Below, in pieces: positions 1-55,355 of a stretch of 55,355 nt of DNA. Every line of letters starts with the position of its first letter. The first letter of the stretch is position 1. A program made the translations under genes and the position numbers. The notes under the pieces were generated by a model that was not told the origin of the DNA, ran no database searches, and saw only the letters and a program-made list of their open reading frames with translations. This stretch comes from an uncultured Candidatus Saccharibacteria bacterium (lineage in GTDB: Bacteria; Patescibacteriota; Saccharimonadia; Saccharimonadales; Saccharimonadaceae). The stretch spans positions 1 to 55,355 of the forward strand of contig CAMKRV010000004.1 of assembly GCA_946415265.1 (NCBI GenBank). The letters are read 5' to 3'.

Positions 1-120
1 GTAGAAGAAATCTATTCTACTACTCATTAAAGATTGTTTTGCTTTGTGGCCCATCTTCTACCTCGCTTATAATTAGCTTTACTAACTCCCCCATGTGGTG
101 CCACTATATTAATGGGGATT

Positions 121-279
121 AACAAAAATGGCACCGCAAGGGTGTCATAAGCTATATTTCGCGTCAGAGTTACCTCTTTGAATCGAAACGGCTTTCTTGC
201 GATGCCATTAATTGATTCAAAATGATAACTTTTGATACGAAAATGTCTGACGCATTTTCTAAATATAACTTATGACACT
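121..279 (-). ncRNA. putative structured small RNA (long bulged hairpin, 6S-like shape)
   Basis: Minus-strand TATAAT (283-288), then nested inverted repeats 142-168/246-278 and 169-184/214-229, then GACACC-CTTGC-GGTGCC hairpin with ATTTTTGTT (121-146). No ORF. Confidence 0.55.
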
Positions 280-298
280 TTTATTATACCACACAAAA

Positions 299-331
299 AA
301 GATTAGCAACTAGGAGATTGCTAATCTTTAA
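299..331 (-). terminator. Rho-independent terminator of the HAD hydrolase gene
   Basis: Perfect stem aagattagcaa/ttgctaatctt followed on minus strand by TTTTTTT. Confidence 0.8.
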
Positions 332-345
332 TTGGTGAGAAGAAA

Positions 346-1110
346 TTAGAGTACGCCAAGAATGCCGCGGAGAGCGTAAGCGGTGTCTTCGTGACTACGG
401 ACTGTAATGGTGTCGATACCCATTTGTACTACTGGGTAATCATTGCCGCCAGGTTGAGTCATATCGCCAAAATAGAGAATATCTTTCTTTTCTACGTTTA
501 ATTCTTCTAATAGGTGAGTCATGCCGAAAACTTTATTCATGCCTGGGGTGATGGCATTAATAGAGGTAGTGCCACCGATTTCGTATTCAAATTCTGGGGC
601 GAGCTCGCGGCAACGGGCACAGATGGCTTCGCGTTTTTTACAATCTGGATCCCAAGCGTATTTTTCTTCGGTACCGGCTTTTTGGCCGAGAGCCGAGAAA
701 GTGACTTGAGAAAGGCGGTTTTCAATGATTTCGTCACCAGGCTGGAGCTTGTCTTCCTCCCAGTAGCCGAGCTCGGTAGCGGCAGTTTTGATAGTTTCGG
801 TAATTTTGGTAACTTGTTCCTCTGTAAGTGGATAATTGTATACTTGAATCCAATCGTTTTTGGCGGTGTCGTAACGATAATATTGCGTTCCTTGGGCCAC
901 AAACAAGTGTAGGTGCGATAATTGCTCCGGAGTAGGGTGGGGGAGCCGGTCTACAATTTGAATAAGGAATTGGTCGAATTTCTGGCCCGAAATGGGGCAA
1001 ATTTCGAAATGGTCGAGACAACTAACCAATAAATCGGCGATGTCGTCGGTAATTGGCGTTTTGGCTACGTTTAATGTTTGGTCTATGTCAAATGCAAGTA
1101 CTTTTTTCAT
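346..1110 (-). CDS. HAD-superfamily hydrolase, phosphomannomutase-like (HAD-IIB)
   Basis: N-terminal LAFDIDQTL motif I, C-terminal YFGDMTQPGGNDYPV HAD motif. Confidence 0.8.
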   Translation of the reverse strand: MKKVLAFDIDQTLNVAKTPITDDIADLLVSCLDHFEICPISGQKFDQFLIQIVDRLPHPTPEQLSHLHLFVAQGTQYYRYDTAKNDWIQVYNYPLTEEQVTKITETIKTAATELGYWEEDKLQPGDEIIENRLSQVTFSALGQKAGTEEKYAWDPDCKKREAICARCRELAPEFEYEIGGTTSINAITPGMNKVFGMTHLLEELNVEKKDILYFGDMTQPGGNDYPVVQMGIDTITVRSHEDTAYALRGILGVL

Positions 1111-1161
1111 AATACTTTGATTGTATCATATGTGCAATAATATATGTGCTATAATAAGCTT

Positions 1162-1926
1162 ATGAAAACTTATATCGTGGGCAACTGGAAGCTGAATTTC
1201 ACGGTGGGGGAAGCTTCAATTTATCTTCATAAACTTTTAAAGGCGATGCCAAATTACAGAGATATAGATGTAATAGTGGCACCATCTACGATTGCTTTGC
1301 AGCCGCTGTCTTTGCAAGTAGATAGGCATAAGATAAAGTTGGCTGCGCAAAATGGATTTTATCGGGATTACGGGGCTTTTACGGGGGAAACGTCGTTTTC
1401 GCAACTTCGTGGTATTGTGGATTATGCGATTATTGGGCATTCTGAGCGGCGGTATATTTTTAGGGAAGATGATAAGATGGTGATGAGGAAGGTGGCTGCG
1501 GCGGTACGAAATAAAATTACCCCGATATTATGTATAGGCGAGACAGAGAGTGAGCGGACGTTTGGTGAAACAGCGGACGTAATTCGTGATCAGTTAAGCG
1601 GTGGGCTATCAGAGGTGGGGGATGATGATATAGATAAGGTGATCATAGCCTATGAGCCAGTGTGGGCGATTTCGTCTGCAAAATCTGCTAAATTGGCTAC
1701 GCCAGATGAGGTGGCAGATGCGGTGACGCTGATTCGTAAAACTTTGAAAGACTTATATGGTAAAGCGGGGGAGAGCGTGCCGGTGCTGTTTGGTGGAAGC
1801 GTGAACCCTTCTAATGCAGGAGCATATTTAACTGTGCCAGGGGTAAATGGCTTGCTGATGGGTGGGTCTTCCTTGATTCTGAGTGAATTCGTTGATATAA
1901 TTGAGACAGCTAAAAGAGTAAGGTAA
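1162..1926 (+). CDS. tpiA: triosephosphate isomerase
   Basis: VGNWKLN, IIGHSERR, AYEPVWAI, LFGGSVNPSNA motifs. Start set at MKTYIVGNWK, 6 nt after TATAAT. Confidence 0.95.
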   Translation: MKTYIVGNWKLNFTVGEASIYLHKLLKAMPNYRDIDVIVAPSTIALQPLSLQVDRHKIKLAAQNGFYRDYGAFTGETSFSQLRGIVDYAIIGHSERRYIFREDDKMVMRKVAAAVRNKITPILCIGETESERTFGETADVIRDQLSGGLSEVGDDDIDKVIIAYEPVWAISSAKSAKLATPDEVADAVTLIRKTLKDLYGKAGESVPVLFGGSVNPSNAGAYLTVPGVNGLLMGGSSLILSEFVDIIETAKRVR

Positions 1927-2585
1927 TGAACAAAAAATACATGGATTTTGTCCCGTCTAAGCCGGTAGAAAAATCGGCTGGTAGAGCCGTGTCAAAAAAA
2001 CCTGTAGAAAAAAGGATTACCGCGAAGCCTGCGAAGAATCCTGCAATGAAAAAGAAGCCGGTGCGCGAAGAAGTGGTTTTGCAGGAAGATGTTCTGATGG
2101 CTGGTGCAGAGACTTTTTCGCTAAAAAAAGAGCCGGTTTATGGCATTGTAGAGGATTACCGGCCGAAATTTGTTAAAACAGAGGTAGCGAAGCGGCCTTT
2201 GTCGCGCGGGCATTTTGCAAGCAGTAAGAGCGAATTGGCGGAAGCTAAAGCTGTGAAGGTGGCTGCGAAAAAGATTGAAAAACCAGTTAGGCCTGTGGAA
2301 AAACCTGTGGAAAAGTCTGAAGTTGCAAAGGCAGCAGCAGATAAAACTAAGATGAAAGTGCCGAAATCGCCATTTATTAATCAAGCAAAGGTGGCAAAAA
2401 GGCCGTTATCTAAAAATATTTACGAACGCACAGTGAAACCGACAGAGGAAGTAGCGACTGGTCCGGTGACGATTATTTCTAAGCCAGAGAAAGAAAACAA
2501 AGTTAGCCTAGTGGTGACGATTATAATAACGATTATTCTAGGGGCGGCGGCTGGAACTGTGGCGTTTTTGTTATTGCCAAAATAA
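1926..2585 (+). CDS. hypothetical Lys/Pro/Val-rich protein with C-terminal transmembrane helix
   Basis: ORF abuts tpiA; repeated KPVEK segments; C-terminal hydrophobic VVTIIITIILGAAAGTVAFLLL. Confidence 0.6.
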   Translation: MNKKYMDFVPSKPVEKSAGRAVSKKPVEKRITAKPAKNPAMKKKPVREEVVLQEDVLMAGAETFSLKKEPVYGIVEDYRPKFVKTEVAKRPLSRGHFASSKSELAEAKAVKVAAKKIEKPVRPVEKPVEKSEVAKAAADKTKMKVPKSPFINQAKVAKRPLSKNIYERTVKPTEEVATGPVTIISKPEKENKVSLVVTIIITIILGAAAGTVAFLLLPK

Positions 2586-2600
2586 TTTACTAGAGGAGTT

Positions 2601-2966
2601 ATGAATAATCCGTTTATTAAATATGTGATGAAAGAAAAAAAAGAGGATATTTTTCATTCTTCGGCGTATGGTAAAGCGCAAAATGGCGAAGCGATAGGTG
2701 CGGCGTCTGCTGAGGGCTTTAATGAGCGACTGAAGATAGATAGGAATCGGCAAATAGTGAAGGGATATAATGATTCGCGCGTGGTAAACGGAGTATATGC
2801 AAATGGTCCGAAGGCGAAAAAATATGTGCCGCCAGAGAAAAAGGGAAAGGAAGGGATTGGTGGGGCTGCAAAGATGGCAAGTACGAAGTCTGCGCCAAAG
2901 CCCATGACAACCGCGCCGGTCAGGAGGCCGTTTGTGCCACCGATAAAACCGAATTTTGGGAGGTAA
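2601..2966 (+). CDS. hypothetical protein
   Basis: ORF with gaggag upstream, co-directional with previous gene. Confidence 0.5.
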   Translation: MNNPFIKYVMKEKKEDIFHSSAYGKAQNGEAIGAASAEGFNERLKIDRNRQIVKGYNDSRVVNGVYANGPKAKKYVPPEKKGKEGIGGAAKMASTKSAPKPMTTAPVRRPFVPPIKPNFGR

Positions 2967-3027
2967 AAAGCCTGAGGGTTTTAATTTTAGTGCGGGTAGA
3001 GAGAATGTCTTCACTCGGCCCCACTCC

Positions 3028-3059
3028 GGATAAAAATAAAATATGAGAGCAAGCTCTCA
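3028..3059 (-). terminator. terminator downstream of tRNA pair
   Basis: TGAGAGC/GCTCTCA hairpin followed on minus strand by TATTTTATTTTT. Confidence 0.6.
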
Positions 3060-3073
3060 ATTTCATTTTTCTC

Positions 3074-3148
3074 TGGTGCGGGTAGAGAGAATCGAACTCT
3101 CATCTCAAGTTTGGAAAACTTGCATACTAACCACTGTACTATACCCGC
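3074..3148 (-). tRNA. tRNA-Gly (TCC), CCA encoded
   Basis: GCGGGTA/TACCCGC acceptor, anticodon arm CAAGT-TTTCCAA-ACTTG, T arm GAGAGTTCGATTCTCTC, 3' ACCA. Confidence 0.92.
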
Positions 3149-3166
3149 ATTTTGCGAACATAAACC

Positions 3167-3244
3167 TGGGGTGGGATATCGGGATCGAACCGACGACCTT
3201 CTGGACCACAATCAGACGCTCTAACCATCTGAGCTAATCCCACC
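3167..3244 (-). tRNA. tRNA-His (GTG), with G-1 opposite C73 and CCA
   Basis: GTGGGAT/ATCCCAC acceptor, loop TTGTGGT (anticodon GTG), extra 5' G opposite C73, encoded CCA. Confidence 0.92.
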
Positions 3245-3345
3245 AGATAGGCCTATGTTGGGTATATTATAGCGGTTATTTATGAAAAAATCAAGGGAGA
3301 GAACGAGCAAATAATGGATTTTTGGAAGTTTTTATGGTTTTTATA

Positions 3346-3374
3346 TTGACAAAAATGAAAGTGTGTGCTATAAT
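3346..3374 (+). promoter_or_regulatory. sigma70-type promoter
   Basis: TTGACA - 17 nt - TATAAT. Confidence 0.85.
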
Positions 3375-3433
3375 GAGGTTAATTGTTGAAAAACAAGGTC
3401 TTTAAAAATTCTATAATAAAGGAGAGTGTTTCT

Positions 3434-3991
3434 ATGTCTAGAGACAATCGTACCAATGCTAACCCGAATCCCAATCCGAATCCCAATCCCAACCCGAATC
3501 CGAGCAATCCTGCGCCGATTACACTTCCGGAGTTTCTGAAGGATGTCTGGAGACTGCTGAAGCCTTCGTCTCGCAAGAAGAACCCGACCGACGAAGAGGT
3601 CTACGGCGCTATTGAGGCGCTGTTTGAGGACAACAAGAAAGCTGTCGCGGCTGGTAAGGAGCAGTCTCGGCTGCTTAAAGAGGCTGAGGACAAGGCCCGC
3701 GAGAAGCAGCGCGCCGATGACGCTAAGGAGATCGAGAAGCTCAAAGCGGCTCATGCTAGAGAGCTCGAAGGTCTCAAGACTGCTCACGAGAAGGAGCTCG
3801 AGAAGCTCAAGGGCACGCAGTCTGTGTCTGGTATCGGCGAAGCGCCGGATCTCACTATCCTGACCGATGGTGAGCGTGCGACTTATGAGGAGTACATCGC
3901 TAAGGCCGCCGAAGAGCTCGCTGCCGCGCACGAGTTGCATGCGAAGGCAATGAAGAGGAGGACGGCAAGCCGTCTCGTGGGTCTCTTCTAG
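3434..3991 (+). CDS. hypothetical coiled-coil protein with (Asn-Pro)n N-terminal repeat
   Basis: MSRDNRTNANPNPNPNPNPNPNPSNP then charged helical region; RBS aaaggag upstream; promoter at 3346; terminator after. Confidence 0.65.
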   Translation: MSRDNRTNANPNPNPNPNPNPNPSNPAPITLPEFLKDVWRLLKPSSRKKNPTDEEVYGAIEALFEDNKKAVAAGKEQSRLLKEAEDKAREKQRADDAKEIEKLKAAHARELEGLKTAHEKELEKLKGTQSVSGIGEAPDLTILTDGERATYEEYIAKAAEELAAAHELHAKAMKRRTASRLVGLF

Positions 3992-4022
3992 AGGCCACTC
4001 TCCTTTCGTACTTTAGAAAAAT

Positions 4023-4047
4023 GCTCGGTCGCAAGACCGGGCTTTTT
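4023..4047 (+). terminator. Rho-independent terminator
   Basis: gctcggtc-gcaa-gaccgggc followed by TTTTT. Confidence 0.85.
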
Positions 4048-4085
4048 CATATTTTAGACATAAGCGCAAAAAGCTTATATTCCTA

Positions 4086-4114
4086 TTGACAAAAAAGCGA
4101 AAGTGTGATACAAT
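4086..4114 (+). promoter_or_regulatory. sigma70-type promoter
   Basis: TTGACA - 17 nt - TACAAT; near-duplicate of other promoters in this window. Confidence 0.85.
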
Positions 4115-4280
4115 GAAAGTAGTCTGAGTTTTGGTGTATGAGTCAAGGCGACGAAGACCATTAACAACCGAATCATCTCAGCTTTCAAAGCTGAGTTATC
4201 CATAGATCCCCATTTTTATACTGGGGGTCGGTCAACCTCCAGAGTTTTATATATTATATTAAAATTTTAGGAGGTAAAGT

Positions 4281-6101
4281 ATGTTAAACAATACATTTGG
4301 GCTGAATTTGTTTTTCAGCATCGTAACGGCTGTCGGCTTGTTCGCATTTATCGCATGGTTTGAACATGCAATGGCGAAAGCTGGCAATGGAGAAAAGTTT
4401 TTCAAAAACAAGCGTGCTTGGATTGGCGCGGCGACTTGCGCTGGGTCTGTAGGCCTGAGCATGATTTTCAGACCGCTTTTGGCGCCCGGATGGCTGGGGG
4501 TATTATTCTCCCTGCTGTTTATAGCGATTGACGTAGCGGTATTTGTGTACCTATGCTATGTCTTCCATCGTTACCACGAAGAAGACGGCGAGTGGAAACA
4601 GATTATTCCGTTGGCTGTCATATTCATAGCGATGAGCTTTGCCACGGCGGCGACCATGGCGACCATGGCGGATGCCATGAATGCCCATAGTTATTTCAGG
4701 ACGCTGTTCGGCCTGATACCTTGGTTATTGTTGGTGGGATCGATTGGTTATGTAGTTATTGATTCCCTGTACGGTAGAGCCGAAGTGGCCGAGGATGCGG
4801 AAGACTATGATAAAGCAGAGACGTGGACGACGCGTGGACGCTGGGGAATTGGAATTGTTAGCTTTATTTTGGCAATGATTCTGATTTTCGGTGCCATTGT
4901 GGGGCCGTGGACTAGCTTGACAGATTTATTTAAATCCAGCAAGAAGCCCACTGATAGCAATCCACAAGCGCAGGCGTCAGCAACAGATACCACCGCAACA
5001 AACGCAGAAAAGTCTTGGTTTACCTATCAGGAAGTAACGCAAAAATATCCGTGGCTGACATGGAACAACTTTGCGTTACAGAGTGATGGCAATTCAGACA
5101 ATAACGCCGATTTCGGCCCGGATCGTCATCACAAAGGTTGGACGGCTACAGACTATCTGCAGGACATGAAGTCGTTTGATGAAAGCGACGTAATGATCCT
5201 AGTAGCCCATGTGGCTGCAGTCGACGCGGCGAGAGATACGCGTATGGTTGGTGACTATTACGATGGAAATGGTCACGACTGGGCGCGAACTATGAACGCG
5301 CTGGTTGTAAAGTGCCTTAATGACAAAGTAGACTTTATGCATTTTTCCGAAGTCTACTTAAACATGCTGCGGAACGAAGTACGCAGTGTGCGCGTTGTCC
5401 ATATGGACGACATCAACGATCAGATGTACATTACTCCGTACACCTATTCGGGTGTGCCGGAGATTGTGGCATCTGAAACGCACCAATCTGGCGACGTTCT
5501 CATTGTCACCTTTAAACGTAAGGGTGGCGAGGAGAACGACGTGTCGGTGGGGTTCCGGATCGACTGCTGCTACCAGCCGGTAGGAGTAATCGATACGATG
5601 AAGCTGCCGAACACGAAGGTGGAGATTCCGCCGGAGCATACGCCCGGTGGTTCTACGCCCACCAATCCTGGCGGAAGTGATCCTACTAAGCCAGCTGGTG
5701 GCAGTGATCCCACTGAACCGCCAAAGCCAACACCGACTGAGCCTGCGAAGTATAACAAAGACAAGACCCAGGGCATAAAAGACCCTGGTAATGTCGAGCA
5801 GGGACTTGACGAAGACACCAATAATGGTGTCGGTGCAACGACGTCAACAAAAGATCGTGACTCTAATTCTAATCACGGGAGTTACAATGAGTACCAGCAG
5901 GCTATTGAACAGAACAAATCGGCAAATACTACGTCGAATTCTGGTTCTGGCGGTACACCGTCATCATCTTCCGCAAAGGTAGACTCCAATGACGATGGAG
6001 GCTATACACCTAAGTCTGATGCAGCTCAGACGGTGGATGGCGGAGCTATCAAAAACAACCCCGACAATCCGGCAGGCGTATATGGGGGCCTTCCGGATTA
6101 A
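4281..6101 (+). CDS. multi-pass membrane protein with large extracellular, low-complexity (PTG/GGS-rich) C-terminus
   Basis: Several N-terminal hydrophobic helices; C-terminal HTPGGSTPTNPGGSDPTKPAGGSDPTEP region; RBS aggagg. Confidence 0.65.
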   Translation: MLNNTFGLNLFFSIVTAVGLFAFIAWFEHAMAKAGNGEKFFKNKRAWIGAATCAGSVGLSMIFRPLLAPGWLGVLFSLLFIAIDVAVFVYLCYVFHRYHEEDGEWKQIIPLAVIFIAMSFATAATMATMADAMNAHSYFRTLFGLIPWLLLVGSIGYVVIDSLYGRAEVAEDAEDYDKAETWTTRGRWGIGIVSFILAMILIFGAIVGPWTSLTDLFKSSKKPTDSNPQAQASATDTTATNAEKSWFTYQEVTQKYPWLTWNNFALQSDGNSDNNADFGPDRHHKGWTATDYLQDMKSFDESDVMILVAHVAAVDAARDTRMVGDYYDGNGHDWARTMNALVVKCLNDKVDFMHFSEVYLNMLRNEVRSVRVVHMDDINDQMYITPYTYSGVPEIVASETHQSGDVLIVTFKRKGGEENDVSVGFRIDCCYQPVGVIDTMKLPNTKVEIPPEHTPGGSTPTNPGGSDPTKPAGGSDPTEPPKPTPTEPAKYNKDKTQGIKDPGNVEQGLDEDTNNGVGATTSTKDRDSNSNHGSYNEYQQAIEQNKSANTTSNSGSGGTPSSSSAKVDSNDDGGYTPKSDAAQTVDGGAIKNNPDNPAGVYGGLPD

Positions 6102-6389
6102 TATGGATAACACGCCTAGAGAATTGACCACTCTCTGGGCAAAATGCACCTTATTGGCCTGGCAGCAATAGCTGCCGGGTCAATACCAAGATTTGAGACT
6201 GAGATGATTCGGTTGCATAGACGAAAATTAACAATTCGGCTAGCAACAGCTTAAACTTTTCTTTGGGAAAAGAAAAGTTTAGCAAAAGAAACCAGTTAGA
6301 TTTTTAAATTGGAAGTGAATTCCAATTTGGAAATTGTTTATATTTTAGAAATTTAATCTTTCATACAACACTATAAAGAAAGGAATAAT

Positions 6390-7646
6390 ATGAATAAGAT
6401 TTATAAAACTATTCTTGGTGTGTCTGCGGCAGCGGTAATGCTGGCAGGTACACTAACTCCTGTGATGGTAAGTGCTTGGGGTGATTCGGCAAATGGCCGT
6501 CCTAGCTATACAATCGCAGAAATCAACGAGGGTAAACTCGGTGATACTATTACGTTTAACTCAATTTCAGACGGTAAAATTGGGGAAGAAAAGAATTTCG
6601 TAGGTGCAAGAGTGGCATCTTCGGACGGGGCTTATAACACTAAGTCTATCAACGTAGAAGACGGGCAAATCTATACGATTCGTCTTTACGTACACAATAA
6701 CAACCCTAAGGGTACAGAAAGAATTGCTGAAAATGTGAAAGCAACTTTTTCTTTGCCTACTACGGTAGCAAAATCTCATACGATTATCGGGTACTTGGAT
6801 TCCTCCAATGCTACACCTACACGGTATTGGGATGAAGTAACGCTTGCCTCCAATGATAATTTCTATCTGGAATACATTGATGGTTCTGCTAAATATACCA
6901 ACGCTAAGCTTGGTACGGTGGCTTTGCCTAATGAGGTAATTACTTCTGGCGCAACACTAGGGTATGATAAGCTAGACGGTAAGATCCCAGGTTGTTACCA
7001 ATATGATGGTAACGTAACTATTCAGGTAAAGGTACATAAATCTGTATCGGCGAAGGTTTCTAAGCAAGTACGGATTAAAGGTACTAAAACTTGGAGTGAA
7101 TCTGTAAACGCTAAGGTGGGTGACGAAGTAGAATACCAGATCGAATACGTAAACTTACTTGCAGATCAAGTAAATGACGTGATGATTCGGGATATGTTGC
7201 CTACTAACGTGGAGTATGTGCAAAATTCCACTTACCTTTACAATACAGCCTATCCAAATGGTGTACAGCTTAAGGATAATACTTTGACAACTACTGGTAT
7301 TAATATCGGTAGCTATACGTCTAAAGGTAATGCTTATGTACGCTTTACTGGTAAAGTAGTAGATAAAACTTTGGCTTGTGGTGACAACCAGCTTATTAAC
7401 TGGGCGGCCTCTACTGTAAACGGTACGGTAACCAAAGATGATGCGTCTGTAATGGTAAAGAAGGATGGCGATGTCTGTAAAGATAAGCCGGTAAATCCTA
7501 CGCCAACTCCAGATAATCCTACCAATACACCTAGTACGATTGTAAGTACTGGTCCAGCTACGATCGTGACGGGTGCGGTGGGTGCTGGTTCGGTAGTGAC
7601 GATGCTTGGTTATTACATTGCTAGCCGTAAAAAGTTAATGAAATAA
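6390..7646 (+). CDS. secreted DUF11-like surface protein with C-terminal anchor
   Basis: Signal peptide; ATG after aaaggaat; VGDEVEYQIEYVN...IRDMLPTNVEYV DUF11-like; C-terminal STGPATIVTGAVGAGSVVTMLGYYIASRKKLMK. Confidence 0.7.
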   Translation: MNKIYKTILGVSAAAVMLAGTLTPVMVSAWGDSANGRPSYTIAEINEGKLGDTITFNSISDGKIGEEKNFVGARVASSDGAYNTKSINVEDGQIYTIRLYVHNNNPKGTERIAENVKATFSLPTTVAKSHTIIGYLDSSNATPTRYWDEVTLASNDNFYLEYIDGSAKYTNAKLGTVALPNEVITSGATLGYDKLDGKIPGCYQYDGNVTIQVKVHKSVSAKVSKQVRIKGTKTWSESVNAKVGDEVEYQIEYVNLLADQVNDVMIRDMLPTNVEYVQNSTYLYNTAYPNGVQLKDNTLTTTGINIGSYTSKGNAYVRFTGKVVDKTLACGDNQLINWAASTVNGTVTKDDASVMVKKDGDVCKDKPVNPTPTPDNPTNTPSTIVSTGPATIVTGAVGAGSVVTMLGYYIASRKKLMK

Positions 7647-7681
7647 GTTGACCGCTTCATAATAGGGCGGGAAATACTTAG

Positions 7682-7716
7682 AAAATCTCCTTAGGTTTAG
7701 GCCTAGGGAGATTTTT
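7682..7716 (+). terminator. Rho-independent terminator
   Basis: aaatctcc...gggagattttt hairpin. Confidence 0.8.
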
Positions 7717-7850
7717 GTTGGGTGTTTTTTTTAAGTAGAGGCTTAATTGGAAGTTTTACATAAGGAAAGCTCTTGCGTTTTGGTGGGTGGTGGGGTAGAA
7801 TAGAAATGGAATATTGTTATGTTTAGGTCGTAAAATAAAAAGGAGAAGAA

Positions 7851-9992
7851 GTGAATTTGCAACAACATCTAAGAAGTGAGCGAGCTCTGCGGCTAGCGGG
7901 GTTGGTAGCTTGTGGGGTGTTGCTGTTTTTGGCGGGGCTAATAATGTGTCCGCCGATGCAAGAAAACGAGGCTGATGCAACTACTGGTCAGGCTACTCCG
8001 GCGACTAGTTCAGTGACGTTAAGCATAGCGGATGGTCCTCTTTCTTTTGATCTAAAACCGATTTCGCCAGATGGAACTTTTGCAGAATCTGATGCGATGG
8101 AGATTACGGCATCTACGGATAGCTATAGTGGCTATACGCTAAGCATTGCGGCGCAGAATGGTGATAATGCTACGAAATTAATTAATACGGATACTACAAA
8201 CTGCCCGGTGACGGAGACTAAATGTTTTATTGCGCCACTCGGCAGTATTGTAACGAAGAGTGATTATGCCAGCCCAGCAGATAGCACGGCGGCGGCAGCT
8301 GTAAAAAATACGTGGGGCTTTAGCCCAAGTGAATATTTGGATGGAGGAACCAGTGTGGATAATAGCGCTACGGATGGTACGGAAAAATACTTACCAATAT
8401 CTACTTCGGCAACGAATTTGGCAAAAACAACTGTAGCTAATAGTAGTGACGCTTCAGATACTTACAGGATGAAAATTGGAGCTAGAGTGGGTGGCGATAT
8501 AATGATGGGTACATATGAAAATACTTTTGTGATTGCAGCAGTAGGAAATGGTGCGGCTTATACGATAAACTATGCGGATGGTAGTGGACAGGCTGATCCA
8601 TCTAGTATGCCAGGTACGCAGACGGGTACTTCTTATGAAACAACTATAGCTTTAAGCAATGTTCAGCCGACGAGGGCAGGATATTATTTTGCGGGATGGT
8701 GTAGTATGGAAACTAGTGATACTTCTTGTGGCGGTACTGTGTATCAGCCTGGTGGTAATTTTGGTATAGACCAAACCGCAAATGACAACACTATTAAGCT
8801 TTATGCGATGTGGACGGATTGTCAGGCTGGCACTATTTGCTACAAGGGCAACGGCAATACTGGTGGGTCTATGGGTGTCCAAAATGTAGGCACGTCTGCA
8901 ACTGAAGTTATGTTGTTGGCGTCTAACTTCCAGCGCACAGACTATGGCTTCCTGGGGTGGAGTACAGTAGAAAATCCGGTAATTGGTACGGATACAATAT
9001 ATGGCCCAATGGAGACAGTGAGTGGCCTAGATTTATCTATTTCTGGGATGAAATTGTATGCAGTGTGGAAGGAAGCGTCTACTACTCAGGCATATTTGCA
9101 AGATTGGACTGGGTGTAGTAATTTGATGCAAGTCACGTATAGTAATGGCGTGTTCACAGTGAGTGCAAATAGTTTCATAGCATTGAAAGATAAGCGCGAT
9201 AACCAGACTTATGCCGTGGCGAGATTGGCGGATGGTAACTGTTGGATGATAGAGAACTTGAGACTAGATACTGCAGGTACGGTAGGGAATAATATCAATG
9301 ATTCCAATGTGACTAACCAGAGTTTAGCACAGGGTTATGGCGGAGTGTTCAACGGTTTAGCTGATCCAGAAAATGCAAATTTTTCTGAGAATATAAATGC
9401 TAATAGCTTATATTATAGCGGGACGCAAAGTGGTGGTACGGCTTCTGTAGATATTGGCACTGATAAATATCCTGATTACCGTATGCCAAGATATAGAAAC
9501 GCTAGTACGGCTTCTCCAACTGTTAATCCTACCACGAATAATAATTATATGTATTCCTATGGTAATTATTATACTTGGGCGGCAGCCATAGCTGATACTA
9601 CATATTATGGTTCTACAAATGATCATACCACAGTGGAAACGTCTATTTGTCCGAAGGGATGGCATTTACCATACGGCAATAGTGGTAGCTCTGGCTCAAA
9701 CCTAGGTAACACAAAAGGTGGATATTATTATTTGAATCAACAAATGAGTGAGTATACTAATGGTGATGGTTTAAAGGAGTTCAGAAGCTTCCCGAATAAT
9801 TTCCTATTCTCCGGCGTCGCCTACCTTAGTGATATTAACTATCGCGGCTCGCACGGGTACTACTGGTCCTCTTCCGCGAATAATGCCACCTACGCCTATA
9901 GCCTGTACCTCGACAGTTCGGATCTCTACCCAGGTACGTTTAGCGCTTATAAGTTCTTCGGCTTTCCCGTCCGTTGTGTAGTTGGCTCTTAA
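7851..9992 (+). CDS. secreted surface protein with InlB-type repeats and C-terminal FISUMP (C-type-lectin-like) domain
   Basis: N-terminal TM/signal; YTINYADGSGQADPSSMP...AGYYFAGWC and YAMWTD repeats; LADGNCWMIENLRLD...CPKGWHLP...YYWSSS...GFPVRCV. Confidence 0.8.
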   Translation: MNLQQHLRSERALRLAGLVACGVLLFLAGLIMCPPMQENEADATTGQATPATSSVTLSIADGPLSFDLKPISPDGTFAESDAMEITASTDSYSGYTLSIAAQNGDNATKLINTDTTNCPVTETKCFIAPLGSIVTKSDYASPADSTAAAAVKNTWGFSPSEYLDGGTSVDNSATDGTEKYLPISTSATNLAKTTVANSSDASDTYRMKIGARVGGDIMMGTYENTFVIAAVGNGAAYTINYADGSGQADPSSMPGTQTGTSYETTIALSNVQPTRAGYYFAGWCSMETSDTSCGGTVYQPGGNFGIDQTANDNTIKLYAMWTDCQAGTICYKGNGNTGGSMGVQNVGTSATEVMLLASNFQRTDYGFLGWSTVENPVIGTDTIYGPMETVSGLDLSISGMKLYAVWKEASTTQAYLQDWTGCSNLMQVTYSNGVFTVSANSFIALKDKRDNQTYAVARLADGNCWMIENLRLDTAGTVGNNINDSNVTNQSLAQGYGGVFNGLADPENANFSENINANSLYYSGTQSGGTASVDIGTDKYPDYRMPRYRNASTASPTVNPTTNNNYMYSYGNYYTWAAAIADTTYYGSTNDHTTVETSICPKGWHLPYGNSGSSGSNLGNTKGGYYYLNQQMSEYTNGDGLKEFRSFPNNFLFSGVAYLSDINYRGSHGYYWSSSANNATYAYSLYLDSSDLYPGTFSAYKFFGFPVRCVVGS

Positions 9993-10058
9993 GGTTTGTT
10001 TCCCTCCGAGCCTCGTGAGCCCGCCTTCTCTTGGCGAGACAGTGTTGTAATTTTGATG

Positions 10059-10841
10059 TTATCGAGCGGCTTGGAGTAGGTGATCAAAAAGACAAGTGAT
10101 AGTGAGGGGACCAACACCGCCCACTACTGGAGTGATGGCGGTGAGATCTTTTCTGGTGTATAGTTCGGGGGCGAAGTCGCCTTTTATTACCCCATCTTCG
10201 CTGGCGGTGCCAGCATCTATAAGAGTGGCGCCAGGGGAGATGAAATCACTAGATATCAACCCCGGTACGCCCGTGGCTGATATGATTATATCAAAACTCT
10301 TAAGGTTTGTCAAGTCATCGCCGCGATGGAAGAGGGAAACATTGTAATTTGAAGTTTGAAAGATGCGGTAGAGTGGGGCGCCGACTAGCTTGCCACGGCC
10401 AACGATGGCGATTTTTTTGCTTTCTAATTTAATATCATAGCCAGCTAGAAGCCAAAGGATGGCGGTGGCGGTGGCGGAATCGTACTTGGCGTGTTGGCCT
10501 AGACCATCGACGTCTTTTGTGGGGGCGATGAGGTTGCAGAGTTCGTCGGTTTTTTCTTTTTCTAAGATGGGGAGCTGGAGGATGATGCCACTGACGGTGG
10601 AGTCTTCATTGGCGGACTGAATTTTGGTGGCGATTTCGACGGTGTCTTTGGCAAGGTAATCTTCTACTTCTACGCCGATATCTTCGCCATATTTGATTTT
10701 AAGATTGACATACTTAGTGATGACGGGATTATTGCTATCACGGATAATGAGGAGCTTGGGCTTACTTTCAAGGCTGGCTACCTGGTGAGCTTGACGCTCC
10801 TTAATAAAACTAGCGAGATCTCTACCGTTTAAAGATTTCAT
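10059..10841 (-). CDS. folD: bifunctional methylenetetrahydrofolate dehydrogenase/cyclohydrolase
   Basis: GIILQLPIL, KDVDGL, VGRGKLVGAP, TPVVGGVGPLTITCL motifs. Confidence 0.93.
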   Translation of the reverse strand: MKSLNGRDLASFIKERQAHQVASLESKPKLLIIRDSNNPVITKYVNLKIKYGEDIGVEVEDYLAKDTVEIATKIQSANEDSTVSGIILQLPILEKEKTDELCNLIAPTKDVDGLGQHAKYDSATATAILWLLAGYDIKLESKKIAIVGRGKLVGAPLYRIFQTSNYNVSLFHRGDDLTNLKSFDIIISATGVPGLISSDFISPGATLIDAGTASEDGVIKGDFAPELYTRKDLTAITPVVGGVGPLTITCLFDHLLQAAR

Positions 10842-11881
10842 TAGTTGACTCCTGGGATTTTGATGGGTGGGTTGATGATTTCTACGGGTTCTTGTTCTAG
10901 CCAGTAGCCGTAAGTATCGTAGACTTTGTTCACGATTTCTTCGCGGGCGGCGGCGAGATCTTGGTAAGATTTGGCGGATTCGTTGATGAGAACGAGTGCG
11001 GCTTTGGGGTTGACGCGGAAACCATGGAGAAGTTTATCGGAAAAACCGGCTTTTTCGATAAACCAGCCAGAATTGATTTTGTAGCCGTCTTTGCCGTGGT
11101 AGACTGGATAACCTTTGGCTTCGGCGATTTCGGCTTCTGGTTCTGTGAGATAGATATTTTTAAAGAAGGAGCCGGAGCTGGCTTTCTCTAGTGGATCTGG
11201 GAGTTTATCGGCGCGGATGGCACTGACGATGGCACGAATGCCCTGGGGGCTAAAATCTTTGATATTGTGATCTGAAGCGTATTTTTCGATAGAGCGATAG
11301 AAAGGGGGTTCCATTTGGCCGGAAGTAAGATGTAGGGTGATGGAGATGACAAAGTAGCGATTTTTTTCGGTGGTGTTGAGAATGCTTTTACGGTAAGAAA
11401 AACCGAGATCGTCATGAGAGAGTGTCTTGAAGGTGTGGCTTGCGGTATCGTAGACTTCGATAGATTCTAAAGTATCGGCGATTTCTTGACCGTAAGCACC
11501 GATGTTTTGTACGGGGGCAGCACCGGTGAGACCGGGGATTTTGCTGAGGGCTTCAATACCAGTGAGGCCTTTTTTGCAGGCGTATTCTACGACGTTATCC
11601 CAATATTCGCCGCCCATAATGGTGAGGTTGACGCCATCTGGTGTGGGCGTTTCTGAAATGCCATGCATACGGTTGATGATGATGGCGCCGCTAAAGCCTT
11701 CATCGTGGCCGATGGTGTTGGCGCCGTAGCCGAGTATAAAAGTGGGCATATTATAAGTGGCGGCAAAATCGTAAGCATCAGGGATTTCTTCGGGGCGTTC
11801 AATTTCTAAGACATAGCGAGCTGGGCCGCCCAGGCGCATGGTAGTAAGACTGGAAATTAAGATATTTTCGTTAACGCGCAT
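10841..11881 (-). CDS. murB: UDP-N-acetylenolpyruvoylglucosamine reductase
   Basis: TTMRLGGPARYVLE, GLTGIEALSKIPGLTGAAPVQNIGAYGQEI, SGSFFKN, GWFIEKAGF motifs. Confidence 0.93.
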   Translation of the reverse strand: MRVNENILISSLTTMRLGGPARYVLEIERPEEIPDAYDFAATYNMPTFILGYGANTIGHDEGFSGAIIINRMHGISETPTPDGVNLTIMGGEYWDNVVEYACKKGLTGIEALSKIPGLTGAAPVQNIGAYGQEIADTLESIEVYDTASHTFKTLSHDDLGFSYRKSILNTTEKNRYFVISITLHLTSGQMEPPFYRSIEKYASDHNIKDFSPQGIRAIVSAIRADKLPDPLEKASSGSFFKNIYLTEPEAEIAEAKGYPVYHGKDGYKINSGWFIEKAGFSDKLLHGFRVNPKAALVLINESAKSYQDLAAAREEIVNKVYDTYGYWLEQEPVEIINPPIKIPGVN

Positions 11882-12070
11882 AATAATGAAATTATAACAT
11901 ATTTTGGTGTGAAAATTAAGCTTAGGCGGAATAGAGATAGGCAGAAGCGTAATAATTTATGAAGTGTAGTTTTCGCTGGGGGTTGAATTTTGCAATAGGG
12001 TGTGATAAGTAAAGGCCAGGAAATAGGGGTGGCGTATGTTAAAACAATGGTAAGGAGAAAGGAGGGTTTT

Positions 12071-12145
12071 ATGATGTTTGAAGTTGAAGAAATAAAAATC
12101 GCTGTCAAACTCAAAAAGATTCGTCGTAAGAACGGCGAATCATAA
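12071..12145 (+). CDS. small ORF (24 aa) upstream of recA
   Basis: MMFEVEEIKIAVKLKKIRRKNGES* preceded by aaaggaggg; hairpin GATTCGTCG/CGGCGAATC spans its 3' end. Confidence 0.4.
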   Translation: MMFEVEEIKIAVKLKKIRRKNGES

Positions 12146-12246
12146 CAAAACCTAACTGATATAATCCTACCATACGAGATCGTGAAAGTCAACTCTATTT
12201 TCTAACCAGATTTATTATATAATATAAAAAGAAAGGTAATACTATT

Positions 12247-13272
12247 ATGGCGAAAAAAGATGCGGTGGCAGAAAATAAAAAAGATAAACAGGAAGACGGC
12301 AAAAACGAAGCGCTGAAATTAGCAATTGCACAGATTACGAAGCAATTTGGCGACGGTTCAATCATGAAGCTGGGGGAAACACCAAAGATGGATGTAGAGC
12401 TTTTACCTTCAGGCTCTCTTTCTTTAGATTTAGCACTTGGTGGAGGCTGGCCAAAAGGGCGGATTATCGAAATCTACGGACCGGAATCTTCTGGTAAAAC
12501 GACTTTGGCGCTTCATGCAATTGCTGAGATGCAAAAACAGGGTGGCCAGGCGGCGTTTATCGATGCGGAGCATGCTTTGGATCCGGCATACGCCAAAAAA
12601 ATCGGGGTAGATACGGCAAATCTATTAATATCACAGCCAGATAACGGTGAGCAGGCGCTAGAGATTTGTGAAACTTTGGTGCGTTCTAATGCAGTAGACC
12701 TTATTGTGGTGGACTCGGTGGCGGCTTTGGTGCCACAGGCTGAGATTGACGGCGATATGGGTGATGCGCAGATGGGGCTTCAGGCGCGACTAATGAGCCA
12801 GGCCATGCGTAAACTCACGGGTATTATTTCTAAATCGCGTGCGACAGTGATATTCATCAACCAGATTCGGATGAAGATTGGTGTGATGTTTGGTAATCCA
12901 GAGACTACTACTGGTGGTAATGCGTTGAAATTTTATGCTTCGGTGCGGGTGGACATTCGGCGAATCGGGCAAATTAAGGATGGTGATAACATTGCTGGTA
13001 ACCGCACTAAAATTAAGGTAGTGAAAAACAAGATTGCGGCGCCATTCCGCACGGCGGAGTTTGACATTATGTATAATGAAGGAATCTCTAAAACTGGGGA
13101 TATTCTGGATCTTGGCGTGCAATATGGCGTACTAGATAAGGCTGGAGCATTTATTAAATATAATGGCGAAACTTTGGGGCAAGGGCGCGAAGCGGTGAAG
13201 AGGTTATTCCGCGAAAAACCAGAGTTGATGGAAGAGATTGAAAAGAAGGTGCGTGAAAAGGCGGTAGAGTAA
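12247..13272 (+). CDS. recA: recombinase RecA
   Basis: GPESSGKTT Walker [36 protein letters not shown]. Confidence 0.98.
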
Positions 13273-13835
13273 TGCATCACGACGAAAAGTGGCAAGAGTT
13301 TCATCAAAATGGTGAGCGAATAATAAACGGGGGACGTTTGCCTGAGAGAGGAAATCCTAAGCGTGACGGGGAAAATGTGTGGGTAGGGACGACTATTTTG
13401 TGGCTGTATCGTAAGTCTAGAAATGGGATTGAGATACTTTTCCAAAAGAGGTCACATTTTGTGGATCATAACCCAGATAAATGGGATGTTTCAGCGGGTG
13501 GGCATATAAATTATCAGGAAGATATTGCTGATGCTGCGGTTCGCGAGGCGAGAGAAGAAATAGGAATAGACATTGAGAAAGAAAAACTGAAATATTCATT
13601 TTCCCTGGCGGGCTCTAGCGGATATAATTTGTTGATATATGGATATTTTTATGATTGGACGGGGAGAGAAGACGATTTTCACTTTGATGACAATGAAGTT
13701 TCGGAAGTGAAGTGGGTATCACTTGAAGATTTTGATGAGTTCGTAAAAGGGGATGACGTGAAGAGGCCACTGAAAGGAGCGTATCATACTTTGGGGTTGA
13801 CGAAATATTGGTTAGAGTATTATGGAAATCTATAA
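13272..13835 (+). CDS. NUDIX hydrolase
   Basis: Nudix box GGHINYQEDIADAAVREAREEIGI. Confidence 0.88.
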   Translation: MHHDEKWQEFHQNGERIINGGRLPERGNPKRDGENVWVGTTILWLYRKSRNGIEILFQKRSHFVDHNPDKWDVSAGGHINYQEDIADAAVREAREEIGIDIEKEKLKYSFSLAGSSGYNLLIYGYFYDWTGREDDFHFDDNEVSEVKWVSLEDFDEFVKGDDVKRPLKGAYHTLGLTKYWLEYYGNL

Positions 13836-13872
13836 GCTGGGCGATGAAATTCCGGAGAAGAATTCGGTAAAC

Positions 13873-13901
13873 TTGACAAAAAAGCATAAGCGTGATATAA
13901 T
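13873..13901 (+). promoter_or_regulatory. sigma70-type promoter with extended -10
   Basis: TTGACA - 17 nt - TATAAT, TGA before -10. Confidence 0.8.
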
Positions 13902-14664
13902 GCAGGTAGAAGTGCTGAGGAGCGCGGGGGTTTCTGGTGACGGGTTAAAAATCACTGATATTAAACAAGCGGTGAGGAATGAAAATCGGGTAAATATTTA
14001 TATAAATGGTAAATATGCCTTCTCGCTGGATGTGGCACAAGTGGTAGATATGGGGGTAAAGATTGGGCGAGCGATTAGCGAAGAGGAATTGGCGGATTAT
14101 AAGAAAGCGAGCGAATTTGGCAAGGCTTACCAGAGGGCTTTGGAATGGGTGCTAATGCGGCCTAGAAGCGTGCGTGAACTAAAGGACTACTTGAAGCGGA
14201 GAGAGATACAGGGCGAGGCAAAAGAAAGAAAAAAAGTTTGGGAAAGAGACCGCGAAATTGCGGATTTGATTGCGAGGGGCGAAGAGGTGGATGCGAAACG
14301 ATTAGAAAAGAGAGCAGAACGAACGAAGAATAGGGTGAAGTATGATTTTAAGGATCTAATTCTAGAAAGATTGGTGGAACGAGGCTATGTGGATGACGCT
14401 AAATTTGCACGGTATTATGTAGAGAATCGATTTGTAAAAAAAGGTGTGTCACGCAAAAGATTGAAGATGGAACTGATGAAAAAGGGGATTTCGCAGGAAA
14501 TTATTGATGAGGTACTGAGCGAGCGAAATGACGAAGAAGAGATTTTGAAAATAATTGCAAAAAAACGGCCAAAATATACGGACGAGAAATTGGTGGCTTA
14601 TCTTTGTCGACAAGGATTTTTGTATGATTTGGCGCGAGATTTAGTAGAAAAAACAGAAGGTTAA
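13900..14664 (+). CDS. recX: RecX-family regulatory protein (exact start uncertain; GTG 13912 possible)
   Basis: ALEWVLMRPRSVRELKDYLKRR, YVDDAKFARYYVENR...KGVSRKRLKMELMKKGI; adjacent to recA. Confidence 0.8.
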   Translation: MQVEVLRSAGVSGDGLKITDIKQAVRNENRVNIYINGKYAFSLDVAQVVDMGVKIGRAISEEELADYKKASEFGKAYQRALEWVLMRPRSVRELKDYLKRREIQGEAKERKKVWERDREIADLIARGEEVDAKRLEKRAERTKNRVKYDFKDLILERLVERGYVDDAKFARYYVENRFVKKGVSRKRLKMELMKKGISQEIIDEVLSERNDEEEILKIIAKKRPKYTDEKLVAYLCRQGFLYDLARDLVEKTEG

Positions 14665-15260
14665 TCTTTGGATTTTTTGATGTCTGCCGGGGCGAAGCCG
14701 GGCTGTTTCTCACGAAATGGATTGACGAAATTAGGAACGAAATCCTCTGTTTCGGCTTTCTTTTTGATGGTTTTTTCTTCGTCTTTTACGATAACCTTGT
14801 AATCGGTGATTTCGACAATTTCTTTACGATGAATAGTAAGTTCTGGATCAATGAAACTTTTGAGGGCCGGACGATGAACAATGAGCTGCTGGACGACGAA
14901 ATCGTCTGAGGTGACAGTATAATCCATAACTTTGCCAAGCTTACTGCCTTTTTTGCTTTCCACTTTTAGACCTATGAGGCTAAAATTGAGCGCGAGGATT
15001 TTGCTGATTTTGACAACATCCTCGGAATCTATAAATTCGTCGGCACTATCAATTACCATGCCAAAATTAGAGTATTCGCGTATGCTAGAAGTAGCTAGAA
15101 GATTAGCGCCGGTGCGAGGAATAGGGCCGCCTTCGGCACGAAAAGCGATGATTTTGAGGGTATCTGGATCTATAATGCATTCTGATACGCGGCCAATGGC
15201 GCCGCTGGCTTGCATACTAAGAATAGGGGTACCGATTAATTTGCTTGCGGTAACTAACAT
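14661..15260 (-). CDS. PRC-barrel domain protein
   Basis: SMQASGAIGRVSECIIDPDTLKIIAFR and SKKGSKLGKVMDYTV PRC-barrel-like segments. Confidence 0.7.
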   Translation of the reverse strand: MLVTASKLIGTPILSMQASGAIGRVSECIIDPDTLKIIAFRAEGGPIPRTGANLLATSSIREYSNFGMVIDSADEFIDSEDVVKISKILALNFSLIGLKVESKKGSKLGKVMDYTVTSDDFVVQQLIVHRPALKSFIDPELTIHRKEIVEITDYKVIVKDEEKTIKKKAETEDFVPNFVNPFREKQPGFAPADIKKSKD

Positions 15261-15267
15261 AGATTAA

Positions 15268-15990
15268 TTATAACACAAGTTTTTCGGCGTCTTTGACATC
15301 GTAATTGCCGATTTTGATACGACGAAGTGCAGTAAGATAGGCGCCGGTTTTTAGAGTTTCACCGACATCTTCGGCGAGAGTGCGGATGTAGGTGCCGCTG
15401 CTACAGTGGACGCGGATGGTGAGCTCCGGATAATTGTATTTTAGGATTTCTATGCTGTAGATTTCGATTTCGCGACTAGGGATTTCGAAGTCTTTGCCTT
15501 CGCGGGCGAGTTTGTAGGCGCGGCGGCCGTTGATCTTGATGGCGGAAAATTTGGGTGGGGTTTGCCGGATTTTACCGATAAACGAGTTTAGCGTAGATAC
15601 GATTATACTCTGGGCGGGTCCTGCCGTCGCAGCTTCCCCCACCGTGCTCGCCTTACGGCTGTGCGCGTCGGGGGTCCCCCCAGCTCCGTCACCCGCCCAT
15701 GTAGAATCATATTCCGTAATTTCGCCTTCTGGGTCGCCGGTGGTAGAGGTGAAGCCGAGCCTCAAAGTAGCTTCGTAGACTTTGTCTAGCTTTAAAAATT
15801 CGTTAGATTTCTTGGTCATTTTGCCAGATAGCAAAATTAAGAGGCCGGTGGCAAATGGGTCCAAAGTGCCGGTGTGGCCAACTTTGATTTTGTGGCCGAA
15901 CTCGGCTTTTAGTTTGCCGCGGATTTTGGCGACTACGCCAAAACTAGAGATACCGGCAGGTTTGTCGATGAGGATAATCTGATCTTCCAT
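15268..15990 (-). CDS. truB: tRNA pseudouridine(55) synthase TruB with in-frame inserted palindromic element
   Basis: IDKPAGISSFGVV, KVGHTGTLDPFATGLL, PPKFSAIKINGRRAYKLAREG, SSGTYIRTLAEDVG. Confidence 0.93.
   Translation of the reverse strand: MEDQIILIDKPAGISSFGVVAKIRGKLKAEFGHKIKVGHTGTLDPFATGLLILLSGKMTKKSNEFLKLDKVYEATLRLGFTSTTGDPEGEITEYDSTWAGDGAGGTPDAHSRKASTVGEAATAGPAQSIIVSTLNSFIGKIRQTPPKFSAIKINGRRAYKLAREGKDFEIPSREIEIYSIEILKYNYPELTIRVHCSSGTYIRTLAEDVGETLKTGAYLTALRRIKIGNYDVKDAEKLVL
15611..15699. repeat. 89-bp palindromic element, copy A (inside truB)
   Basis: Terminal inverted repeat TGGGCGGGT/ACCCGCCCA; interior nearly identical to 24229-24317. Confidence 0.85.
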
Positions 15991-16028
15991 TGACATAATT
16001 GTAACAGATGTGATATAATTGGTCTACT

Positions 16029-16295
16029 ATGATAACAAAAGAGAATAAAGACAAGGCTATTGCCAAGGTTGCCCGTAATAAGGCGGATGTTGGTTCTCCT
16101 GAAGTTCAAGTTTCTATTCTTACAGAGCGGATCAAAGAAGTGACCGAGCACGTAAAGAATAACAAACATGACTTTATGGCCAAAAGAGGTTTAATTCAGA
16201 TGGTAGGGAAGCGCAAAAAGCTTCTGAAGTACCTAGAGACGACCGATTTTGAGCTTTATAAGAAAACCATCTCGAAACTAGGCCTCAGAAAATAA
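16029..16295 (+). CDS. rpsO: 30S ribosomal protein S15
   Basis: VGSPEVQVSILTERIKEVTEHVKNNKHDFMAKRGLIQMVGKRKKLLKYL. Confidence 0.97.
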   Translation: MITKENKDKAIAKVARNKADVGSPEVQVSILTERIKEVTEHVKNNKHDFMAKRGLIQMVGKRKKLLKYLETTDFELYKKTISKLGLRK

Positions 16296-16407
16296 ATTTC
16301 GGCAAGCTACTTTGTTAGCATTTGCGCTACGCAGGAGACGTACGAAAAGTACGTCTCCTTTGCGTTGCTCGATGCTGTCTCGTATCTTGCTCGAAATTTA
16401 TTTCCTG
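16286..16407. repeat. long palindromic element overlapping the rpsO 3' end
   Basis: cagaaaataaatttcg/cgaaatttatttcctg arms and apical aggagacgtac-gaaaa-gtacgtctcct. Confidence 0.75.
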
Positions 16408-16426
16408 AAAATGTATGGTAATTGAG

Positions 16427-16455
16427 AAAACCCGTCGGCGAACCGGCGGGTTTTT
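16427..16455. terminator. bidirectional terminator
   Basis: aaaacccgtcgg-cgaa-ccggcgggttttt. Confidence 0.85.
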
Positions 16456-16456
16456 G

Positions 16457-16828
16457 TCAACTGTGAAGAGACTGAATCTCTTCGATGACTTTTTGCTGGA
16501 ACAAAGAGAGGAGATATACTATCTCGTTATCCGAATGTGCATGTGGTGAAGTATTAGAGAACAATAATTTGATGGATAAGTCGCCGTTTTCGAGCTGTCT
16601 CGGAATATACGAGATGCAAACTTTGGGCGAGTCCAGCCATTCGTCGTAAATGATACCGGCTTTGGCGGATATTTTACGCTTTTTTGCGTGATGCGGATAT
16701 CCGAACAGGAACATATTTTTCCACCTACTGCAGATATCCAAAATCTCCTCTTTTACAACGGTTGATGGATTGCCATCTAAGATGATGGCGTTGTCATTGC
16801 TACTGTTAACGTAGACGCTTTTAATCAT
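16457..16828 (-). CDS. hypothetical protein
   Basis: ATG 16828 preceded by ttggagg; minus promoter at 16896-16924; terminator downstream. Confidence 0.6.
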   Translation of the reverse strand: MIKSVYVNSSNDNAIILDGNPSTVVKEEILDICSRWKNMFLFGYPHHAKKRKISAKAGIIYDEWLDSPKVCISYIPRQLENGDLSIKLLFSNTSPHAHSDNEIVYLLSLFQQKVIEEIQSLHS

Positions 16829-16895
16829 TTTAGCCTCCAAGGTACTTAGATTTTTGTCGCCTAAAAGATGGCAACAGAAAGAACCTATCTTATCT

Positions 16896-16924
16896 ATTAT
16901 ATCACAGATTGTGTTTTTTGTCAA
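16896..16924 (-). promoter_or_regulatory. sigma70-type promoter
   Basis: Minus-strand TTGACA - 17 nt - TATAAT. Confidence 0.8.
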
Positions 16925-16957
16925 TGTTTGATATACTGGAAGTAGTAAATTAAGAAT

Positions 16958-17028
16958 TGGGAAGACGGCAGATATGGGTGGTGGCCGACCTCAGACCACC
17001 ACTCATACCTGAAGTTTTCCCAAGAAAG
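16958..17028 (+). promoter_or_regulatory. structured pnp 5' leader
   Basis: gggaagac...gttttccc outer pairing enclosing GTGGTGG/CCACCAC hairpin immediately upstream of pnp. Confidence 0.6.
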
Positions 17029-17039
17029 GGTATATTTTT

Positions 17040-19214
17040 ATGGAAATTATAAATCCGAACGGCAAGAAAACGGTGCGGGTTTCTACCGATTGGCTAGGGC
17101 GAGAACTGACTTTAGAAGTGAATAGAGTTGGGTTTAGGACGACTTCGTCGGTACTAGTCACTTATGGCGATACCGTGGTGCTAGGCTCTGTGGTGGTGGG
17201 AACCAAGCCGGTGGTGCAGGATTTCTTTCCGCTGTCTATTAGCTATGAGGAGAAATTCTATGCAGCGGGAAAAATTAGTGGCTCGAAGTTCATAAAGCGT
17301 GAGGGTAAGCCGGCAGATGAGGCAGTGCTTGTGGGGCGGCTGATAGATCGGCCGATTCGTCCGCTGTTCCCGAAGGGGTATCGTCAAGAAGTACAGGTGG
17401 TGTGTACGGTATTGTCAATGGATCCGGCTTTTCGGCCTGACTGTGTGGCGATGATTGCGGCCTCGTCGGCGCTGATGAACGCAGGTGTGCCGTTTGATGG
17501 GCCAATTGCGGGGATTAGAATTGGTAGGATCGGTGGAGAATTTAAGGGGTTCTTAAATAAAGAAGAGCGTGAAGCTTCGCCGCTAGATCTTGTGGTGGCA
17601 TGTAAAGACGGCAAAGTAATGATGGTAGAAGCTGGCGCAAACGAAGTGCCGGAAGATACGATTATCGAGGCGATGCATTGGGCGGTGGATAAGGTACAGC
17701 CGGTGCTAGACTTGCAGCGCGAATTAGCTAAGCAGGTAGATGCTACGCCGCAAGAGTATGAATTGGTATTGCCGGATGAAGCGGTAATGGAAGAAGTGCT
17801 GACCTGGACTAACGGTAAGTTTGGTTCTAAGGTGCGTGGTAATGTGATGGAGCGGGCACAGATTTTGGACGAAATAAAATATGCAATGCACGATGAAATG
17901 GCTTTGAAACACGGTGAGGGTGAGACGGACAACGAAAAGGTGGAGTGGTATGATGAGAATTTGCGTGATGTATATGACCAGGCATTCGAGCTAGCGGTAC
18001 ATAAGGAAGTGCGGCGCGGTATCGTGGAAGAGGGTGTGCGGCCGGATGGACGGAAGTTAGACGAGGTGCGGCCTCTATCTTCGCAAGTAGGAATTCTGCC
18101 AAGAACACACGGATCTTCGTTATTTACTCGTGGTGTAACGCAGGCAATGAATATCGTGACTTTGGCACCACTAAGCTACGCGCAAGAAGTAGACACGATG
18201 GAAGTGACAGATGGTAAGCGTAGATATATGCATCATTATAATGCGCCATCTTATACGGTGGGTGAGCCGGGCCGGATGGGGTCGCCTGGGCGGCGCGAGA
18301 TTGGACATGGATATTTAGCTGAGCGGGCTTTGATTCCGGTGCTTCCTAGTGAAGAAGATTTTCCTTATGCGATTCGTTCAGTAACTGAAATTATGTCGCA
18401 AAATGGATCTACTTCTATGGCTGCAACGTGTTCTTCTTGTATGGCATTGATGGACGCAGGTGTGCCGATTAAACGACCGGTATCGGGTGTAGCAATGGGG
18501 TTAATGGTAGATGTGCCGAAGGGTCAGCCGATTACGACGGATGATATTGATAAGGCTTATGTGTTGACAGATTTGATGGACGCAGAAGATTTTGCTGGTG
18601 ACATGGATTTTAAAGTGACTGGTACGACAGAAGGCGTGACGGCTTTGCAGATGGATATGAAAGTGCATGGGTTGCCAGTAGAAATCTTGGAAAAAGCAAT
18701 CAAACAGAGTCATGCTGGACGGATGTTTATTTTGGATCATATTGTGAGTGTGATTGATAAACCACGGGCGGAGATTAGTAAATATGCGCCGCAAATTGAA
18801 AAATTGATGGTGAAGCCAGATAAGATTGGGGCAATTATTGGCAAGGGTGGTGAAATGATTAATAAGATTACTTCTGAGACTGGTGCCGAGGTGGATATTG
18901 AGGATTCTGGGCTTGTGACTGTATCTGGTAATGATCCAGAAAAAATTAAGAAAGCCATAGATTGGATTCGTGGTTTGGTGGAAGAGCCGGAAGTGGGAAA
19001 GATTTATGATGGAACGGTGGCTTCTATTAAGGATTTTGGGGCTTTCGTGACTATTTTGCCAGGAATTGATGGAATGTTACACATTTCACAAATTAGCGAC
19101 AAGAGATTGAAGAAGGTGGAAGAAGTGTTACACTTAGGCGACAAGGTAAGAGTGCGACTAGTGGCGATAGACGATAAGGGAAGATTATCGCTCACGATGA
19201 AGGGGTTGGACTAA
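17040..19214 (+). CDS. pnp: polyribonucleotide nucleotidyltransferase
   Basis: RPIRPLFPKGYRQEVQ, RPDGRKLDEVRPL, GRREIGHGYLAERAL, KH (IGAIIGKGGEMI) and S1 (GTVASIKDFGAFV) domains. Confidence 0.97.
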   Translation: MEIINPNGKKTVRVSTDWLGRELTLEVNRVGFRTTSSVLVTYGDTVVLGSVVVGTKPVVQDFFPLSISYEEKFYAAGKISGSKFIKREGKPADEAVLVGRLIDRPIRPLFPKGYRQEVQVVCTVLSMDPAFRPDCVAMIAASSALMNAGVPFDGPIAGIRIGRIGGEFKGFLNKEEREASPLDLVVACKDGKVMMVEAGANEVPEDTIIEAMHWAVDKVQPVLDLQRELAKQVDATPQEYELVLPDEAVMEEVLTWTNGKFGSKVRGNVMERAQILDEIKYAMHDEMALKHGEGETDNEKVEWYDENLRDVYDQAFELAVHKEVRRGIVEEGVRPDGRKLDEVRPLSSQVGILPRTHGSSLFTRGVTQAMNIVTLAPLSYAQEVDTMEVTDGKRRYMHHYNAPSYTVGEPGRMGSPGRREIGHGYLAERALIPVLPSEEDFPYAIRSVTEIMSQNGSTSMAATCSSCMALMDAGVPIKRPVSGVAMGLMVDVPKGQPITTDDIDKAYVLTDLMDAEDFAGDMDFKVTGTTEGVTALQMDMKVHGLPVEILEKAIKQSHAGRMFILDHIVSVIDKPRAEISKYAPQIEKLMVKPDKIGAIIGKGGEMINKITSETGAEVDIEDSGLVTVSGNDPEKIKKAIDWIRGLVEEPEVGKIYDGTVASIKDFGAFVTILPGIDGMLHISQISDKRLKKVEEVLHLGDKVRVRLVAIDDKGRLSLTMKGLD

Positions 19215-19237
19215 AGATTTGGCCGTTTTGAAGGGAT

Positions 19238-19265
19238 AACTCGGGTCTGAATCCCGAGTTATTTT
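19238..19265 (+). terminator. Rho-independent terminator
   Basis: aactcgggtctgaatcccgagtt followed by atttta. Confidence 0.75.
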
Positions 19266-19315
19266 ATATGATTCATGGAGGATGAAACAGGGGAAATATG
19301 TTATAATATGTAAAT

Positions 19316-21178
19316 ATGGATAAGATACGGAATTTTTGCATAATTGCGCATATTGATCATGGAAAAAGTACGATTGCGGACCGGATGATGGAATTGACCG
19401 GCACGGTAGAGAAACGAGAGATGAAATCGCAGCTTTTGGACTCGATGGAGCTGGAGCGTGAGAAGGGTATCACAATTAAGCTGGCGCCGGTGACGATGCA
19501 TTGGAAGGGATATACTTTGAACTTGATTGATACGCCAGGGCATGTGGATTTTTCGTATGAAGTGAGCCGGAGCTTACAAGCGGTGGAAACGGCGGTGCTG
19601 GTGGTGGACGCAACGCAGGGAATACAAGCACAGACTTTGGCAAACGTGTACCTAGCTATTGAGCAAGATCTTAAGATAATTCCGGTGATAAATAAGGTTG
19701 ATTTGCCGGCGGCGGATGTAGAGAAAACTGCGGCGGAGATAATAAATCTACTGGGATGTTCTAGGGATGAAATTATCGAAGCGAGTGGTAAGACTGGGTA
19801 TGGGGTGGATAAAATACTGGATGCAGTAATTGGAAGAGGTCCAGCACCGTCTTTTCTTGGGCTGCGTTCTCGACCCCTGTCGCCACAGGGGTCGAGCCGC
19901 TCATCCTCGGCTTGCCAGCCTCCGGAGGCCCTACGAAAAGAGGTGCTTGGACCTCAGCTTACTCGTGCTCTAATTTTTGATTCCTACTTTGACGACTATC
20001 GCGGCGTAGTTCTCTACGTCCGGATTTTTGAGGGGGAGATTAAGAAGAACGCGGAGATTTTGATGATGGCGGCGGAGACGAAGGGGTTAGCGTTGGAAGT
20101 GGGGGTGCTGACACCAAAAATGACTCCACGAGAAAGCTTGAAAGCGGGCGAGATTGGCTATATTGTGACAAATCTAAAAACTACGCGCGAAGCAAAAGTA
20201 GGTGACACGGTGACGCTTGCGAAAAGTCCGGCTACGGAGGCTTTGCCAGGGTATAAAAATGTGTTGCCTTTTGTCTACGCAGGGTTTTTCCCGGTATCCA
20301 ATGATCAATATAAGGATTTGCGTGAAGCGATAGAAAAATTAAGTCTTTCTGATTCGGCTCTCCGGTTTGAGCCAGAAAATTCACCAGTGTTAGGATTTGG
20401 ACTGAGGATTGGGTTTTTAGGGTTGCTCCATATGGATATTATTAAGGAGAGGTTGGAGCGAGAATCTAAATTGGATTTAATCGTGACTAACCCTTCTACG
20501 AACTATGAAGTAGTGATGAATAATGGCGAGATTATAGAAATAAAATCGGCGGCGGATTTGCCGGATGTAAGCGAGATTTTGGAAATTCGTGAGCCGTGGG
20601 TGAAGGGTGAGATTATTTTGCCAAAAAACATGATTGGTAATGTACTGAACTTGATTAATGAAAAGCGCGGGCATCAGACAAATCTTTCGTACATTGAAGA
20701 CCGTGCGGTAATAGATTTTGAAGCGCCGATGGCAAATCTGCTGACGGATTTTTATGATCAGCTAAAATCAGTGACTTCGGGGTATGCTTCATTTAATTAT
20801 GAACTAAATGGATATAAGGCGGAAGATTTGGTGCGAGTAGATTTTTTGGTGGCTGGAAATAAAATGGATGCACTATCAGTAATGTGTCATAGGAGCGAAG
20901 CAGATGCGATTGGTAGGGAGGTAACGAAAAAGCTAAAAGAAGTAATACCTCGGCAGAACTATGAGGTAGCACTGCAAGCGGCGATTGGGACAAGAATTAT
21001 TGCGCGAGAAACGATTGGGGCGTATAGAAAAGATGTGACGGTGAAAATTCATACTGGCGATAGGGATAGAAAAGCGAAGCTTTTGGAGAAGCAAAAGCGT
21101 GGTAAAGCGCGGATGAAGAGATTTGGTAAAGTGGATATACCAAGTGAAGCATTTACAGTAATGCTAAGGCGCGATTAA
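19316..21178 (+). CDS. lepA: elongation factor 4 (LepA) with in-frame palindromic insertion
   Basis: IAHIDHGKSTIADRMME, DTPGHVDFSYEVSRSL, NKVDLPAADVE, FDSYFDDYRGVV, GKARMKRFGKVDIPSEAF. Confidence 0.95.
   Translation: MDKIRNFCIIAHIDHGKSTIADRMMELTGTVEKREMKSQLLDSMELEREKGITIKLAPVTMHWKGYTLNLIDTPGHVDFSYEVSRSLQAVETAVLVVDATQGIQAQTLANVYLAIEQDLKIIPVINKVDLPAADVEKTAAEIINLLGCSRDEIIEASGKTGYGVDKILDAVIGRGPAPSFLGLRSRPLSPQGSSRSSSACQPPEALRKEVLGPQLTRALIFDSYFDDYRGVVLYVRIFEGEIKKNAEILMMAAETKGLALEVGVLTPKMTPRESLKAGEIGYIVTNLKTTREAKVGDTVTLAKSPATEALPGYKNVLPFVYAGFFPVSNDQYKDLREAIEKLSLSDSALRFEPENSPVLGFGLRIGFLGLLHMDIIKERLERESKLDLIVTNPSTNYEVVMNNGEIIEIKSAADLPDVSEILEIREPWVKGEIILPKNMIGNVLNLINEKRGHQTNLSYIEDRAVIDFEAPMANLLTDFYDQLKSVTSGYASFNYELNGYKAEDLVRVDFLVAGNKMDALSVMCHRSEADAIGREVTKKLKEVIPRQNYEVALQAAIGTRIIARETIGAYRKDVTVKIHTGDRDRKAKLLEKQKRGKARMKRFGKVDIPSEAFTVMLRRD
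19837..19954. repeat. 118-bp palindromic insertion inside lepA
   Basis: aggtccagcac/gtgcttggacct ends; perfect 12-bp CTCGACCCCTGT-cgcc-ACAGGGGTCGAG hairpin. Confidence 0.75.
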
Positions 21179-21196
21179 CTGTGCTATAATAAGAAT

Positions 21197-21784
21197 ATGA
21201 GGAAAAAAGGTTTAGCCTTCTGTTGTATCATACTTCTTACGTTTTGTCAAGATTTGCTGCGGAAATCTCGCCTGCTTGGCGTTGGTTTAAAAGTGCAAAT
21301 TGCTTTTTTTGCTTTGCTTGCTTCTTTGGGTGGTCGGTTTTGCGTTGTGCAAGCTATTAGTCCTAATCAGAGTGCGGCGATAGTAGAGCATTGCGACACG
21401 ATAAAAGACGAATTAAAAAAAGTGCAGAAAGAAGATGCTAGGGTGCGGGTATATCTTGGTGGATATTATGAAACAATTTTGACGAAGTTTATTACTCCGT
21501 TAAATGTGCGTTTGGTGGAAAATAATTTATCTAGCGCGGGATTGGTTGAAAATCAGAATAATTTTGCTGGAACTAAAACATTGTTCGCAAATGACTTTAT
21601 TGCGTATCAGCAAGGTTTAGAGGAATTGGTAGGATTGGACTGCAGGCAGGAGCCGGAAAAATTCTATGATAAATTAACAACGGTGAGACAAAAACGCAAA
21701 ATAATGGTGCAGGATGTGCTGAAAATGCGGAATTTGATTTCTGAACATGTGAGACTAGTGGAAGGTTTGAGGGGTAAGGTGTAA
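21197..21784 (+). CDS. hypothetical secreted protein
   Basis: N-terminal hydrophobic segment; start 6 nt after TATAAT. Confidence 0.55.
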   Translation: MRKKGLAFCCIILLTFCQDLLRKSRLLGVGLKVQIAFFALLASLGGRFCVVQAISPNQSAAIVEHCDTIKDELKKVQKEDARVRVYLGGYYETILTKFITPLNVRLVENNLSSAGLVENQNNFAGTKTLFANDFIAYQQGLEELVGLDCRQEPEKFYDKLTTVRQKRKIMVQDVLKMRNLISEHVRLVEGLRGKV

Positions 21785-22164
21785 TGGAAACAAAGAAAAA
21801 TGAAAAGAAAAAAATGACGCACGGTGGGCGAAATTTGGTGATACTAGGGATAGCTTCTACATTAATTGCTTTAATAACGACTGGTGTGTCACTAGTGGTA
21901 TATCACAATTCGGGCGACATTTATTTGGATAGATCTCGGCCGGGATATTTGCCCGATGAAGAAGAGATAGAAGAGGAAGGTGAGAAAGAAGAGGAATATA
22001 TATTTGAAAAAACTGGCAAGTTGACCGCTGCTATTATTGAAGAATATTTAGAGAAAATGCAGGTAGAGGTGCGGGCGATCGATGCGTATGAAAAACCTTT
22101 TGATGAGAATGTGCTATCGGACGATAGATTAGGAATACCAAATGTAGAAAATGGGCAACCTTGA
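21784..22164 (+). CDS. hypothetical membrane-anchored protein
   Basis: One N-terminal TM helix, acidic middle region. Confidence 0.55.
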   Translation: METKKNEKKKMTHGGRNLVILGIASTLIALITTGVSLVVYHNSGDIYLDRSRPGYLPDEEEIEEEGEKEEEYIFEKTGKLTAAIIEEYLEKMQVEVRAIDAYEKPFDENVLSDDRLGIPNVENGQP

Positions 22165-22199
22165 TATTTTAATAAAAAAGGCTTATACTTAGGGCAAGA

Positions 22200-23327
22200 A
22201 TGAAACAACAGAAGAAAAATAAGTCGCTGATATTTGGGGGGATTGCTTTGGTGGCTCTGGTGTTGGGCGTGGGTGTTGCGATATTTGGCTTATCTAATAC
22301 GGTGGGAGAAATTACTGAAAAGGCTATTTCTAAAACTCCTGAAGCTATCTTGGCTAGTGTGGGAGTGGACGAAGAAGAACCGGTGTCAGTGCCGGTTCTT
22401 TATTATGATCAGAGGGCAGACGACTGCGTAAATTTATATGATAGGAATTTGAAGAATGAATTGGAGCGAAGGCAGTTCGAGTGGAGCAGATGTAGATATT
22501 ATAATAAAGAGATAGAACAGGGTTTGGCGGAGTTTGAACTTGGTGAAGGATATTTGCCAGTGGCTACCGGTGCCGGGAAATTGACGGCGAATAGGGGTGT
22601 AGATTTTACGAGATGGTTTAGTGTCGTGGACGGAAAAAGTGCCAGTTATGATGGTGTGCTGAAAATGCAATATGTGAAAAATGGGGCAGAATTTATATTT
22701 GAAGCACCAGATTTTTATCCATTGGATGAGGTGAGGTTTAGTGTTGGAGATATGGGAAATGAGGATGGGCATAACCATTTATTCACGATGAATTTTGCAG
22801 TGCCGTTTACGGTGCTTTTGAGCGGAATGGAGAGTTTTGAAGTTAATGCCGATGACGATACTTTTGTGTATGTAGGAGATAAATTGGTGTTAGACATGGG
22901 TGGCGTACACGATGCAGTTGTGGGAAAGTTTGCGATACGTGAAAATGGAGAAATATATGCTGGCGTGGGCGATCAGGAATTGGCTTATTCTGGTGTGAGT
23001 TTAAATAAAAGCGACGGATCTATCGTTCGTATTTACCATGCGGATAGGGATTCTGCAGATTCTACATTTAATGTGAAATTTAGCGGAATGAATTTAAGCG
23101 TAACGGATGCTAAGCTTGCGAATGGTGGTGAAGATGGTGTGCAGGTTGCATATGACCCGAGTGATCCGACTTATGTGGCGCCACTGGGTGAGAGTTCGGT
23201 GTTCCGGCCAGATTCTACAAAAGGCTTGATAGTGATGGCGACGATTGAGGGGGTGATGATAGTAGCAGCATCGGTGCTGGTAGTGTCGGTGGCGCGGTTT
23301 ATGGTGAAACAAAAAGCCGAAAAATAA
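22200..23327 (+). CDS. fibro-slime/PA14-like domain membrane protein
   Basis: FEVNADDDTFVYVGDKLVLDMGGVHDAVVG motif; N- and C-terminal TM helices. Confidence 0.7.
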   Translation: MKQQKKNKSLIFGGIALVALVLGVGVAIFGLSNTVGEITEKAISKTPEAILASVGVDEEEPVSVPVLYYDQRADDCVNLYDRNLKNELERRQFEWSRCRYYNKEIEQGLAEFELGEGYLPVATGAGKLTANRGVDFTRWFSVVDGKSASYDGVLKMQYVKNGAEFIFEAPDFYPLDEVRFSVGDMGNEDGHNHLFTMNFAVPFTVLLSGMESFEVNADDDTFVYVGDKLVLDMGGVHDAVVGKFAIRENGEIYAGVGDQELAYSGVSLNKSDGSIVRIYHADRDSADSTFNVKFSGMNLSVTDAKLANGGEDGVQVAYDPSDPTYVAPLGESSVFRPDSTKGLIVMATIEGVMIVAASVLVVSVARFMVKQKAEK

Positions 23328-23366
23328 TAGTTGTTTTATGCCATCATATTATATGATGTCGTAGGC

Positions 23367-24380
23367 TTATTTGCGTGGTTTAGAAATGTTGGCGGGGCGG
23401 CCGTAATCTGGCAAGATGAGTTGGTGTTTTTTGCCGTGATGGTCATAGAGGGGGATGTTTAGCTCTAAAGCTAAGGTATTAACTATCGTGGCGCCAATGC
23501 GGAGACCGGTAAAAGAGCCAGGGCCAGACATGAAAGTAATTTCGGAAATATCTTGAAAGGTTTGATCGTTTTCTTGTAATTTGTCGTGGATGAACCTGAG
23601 TAATTTTTCGGCGAGATCGTTAGCGAAAGTGTAGCGATATTCTTGCTCGTTCAATTTGAGGATGGTTTCGGGGGCAGAAGTATCCAGATACATAGATAAC
23701 CAAATAACGCCTTTCTCGACTCGCTCGCTTCGGCCCGTCTGTGTTTCACGAGACGGAACTGCCTTGTTCGGAAAATCAAGTTTACTTGATTTTCTCTCAC
23801 TTCGTTGTTCCGTCGTTACGGGCGAAGCTTCGCTCATTCTACTCCTCGTTAGTCGCGTACGGTCTCGAAAGGTGTTATTTTGGTTATCTTTGACCTTTAT
23901 CTCACGAGAACCGTTATTAAGTTTGTTGATAAAAAGTTTAATATGGTTTTTAGGAAGTATATTTCTGACGGTGTCTGACCACTCAATGATAATTATATTT
24001 TTAGGATTTGTGAGATTTTCTTGCAAATCTTCTAACATGATGCCTGGGTCTGGGAGACGGTAAAAATCATAATGGATGAGACGGCCGCCATTTTTAAGAG
24101 CGTAGGATTTGGAGATGGTAAAACTGGGGCTGGTGATAGGTTCTTTGATATCGAGACCTTTGGCGAGGCCACGAGTAAAAGTGGTTTTGCCAGCGCCGAC
24201 ATCACCGATAAGTTCGATAACGATTGGCTCGACGGGTCCTGATCTCGCAGTTTCCCCCATTGTGCTCGCCTTACGGCTGCGCGCGTCGGGGGTTCCCCCA
24301 GCTCGGCCACCCGTCGACGCCATATAGTCGACGAAGCCTTTGCCAAACTCTAGCATTTCTTGTTCAGAATTAATAATCAT
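23367..24380 (-). CDS. tsaE-tsaB: TsaE-TsaB fusion (tRNA t6A biosynthesis) carrying two palindromic elements
   Basis: TsaE: LIGDVGAGKTTFTRGLAKGL, HYDFYRL, IIIEWSD. TsaB: MYLDTSAPETI, MSGPGSFTGLRIGATIVNTLA. Confidence 0.85.
   Translation of the reverse strand: MIINSEQEMLEFGKGFVDYMASTGGRAGGTPDARSRKASTMGETARSGPVEPIVIELIGDVGAGKTTFTRGLAKGLDIKEPITSPSFTISKSYALKNGGRLIHYDFYRLPDPGIMLEDLQENLTNPKNIIIIEWSDTVRNILPKNHIKLFINKLNNGSREIKVKDNQNNTFRDRTRLTRSRMSEASPVTTEQRSERKSSKLDFPNKAVPSRETQTGRSERVEKGVIWLSMYLDTSAPETILKLNEQEYRYTFANDLAEKLLRFIHDKLQENDQTFQDISEITFMSGPGSFTGLRIGATIVNTLALELNIPLYDHHGKKHQLILPDYGRPANISKPRK
23694..23891. repeat. ~198-bp composite palindromic element at the TsaE/TsaB junction
   Basis: Arms agataaccaaataacgcctttctcga / tcgaaaggtgttattttggttatct; central aaaatcaagtttacttgatttt; ccgtct/agacgg and gcgaagcttcgc hairpins. 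Confidence 0.75.
24229..24317. repeat. 89-bp palindromic element, copy B (inside tsaE)
   Basis: Terminal inverted repeat TCGACGGGT/ACCCGTCGA; interior nearly identical to copy A. Confidence 0.85.
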
Positions 24381-24398
24381 TGTATAATATATTATATC

Positions 24399-25619
24399 AT
24401 GAATATTTATATATCTGGTATATCTGGAACGGGGATGGGGCCGTTGGCGTTGATGGCAAAGCAAGCTGGTTTTACGGTGTGGGGGTCCGATCTTGCGAAG
24501 GGGGCGATTTATGATGAATTAATTAATGCCGGAATTGAGGTATATATTGGTGAGCAAGATGGTGAGTTTTTGCGAGAGAAACTGGAAGATGTGGTGGATT
24601 GGTTTGTATATACTTCGGCTTTGCCGGAGAATCATCCTGAATTAACCCTGGCGCGAGAAGCGGGAATAAGATGTACTAAACGCGATGATTTTACGGCGTT
24701 TTTGGTAAATAAATTGGGGTTAAAAATGGTCGCAGTGGCCGGAACGCATGGCAAGACCACCACTACGGCGATGATTATATGGGTAGCGTTGAAATTGAAC
24801 TTACCGGTAGCTTATATCGTGGGGACGACTTTAGGTTTTGCGATATCTGGGGCGTATAAGCCTGGTGATAAATATTTTGTATATGAAGCGGATGAGTATG
24901 ATCGGAATTTTTTGAAGTATCATCCATGGCTAGCGGTAATTCCGGCAGTTAGCTATGATCATCCGGATATTTATCCCACTAGAGAAGATTATGAAGCGGC
25001 ATTCTTGCAATTTAAAATGCAGAGCGAGAAAGTGGTAGAAAAAAGTAGTTTTGATGAAAATGAGTTTAAATTGGCGGGTGAAGTGCGCAGAAAAGATGCG
25101 GCGCTAGCGGCAGAAGCAATTCTGGCGATGGAACCAAAAACTAGGCGCGAGGACATTGTGGAGATTTTGAGTGAGTTTCCTGGGGTGGGACGGAGATTCG
25201 AAAAAATTAGCGACGGGGTATATACGGATTATGCACATCATCCAGAGGAAATTGTTGCGACGATGGGGATCGTGAAGGACGAAAAGCGACTTCACGACAA
25301 AAAGGGTATTGTGGTGGTATATCAGCCACATCAGAACACTAGACAGCATGAAGTACGAGATGAATACATGAAGGCTTTTCTCGGTGCGGATAAGATTTAT
25401 TGGTTGCCGACATATTTGACACGAGAGAATCCGGATTTGGTAGTGCTTTCACCAGAAGAATTAATTAGTGGATTAGTGAACAAAAACGTGGCGGAAGCGG
25501 CAGAGCTTGGTGATGAATTGACAGAAAAGTTGCGAGAATATGTAGCTGATGGCTATTTGGTGATTTTGATGACGGCTGGCCCAGCGGATGGGTGGCTACG
25601 CGAAAAGTTTGGCAAGTAA
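24399..25619 (+). CDS. murC: UDP-N-acetylmuramate--L-alanine ligase-like Mur ligase
   Basis: IYISGISGTGMGPLALMAKQAGFTVWGSD, VAGTHGKTTTTAMI, EADEYDRNFLKYHP, YTDYAHHPEEI. Confidence 0.85.
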   Translation: MNIYISGISGTGMGPLALMAKQAGFTVWGSDLAKGAIYDELINAGIEVYIGEQDGEFLREKLEDVVDWFVYTSALPENHPELTLAREAGIRCTKRDDFTAFLVNKLGLKMVAVAGTHGKTTTTAMIIWVALKLNLPVAYIVGTTLGFAISGAYKPGDKYFVYEADEYDRNFLKYHPWLAVIPAVSYDHPDIYPTREDYEAAFLQFKMQSEKVVEKSSFDENEFKLAGEVRRKDAALAAEAILAMEPKTRREDIVEILSEFPGVGRRFEKISDGVYTDYAHHPEEIVATMGIVKDEKRLHDKKGIVVVYQPHQNTRQHEVRDEYMKAFLGADKIYWLPTYLTRENPDLVVLSPEELISGLVNKNVAEAAELGDELTEKLREYVADGYLVILMTAGPADGWLREKFGK

Positions 25620-25692
25620 GCTCGATTATTGTGGAATGATTTTTGGTTAAAAAGTTTGGATTTTTTTGATGCTTATGGTAAGATGGTAGTAT

Positions 25693-26280
25693 ATGAAAGA
25701 GGGTAAGGCGAGTGAAGCGAAATCTGGGAATAAGGGTTTGGTGATTTTGTTGTGTGTGCTTGCGGTGGTGATTGTGGGATTGGGGGTAGGAATTAGTGTG
25801 ATAATGGGCGCGCAAAGAAATATCAAGAGCGATGAAGACTCTGAACGTATTAATAAATTGATTGATACTGAAGAAGCTATGTCTGGGTGGGATGGAGAAG
25901 TTTCGGATTCCACTAAAGCAATGATTCTGACGGATAACATAAGGGATAAGTTGCAGAACAACGTGGATTATGATGTGTCTGATGCAATTGCAGAATATGA
26001 TGAAGTTTATCGTGGCAGTGATGGTGATCTAAAGGTTTATGTTGCGATTGAGTATGCTAATTATTTATATACTATTTCGCAAGATGTTGAGGCTTCCGTG
26101 AAAATTTTAGAAGACGTAGATGATTTGACAAATAATGATTTTTTACGGTATGAATATCTGTCTGCTCTGTATTATATATATCAGCAGGCTGGTGATGTCG
26201 AAAAATCTGATTATTATAAGGGGATGATTTTGGAGAAGTATCCTCCGGATGAAGAGATTGTCATGAAAGGAGCTCAGTAG
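25693..26280 (+). CDS. hypothetical membrane-anchored protein
   Basis: N-terminal TM helix; helical repeat-like C-terminus. Confidence 0.55.
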   Translation: MKEGKASEAKSGNKGLVILLCVLAVVIVGLGVGISVIMGAQRNIKSDEDSERINKLIDTEEAMSGWDGEVSDSTKAMILTDNIRDKLQNNVDYDVSDAIAEYDEVYRGSDGDLKVYVAIEYANYLYTISQDVEASVKILEDVDDLTNNDFLRYEYLSALYYIYQQAGDVEKSDYYKGMILEKYPPDEEIVMKGAQ

Positions 26281-26284
26281 GGCA

Positions 26285-29281
26285 ATGAAAATAGTGATTA
26301 AGACTAGAATTATATGTCTTGTGGGGTTATGTTTGTTGTTTGTTGAGGTTTTTGGTATAAATAATGCATCGGCGTGGGTTGGTACTGGGAGTGGTGGCAG
26401 CAGTTCGTCGTCGGGATCTGGCTATTCGGCCTCGACTTGTAATGATAATAACTTATGGATGTATGCAGTGGATTGTGCTGGCGTTTCCTGGGCTTATTAC
26501 AAAGCATCGAGTGAAACTAATCAAAACACGGTATTTCCTGCACTGCAGTCTGAGCCTACCAATATAGAAAACGCTACAATACCTGCAGAATGTTCTAAAA
26601 ATGGCGGTGGGTTTTGGCATTTCGGTATTAATAGTTTTGGCGTCAAGGTGTCTGGTAGTACGCTATATACGGACGGTTACTATGGACATTGGTCAACAAT
26701 GAATGCTGGTCATTATACAGCTACGTGGGCACCATATAAGACTGCGAATTTGTCTGGGAAAACTAAGCAAAGTTTTGGTGTATATGCGTTAGATCATTAC
26801 GGAACGACCAGTGAAGTTCTGGTAGCTTATAGGCAAGCTGTTGGTAAGAACGTGTCGTCTATTGATAGTAACGTTTGGGGTTTTTGTTGGAACCCTGGCA
26901 TGGCTGGTTCAACTTTTGTTGGGGACTCGGCAGTCGCTGAAGTTCCAGAGAACTATACGGGAAAGCCTTGGGTAGAAATTCCGGAGGATAAGAAGACATA
27001 CACTAATTGGCAAAGTGAAAGTAAACTTGATACGCCTACCTATGTAGTAAATAATTGCGACCCAGAAAAAGGCTGTTGGGTTTCTTTTCGGCATTATCTT
27101 AAGAGGATTTCTGGGTCTGGTTCTACGAAATTTTTCATTAAGAGAGAACTTGGTGATAATGTAGGGTTGACTATTCATAAGTTCACTGCTACTAATAGTG
27201 GGGAAAATGTCGCGGCTAATCCGGTAAAGATGTATCCTGGTCAAAAACTATGTGAAACACTTAGTTTCTATGCGAAAAGTGATTCTGACTCGAATGTTGT
27301 TGGCTATGCGGCTCAAACGAGGATTTGTGCGGCGGCGGTGGCTACAAAGGGATCGGATATTAGTGTTCAAATAAGGGATGAAAATAGTGGTGAGAAATAT
27401 CATGACTCAGATTGGTCGAAAGGCCTCACGGAAGTATACGCTAAGCCTGGCGATAATGTTGAACTTAAGGGTAAATATTCCCCGTATTATCAATCTATGT
27501 ATAACACTGAAATAAGTGGATCATTTAAAGTGAATGGGTTCGCCGATAAGAATAAGAGTATAGGGTCAGCGTTTGATGCGAAAATAGATCCGAATTGGAA
27601 AAATGCCTTTTCTATAAAAGTGGGGGGACAGTGCGGCGATGCTATTAACGGCGATATTGGGAGTAATAATGAATATCCTGGCGAACGCTCTTATCGAGTG
27701 CAGAGTAGCGATGTGGGTGAAAGTAATATTAAGAATGGCAACGCTATGACTAACTGTAGTAATAATGTGAAAAATACGCCAAATTCAGTGGGCTTAACAT
27801 ATAGTGATAAAAATGGTTTTGATGTAAACGCGGATATTAGCTCCAAGCTTAGTAATGATGTAGAAATAAAAGTTCCATATAATTTTCAGAATTCTACAGA
27901 TATTGAGTTGAGCGAAAAAACGATATATGCAGGAGAGAGTACGACGGTTAGTTATGATGTGATTGTTGGAACAAGAGATAATAGTCTGACTAATGGGAAT
28001 TATGCTACTCCGGTGCCGAATGCTAGTTGGGGATTAGAGATGAAGATTGGAAATGGAGATTGGCTACCGGCGCCAGATAGTAGTGGCAATGGTAATCTAA
28101 ATAGCCCAACTGAGAACGGAGGGATTGGCTATTCGCCTGATGGAAATAGAGAACAAAAAGGCAGAAATGTGTCTATACCTGTACCCGACGTGCCAGCGGG
28201 TACGGAAGTGTGCTTCCGTTCGTGGGTGTCTCCGAGTCTTAGCGGTGCTAATGAAAATTTGAGTGAAAGTGGGTTTGACAAGAAGCCGGCATGGGATGAG
28301 GATTGTACAAAGATAGCCAAGAGACCGAGTTTTCAAGTGTGGGGTGGAGGAATATACTCGGCTGGTAATTTAAACCTGGAAAAGACTTTGGCGAATAAAA
28401 TTACCCTGGGTGGTTATGCTGACGGTATATATGTATTTGGTTCGTGGGCGGAATTGAGCTTGGTAGCAGAAGGAGAAGTAAGAGGGCTTGCTAGTGGTGC
28501 CGGGCTTGGATATGGAACGACTACCGATGCTGGGAACGCTTTTCAGCAGAAAGAGATAGAAACCTTGGGTGGTAGAAATAGTAGCGACTATTGTCTTATG
28601 AGTACGCTAAGCATTGCGAATAGTAATTGCAATAGTGCTGGTGTTGGAAATCTTGGTAGAAGTAGCGGAAGAAGTGGTGATAAGTCTAGCTTAATATCCG
28701 ATTTTGTCCAAGAGGGTGATCAATTCAATATTGAAGGAGAATTTTCTTTGTCCGGTGTGGACGATAATCGTAAGACCGATAAGGGAGTATATTATTATGA
28801 TGGCAAAAATAAAAAGTTATCGATATCTGAATCTGCTATAGGGGCTGGTGCTACAAAAGTAGTAAGGACTAATAACGATATTGCCATTCTTGGGAATATC
28901 GTTTACCAAAATGATAACTATTCGAATCTAGAAAGTATTCCTAAAATTATTATCTATGCTAAGAATATAAATATTTCTTGTAGTGTGACGCGGATAGACG
29001 CTGTACTTATTGCGGATGAAAAAATTAATACTTGTAGCGATAATATTACAGATAACTCATCATTGCGGTCTATTCCACTAATGATAAGAGGCTCAGTGAT
29101 TTCTGATGCATTAACGCTTGGGCGGACCTATGGTGCAGCTACTGGGAAGAACTCCGTGATGCCAGCAGAAATAATAAACTATGATACGTCGTTGTATTTA
29201 TGGGCAAATAATCAATCTAGCGCTACGACTTCTGGTAAGTTAACCGAAACATACATCAACGAGTTGGCGCCAAGATATTAA
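26285..29281 (+). CDS. large secreted/surface protein (998 aa)
   Basis: Signal peptide; S/G/N-rich extracellular composition with paired Cys. Confidence 0.65.
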   Translation: MKIVIKTRIICLVGLCLLFVEVFGINNASAWVGTGSGGSSSSSGSGYSASTCNDNNLWMYAVDCAGVSWAYYKASSETNQNTVFPALQSEPTNIENATIPAECSKNGGGFWHFGINSFGVKVSGSTLYTDGYYGHWSTMNAGHYTATWAPYKTANLSGKTKQSFGVYALDHYGTTSEVLVAYRQAVGKNVSSIDSNVWGFCWNPGMAGSTFVGDSAVAEVPENYTGKPWVEIPEDKKTYTNWQSESKLDTPTYVVNNCDPEKGCWVSFRHYLKRISGSGSTKFFIKRELGDNVGLTIHKFTATNSGENVAANPVKMYPGQKLCETLSFYAKSDSDSNVVGYAAQTRICAAAVATKGSDISVQIRDENSGEKYHDSDWSKGLTEVYAKPGDNVELKGKYSPYYQSMYNTEISGSFKVNGFADKNKSIGSAFDAKIDPNWKNAFSIKVGGQCGDAINGDIGSNNEYPGERSYRVQSSDVGESNIKNGNAMTNCSNNVKNTPNSVGLTYSDKNGFDVNADISSKLSNDVEIKVPYNFQNSTDIELSEKTIYAGESTTVSYDVIVGTRDNSLTNGNYATPVPNASWGLEMKIGNGDWLPAPDSSGNGNLNSPTENGGIGYSPDGNREQKGRNVSIPVPDVPAGTEVCFRSWVSPSLSGANENLSESGFDKKPAWDEDCTKIAKRPSFQVWGGGIYSAGNLNLEKTLANKITLGGYADGIYVFGSWAELSLVAEGEVRGLASGAGLGYGTTTDAGNAFQQKEIETLGGRNSSDYCLMSTLSIANSNCNSAGVGNLGRSSGRSGDKSSLISDFVQEGDQFNIEGEFSLSGVDDNRKTDKGVYYYDGKNKKLSISESAIGAGATKVVRTNNDIAILGNIVYQNDNYSNLESIPKIIIYAKNINISCSVTRIDAVLIADEKINTCSDNITDNSSLRSIPLMIRGSVISDALTLGRTYGAATGKNSVMPAEIINYDTSLYLWANNQSSATTSGKLTETYINELAPRY

Positions 29282-29305
29282 AGTGTAGCATGCTATAATG
29301 AATCT

Positions 29306-30655
29306 ATGAAGAATAGAAGTTTGTTTGTGTGCCAACAATGTGGTGTAAGTTATGCGAAGTGGGTGGGGCAGTGTACAAATTGTGGGAATTGGAATTCGTT
29401 GGTGGAGCAAACTACAGAAGTGGAATTTGGCAAAAAATCTACTATTGAAAAAGGTAGAGCGTCTGGTAAGAAACTTGAATTTGTGAAATTGAATACTGTA
29501 GTGCCATCTGACGCAAAAGCACGACTACTGACTGAATTCAATGATTTAAACACAGTGTTAGGCGGTGGAATATTGATGGGTTCGGTGTCGTTGCTCGCGG
29601 GGCAGCCTGGGATTGGCAAGTCCACGATTTTGATGCAAATATGTGCGGAAGTGGCAAAAAAGCACAATGTACTATATATATCGGGTGAGGAAAGTGCTGG
29701 ACAGGTAAAATTAAGAGCAGAGAGGTTGGGTGCAAAATCTGACAAATTAAACTTTGCCGCGTCTACTTCTGGCAATGATATCGCTAAAACTATAGAAACT
29801 GGTGAATTTGATTTGGTAATAGTGGATTCTATTCAAACGCTTGCGATGGATGAGATATCTAGTGCGCCGGGGACAGTGAGCCAGGTAACTAATTGTGGAA
29901 ATTTGATAATTCGGGCGGCAAAAGCGACCGATACGGCGGTCATAATAGTAGGCCATGTAACAAAAGAAGGTACCTTGGCTGGGCCAAAAGTATTAGAGCA
30001 TTTGGTGGATGTGGTGTTGAATTTTGAGGGTGATAGATATGGTGGATTTAAAACGGTGCGAGCGGTAAAAAATCGTTTCGGCTCTACTAATGAGGTAGCG
30101 ATTTTTGAGATGAGTCAGGATGGGCTAAAAGAAGTACAAAATCCATCGGCGGCACTTTTAGCGGAACGGACAAATACGGATGGTTCGGTAATACTCGCTA
30201 CAATGGAGGGTAACCGACCAATACTGGTGGAAATTCAGGCGCTAGCGACAAATTCTAATTACGGCTATCCAAAACGCACGGCTAGTGGCTTTGATATAAA
30301 TCGGCTGAATTTGCTAATTGCAGTACTTGAGCGGCGAACAAAATTAAAGTTGAGTGATAAAGATATATTCATCAATGTAGTGGGTGGGATGAAGCTAAAC
30401 GATTCGGCGGCAGATCTCGCAGTATGCATGGCGATAGCGTCGGCGGTTGCAGGAAGAAAACTTGGCGAAGAATATGTGGTATTTGGTGAAGTGGGGCTAG
30501 GCGGTGAGATACGGTCGGCATTTCGGGCGGACCAAAGAATTACAGAGGCGAAGAAACTGGGTTTTAAACATGCCATAGCACCGCGGACGATAAAAAATCC
30601 TTTCGTAATTCCGGCGAAAGATTTACGTGAAACTTTGATAAGGTATGTGAAATGA
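29306..30655 (+). CDS. radA: DNA repair protein RadA
   Basis: Zn finger CQQCGVSYAKWVGQCTNCGNW; GQPGIGKST; KNRFGSTNE; Lon-like C-terminus. Confidence 0.97.
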   Translation: MKNRSLFVCQQCGVSYAKWVGQCTNCGNWNSLVEQTTEVEFGKKSTIEKGRASGKKLEFVKLNTVVPSDAKARLLTEFNDLNTVLGGGILMGSVSLLAGQPGIGKSTILMQICAEVAKKHNVLYISGEESAGQVKLRAERLGAKSDKLNFAASTSGNDIAKTIETGEFDLVIVDSIQTLAMDEISSAPGTVSQVTNCGNLIIRAAKATDTAVIIVGHVTKEGTLAGPKVLEHLVDVVLNFEGDRYGGFKTVRAVKNRFGSTNEVAIFEMSQDGLKEVQNPSAALLAERTNTDGSVILATMEGNRPILVEIQALATNSNYGYPKRTASGFDINRLNLLIAVLERRTKLKLSDKDIFINVVGGMKLNDSAADLAVCMAIASAVAGRKLGEEYVVFGEVGLGGEIRSAFRADQRITEAKKLGFKHAIAPRTIKNPFVIPAKDLRETLIRYVK

Positions 30656-31206
30656 GGATTTTGGGGATTGATCCGGGGCTTGGTAGGTGTGGATTTGGTT
30701 TGATCGAAACGTCTGCCGGAGTAAATGCGCGAGCATTGGATTTTGGCGTGATAACTACTACGGTAGATGCGCCGTTGCCACAGCGACTGAAAGAACTGTA
30801 CGATTCTTTAGTGGAAGTTTTTGATGAAACGAAGCCGGAAATTGTGGCAGTAGAAAAATTATTCTTTTCAAAAAATATTACCACAGGGATTGCAGTGGCA
30901 GAAGCGCGTGGTATAGTCCTGCTTGTGGCGGAGCAAAGGGGACTAACGGTATATGATTATTCTCCGAACGAAATAAAGAAAAGTTTGACGGGCTATGGTT
31001 CGGCGGATAAGTCGCAGATGGAGGAAATGGTACGTATGCACTTGGGGCTAGAAAAGAAACCAAAGCCAGATGATGCGGCGGACGCTTTGGCGGCAGCGAT
31101 AACTTGCGGATTTTTGTATCGGCAGGGGCCGGATAATAAATATAAGTTTTCTAATACACGTGGAGCTCGTAGCGTGAAGGGTGTAAAACTTGACAAACAA
31201 GCATAA
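30652..31206 (+). CDS. ruvC: crossover junction endodeoxyribonuclease RuvC
   Basis: MRILGIDPGLGRCGFG, AVEKLFFSKN, DDAADALAAAI. Confidence 0.96.
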   Translation: MRILGIDPGLGRCGFGLIETSAGVNARALDFGVITTTVDAPLPQRLKELYDSLVEVFDETKPEIVAVEKLFFSKNITTGIAVAEARGIVLLVAEQRGLTVYDYSPNEIKKSLTGYGSADKSQMEEMVRMHLGLEKKPKPDDAADALAAAITCGFLYRQGPDNKYKFSNTRGARSVKGVKLDKQA

Positions 31207-31269
31207 GTGTGATAGAATTGAGGTAACTGATTGATTTTGAGTGCTTCTTAAATATGCTATAATCAGGAT

Positions 31270-31845
31270 ATGATAGCACACCTAAGAGGCAAAATTGAGG
31301 AAAAATTTGGTAATTTTTTGACCATTGATGTAAATGGTGTAGGATATGAAATAGCTGTGCCGACGCCAGATTTTGAGGCGGTAAATTTAGGCGAAGAGAA
31401 AAAATTTTATACTTATCATGCGGTACGAGAAAATGCGGAAGATTTATATGGATTTTCTAGCTTGGCAGCAAAAAAAATTTTTGAATTGCTAATATCTGTG
31501 CAGGGGATTGGGCCCAAGGCAGCGATAGCAATATTGTCGTTAGCGGAGGCGGAAGAAGTGCGAAATGCAATTGCTAATGCCGATACGGCATTTATCTCTA
31601 AAGCTTCTGGTGTGGGGAAAAAGAGTGCGGAGCGAGTGATAGTGGATTTAAGGGATAAAGTAGGAATACCGAGTCATTATGGAGCGACGGAAACAAAATT
31701 TACTACAGCACAACCGGTAAATGATGAAGCGTTAGATGCGTTGATTGCGCTTGGTTTCCCATTGAAAGAAGCTACAGCAGCACTGGAAAAGGTAGATCCG
31801 GGCCTTTCTGTGGAAGAAAGAGTACGTCTGGCGCTTAAAGGCTAG
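31270..31845 (+). CDS. ruvA: Holliday junction DNA helicase subunit RuvA
   Basis: MIAHLRGKIEEKFGNFLTIDVNGVGYEIAVP, GIGPKAAIAIL, ALIALGFPLKEA. Confidence 0.95.
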   Translation: MIAHLRGKIEEKFGNFLTIDVNGVGYEIAVPTPDFEAVNLGEEKKFYTYHAVRENAEDLYGFSSLAAKKIFELLISVQGIGPKAAIAILSLAEAEEVRNAIANADTAFISKASGVGKKSAERVIVDLRDKVGIPSHYGATETKFTTAQPVNDEALDALIALGFPLKEATAALEKVDPGLSVEERVRLALKG

Positions 31846-31924
31846 AATATACAGCGAAAACCCTTGAAAAAATAAAACAAGTATGGTAAAATAATAGGTA
31901 ATTGTCTAATATAAAAGGTAAAAT

Positions 31925-32407
31925 ATGAGTTTTTCTATTCTAAAGCAAATTGGTGACGCGCAAAAGAAGAAAGCGGTGGTAGACGTCCGGTCTGGTGATA
32001 CCGTAAAAGTGACCCAAAAAATTAAAGAAGGTAGCAAATTTCGTTTGCAGACTTTTGAAGGCGTAGTGATTCGTGTGGATCGCAAAGAGTCTCACACTGC
32101 ACGGATTGTAGTACGTAAGGTTACATCTGGTGTGGGTGTGGAGAAGTCTTATCTTATTCACTCACCACTAGTAGAAAAGATTGAGATTACAAAGCGTGCA
32201 AAAGTGCGTCGTAATAATCTTTCTTATCTACGTGATCGTTCTGGTAAATCTGCTCGGCTTAAGGGTAAGGATTTTGACCGTGTGGCAGTAAATGATACTA
32301 CGGTTGAAGAGCCAGAAGTTGAAGTAGTGGAGAATCCAGAAGAAGCTGTAGAAGCTTCTGCGGAAGCTACCGAAACTGAGAAGACAGAAGAAAAAACTGA
32401 AGCCTAA
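31925..32407 (+). CDS. rplS: 50S ribosomal protein L19
   Basis: GDTVKVTQKIKEGSKFRLQTFEGVVIRVDRK, VGVEKSYLIHSPLVEKIEI, LSYLRDRSGKSARLK. Confidence 0.95.
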   Translation: MSFSILKQIGDAQKKKAVVDVRSGDTVKVTQKIKEGSKFRLQTFEGVVIRVDRKESHTARIVVRKVTSGVGVEKSYLIHSPLVEKIEITKRAKVRRNNLSYLRDRSGKSARLKGKDFDRVAVNDTTVEEPEVEVVENPEEAVEASAEATETEKTEEKTEA

Positions 32408-32412
32408 TTTAG

Positions 32413-33366
32413 ATGGCAATTCTCGGAATAGACGAAGTTGGACGCGGCCCCCTAGCGGGGCCGCTTGTTGTGGGTGCGGTGATTTTGCCGGAAGAGGAAA
32501 GGGAGTGGCATAAGGAACTAAAAGATTCCAAAAAGTTATCTGCAAAGAAGCGAGAAAAATTAAGCGACGTGATTATGGCGGAAGCGGCAGTGGGGCTAGG
32601 CTGGGTAACTAATACAGAGCTGGATGAGGTAGGGATTTCTGAGGCTTTGAAGCTTGCGACACGACGAGCCGTGAAAGCGGTACAGAAGTTCCATGCGCCG
32701 TTTTCTCAGATAGTAATTGATGGAAAAGTGAACTTTTTGAAAGGTACGCCGCTTGAAGGATATGTTTCAGTGATGATAAAAGCGGATGATTTGATACGAG
32801 AAGTAAGTGCGGCATCGATCGTGGCAAAGGTGGCGAGGGACAAATATATGATGAAATTGGCGGAAAAATATCCAGAATATGGATTTGAAAAACATATGGG
32901 TTACGGTACGGCATTTCATCGGAAAGCAATTGAAAGGTTGGGCGTGTGTCCGGAACATAGATTGAGCTTTGAACCGTGTAAGAGTTTGGTGGGGTTTATG
33001 CGGGATGAAATTCCTAAGAAGAATACGTCCAAGATTGGGGAGCGTGGAGAAGAAGCAGTTCGTAAACATCTGGCGCAACAAGGGCATGAGATTATCGCTC
33101 GGAATCACAAGACGTATTTTTACGAAATAGATATTGTGTCTATATGTGAAAATAAAATTTACTTTACAGAGGTGAAATATCGCAAGAATGCGGATTTTGG
33201 CGGTGGACTAATGGCTATAAATACTAAAAAACAAAAACAAATGCACTATGCGGCGGAGTCTTTTTTGAAGATGAAACCGGAATTTAAAAATCTGGATCCG
33301 ATCTTGGCGGTGGCGGATGTGGCGGGGGAAGATTTTGCGGTGAAAGATTGGTTTGTTTTGGTTTAA
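32413..33366 (+). CDS. rnhB: ribonuclease HII fused to YraN/UPF0102-type nuclease-like domain
   Basis: GIDEVGRGPLAGPLVVGAVIL, DSKKLSAKKRE, ASIVAKVARD; C-term GERGEEAVRKHLAQQGHEIIARN...EIDIVSICENKIYFTEVKYR. Confidence 0.9.
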   Translation: MAILGIDEVGRGPLAGPLVVGAVILPEEEREWHKELKDSKKLSAKKREKLSDVIMAEAAVGLGWVTNTELDEVGISEALKLATRRAVKAVQKFHAPFSQIVIDGKVNFLKGTPLEGYVSVMIKADDLIREVSAASIVAKVARDKYMMKLAEKYPEYGFEKHMGYGTAFHRKAIERLGVCPEHRLSFEPCKSLVGFMRDEIPKKNTSKIGERGEEAVRKHLAQQGHEIIARNHKTYFYEIDIVSICENKIYFTEVKYRKNADFGGGLMAINTKKQKQMHYAAESFLKMKPEFKNLDPILAVADVAGEDFAVKDWFVLV

Positions 33367-33400
33367 GGTTATTTTTAGTTTTTTAATATATAATGGTGAT

Positions 33401-34675
33401 ATGGAAGAGAAAAATAATTTACTGAAAAATCAAGAAAATAAAAAGGTAAATGGGGTTGCGCTAAAACCTGAGACAGAGAAGAAGTCAAATGCTGGGATGT
33501 TTGCTGGGGTGAGCTTAGCATTGATAGTATTAGTGGTGGTGGTTTCTGTGGTGGTGACAATGGGAATGCAACAAAATAATAGTAATGATAAAAGCGGTAC
33601 TGGGAACTATTCTATTATTAATGAGAATACTAACCTTACAAGTGGTAGCGTAACCACTACAGTTGGCGGGAAGTCTGTTACTTATAAGGGTGCATATGTG
33701 GTGGATGGTGTGGAGGCAACTATTTCATCGGGTACTTATGAATCGACGACGGATGACGAGGTGGTGTTTTTAGTGATAAATGGAGGAAGTTTGAGAATTG
33801 ATGGTGAGGTAACAATGAATAAGAGTGGCTCGGCCGATTTCGCCGGGCGAGGCGATAATTACAGTTTTTATGGGATAAATTCGGCGATTACGGTAGTGGG
33901 GGAAGGCTCCTCGGTAGAGATAAATGGTGCGAAAATCAATACAACAGTGTCTGGGGCAAATGCGGTAGTGGCGACAAATGGTGCAACGGCGGTGGTATCG
34001 GGCGCAGAAATATCTACCACGAAAGATAATTCCCGCGGACTGCATGCGACTTATGGTGGCACAATAAATGCGGATAATACAAAGATCACTACGCAAGGTG
34101 GATCCTGTGCAGCGCTAGCTACTGATAGAGGTACTGGCACGGTGGTGGCGGATAATATGACACTTTCTACTGCCGGGGCGGGATCTCCGTTGATTTATTC
34201 TACTGGTAATATTTCGGTGACGAATTCTACCGGTGTAGCTACTGGTGCGCAAATTGCGGTGGTGGAAGGCAAAAATTCAATTAGTTTGCAGGGATGTGAA
34301 TTTTCGGCAAATGGCAACGGAAATAGAAATGGGGTAGATAACGCGGGTATAATGATTTATCAAAGTATGAGTGGCGATGCGTCGGTGGGGACTGGGTCGT
34401 TTACCGCGACGGATTGTATTTTGACAGTGCTAGCTTCTTCCAGCGTATATAATGTTACGCCGTTTTTCTTTATCACTAATACGGATGCGACGATTGATTT
34501 AACTAGTACGAGTGTATCGTTTAGCGCTGCAGAGAAGTTCATTTCGGCGTTGGGTACAAGTGAGTGGGGTAGAAGTGGCAACAATGGTGGCAAGGTAACA
34601 GTAACTTTATCTGATGTGAACACGACAAATACGGAAGTTGAGACGGATTCAATTTCGAGCGTGAGTGGGATTTAG
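33401..34675 (+). CDS. membrane-anchored repeat (beta-helix-like) surface protein
   Basis: N-terminal TM; repeated GGTINADNTKITT / GTGTVVADNMTLST / GNISVTNSTGVAT rungs. Confidence 0.65.
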   Translation: MEEKNNLLKNQENKKVNGVALKPETEKKSNAGMFAGVSLALIVLVVVVSVVVTMGMQQNNSNDKSGTGNYSIINENTNLTSGSVTTTVGGKSVTYKGAYVVDGVEATISSGTYESTTDDEVVFLVINGGSLRIDGEVTMNKSGSADFAGRGDNYSFYGINSAITVVGEGSSVEINGAKINTTVSGANAVVATNGATAVVSGAEISTTKDNSRGLHATYGGTINADNTKITTQGGSCAALATDRGTGTVVADNMTLSTAGAGSPLIYSTGNISVTNSTGVATGAQIAVVEGKNSISLQGCEFSANGNGNRNGVDNAGIMIYQSMSGDASVGTGSFTATDCILTVLASSSVYNVTPFFFITNTDATIDLTSTSVSFSAAEKFISALGTSEWGRSGNNGGKVTVTLSDVNTTNTEVETDSISSVSGI

Positions 34676-34690
34676 GCTTGATACCATGAA

Positions 34691-34716
34691 AAAGGCCGCG
34701 GGTGAGTGCGGCCTTA
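34691..34716. terminator. Rho-independent terminator
   Basis: aaaggccgc-gggtgagt-gcggcctt. Confidence 0.7.
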
Positions 34717-34726
34717 AGATAGGGGG

Positions 34727-35332
34727 TTACTTGATTTTGACCCAGATGAAGTCGGGTACTGTGGCCCACCAGAGTTTATGTTTGCCATCTATGTAAGATG
34801 AAACACAGACTCTTGAAGATGCCTTTTCGGCGCCGGCCTCGTACCATGCTACAATGCCCCACTCGCCTTCGTCGGGATTAATTCCGACGTAGAAATGGTT
34901 GGGTTTGAGCTCTGTTGCGACGTCGGTATAACCGGCTTCAGCGAGAAACTGTTGCCAACGTTTGGCATCGAGACGCTCGGATGAAGTTTTTTGTGGCCAA
35001 GTGCCTGTGGCTTCAAAGATTTTCCAGGCGCAGTAGCTGGTAGGATAGCGAATCACGCAGCCACTTTGGTCGGAAATTAATGAATAGCCAAATCGACTGG
35101 CGTCTTCTTTCCAGTTGGCAAAGTCTGGTTCTCTGTAAGGCCAGGGATAGGTATTGATGTAATGAGCGCCTTCTTGGTATCTGGCAATTAATGCACGGTG
35201 CTCAGATGATTCCCAAGATTTTTGCGCTGCTTTGCGGTATTTTTTGCGGTAGAATCTGCGGCTGAGTCGGTTTTTATTCCATCTAGTGCAGGACTTTTTC
35301 GCCCAACTGTTAACTTTTTCTAAAGTGATCAT
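34727..35332 (-). CDS. hypothetical protein
   Basis: ORF with aaggaggtg RBS and upstream promoter 35372-35400. Confidence 0.65.
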   Translation of the reverse strand: MITLEKVNSWAKKSCTRWNKNRLSRRFYRKKYRKAAQKSWESSEHRALIARYQEGAHYINTYPWPYREPDFANWKEDASRFGYSLISDQSGCVIRYPTSYCAWKIFEATGTWPQKTSSERLDAKRWQQFLAEAGYTDVATELKPNHFYVGINPDEGEWGIVAWYEAGAEKASSRVCVSSYIDGKHKLWWATVPDFIWVKIK

Positions 35333-35371
35333 AAATAGTCACCTCCTTAGTAAGGTACAACCCCTATTTTA

Positions 35372-35400
35372 ATTATAGCATATAGTTTTATATTTGTCAA
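35372..35400 (-). promoter_or_regulatory. sigma70-type promoter
   Basis: Minus-strand TTGACA - 17 nt - TATAAT. Confidence 0.8.
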
Positions 35401-35451
35401 TTTTTACGTCTTTATCATTGTTTGCTATGTTTGCAGTTTTGAGGTGGAGTT

Positions 35452-36441
35452 TTAGACGTTGAATTTGAATTCTACGACGTCGCCGTCTTGCATGATGTAG
35501 GTCTTGCCCTCGGTGCGAAGTTTGCCGGCGGCTTTGACGGCCTGTTCAGAGCCAAGTTGTTGTAAATCGTTAAAGTTGCAGATGTTGGCAGCGATGAAGC
35601 CACGCTCAAAGTCGGTATGGATGGTGCCGGCGGCTTGTGGGGCGGTGGCACCTTTTTTGATAGTCCAGGCGCGACACTCTTTTTTGCCAGCAGTGAGGAA
35701 TGATTGTAGACCGAGGGTATCATAGGCTGCTCTGATGAGTTCGCCAAGGGCATCATCTTTAACGCCATAACTTTCTAGAAATTCTTTTCTTTCGTTTCTG
35801 TCCATGCCGGACATTTCTTCTTCTAGTTTGGCGTTAACAAAAATAGCAGCTGCTGGCTTGACGAGATCTTTTAGTTTGGTTTGAAGGTCTACGTCTGTAA
35901 GACCAGACTCATCTACGTTGAACATATAAATGACGGGTTTGTTGGTGAGGAAGGGGATATTCTCGTCGGCAGGGTCTTTTTTGCGTTTGGCGGCAATTTT
36001 GGCTTTGGTTTCTTCGTCAGCGAGCTGGAGCTCTAGATTGATGATATCTATATCATCTTTAGCCTGTTTTATAATGTCTTCTTCGATTTTATTGTCGGCG
36101 CGGACTATATCATCATTTTTGAAGGCACGTACTACGTGGCAAATGGCTTGGCACTCGCGGATGTGGGCGAGAAATTTATTACCGAGGCCTTCACCTTTAC
36201 TTGCGCCCGCAACGAGCCCGGCGATATCGACAAATTCTACGGTGGCCGGGACAACTTTGTCGGTCTCGTACATTTTGGCTAATACGTCTAAACGTTCATC
36301 GGGAACTGGGACGATGCCAACATTTGGTTCGATGGTAGCAAAAGGATAGTTGGCGGCAAGTGCGCCAGCGTTTGTGAGTGCGTTAAATAAAGTAGATTTA
36401 CCAACATTTGGTAAACCGACAATACCGATCTTTAAATTCAT
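35452..36441 (-). CDS. ychF: ribosome-binding ATPase YchF
   Basis: KIGIVGLPNVGKSTLFNALTNAGALAANYPFATIEPNVGIVPVPDERL; DFERGFIAANI. Confidence 0.96.
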   Translation of the reverse strand: MNLKIGIVGLPNVGKSTLFNALTNAGALAANYPFATIEPNVGIVPVPDERLDVLAKMYETDKVVPATVEFVDIAGLVAGASKGEGLGNKFLAHIRECQAICHVVRAFKNDDIVRADNKIEEDIIKQAKDDIDIINLELQLADEETKAKIAAKRKKDPADENIPFLTNKPVIYMFNVDESGLTDVDLQTKLKDLVKPAAAIFVNAKLEEEMSGMDRNERKEFLESYGVKDDALGELIRAAYDTLGLQSFLTAGKKECRAWTIKKGATAPQAAGTIHTDFERGFIAANICNFNDLQQLGSEQAVKAAGKLRTEGKTYIMQDGDVVEFKFNV

Positions 36442-36505
36442 AACCAACCTGTGATATCTGTTATTATAGATACAATTATAACATATTTTGATATATAATA
36501 TAGGT

Positions 36506-36871
36506 ATGAGAATTTATATAGCACACTCAAATAGCATTGATTATAAAAATGAGATATATAAGCCATTACGAGATGATGGCTTCTTCTTAGAGCACGAATT
36601 GATATTGCCACACGAAAATGGTGATAGTATTGGTAATTCAAGAGACGATTATAAAAACTATGATATTGTGATTGCTGAATGTAGTGAGCCGTCTATTGGT
36701 GTAGGGATAGAGCTCGGGTGGCTTTATGATGACAAAAAACCGATATATTGTTTTGTAAAATCTGGATTGCATCCAAGTAGTGCAGTTGTCTCAATTGTTG
36801 AAAAAGTGATTGAGTATAATGATGAGGAAGATTTTGTAGACAAAATTAAAGCTATTATTGAAAAGTATTAA
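36506..36871 (+). CDS. nucleoside 2-deoxyribosyltransferase-like protein
   Basis: MRIYIAHSNSIDYKNEIYKPLRDDGF...DIVIAECSEPSIGVGIELGWLYD. Confidence 0.6.
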   Translation: MRIYIAHSNSIDYKNEIYKPLRDDGFFLEHELILPHENGDSIGNSRDDYKNYDIVIAECSEPSIGVGIELGWLYDDKKPIYCFVKSGLHPSSAVVSIVEKVIEYNDEEDFVDKIKAIIEKY

Positions 36872-36980
36872 TCGTTTTTTATTTTGGTTTTGATAAGCGG
36901 ATTTTGGTAGTAAACGGGATAAAAGAAATAGGTTGGTTTAGAAATTCAAGATTTCTACTCCCAGTTCAAAACCAACCTGT

Positions 36981-37808
36981 CTATCTGTTATTATGGGTAT
37001 AATTATATCGTATTTTGGTGATTTTATTCTCTAACAATATCCGCCGTATATTAATAATCTCCCCATTTATATAACTAGCGGCATCACTTGCTAGAAAGGA
37101 AATTGTTTTTGCTATTTCGCTTGGCTTTGCAAACCTTCCGACGTATATTCTCTCTATCTCTTCTTCTATATAATCTTTTGGGAGATCCTTATTCATGTCC
37201 GTATCGGCCCACCCAATTGCGATAGCATTAACTCTAATGTTTGGCTTGAATTGCAGTGCTAGGTCTCTAGTTAAACTTTGCAGGCCAATTTTCGAAATAT
37301 TATAATCTATGCTTTCGGGAGCTATTGTTTTTGTACCATTGGTCGAAGATATATTGATAATCGAACCTCCTTCTGGCATATATTTTACGGCTTCTCTCGC
37401 CATCAAGAATGCACCCATCACATTAACTTTAAGGGTGTTTTCAAACTCTGGCACCGTAACTTTGTTTATCTCTCTATCAAATACTATGCCTGCACAGTTT
37501 ACAAGAACATCTATTTTGCCATATTTTTCGATAGATTTCGCAATGAGGTCTTTTACTTCTAGTTCGTTTGATATGTCTGCTTCGATTACAAGGGCTTGTA
37601 CGCTGTATTCTTTTTCTACAAATTGTTTTATTTCTTCAGCATCCTTTTTATTATCAAACTCAAACTCGCCGTCTATGAATTTAAGATTGGCTTCTTTGCT
37701 ACTATCAATGTAATTAATAACTACATTGTAACCCTGCTTTGCAAATTCAATAATTGTAGCTTTACCTATACCGCGGGAACCCCCAGTTACTAAGACGACT
37801 TTTTGCAT
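36981..37808 (-). CDS. SDR family oxidoreductase
   Basis: VTGGSRGIGKATI, NCAGIV, INISSTNG, YNISKIGLQSLTRDLA. Confidence 0.88.
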   Translation of the reverse strand: MQKVVLVTGGSRGIGKATIIEFAKQGYNVVINYIDSSKEANLKFIDGEFEFDNKKDAEEIKQFVEKEYSVQALVIEADISNELEVKDLIAKSIEKYGKIDVLVNCAGIVFDREINKVTVPEFENTLKVNVMGAFLMAREAVKYMPEGGSIINISSTNGTKTIAPESIDYNISKIGLQSLTRDLALQFKPNIRVNAIAIGWADTDMNKDLPKDYIEEEIERIYVGRFAKPSEIAKTISFLASDAASYINGEIINIRRILLENKITKIRYNYTHNNR

Positions 37809-37904
37809 GTTATAATCTCCCGATTTACTTATATTTTTAATGCGTTGGTTTAGAAATTCAAGATTCCGATCTTTAAATTCATAATCAACATATGTATTTG
37901 TTAT

Positions 37905-38507
37905 TTAGGCGATTTTCTTTTGCCAGGATTTTTTATGACATTTGGGGCAAGCCATATAGCGAGTGCGACCAAGATGCATGGCAAAATAGACGCTAGAGTA
38001 TTTCGGAATATAACGATGACCGCAATATTTACATTCATACTTCCCGGCCTCAGTTTCGATTTTAAGGCAAAAGCTAACGCCTACAATAATCAGAACAAAC
38101 CCAAGCACAATCAAAACAATTCGCGTCCAGGTAGGCATTTCAACATAACTGGCGATAAAACATAATATCAAAAATGGAATTGTTGACATATATCCAATAA
38201 CATTTTCGTAGAGGAAGAATTTTTTATTTGTCAACGTTTCAATTTTGGAAAACTCTTCAAGGAGTTTTTCGGAATGTTTTTTATAGTCCTGTTGATTAAT
38301 CTCTTCGCCAGAAAGTAATTCGTTGTAAGAAATGTCGAATAACTTGCATAGTTTTGCCATATTATTTGCATCGGGTAGGCAAATTCCTCGTTCCCATTTT
38401 GAAATAGAGCGGTTGGAAATGTCCAATTTCTCCGCTAAGCTTTCTTGCGTAAAATTATTTTCCTGACGTTTCTTCGTAATAAACTTGCCAATCTTTTCTA
38501 AATCCAT
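37905..38507 (-). CDS. XRE-family HTH regulator with TM segments and C-terminal zinc ribbon
   Basis: KRQENNFTQESLAEKLDISNRSISKWERG; CKYCGHRY...CPKCHKK. Confidence 0.82.
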   Translation of the reverse strand: MDLEKIGKFITKKRQENNFTQESLAEKLDISNRSISKWERGICLPDANNMAKLCKLFDISYNELLSGEEINQQDYKKHSEKLLEEFSKIETLTNKKFFLYENVIGYMSTIPFLILCFIASYVEMPTWTRIVLIVLGFVLIIVGVSFCLKIETEAGKYECKYCGHRYIPKYSSVYFAMHLGRTRYMACPKCHKKSWQKKIA

Positions 38508-38667
38508 AGCAACCTTTCGTTAATTATATCTTCATTTTAGAAAAAGTTGAACCAAAACACCACAAACCTAAGGTAGAATCAAAAAAAGAAAGTTCCTACA
38601 CGAGCATATCTATCACTGTCTGGCTATTATCACTAAATATTCTGATTTTGATATATAATATAATACG

Positions 38668-39819
38668 ATGACAGTGAAGAAAAAACAGAATCGGAAAAGT
38701 TTTAAAGATATTATAAAGTATAATTTTGATAATCTTTTGATGCGGGGAGCGGGGGCACAGATTCTGCTTTTGATTGCAGTGACGGGAATTATGGCGATTG
38801 TTTTTGGGCTGATATTGTTTATCACTACGTCGGAGGGTGGACCGGCGGGGTCGTCGATTTGGACGGTACTGGTGCATAGCTTAGATCCTGGGGTATTGTC
38901 TAATTCTAATGGTTCGCCATGGTTTTTGTTTATTTTGCTGGTGGTAACGCTTTTGGGACTTTTTTCGGTAGGGACATTAATTAGTATCATTACTGCAAGT
39001 ATGTCTAAAGCGCTGGATCAACTTTCGCACGGTAAAAGCAAAATTGTAGAGCCAAAAAAGCACATTTTGTTTCTTGGGTATAACGAGATTAGTTTTGAAG
39101 TTTTAAGAAATATTTTTGAGCGTAATGAAAAAGATAAGAGTTTTCGGTTTGGTAAGCAACCGGTAGTGATTTTGGAGCAATATAAAGATATTGTAGATAT
39201 AAAAGAAGAAATCGAGTTTAAATTTCGTGAATATCGAAAGACTAAGGTGATATGTCGACAGGGCTGCATTTTTGACGTAAATAATTACGATATGTGTTCG
39301 ATTGAAAAAGCAAAACAAATTATCATTACGGCGGCTAGTGACGAAGAAGCGGCGGAGACGGTTTTGGCATGCAGAAAAGCGTTGGAATATTTGGGAATAA
39401 ATAAAACTCCAATTACGGTAGTACTGGATAAGAATAGCAGTGTGGAACAAATGAAAATAGTGGGAGGTGATGAAGTTAAGATTGTAGTAAAGGAAGAGGT
39501 GGCAGAAAAAGTGTTGGAAAAAGAGAGCGGGAGTAATAAACCGAGTTTTGTTTTGAATACGAAACTGGCTGGGTTTATGCCAAAGGAAAATGTAATAATT
39601 TTGGCGGACGATGCGTTGGGGTCTGAAGAGTCTGATCGTAAGACGATATTGGGGATAGTAGCAATGAAGGAAAACATTGAGAAAACGAAATCCACAGGTA
39701 ATCACATTCGAGTTTCTTGTGAAATTCGATTGAAGAAAAATGCAATACTGGCAAAAGCCGCTGGGGCGGATGAAGTAGTGGTAACCAATGTAGAAGTTGG
39801 TAAGCTTGTGTTTAAATAA
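38668..39819 (+). CDS. CASTOR/POLLUX-like ion channel / RCK-type NAD-binding protein
   Basis: Two N-terminal TM helices, ILFLGYNEISFEVLRNI nucleotide-binding fold, PITVVLDKN. Confidence 0.65.
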   Translation: MTVKKKQNRKSFKDIIKYNFDNLLMRGAGAQILLLIAVTGIMAIVFGLILFITTSEGGPAGSSIWTVLVHSLDPGVLSNSNGSPWFLFILLVVTLLGLFSVGTLISIITASMSKALDQLSHGKSKIVEPKKHILFLGYNEISFEVLRNIFERNEKDKSFRFGKQPVVILEQYKDIVDIKEEIEFKFREYRKTKVICRQGCIFDVNNYDMCSIEKAKQIIITAASDEEAAETVLACRKALEYLGINKTPITVVLDKNSSVEQMKIVGGDEVKIVVKEEVAEKVLEKESGSNKPSFVLNTKLAGFMPKENVIILADDALGSEESDRKTILGIVAMKENIEKTKSTGNHIRVSCEIRLKKNAILAKAAGADEVVVTNVEVGKLVFK

Positions 39820-39980
39820 GTTTTGATCATATAAATAGTTGTAGCATATCAAATTTCTGGGCGAGTTTGTTTTGCTGTATTTTTTTGTGGTGTTTTAGGT
39901 AGATTATTTTGCGGATGGGTAATTTACGAAATATAAACCATCGGGATTTTTTCTAAATTTGAACTATTGGTATGCTTTTT

Positions 39981-40205
39981 CTACTTTCGACAGTCGAGCC
40001 AATAGACTTTTTGTATAACGGGTGTTAAAACTGAAATAAAGTCAGGTTCATCTAAGTATTTAAGCTGTGTTGTCCAAAGTTTAGCTTCGGCTTCTTTGAG
40101 CTTTATGAGTAATTTTGCTGGATTAGAGGCTCTGTCTTCTGTAGCTTTTTGCCGGAGCTTGTAGAATTTATGAGAAGGATACGAAAAAAGTGAAATTAGT
40201 TTTTA
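39981..40205 (-). pseudogene. possible gene remnant lacking a start codon
   Basis: Open minus frame YPSHKFYKLRQKATEDRASNPAKLLIKLKEAEAKLWTTQLKYLDEPDFISVLTPVIQKVYWLDCRK* with no in-frame ATG before an upstream stop. Confidence 0.35.
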
Positions 40206-40253
40206 ATAAATATTTTCTATGGTATGATAAAAATGTAAACATAAGGAGAACGA

Positions 40254-40841
40254 GTGATGGCGAATTCTCGCAAAACTCAAACAAAAACTAAAAAGACCGC
40301 TACGAAAAAGAAAACTACGAACATAAAAGTAGCTGTAAAAGGTAAGCCAGAAAAGAAAACGTTTAAGCATTTTTTGATAGCTACTGGCATAATTTTGTTG
40401 CCGTTAGTGGTGGGGCTGGTAGCTTCGGCATTAACTGGCAATACGATGATGGAGTTTGGTAGATTGAATCAACCGCCTTTGGCACCGCCAGCATGGCTAT
40501 TTCCAGTAGCTTGGACTATATTGTATATATTGATGGGTGTGGCTTGCTATTTGATTTATCGGTTGGAGCCAAAAACTAAAGATGAACAGAAATTGCAAAA
40601 AGCAGAATTAATTATATATTTTGTGCAGCTATTCTTTAACTTTATGTGGACTTTGATATTCTTTGCGCTAGGGGCGAGATGGTTTGCGCTAGGATGGCTA
40701 ATTGCAATGTGGCTGATGATATTCGCATTAATATGCATGTGTGGGAAGAACTGTAAAGCGGCAGCGTGGTGTTTGGTGCCATATATATTATGGTGCACAT
40801 TTGCGACATATTTAAATGTAATGATCGCGATATTAAACTAA
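40254..40841 (+). CDS. tspO: TspO/MBR family protein with basic N-terminal extension
   Basis: LNQPPLAPPAWLFPVAWTILYILMGVACYLIY, FNFMWTLIFF. Confidence 0.88.
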   Translation: MMANSRKTQTKTKKTATKKKTTNIKVAVKGKPEKKTFKHFLIATGIILLPLVVGLVASALTGNTMMEFGRLNQPPLAPPAWLFPVAWTILYILMGVACYLIYRLEPKTKDEQKLQKAELIIYFVQLFFNFMWTLIFFALGARWFALGWLIAMWLMIFALICMCGKNCKAAAWCLVPYILWCTFATYLNVMIAILN

Positions 40842-40846
40842 AAAAT

Positions 40847-40871
40847 AAACCCCGGCGCGGAACCGGGGTTT
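40847..40871. terminator. bidirectional terminator
   Basis: aaaccccggcgcggaaccggggttt between convergent genes. Confidence 0.8.
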
Positions 40872-40875
40872 AAAA

Positions 40876-42981
40876 TTAAAATAGATGGAATGAGGCGAAC
40901 AGTGGCGCTAAGGTGTTGGCGACGGTAGACATGGTTTTGATGAAAATGTCTAGCGCTACGCCCACAACATCTTTGCGGGTATCGCCGACAGTATCGCCGA
41001 CAACGGAGGCTTTGTGGGGCTTGGAGCCTTTACCGTAGCCCTCTAGCCCGCCAGACTCAATGTGCTTTTTGGCATTGTCGAAAGCGCCACCGGAATTACC
41101 CATAAAGATAGCGCGAGGAATAGCCACAATGGTGGCGCCAATAAGTAAGCCTCCGACAAACTCTACGCCAAAGAAGAGACCGCCAACGACCGGAATAAGC
41201 AGAGCCAAAAGTGATGGGATGAGCATCTTTTTTAATGCTTGCTTAGTAGCCATGTGGATGCATTTTTGGTAATCTGGTTTGACGGTGCCGTCTAAAACGC
41301 CAGGGATAGACAATTGACGATCTCCTTCGTCTGCCATGAGATGGGCGGATTCGACAGTATTGTCGGTAAGTAGGGCGGAAAAATATTCGATTAGCGCGCC
41401 ACCTACAACACCGCCAGCAATAACTACGAAGTTGGCGATGTTGAGTATTGGTTCGACGGTTTGTGAATAGCTGCCTACGTATGCAAAAATAAGCGATACT
41501 GTAGCAAAAGCTGCGGAGCCAATGGCGAAACCTTTGCCGATGGCGGCAGTGGTATTACCGACAGCATCGAGCTGATCGGTAATTTCGCGTACTTCGGAAT
41601 CCAAGTGGCAAGATTCGGCGATGCCGCCGGCATTGTCTGCAATGGGGCCAAAAGCATCAATGGATACGGTGGTGGCCACAAAAGACAGCATGCCGAGAGC
41701 GGAAATGGCTATGCCGTAAACTCCGCAAAGTATACCGGAACCAAGTAATGATAAACCAATAACCAATATAGGCAATAAGCAAGATCTGGAACCTATAGCA
41801 TCGCCCTTGGTGATAACGAAGGCGGAGCCTTCTTTAGCGATTTCGGCTAATTGCTTGACCGATTTGAACTTGGTGCCAGTGTAATATTCGGTGATTTTGC
41901 CGATTGCTACACCGCTGGCGATTCCAAGTATGGATGCTACCCATGGTGAAGCCCAACCCAGAATAAAATTATCGTATAGCGCCGTTTGTCCGAAGACAAG
42001 ATATGATGCTATGCCGCCAATGATAACTACGGCGATTGCCGAGATGTAGGTGGCGATGTTTAGTTCGTGGCTGGGGTCTTTGCCGTTTTCGTGCATTAAG
42101 ACGAAAAACAAACCGATAACACAACCAAGTAGACCGCCGCCAGCCAAGATTAACGGGTAGGCGATGGTGGCTTGGAATGTTGCGGTATTGCCTTGCGCAA
42201 TAGATGCGGCAATTAGGAGACTGGCTACTATGGTGGCAACAAAGCTTTCTAGTAGGTCTGAGCAGTTGCCGGCAATGTCGTTAACATTGTCGCCAATAAA
42301 ATCGGCAATAGTGTTAGGCATGCGTGAGTCATCTTCTGGCATGTCGTGACGTACTTTGGCTACGATATCGGCAGAGATGTCGGCGGCCTTGGTGTAGTTG
42401 CCCCCAGCGACACGATTAAACATCGCAACAAGTGAGCATCCTAACGAATAAGTGGTGAGCCACATAATGGTAGGATTACATTTGAGTACTGCGATGAATC
42501 CGGAGCTAGTACTGTCTAGATTGATTCCACCGGTTACCATTATGATAAGCAGAAGACCGAGTAAGCCAAAGGCTTGTACGGACAAGCCGCTAACACTGCC
42601 GCCCATGAGGGCGACTTTGACGGTTTCACCGATTGAGCGAGTTACGCGCGCGGTGTTGGCCGTACGAACGTTGGCATAAGTTGCGCTTCGCATACCAATA
42701 ATGCAGGTTGCGCTACTCATGCATGAGCCAAGGACAAAGGTGAGACCGGCAGTTTTCTCAATGAATAAAGAAAACAGTGCGGCTACGATTATCACAACGA
42801 CGACAATGGTTTTGTATTCGGCGACCATAAAAGTTTTGGCGCCGTCGCGGATGATTTTGGCGATGTCTGCCATTTCAGCAGAGCCTTCTTTGTAGGTTTT
42901 CAGTTCAATATAATTGAAAACCATTAATATTAAGGCGCAAAGGATGGCGCCTAATACTAAAATTTGTACCACTAATATCAC
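40876..42981 (-). CDS. hppA: membrane-bound ion-translocating pyrophosphatase (start uncertain)
   Basis: GGGLFCKAADI-like GGNYTKAADISADIVAKV, DNVNDIAGNCSDLLES, GNTTAAIGKGFAIGSAA, GDTVGDTRKDVVGVALDIFIK. Confidence 0.92.
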   Translation of the reverse strand: MILVVQILVLGAILCALILMVFNYIELKTYKEGSAEMADIAKIIRDGAKTFMVAEYKTIVVVVIIVAALFSLFIEKTAGLTFVLGSCMSSATCIIGMRSATYANVRTANTARVTRSIGETVKVALMGGSVSGLSVQAFGLLGLLLIIMVTGGINLDSTSSGFIAVLKCNPTIMWLTTYSLGCSLVAMFNRVAGGNYTKAADISADIVAKVRHDMPEDDSRMPNTIADFIGDNVNDIAGNCSDLLESFVATIVASLLIAASIAQGNTATFQATIAYPLILAGGGLLGCVIGLFFVLMHENGKDPSHELNIATYISAIAVVIIGGIASYLVFGQTALYDNFILGWASPWVASILGIASGVAIGKITEYYTGTKFKSVKQLAEIAKEGSAFVITKGDAIGSRSCLLPILVIGLSLLGSGILCGVYGIAISALGMLSFVATTVSIDAFGPIADNAGGIAESCHLDSEVREITDQLDAVGNTTAAIGKGFAIGSAAFATVSLIFAYVGSYSQTVEPILNIANFVVIAGGVVGGALIEYFSALLTDNTVESAHLMADEGDRQLSIPGVLDGTVKPDYQKCIHMATKQALKKMLIPSLLALLIPVVGGLFFGVEFVGGLLIGATIVAIPRAIFMGNSGGAFDNAKKHIESGGLEGYGKGSKPHKASVVGDTVGDTRKDVVGVALDIFIKTMSTVANTLAPLFASFHLF

Positions 42982-43140
42982 ACTCCTTCTATTTTTAAGG
43001 TACAATTTTGTCGAGCATTTGAGCATAAAAATATGCACCAATAATGCATGGAGTAATTATAGTATATTTAAAGTATTTTTCAAGGGGTGAAAAGGTGATG
43101 AAATTGTGATTTTGAGTAGTGATAAGGTATAATGGGTGTA

Positions 43141-44130
43141 ATGAATGTGACTATGCAACGGAAAACAAAAAGAAAGTATTGGAAGTGGGCGGTGTTATTG
43201 GTGTTGGCAATAATTGCTGCGATTATCGTGTTAAACCGCGCGTGGATTTATGATTGGTTTAGAAGTGTGACATATCGGCCAACGGCGGAGATGGTAAGTA
43301 TACGCGATAAGTTGAATTTGACTGGGCGAGGAGATTTTCTGTTTAATGCAACGCAGCCGGAGTTAAACGGGGCAGATGATTTTAATGCTAACTGCAGGCA
43401 GGATGAGGGCGAGGTGGCGGTACTAGGATGCTACACAGCGGGAAATATTTATGTATATAATATTGCGGATACAAAATTAGACGGAATTAGGGAACTGACT
43501 GCGGCACATGAACTATTGCATGCGGTATGGGCGCGGATGAGTAATGCGGAAAAAGAAGATTTAAAACCAATATTACAACAAGTTTATCAGAATAATTTAT
43601 CTGTACTAAAAGACGACATTGAAACGTACGCGGATGACGAACGGGTAGAAGAAATATTTGTGCGAGCTGGTACAGAAATTAAGAAATTGCCAGATGTATT
43701 AGAAAAAAATTATGCAGAGATTTTTAATAATCAAGATGCGGTGGTGGATTTTTATGAAAGTTATATTGCGGTGTTTCGGGAAATTAAAATGAAGATGGAG
43801 GGGCTAGCTAGTGAAATTGAAGTTTTGCGCGATAGTATTAATGTGAAAATGGCGGAATATGAAAATAAGGTGAGCCAATTAGAAGCAGACATCGCTAGGT
43901 TTAATAGTTGTGCGGAGACTGCAGGATGTTTTGCAACAGAAGTGGAGTTTTATGCGCAGAGGAATGCTTTGGTGGCAAGAGAGAATGAACTGAATTTATT
44001 AAATGATGAAATTAATAATATGATAGATGATTATAATTTGAAGGTAGATGAATATAATGCAGATGCGCTGGAAAGTCGTAAATTGCAGAATATGATTAAT
44101 TCAAAAGCGGATATTAAAGAAATAAAATAA
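43141..44130 (+). CDS. membrane-anchored protein with HExxH motif and coiled coil
   Basis: N-terminal TM; LTAAHELLHAVWARM zinc-metallopeptidase-like motif; long coiled-coil C-terminus. Confidence 0.6.
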   Translation: MNVTMQRKTKRKYWKWAVLLVLAIIAAIIVLNRAWIYDWFRSVTYRPTAEMVSIRDKLNLTGRGDFLFNATQPELNGADDFNANCRQDEGEVAVLGCYTAGNIYVYNIADTKLDGIRELTAAHELLHAVWARMSNAEKEDLKPILQQVYQNNLSVLKDDIETYADDERVEEIFVRAGTEIKKLPDVLEKNYAEIFNNQDAVVDFYESYIAVFREIKMKMEGLASEIEVLRDSINVKMAEYENKVSQLEADIARFNSCAETAGCFATEVEFYAQRNALVARENELNLLNDEINNMIDDYNLKVDEYNADALESRKLQNMINSKADIKEIK

Positions 44131-44139
44131 AGGAGAAAG

Positions 44140-44961
44140 ATGGACGAGGATAATTTTGAGAAATTTCCTGGAGAAGGCAAGATTGAGAGGGCGGTGCCAG
44201 GAGAGCAAGATTTTAGTGCGGCGATGAATGGTGCAGGGGCGGTGGTGCCGGAGTTTGCTGGTGAACAATTTGGAACGGCGAATGCGGGAAATGAATATTA
44301 TGGTGAAGGTGGGGATAATATGGAAGAGCAAAACGAAGAGCGTAATGCGGGTATTGCGGATGCGGCGGCTTTAATTAATTATGGATTAAATGCGGCGGCG
44401 CGCAGTATGGGGGTAGAATTATTGGTGCAAAAAATTAAAAGTTTTGATGCGAGTGGAATGGATGATCCAATAAGGGGGTTTTATGAATATTTGGGCATTA
44501 ATAATTCGGAAGAACGAAAAGATTTGCGTGAAGAGAATATGGCAGCTAAGCCTAGCGAGACGGAATTTAGGGAAGGAGTCAATGCGCCTTCGCACGAGAA
44601 ATCCGTAGAAGGGGCTTTTGCGGCGATTGATGATATGAAAGAATTAATAGCGGAAGTGGAAGGTGCGGATCCGCGTTATGAAGCATTAAGAGAAGGCGCA
44701 AGGAGTGCGGGCAAGGGGTATTTCGAATTTGCGGTGAGTGAATATGGAGTAAGGGGGCTTACGGAGCTTTTTGCGGTGTTAGGACGGCAGAGGGAGAAAG
44801 ATGAAGAGGTGGAAGGTAACGTGGCGGAAGATGATGCGAATAGCAATGATGATAATGTTGTGAAAAATGTGAATATTAAGGATGCTGAGAACGGTGGTGT
44901 TGAAAGTGATATAGAAGAGCGTAAGGCTGCAATACTTAATCCTGAGATTTTGGGCAAATAG
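44140..44961 (+). CDS. hypothetical acidic protein
   Basis: Follows previous gene with aaaggagaaag RBS. Confidence 0.5.
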   Translation: MDEDNFEKFPGEGKIERAVPGEQDFSAAMNGAGAVVPEFAGEQFGTANAGNEYYGEGGDNMEEQNEERNAGIADAAALINYGLNAAARSMGVELLVQKIKSFDASGMDDPIRGFYEYLGINNSEERKDLREENMAAKPSETEFREGVNAPSHEKSVEGAFAAIDDMKELIAEVEGADPRYEALREGARSAGKGYFEFAVSEYGVRGLTELFAVLGRQREKDEEVEGNVAEDDANSNDDNVVKNVNIKDAENGGVESDIEERKAAILNPEILGK

Positions 44962-45095
44962 TTATGTGCTGCTGAAATATTTTGGAGTAATAATTTTTTG
45001 ATGTGAATTGACTAAAATTGGGGGGTTGACTTTTTGTGGGGAGGGGGTATACTTAGAAGCATAAAGGTTATACAAAAATAAAAAAGGAAATAAAA

Positions 45096-45173
45096 ATGAA
45101 AATTTACATTTGTGGTCAAGACAGATTCGATAAGGTGGTTTTGTCTTACAACAAAGCCAACAAGGAGAGATAA
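45096..45173 (+). CDS. small ORF (25 aa) upstream of the LRR surface protein
   Basis: MKIYICGQDRFDKVVLSYNKANKER* with aaaggaaat RBS, 3 nt before the next start region. Confidence 0.45.
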   Translation: MKIYICGQDRFDKVVLSYNKANKER

Positions 45174-45176
45174 AAA

Positions 45177-46625
45177 ATGTTAAGTTTAAATAAAAAGAAA
45201 AAAGTGGCGTTTTCGGCATTGGCGGTTACGGCTTTGGCCCTGCCGGTGTCGGTATTAGCTGTAAATAAGATTAGTTCATTTGAGAATACCTATGCGGCAA
45301 CTATGCCAGCTAGTTTTAAAGACCAAAATTTTTACGATTGTGTGTTGGCGGAATTTCAGAGCGAGTTTCCGAACGAAACGGTAGCTAGTACTGGGCTGAC
45401 TGATGCGCAGTTGGCAAAGATTAAGACGGTTTGGTGTCCCGGAAATGATAATAGTAAAATTTCTGATGCTACCGGTATAGAAAAAATGACTGCGGTAACG
45501 GGTATTACGCTTAATAAAAATAGCTTGAAGACAATAGATGTTTCAAAAAATGTTAATTTGATTGTCTTGGCTTTGACCGAGAACCAACTAACTTCCCTGG
45601 ATGTGTCGAAAAATCCAGAATTAATGAATCTTAGAGTATATGGTAATTCGTTGACTTCCTTGGATGTGTCACATAATCCTAAACTTGAAGTTCTTTTGGC
45701 ACACAGTAATTCGTTAACTTCTATGGATATTTCGAGTAATTCTGATTTGACTGACCAATTTACCGTTGACGATATTTTGGTGAAGGCTAACATCTCGCCG
45801 ATAATCACTACCGTGTCGCCAAGCTATGACCTGTCTGAGTTGAATATAATCAATTCCACTCAGACTATTAGCAACACAAGTAATTACACGTTTAATAGCA
45901 ATAAGAATACTATTATAGTAAATAATTACAGTAGTGCCGGTGGGGTCATACAAGTCTCTTCGTCGGCTCAAGGCAGGACGTATAAATTACAATTACCAAA
46001 GTTTGTGAAGTTTGATACTAATGGTGGGAGTAATTCTCCATCGGCTGTGAGTTGTTATTCTACTGCGGCGACGGGATCTTGTTCTGTAACTGTTCCATCT
46101 GCGATGCCAACTAGATCAGGATATGATTTTAAAGGTTATGCAGATTCGGCTGATGCTGAAAATGTAATTTATAATGTGGGAGGATCTATAAGTTTGACTG
46201 AGCCAAAAACCGTCTATGCTGTTTGGAATAAGAAAAGTACAAATATAGACGATAATGGTGGCAACAGTGGTGATAGTAATAATGATAACGGTGGGGATGG
46301 AACAGGTGATGTAGATGGTGGGGATACGAATGGTAATGATAATAACAATACCAGTGATGACACGAATGGTGGGGATACAGACGATAGGGATAGCGATACG
46401 AGTGGGACGAGTACGGCCAGCGATGGCAATAGCGGGGAAGAGGATGATACGCCAGTGCCGAGCACTTCGAAGAAAGGTATTACTCCAGACACTGGGGCGA
46501 ATACGAAGACAGAGGAGAACGGCAACCTAGTGGTAACTTATGCTTTACCGATGGTAGTGATAGTGTTAGCTGGAATATTATTCAAGAGAAACAGAAGTAA
46601 GAAATATATAAAGTTTGAACGGTAG
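45177..46625 (+). CDS. LRR/InlB-type surface protein with Asp-Gly-Asn linker and LPxTG-like C-terminal anchor
   Basis: LTSLDVSKNPELMNLRVYGNSLTSLDVSHNPKL repeats; KFDTNGGSNSPS...SGYDFKGYADSADAE; TPDTGA + TM + KRNRSKK. Confidence 0.8.
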   Translation: MLSLNKKKKVAFSALAVTALALPVSVLAVNKISSFENTYAATMPASFKDQNFYDCVLAEFQSEFPNETVASTGLTDAQLAKIKTVWCPGNDNSKISDATGIEKMTAVTGITLNKNSLKTIDVSKNVNLIVLALTENQLTSLDVSKNPELMNLRVYGNSLTSLDVSHNPKLEVLLAHSNSLTSMDISSNSDLTDQFTVDDILVKANISPIITTVSPSYDLSELNIINSTQTISNTSNYTFNSNKNTIIVNNYSSAGGVIQVSSSAQGRTYKLQLPKFVKFDTNGGSNSPSAVSCYSTAATGSCSVTVPSAMPTRSGYDFKGYADSADAENVIYNVGGSISLTEPKTVYAVWNKKSTNIDDNGGNSGDSNNDNGGDGTGDVDGGDTNGNDNNNTSDDTNGGDTDDRDSDTSGTSTASDGNSGEEDDTPVPSTSKKGITPDTGANTKTEENGNLVVTYALPMVVIVLAGILFKRNRSKKYIKFER

Positions 46626-46638
46626 AGTTTATAAGAAT

Positions 46639-46667
46639 AAATCAGCCTTGTGAGGGGGCTGATTTTT
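46639..46667 (+). terminator. Rho-independent terminator
   Basis: aaatcagcc-ttgtgag-gggctgattttt. Confidence 0.8.
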
Positions 46668-46704
46668 GTAGTGGGGATAAAGGCAGGTTTGGTATAATGA
46701 GAGT

Positions 46705-47448
46705 ATGAAGCTGAAGACTCGGAGGATAGTAGCAGTAATAGCTGTGCTGGTGGGGGTAGGCGTGTGGCTAGCGGTGAATCCGGCGAGCTATGAGACTATT
46801 CTGACGCAAGCGGGTGGCGGTGAAAATGAGAATGAAAATGCCGAAGCGGATTATGCAGCGGAAGCGGTAACTGAAGCAAACGAAAACGCACCGCTAGCGA
46901 CAGAAATTTTAGAAAAATTAGAGGTGAAGGGGCGAGCGCCGAAAACTGGGTATTCGCGGGAAGAATTTTATAAAAATTGGCCGACGGTGGATGGATGCAA
47001 TTTGCGACAGAAAATTATAAAGAGAGAGTTTGGCGATACGGCGGTGCTGGATGGGTGTACGGTGGTGGCCGGGGAATTTGACGAGCCATATACTGGTGAG
47101 CATCGAATATTTACAGAAAAATCGCAGATTTCTAAAATACAGATAGACCATGTAGTGGCATTAAGTGATGCGTGGCAAAAGGGGGCGCAGTATATGGAAA
47201 AAGAGGTGAGATATAAGATAGCGACGGATCCATTGAATTTGCTGGCGGTGGATGGGCCAGCAAACGAGCAGAAATCTGATGGCGATGCAGCGACTTGGCT
47301 GCCGAGCAATAAAAAATTCCGGTGCCAATATGTGGCCAGGCAAGTATCGGTAAAGTATAAATACGGATTATGGGTGACGGAGGCAGAAAAAACTGCCATT
47401 TCTAATGTGTTAACGAATTGTCCCAAAGAGCCAGCGATTGGTGTATAA
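46705..47448 (+). CDS. secreted/membrane-anchored DUF1524-type HNH nuclease
   Basis: N-terminal TM; YSREEFYKNWPTVDGCNLRQKIIKREF, QIDHVVALSDAWQKGA, ATDPLNLLAVDGPANEQKSD. Confidence 0.75.
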   Translation: MKLKTRRIVAVIAVLVGVGVWLAVNPASYETILTQAGGGENENENAEADYAAEAVTEANENAPLATEILEKLEVKGRAPKTGYSREEFYKNWPTVDGCNLRQKIIKREFGDTAVLDGCTVVAGEFDEPYTGEHRIFTEKSQISKIQIDHVVALSDAWQKGAQYMEKEVRYKIATDPLNLLAVDGPANEQKSDGDAATWLPSNKKFRCQYVARQVSVKYKYGLWVTEAEKTAISNVLTNCPKEPAIGV

Positions 47449-47473
47449 TAAACATAAGTAAAGTGGAGATGCT

Positions 47474-48157
47474 ATGAAAAAATATATTTGGAGTGGAATT
47501 ATTGGTGCGGTGATTTTGATAATCGGCGCGTTTTTATTGGGGAAGTTCGTGTTTCCTAGTTATAAAATAGCGAGTTTGCCGGCGCCAGAGCTAGCGGAGG
47601 GGCAGAGAGGGGAATTGGGGATCGATAAAAATGTAAATGAAAGTACGATAGATGATTATTTGGGGCGAGGTGATGCAGTGTATCGGGATCTTAGAATGTT
47701 GAAAGATCCCGGAAATTACGAAGCGATTGGTGGGGATGCGTATCTTTCTGGATTTGTGGATGGGTTTGAGGTGGTGTCGTATCCGTATATTGTAAATGTA
47801 GAGGGCCTGCCGGAAGCAGTGGGCGATACGTATACGGGCGAGACTTTATTTACTTTTGATGGCACTAATTATAAGGCGAATTATAAAGAATCTATGCAAA
47901 TATTAGAGGATTTGTTCCCGAAAGACAAGATTATTTTCTTGATGTGTGGTGGCGGCGGATATAGTGGGATGATGAAAAATATGTTGGTGGCGCTAGGTTG
48001 GGACGCGAATAAAATATATGATGTGGGCGGATATTGGTTTTACGAAGGTAAAAACAATGTAAAGGTAAAGCGTGTGTTAGATGATGGTTCGGCGGTGTAT
48101 GATTTTTATAAGGTGCCATATCATACAATAGATTTTGATGTTTTGACGGAGAGATAG
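47474..48157 (+). CDS. membrane-anchored rhodanese-like protein
   Basis: N-terminal TM; IIFLMCGGGGYSGMMKNMLVALGWDANKIYDVGGYWFY. Confidence 0.6.
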   Translation: MKKYIWSGIIGAVILIIGAFLLGKFVFPSYKIASLPAPELAEGQRGELGIDKNVNESTIDDYLGRGDAVYRDLRMLKDPGNYEAIGGDAYLSGFVDGFEVVSYPYIVNVEGLPEAVGDTYTGETLFTFDGTNYKANYKESMQILEDLFPKDKIIFLMCGGGGYSGMMKNMLVALGWDANKIYDVGGYWFYEGKNNVKVKRVLDDGSAVYDFYKVPYHTIDFDVLTER

Positions 48158-48646
48158 ATGGCAAAAAAGAAAAATCGTAAAATTTTACCACTGGTGATGG
48201 CGCTGATTGTAGTGGTGCTAGGTAGTATATTGTTTGTGGGGGCGGCGAGTGGTTGGTTTGATAATCATAAAGTAAAACTAGACGCAGAATATTATGCAGA
48301 TGGAGCGGAGTTTATGGAACTAACAGCTGGTGAATATGAAGGATTGATAGAAGCGAAAAAATCTTTTGTAGTGATGGTGGATCAAAGTGGGTGCACTACG
48401 GCGGATAGATTACGCGAATATGTAACGCGATACATGACGGAGACGGGAATTTTGGTATATAGAATGATGTTTGCGGAGGTGAAGGAATCGTCTTTACATG
48501 AAAAGGTAAAATACTATCCATCTGTGGCAGTGGTGTCTAAGGGTAGGGTGGTGGCGTATTTAAGGGCCGATGAGGATGCAGATGCGGATAAATACAATGA
48601 TTATGATGCTTTTAAGAAATGGATGGATGGGATTTTGCAAAAATAA
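48158..48646 (+). CDS. membrane-anchored thioredoxin-fold-like protein
   Basis: N-terminal TM; KKSFVVMVDQSGCTTADRL...YYPSVAVVSKGRVVAYL. Confidence 0.5.
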   Translation: MAKKKNRKILPLVMALIVVVLGSILFVGAASGWFDNHKVKLDAEYYADGAEFMELTAGEYEGLIEAKKSFVVMVDQSGCTTADRLREYVTRYMTETGILVYRMMFAEVKESSLHEKVKYYPSVAVVSKGRVVAYLRADEDADADKYNDYDAFKKWMDGILQK

Positions 48647-48689
48647 TAGTATGGTAAGATATGATAACTCCCAGAAGGGAGTTATTTTT

Positions 48690-49523
48690 ATGAAAAAGAT
48701 AAAAGAACAGGTGGGTAATTATTTAAATTATTGTGAAAAGGTGAGAGGGATGTCGCCGGCTACGATGTGGGCGAAGCGAAATATTTTAAAGAGATTTATA
48801 GAAGTGACGAAAATAAGAAATCTGGAAGAATTAGATAACAGCGTTTTTAATGAGTGGGTAGAAAATGAGAAAAGACGAGGTGTAAGTGCTAGATCTATTA
48901 ATACTTACAATGCGACAATCTGTGCGATGGTGCAATATTATGTTGGCTTAGGTGTGGGTGTGCCGCTAAAAATACCGTTGGTGCAAAAGTTGAAAGAAGG
49001 AGAAACGCGAAGAAGATTTTATACGGCCGCAGAAATAGAGAAAGTATTAGAATATACAGATATAGAAACGGGGCTAATGATAAAAATCATGTTTGAAACT
49101 GGGATGCGAATAGCGGAGCTGACTAGGATGAGGGTGGACGATATAGATGGGCGGAGAATTAAATTTATAGGAAAAGGAAATAAGCCGCGGGAGGTGTATA
49201 TGCGGGAGGATACGCGACGGGAATTGTTTAAATATCTAATGAAGCAGGGTAGGGTTGGTTGTGTTTGGGGAGATGGGGTAAATGGTGATCCGCCAACGGT
49301 AGAAACGGTGCGGAAAAGATTGCGTAGGCCGTTTTATGCGGCGGGGTTTGATGATTTTTATCCGCATGCGCTGAGACATTCTTTCGCGACAGATTTGCAG
49401 ATGAGGGGTGCTAGCGTAGCGGAGATAAAAGAGATGATAGGGCATGAAAATATCGCTACGACCGAGCGATATCTTCATGGGTTTGAGGGGAGGCTAAAGG
49501 AACTGTTTGATAAATATAGATAA
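48690..49523 (+). CDS. tyrosine recombinase (XerC/D-like)
   Basis: FETGMRIAELTRMRVDDI, HALRHSFATDLQMRGASVAEIKEMIGHENIATTERYLH. Confidence 0.88.
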   Translation: MKKIKEQVGNYLNYCEKVRGMSPATMWAKRNILKRFIEVTKIRNLEELDNSVFNEWVENEKRRGVSARSINTYNATICAMVQYYVGLGVGVPLKIPLVQKLKEGETRRRFYTAAEIEKVLEYTDIETGLMIKIMFETGMRIAELTRMRVDDIDGRRIKFIGKGNKPREVYMREDTRRELFKYLMKQGRVGCVWGDGVNGDPPTVETVRKRLRRPFYAAGFDDFYPHALRHSFATDLQMRGASVAEIKEMIGHENIATTERYLHGFEGRLKELFDKYR

Positions 49524-50462
49524 TTAGCTTCTGCTAGCTTTTTGGTTAGCCTTTTTGCGGGCTTTTGCTTTGGCTACGAAGTAGAAAATGAGCGCAAAGA
49601 TAGCGAAGATGATGATGAAGAGGAGCCAGATGGGGCAGACGATAACTAGCTTGGAGACTTGAGTAGTGACGCCTTCGAATTCTACGGTGTAGATGACGTT
49701 GAAAATGCCGACTGCTGGTGTATCTTCCCAAGCTAGTTCATTATAAAGTGTTCTGTCTGGTAAAATGGTCTTCTCGATAGGGACTTCTTCGTTGGTATAA
49801 ACTTCTTCGCCGGAAAACAGTGGAAATATTTGCATGGTGTACTTTGCGGTGCCATGTACGTTACCAGTATTTTTTATAGTAGATGAGCCGGTAATATTGC
49901 CAGATAGAAGGAACGAAGGAACATCTGCGCTGGTGATTTCGCCATGGCGCTCGGTGGTGCCGGCGATTTCGGCACAAATTATGTGTGCTATACTGTATTT
50001 AGCTTGTATATTAATGGATTCTTCGCCAGAATCGTAGTTGTTATTCGAAGTAACTTTAATAGCGGCATACTGCCCACCTGCTGGGGCATTTTCCGGTACG
50101 TCTATGGAAAAGTATAATTCTTCGGTATTGTTTGGCGCGATGGTGCCACTGGTCTTATCTAATTTAATCCAATCTACTATCTGATTATAGTCGTTGTTAT
50201 TCTCATATATTGAATTGTGGTTCTCGTCGACATAATAAGGTGAAACGCTTACGGTATATGCAAAGTTGCCAATATTTGATGCTGGGTTGGTAACTTTAAA
50301 TGAACTACGGTATGTCTCGCCCGCCGATAAGACTATCTTCTGGTTCATTGGCGATATTGAAAACAGTCCATCGGCATGTATGGTTGACGAATTACTAAAG
50401 CTAAGTACTGCCGTCATAAGTCCTGTAAGTATGATCTTGAATAATGTTTTTCTATATTTCAT
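49524..50462 (-). CDS. secreted DUF916/WxL-interacting-like protein with C-terminal TM (module A, gene 3)
   Basis: SISPMNQKIVLSAGETYRSSFKVTNP, NAPAGGQYAAIKV; C-term TM; paralogous to 53340-54311. Confidence 0.65.
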   Translation of the reverse strand: MKYRKTLFKIILTGLMTAVLSFSNSSTIHADGLFSISPMNQKIVLSAGETYRSSFKVTNPASNIGNFAYTVSVSPYYVDENHNSIYENNNDYNQIVDWIKLDKTSGTIAPNNTEELYFSIDVPENAPAGGQYAAIKVTSNNNYDSGEESINIQAKYSIAHIICAEIAGTTERHGEITSADVPSFLLSGNITGSSTIKNTGNVHGTAKYTMQIFPLFSGEEVYTNEEVPIEKTILPDRTLYNELAWEDTPAVGIFNVIYTVEFEGVTTQVSKLVIVCPIWLLFIIIFAIFALIFYFVAKAKARKKANQKASRS

Positions 50463-50483
50463 AAAACTCCTTTAGATAATTCA

Positions 50484-51029
50484 CTATTTTATTTTACAGG
50501 TGAAGTTTTGATTTTTATAATTTCTATGATATTCAGATAATGTTTTGGGCAGAGTAATTTCATCGTATAGTTCAATCATGAAATACTTTGCGGCTATCGG
50601 GGTCAAATCTTTAAAAGTTATATATAGTTCCATGCGTATAGAATCGTTTAATTTTGTGAAATGTACGTTAAATGGATCTGCTCCGAGATTATTCTTTCCG
50701 AAACTGATGCCCATATCGGCGTGATTGTGCGCTTCGCTTGCTTCGATTTGTCCTGGGGTGTCGTAGTATAAGGTGTAGGTTAAGGCTATCGTGTCAAGTT
50801 CGTCTTTGTAAAAATTTGCAGAGATGCGAAGATTCCGTGCTCTGGCATTGTCGTATCCGAAAAATGGATAGATAGTACTTTGATTTTCGCATATTAATGA
50901 CTCACCGATGACGTTTTCGGGATTTTGACCGCTTGTTTTTGTTTCCCCTCGCATTAATATTGTCATTATGATTGCGGCAATTATTATTGCTATTATAATA
51001 ACCGGGGCTAATATTTTCTTGGATTTCAT
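50484..51029 (-). CDS. membrane-anchored protein (module A, gene 2)
   Basis: N-terminal TM; C-term YHRNYKNQNFTCKIK resembles YRNKSFQCEL of 52745-53353. Confidence 0.6.
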   Translation of the reverse strand: MKSKKILAPVIIIAIIIAAIIMTILMRGETKTSGQNPENVIGESLICENQSTIYPFFGYDNARARNLRISANFYKDELDTIALTYTLYYDTPGQIEASEAHNHADMGISFGKNNLGADPFNVHFTKLNDSIRMELYITFKDLTPIAAKYFMIELYDEITLPKTLSEYHRNYKNQNFTCKIK

Positions 51030-51046
51030 CAATTCTCCTAAATCAT

Positions 51047-51083
51047 AAAAATTGCCGCCCACATAAAGTTGAACGGCAATTTT
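51047..51083 (-). terminator. intercistronic hairpin/attenuator of module A
   Basis: aaaattgccg/cggcaatttt inverted repeat between genes 1 and 2. Confidence 0.6.
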
Positions 51084-51102
51084 AAATTGCTCTACTCTTA
51101 GA

Positions 51103-51804
51103 TTAGCTATCTAGCTGATCAAGGGTATAGGTGACATGGCCAGTGTAAACACCTGCGGCTTGAGTGTTGTCGATACCTACGCCATAGGTAACTGTATAGT
51201 AATCCCCGGCATTAGTGGTAGTCTTTGGAGCGGTTGTTGCGCTACCGGCAATGATTCCGTTAGCATTTGCGGAAGTGGCCCATGATCCATGACTGTTTTT
51301 TACTTCGCCACGATTACCGCTAGCAGCTTCTACCATGTAGGACCAACCAGAGGTTGTACTGCTAATAGTGCCTGCGATATCAATTGTATCCGTTGTCGTG
51401 GTAGAAGTTAGATTCGCTGCGCCGCTTGTGGTGATCGTGTAGCCTTTTTCATTGTTGCAGAACACCCCTAGAGTTGTAGTGCCAAGGTTTGTCGTGCTGG
51501 TGCCGTTAGACATAGTCTTGCTTAAGGTGTCAGAGGCAGCAGCCGTGCCGGTGACGGTAGCTTCGTATGAAGTTTCTCCTGAAGGCATACCTTCCCAAGA
51601 GCCATCGCCATTAGCGCGAACTACACCGGCAACATCAATTGCTGGACTAGGGGTTGCATCTTCGTGGCCAAGTGAGCAGACCTTTTCGATTGTAATCTCT
51701 AAATTGTCGGTCGTCGAGGTTACATCTGTCGCGAATGCGCCGACTACTGGCATGGCTGCTAAAGCTACTGCGGAAGCGCTAGCTGCAATTAATGATTTTT
51801 TCAT
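51103..51804 (-). CDS. secreted surface protein (module A, gene 1)
   Basis: Signal MKKSLIAASASAVALAAMPVVGAFA; C-term GVYTGHVTYTLDQL; paralogous to 52071-52673. Confidence 0.7.
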   Translation of the reverse strand: MKKSLIAASASAVALAAMPVVGAFATDVTSTTDNLEITIEKVCSLGHEDATPSPAIDVAGVVRANGDGSWEGMPSGETSYEATVTGTAAASDTLSKTMSNGTSTTNLGTTTLGVFCNNEKGYTITTSGAANLTSTTTTDTIDIAGTISSTTSGWSYMVEAASGNRGEVKNSHGSWATSANANGIIAGSATTAPKTTTNAGDYYTVTYGVGIDNTQAAGVYTGHVTYTLDQLDS

Positions 51805-51820
51805 GTTTTCTCCTTTTTGG

Positions 51821-51846
51821 ATTAATTATATTTGTGTCAATATATG
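51821..51846. repeat. left arm of inverted repeat between divergent modules
   Basis: tatatttgtgtcaatatatg (51827-51846) perfectly inverted at 52017-52036. Confidence 0.85.
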
Positions 51847-51971
51847 CTTGTCTAAATCGTGATTTTGTATTGCTTGAAACGATTACATTTTTTGTTGAGA
51901 AAATTAAAACAACAGGGATAATCTTGTGGAAAAGTCAATATGGCTAAGCTTAAAAAATATTTAAAATTTTC

Positions 51972-52000
51972 TTGACAACATAATCACGCTTATGTAAAAT
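51972..52000 (+). promoter_or_regulatory. promoter of module B
   Basis: TTGACA - 17 nt - TAAAAT. Confidence 0.7.
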
Positions 52001-52016
52001 AAGAAGTGTTAAAGGT

Positions 52017-52043
52017 CATATATTGACACAAATATAAATTAAT
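52017..52043. repeat. right arm of inverted repeat between divergent modules
   Basis: catatattgacacaaatata, reverse complement of 51827-51846. Confidence 0.85.
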
Positions 52044-52070
52044 TCTGCTTAGCAGAAGGAGAAAAATAAT

Positions 52071-52673
52071 ATGAAAAAATTAGCAATCGCAGGTGCTTCA
52101 CTCGCTCTCGCAGCTATGCCAGTAGTGGGCGTATTCGCAGCTGATGGTAACACTACGACGACTGATACTGTTCAGGTCACGATTGATACAGCTTGCTCTT
52201 TGACAGCGACTGGTGCTGGGACTTATAGCACTACTTTGACTAACGGTACTGCTAGCAGTGATCTTGGTTCTACTTCTATCAATATCAAGTGTAATGATGC
52301 TGGTGGTTGGATGGTAAATGCTATTGGCGCGAACACATCTACAACCGCAGGTGCTGGCGCTACCGACATGGCTCCAGATGCGGCTGGCAAGACCCCGATT
52401 GCTACTGGTACAAGTCTTGATGGCTCCGTATCTAACTGGGCGATGAAGCTTACCGCTAGCGAAGGTGCTTATGCGCCAACCATCGTAACTGGCTATGATC
52501 AGTATCATGCTGTTCCTGGCGCAGCTGATACTAAGGTAGTCTCTGGCGTCACTACTGACCAAACAACTGGTTCTACCTTTACCACCAATTACAAGGTAGC
52601 TGTAAGTCCTACTCAGCAACAAGGTACTTACACTGGTAAGGTAACCTACACGCTTGTTCACCCAAATGCTTAA
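52071..52673 (+). CDS. secreted surface protein (module B, gene 1)
   Basis: Signal MKKLAIAGASLALAAMPVVGVFA; GTYTGKVTYTLV C-terminus. Confidence 0.7.
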   Translation: MKKLAIAGASLALAAMPVVGVFAADGNTTTTDTVQVTIDTACSLTATGAGTYSTTLTNGTASSDLGSTSINIKCNDAGGWMVNAIGANTSTTAGAGATDMAPDAAGKTPIATGTSLDGSVSNWAMKLTASEGAYAPTIVTGYDQYHAVPGAADTKVVSGVTTDQTTGSTFTTNYKVAVSPTQQQGTYTGKVTYTLVHPNA

Positions 52674-52691
52674 TTTGAGTTAAAGCGTTTT

Positions 52692-52723
52692 ACAAGATGC
52701 AGCTCTCGGTGGGCTGCATCTTG
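52692..52723 (+). terminator. intercistronic hairpin/attenuator of module B
   Basis: 12-bp stem acaagatgcagc/gctgcatcttgt between genes 1 and 2. Confidence 0.6.
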
Positions 52724-52744
52724 TGTATATAAAATTAAGGAGTT

Positions 52745-53353
52745 ATGATGGCTGAAGATAATAAACCGAAAAAACGTAAAAAAATCTTGATTGGAATTAC
52801 GATAGTTGCAGCAGTTGTAGCTATCATATCTGTCATCGCTTATTTCTTAACCAATAAACAAGAAACCTATATTTCTACAAATAGCGATAAGGTCAGGATG
52901 GAGACAGTTTATTGTGTAACTAGTAATTCGAAGGATGCTTTCTTTGCTCCTACTGCCTCATTAAGTGATACGCATACAATAAAAATGGTTTTTAGGGATG
53001 GGTCTTTTTATAGAGCATCGTATTCTTATGAAGGGAGTTTTCAGAATAATCAATCCGCAGTGAATGCTAATGATACTATGCATGCAGATTATAACAAGTA
53101 TATGGCAAGTTATGGCATAAATGCCGAGAAATTATACCCCACCTTTGTAGTGAGGGATACAAAAGAAAGTATTAACTTATACGTAGAGTATCAAGATTTT
53201 TCTGCTGCAATAGCTAAGATTTTCTTTATCGGTGCGGATGAATATTCGAATTTCCATGATATAAACCCAGAAAAAGTTGAACAAATATACAGGAATAAAA
53301 GTTTTCAATGTGAGCTAAATAATGAAGGAGAAAAAGAAAATGAAAAGGAATAA
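52745..53353 (+). CDS. membrane-anchored protein (module B, gene 2)
   Basis: N-terminal TM; paralogous to 50484-51029. Confidence 0.6.
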   Translation: MMAEDNKPKKRKKILIGITIVAAVVAIISVIAYFLTNKQETYISTNSDKVRMETVYCVTSNSKDAFFAPTASLSDTHTIKMVFRDGSFYRASYSYEGSFQNNQSAVNANDTMHADYNKYMASYGINAEKLYPTFVVRDTKESINLYVEYQDFSAAIAKIFFIGADEYSNFHDINPEKVEQIYRNKSFQCELNNEGEKENEKE

Positions 53354-54311
53354 ACGCAAATCGATTTTAATTGCTTTGATAGCGTTATTTGTATGTGGTT
53401 TGAATGTATTAAATGTTTTTGCGGATGGTAAGAATGGAGAAAGTACCATGACTATTTCGCCCATGACACAAAAAATAATTTTGATGCCTGGAGAGACTAA
53501 GGAGGTAGTAATAAAAGTTTCTAACCCTTATCTAGCAAAACAAAATTTGGAATACTCGGTAAGTGTGGGCTCATTTAGTCAGTCGGCTGGAGAAGATAGT
53601 AGAGATGATTATGATTCTGTGGATACCGGAACAAAGACTGAGTATAACCAAATTATGGATTGGATTACTTTAGGAAAAGATTCTGGCACTGTTGCTCCCA
53701 ATGAGGTAGATTTAATTTCTTTCACCATAAATGTACCGAATGATGCGCCTGCGGGTGGTCAGTATGCGACAATTTTAGTAACCGATGAAACGGATTATAT
53801 GGGCGATAGCGATGGAGATGTTTCTATTGAGAGCAAGATGCAAATAGGCTCAATTATTTATGCGGAAGTAACTGGAGCGACACGCGAAGAGGGGAAAATT
53901 CTTGAAAATAATATCCCTTCGTTTTTATTAAATAACCAATTAGAAGCAACTTCTATGGTTCGAAATGATGGCAATGTACACACCGATGCATCATATATAT
54001 TGCAAGTATGGCCAATGATCGGAGATGAGGAAATTTGTACAAACGAGGAAGAGCCAGATTTAAGTTTGATTTTGCCAGAAACTGAGCGTTTTCATGCACA
54101 AACCTGTAATCTTCCTATTGCCGGTATATTTCGCGTCAAGCAAACTGTGAAAATTTTCGGCGAGGAATCTGTTGTGGAAAAAATGGTGATTGTGTGTCCG
54201 ATCTGGTTGATATTTATAATATTGTTTATAATATTTGCCTTGATATTCTACTTTGTAGCAAAAGCGAAAGCTAGAAAAAAGGTGGCGAAAAAGGCTGAAA
54301 AGACCGTTTAA
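53340..54311 (+). CDS. secreted DUF916/WxL-interacting-like protein with C-terminal TM (module B, gene 3)
   Basis: TISPMTQKIILMPGETKEVVIKVSNP, DAPAGGQYATILV, VCPIWLIFIILFIIFALIFYFVAKAKARKK matching module A gene 3. Confidence 0.65.
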   Translation: MKRNKRKSILIALIALFVCGLNVLNVFADGKNGESTMTISPMTQKIILMPGETKEVVIKVSNPYLAKQNLEYSVSVGSFSQSAGEDSRDDYDSVDTGTKTEYNQIMDWITLGKDSGTVAPNEVDLISFTINVPNDAPAGGQYATILVTDETDYMGDSDGDVSIESKMQIGSIIYAEVTGATREEGKILENNIPSFLLNNQLEATSMVRNDGNVHTDASYILQVWPMIGDEEICTNEEEPDLSLILPETERFHAQTCNLPIAGIFRVKQTVKIFGEESVVEKMVIVCPIWLIFIILFIIFALIFYFVAKAKARKKVAKKAEKTV

Positions 54312-54337
54312 GGTAGCAACGTATAATAAATATATAT

Positions 54338-54366
54338 AAATATCGCCCTCTATCAGGGCGATATTT
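54338..54366. terminator. bidirectional terminator
   Basis: aaatatcgccctctatcagggcgatattt. Confidence 0.8.
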
Positions 54367-54376
54367 GATGAGCTAT

Positions 54377-54952
54377 TTATTTGGCTAGAACTCTCTCGGT
54401 GTAGGCTTCTTTGGCGGGAGTTACTACTATAGTTTCTGCCCAAGCTTCTTTAGCAGGTACATCTACTACTGTTTCATCCCAAGCTGCAGAGATAAGGTAG
54501 GTTTCGGGGATATATTCATACCATGGGCCGCCACTGTACCATACGCCACCGTGATAGCTACAAGTGCCACGCCCGGCGGAGCCAGAGTATTCGCCATCAC
54601 GGCAACGTGAAAGAGCACAGGTACCACTTTTGTAGCTAATAGTGGTTTTAACACAAACTGCTACTTGGCGGGTGTCGTATTGTGCTGGATGGTGTACAAT
54701 ATGTGTTTTGGCTGGCTCTGCAGGATGATTAACCGTTTTAGTGACTTCTGGCTCAGCTTCGTGAAAAATATAAGTAGAATATCTGTTCCCGTCTTCATCT
54801 TGGCAGGTGTCGGTAATAGTGACGCCATCGCAAGTCCTTTGCCATTTGGCGTCTTCTATACCTTTACTAATATTGGTAGATATTATCCCTATAGTACAAA
54901 ATGAGCCGAGGATAGATAGTGTAATTAGTATTTTCTTAAAAAATTTCCCCAT
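54377..54952 (-). CDS. secreted protein with DUF3761-like CRDGxYS...GTCSYHGGV motif and Pro-Ala repeats
   Basis: Signal/TM N-terminus; CRDGEYSGSAGRGTCSYHGGVW; DVPAKEAWAETIVVTPAKEAYTERVLA. Confidence 0.6.
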   Translation of the reverse strand: MGKFFKKILITLSILGSFCTIGIISTNISKGIEDAKWQRTCDGVTITDTCQDEDGNRYSTYIFHEAEPEVTKTVNHPAEPAKTHIVHHPAQYDTRQVAVCVKTTISYKSGTCALSRCRDGEYSGSAGRGTCSYHGGVWYSGGPWYEYIPETYLISAAWDETVVDVPAKEAWAETIVVTPAKEAYTERVLAK

Positions 54953-55083
54953 ATAATAAAACCTTTGTATTTCTATTGTATCATATTTTGCTAAAAAAGT
55001 CAATATTAACAGGGGTGAAATGAGTTAATGATTGTGAGATAGAAAGAAATGTGGGAAAATGTAAAAATTGTGCGAAAAAAGTG

Positions 55084-55112
55084 TTGACATAGGGCAAATA
55101 GTGCGATATAAT
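55084..55112 (+). promoter_or_regulatory. strong promoter upstream of 23S rRNA
   Basis: TTGACA - 17 nt - TATAAT with extended -10 (cGAtataat context). Confidence 0.85.
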
Positions 55113-55319
55113 GGGGAAAGTTAAGCAAGTCGTTATTTACGACCTCTACAAAAAGGAAAAGGAAAGCGAGGAAATCTTTTGAGGTCGCTTGTACGGCTTC
55201 AGAATATATCTTTAAGACTCTCCGGTTTTAACAATTAGATAATTAACGATGAAAAGATTTTAAAGACGGAACGAGTAATTGAATCAAACTTCGATTGCTA
55301 GTTAAGTCAATGCATAAAA

Positions 55320-55355
55320 AGGTAATTAAGGGCACTGATAGTGGATGCCTTGACA
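55320..55355 (+). rRNA. 23S rRNA, 5' end (truncated by window edge)
   Basis: ggtaattaagggcactgatagtggatgccttgaca matches the conserved 23S 5' end (GGTTAAG...GGTGGATGCCTTGGCA). Confidence 0.85.

Follow-up and report, generated by a model that had tools for sequence, protein, structure and literature searches.

A putative promoter-inversion switch between two paralogous surface operons, linked to a dedicated tyrosine recombinase, in Candidatus Saccharibacteria

In Escherichia coli, fimS is a short invertible promoter segment bounded by inverted repeats and adjoined by the genes of the tyrosine recombinases FimB and FimE, and its product is of pilus type. At the Campylobacter fetus sapA locus a single promoter lies between opposed surface-protein genes with conserved 5' sequence, and a 6-kb element is inverted by homologous recombination over long repeats. 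The Vpma system of Mycoplasma agalactiae has one promoter for several surface-protein genes, sites in the 5' UTRs and an adjacent tyrosine recombinase, Xer1; disruption of the recombinase locks expression (PMC2268961). According to the same paper, inversion also controls surface products in Mycoplasma penetrans mpl and at the Bacteroides invertible promoters (PMC2268961).

We analysed a 55,355-nt stretch of DNA from an uncultured Candidatus Saccharibacteria bacterium (the window), which is an entire contig of a 772-kb draft genome and continues unbroken across the locus described here. A first-pass annotation, made from the sequence alone, had pointed to 20-bp perfect inverted repeats about 170 bp apart, between two divergent operons that we call modules A and B. 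The repeats were found to be real, though 21 bp long (51826-51846 and 52017-52037), and the spacer between them measured 170 nt. The chance expectation of such a pair is about 2e-5 (any pair in 10.4 kb). The left arm (minus strand) is the candidate recombination site toward module A and the right arm (plus strand) that toward module B. Their core variant, GACACAAATATAA, is identical on both arms (51826-51838 on the minus strand and 52025-52037 on the plus strand). Both arms lie directly upstream of the gene 1 ribosome-binding site of their own module, at a short distance from it, and are thus 5' leader sequence. With their surroundings the two arms show 72% homology over 147 nt, which is unusually short and the most diverged among all pairs that we compared. 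The segment between them (51847-52016), judging from relatives, would be the part that inverts. A reading of the arm as a regulator operator was rejected, since the exact 16-bp motif occurs in this genome only at the two arms and no regulon is therefore indicated. An Rfam search of the region gave no match up to E 0.1, and a comparison of the site pattern with viral contigs gave none either.

The good rightward promoter claimed by the annotation, TTGACA-17-TAAAAT (51972-52000, plus strand), is present with 11/12 matches and here faces module B, which we call ON. To the left only a weak match had been reported; the homologous promoter is indeed absent on that side, but a possible weak promoter, TAGACA-18-TATAAT (51825-51854, minus strand), also has 11/12 matches and overlaps the left arm, with its -10 element inside it. 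This element could allow some transcription of module A, so that its OFF state may not be absolute. A leader hairpin, GTGTTAA-loop-TTGACAC (52006-52029, plus strand), has its 5' half in the segment and its 3' half in the right arm; the homologous hairpin was found in 22 leaders, with two pairs changed on both sides. A smaller hairpin, TTCTGC-TTA-GCAGAA (52043-52057, plus strand), was seen by eye directly 5' of the ribosome-binding site. Its pairing is kept in relatives with differing stems (CTGC/GCAG, CCAC/GTGG, CCGT/ACGG), suggesting a role in the mRNA. RNAalifold did not predict this hairpin before the ribosome-binding site, perhaps because loop lengths differ.

Modules A (51804 down to 49524, minus strand) and B (52071 to 54311, plus strand) were confirmed to be what the annotation had described as matching three-gene surface modules: they are paralogous gene by gene. 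Module B encodes a secreted pilin-like beta-sandwich protein (gene 1, 52071-52673), a membrane-anchored extracellular protein (gene 2, 52748-53353) and a WxLIP-like membrane-anchored surface protein (gene 3, 53340-54311). Module A, OFF here, has its three reading frames intact: the paralogous secreted protein (gene 1, 51103-51804), gene 2 (50484-51029) and a WxLIP-like gene 3 (49524-50462). The gene 1 product is secreted and has two conserved cysteines. Its predicted model is a beta-sandwich (mean pLDDT 83) whose top PDB matches, at a weak E of ~0.007, are Fim and Csu pilins; assignment to the 'CPR Pam pilus' pilin domain was rejected, the NCBIfam match (E 0.02-0.04) being far below cut-off. 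For gene 3 the model predicts beta domains and a C-terminal membrane helix. This protein scored 18.4 bits against the WxLIP Pfam model, below the cut-off of 27.3, and its best fold match was WxLIP of Enterococcus faecium (Foldseek E 2.8e-11, with a TM-score of only 0.37-0.46); fimbrial chaperones were also among its fold matches. Going by these models, each module appears to encode a surface protein that is secreted and perhaps polymerises, together with partners anchored in the membrane. Upstream of the switch (45177-46625) a further surface protein is encoded; it has leucine-rich repeats and a Listeria-Bacteroides repeat, with a membrane segment at its C-terminus.

Immediately beyond module A, where the annotation had placed it, lies the gene of a tyrosine recombinase (TYR; 48690-49523, plus strand), the presumed dedicated invertase. 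Its stop codon abuts that of module A gene 3, and its frame ends one base before the end of that gene. A Pfam Phage_integrase domain (2.9e-28) and an intact R-K-H-R-H-Y set (R140, K162, H226, R229, H252, Y261) assign the protein to the tyrosine recombinase superfamily. It scored 33 bits against the NCBIfam FimB/FimE-type tyrosine-invertase models (cut-offs 221-222) and 130, 124.5 and 103 bits against XerA, XerC and XerD (cut-offs 220, 335 and 330); being far below these cut-offs, it is not classed with tyrosine-type DNA invertases or with XerA, XerC or XerD. We searched for homologues in all 174 genomes of the genus. Module-linked homologues, 49-77% identical, were present in about 20 genomes, and in a tree the 22 module-linked TYRs formed one clade (100/100 support) against 20 unlinked recombinases from the genus and a near relative. 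Among the 174 genomes this clade was found solely beside modules of the present surface family. The catalytic residues are invariant in all module-linked copies, with the exception that the gene in genome G180, by recombinase the nearest relative of the window, has two in-frame stops. In four genomes (G152, G111, G007 and G095) the TYR gene itself lies inside the segment between the sites.

We consider it highly probable, on the strength of the sequence comparisons set out below, that this locus family is a site-specific promoter-inversion (phase-variation) switch. TYR would act on inverted sites that lie in the 5' leaders of the two divergent operons, one site per leader, and cut within the core, with the crossover probably in AACACA/GACACA, so that 51847-52016 and parts of the arms flip. 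Facing right, the promoter would drive module B, by way of a leader hairpin to which segment and arm contribute half each; facing left after inversion, it would drive module A. Because the segment holds the only full promoter, one operon would be expressed at a time, and the promoterless operon would be silent, giving either/or expression of the two pilin-like/WxLIP-like modules.

Relatives were found by using gene 3 and the intergenic DNA as queries, and whole loci were then retrieved. Their genomes are catalogued under Candidatus Saccharibacteria, and the ruminant gut is the source of most. The neighbourhood of the locus (genes at 43-48.6 kb of the window) is conserved in the genus, and the layout of the modules varies from one module to a tandem array or divergent modules. 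The regions upstream of gene 1 were aligned by a core that they conserve, AACACAAA(A)TATAA. In ON copies the promoter is followed by TGTTAAAGGTTATACATTTAACACAAAATATAAATTAATTCTGC, a hairpin, the ribosome-binding site and ATG, and the ON copies of relatives have the promoter motif of the window at an equal distance from the core. Divergent pairs consist of one full ON copy and another copy that is homologous only from about the core, preceded by unrelated, promoterless DNA. The homology between the two starts 0-11 nt upstream of the core and in most pairs ends ~110-150 nt downstream; at most loci the copies are 88-100% identical over these 110-150 nt, from the core into the signal-peptide region. 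OFF copies, defined by a perfect or near-perfect core without a promoter, were present in 17/17 assessable genomes with TYR and in 0/17 genomes without it, which have single or tandem modules (Fisher P 9e-10, a value that overstates independence since the genomes are related). In the TYR-bearing genomes every ON copy had a best sigma-70-like score of 11-12/12 in the 90 nt upstream of the core, against 6-10 for OFF copies. Loci with TYR have an almost invariant core, which is degenerate in most loci without TYR.

A scan for the core and leader pattern found 47 sites in 24 of the 174 genomes, and a reversed control pattern found none in the same set. At least two sites were present in 16 genomes, 15 of which have the module-linked recombinase, so that recombinase and sites are tied by genomic association. 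In the exception, G103, one contig is nearly identical to the G111 locus, and another has its terminal 141 nt in common with a contig of G035. Three loci (G105, G136 and G101) have three site-bearing gene 1 copies, exactly one of them ON in each case. The window's core variant was kept in G080, which has one module and no recombinase.

Other arrangements were also seen in the genus. Tandem arrays of 3-6 gene 1 paralogues without a recombinase occur at L075 (G025), L083 (G083:C3), L084 (G071), L085 (G075) and L099 (G005), and at least some of their copies have their own promoter and leader. At L156 (G136; 10030-11187) and L161 (G095; 2316-3323) the segment bounded by the sites contains a longer gene 1-like frame, whose upstream sequence is different. 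Loci L113 (G083:C20) and L164 (G111:C20; 9655 onward) have equal OFF flank and leader (140 nt, 100%) and a 99% identical right flank, and differ in the module, which suggests cassette replacement between close strains. We set this pair aside as proof of inversion, as it may reflect cassette replacement or assembly.

Both orientations were found across orthologous loci. Those of G072 and G018 have a common order of neighbourhood genes, recombinase, left-facing module and right-facing module; the right (distal) modules are 73% identical in gene 3 and 70% in gene 1, and gene 3 of the left modules is 50% identical. In G072 the promoter points to the left module and in G018 to the right one, which makes the distal module OFF in the former and ON in the latter. 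Likewise, the promoter faces the recombinase-proximal module in G180 and the distal one in the window. A scan of GTDB r220 for a within-species pair returned mostly the same assemblies and no strain pair.

Assembly breakpoints also indicated both orientations, in G128 and G035. A contig end is found within 200 bp of ten of the 47 sites, where 0.7 would be expected. The final default k of MEGAHIT is 141. Many of these genomes are MEGAHIT assemblies (PMC8199421), and the ends of G035:C10 and G103:C5 overlap by exactly 141 nt, in agreement with that value. In G128, from sheep jejunum, contig C5 starts exactly at CATATTTTAACACAAATATAAA and runs into one gene; the first 141 nt of contig C7 consist of 119 nt of promoter DNA and the 22-nt repeat of C5, after which another gene follows. 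Assembly at k = 141 is interrupted by a 22-nt repeat only where the promoter leads into two genes and the gene is reached from two flanks, and both junctions must therefore be in the sample. The limits of this inferred repeat are equal to those of the 21-bp repeat in the window. In G035, from goat duodenum, one base, the end of a shared 78-nt repeat, is where both the promoter flank and the OFF flank that follows the recombinase stop. Repeats alone would not suffice for these breakpoints, which, read indirectly from an assembly graph, are as expected if the two orientations coexist in two populations; strain mixtures could be part of the cause, and a mixture would still require both junctions. 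Two other cases were discarded: G083 C29/C22, considered as a same-sample ON/OFF pair of one gene, share an end of unexpected length (139 nt) and C22 is unbroken there, and the contig end in G148 does not match the expectation for k = 141.

The decayed locus of G180 bears on whether the switch still works in the window organism. Besides the two stops in TYR, the OFF module of G180 has a stop in gene 2 and a broken gene 3; genes 1 and 3 of its ON module are intact, and gene 2 was not found. In this one case the decay is what would be expected if an OFF module were useful only with a working switch. The switch may be real in the genus and yet have become locked in the window organism, where module B would stay on for good. 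The unbroken contig and the most diverged arms of all pairs would fit such a state, and relatives have locked (G180, and probably G080, with one module and no recombinase). We nevertheless regard locking as unlikely, given that the window TYR is intact with all its catalytic residues, that the three frames of module A are open and that the unusual core GACACAAATATAA is the same on both arms. On this sequence evidence the window organism itself probably still flips.

The annotation had also offered a simpler alternative, in which an inverted duplication left the repeats behind as homologous 5' leader or operator sequences. On that view nothing would invert, and module A would be silent or driven by a promoter of its own. 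Part of this held, as the arms do lie in a homologous leader. That leader precedes gene 1 whether the modules are single, tandem or divergent; it forms a homologous hairpin, and the arm is itself internally dyad-symmetric. Duplication leaves unexplained why divergent pairs have a promoter on one side only, why promoterless copies are restricted to recombinase-bearing genomes, why the core decays without a recombinase, why the promoter is oppositely oriented at orthologous loci and why contigs break at exact points; we judge it very improbable. The annotation's main proposal, an invertible promoter between divergent modules, is in turn supported by the co-occurrence of TYR and OFF copies, the conserved core, the opposite orthologous orientations and the breakpoints. 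Similarly improbable is an inversion driven by homologous (RecA) recombination over the 110-150 bp leader and signal-peptide repeats, with TYR doing something else: the 88-100% identity of ON and OFF copies over 110-150 nt at most loci does suggest exchange or conversion, but the window pair has only 21 perfect bp in common, the TYR clade is locus-specific and co-occurs strictly with OFF copies, the homology always ends, on its upstream side, at or near the core, and in G180 the OFF module and the recombinase were lost together.

Another switch class, distinct from the first, was observed in the genus, at L105 (G024:C9; 5103-6398) and L183 (G067:C3; 8630-10011). Here a tyrosine recombinase lies between inverted repeats that consist of the 5' ends of two divergent surface genes (MSKMSKAIAVLGVVAGLG... 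in G024). The repeat is 149 nt long at 100% identity in G024 and 156 nt at 87% in G067. The G024 recombinase falls in a different clade from the module-linked TYRs, and that of G067 is broken. Of the two copies in G024, one carries a full promoter; in the other, homology begins only at the -10 region.

The genomes of Saccharibacteria are tiny, and to our knowledge every member in culture lives on other bacteria. A dedicated apparatus for varying surface modules, kept by selection, would mean that surface change matters to this lifestyle. We put at about even the chance that a lineage-specific TYR family runs either/or surface-adhesion modules in Saccharibacteria, switching host attachment or phage evasion, under a scheme that evolved at least twice with separate recombinase clades. 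Keyword searches of an open-access library returned no such switch in Saccharibacteria or the wider Patescibacteria. Promoter inversion is a known mechanism, and we found no earlier report of it as a switch in this phylum of ultra-small parasitic bacteria. The orientation of the switch would offer a precise and cheap test of how Saccharibacteria vary attachment or escape phages.

Compared by analogy, Vpma/Xer1, together with Vsp of M. bovis and Vsa/HvsR of M. pulmonis, is the closest worked-out system. The sequence layout has the same 5' UTR sites, single promoter and recombinase beside the locus, and Vpma-like locking upon loss of the recombinase is suggested here by G180 alone. Unlike Vpma, the present loci usually have two (up to three) modules, with a segment of 0.2-2.6 kb that would be flipped between divergent modules; the products belong to pilin-like/WxLIP-like operons and not to lipoproteins, the core and TYR clade are their own, and the bearer is a Saccharibacterium. 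For mpl and Bacteroides, each promoter serves one gene or locus, and one Bacteroides recombinase acts globally on several loci, whereas here one local, locus-specific TYR would serve one locus in an either/or manner. The likeness to sapA lies in a single promoter between opposed surface-protein genes with common 5' sequence, and the difference in the short repeats and the dedicated site-specific recombinase next to them. As in fimS, a short promoter segment between inverted repeats lies beside genes for a tyrosine recombinase and a putative pilus-type surface product; fimS turns one operon on and off, whereas here the promoter would alternate between two.
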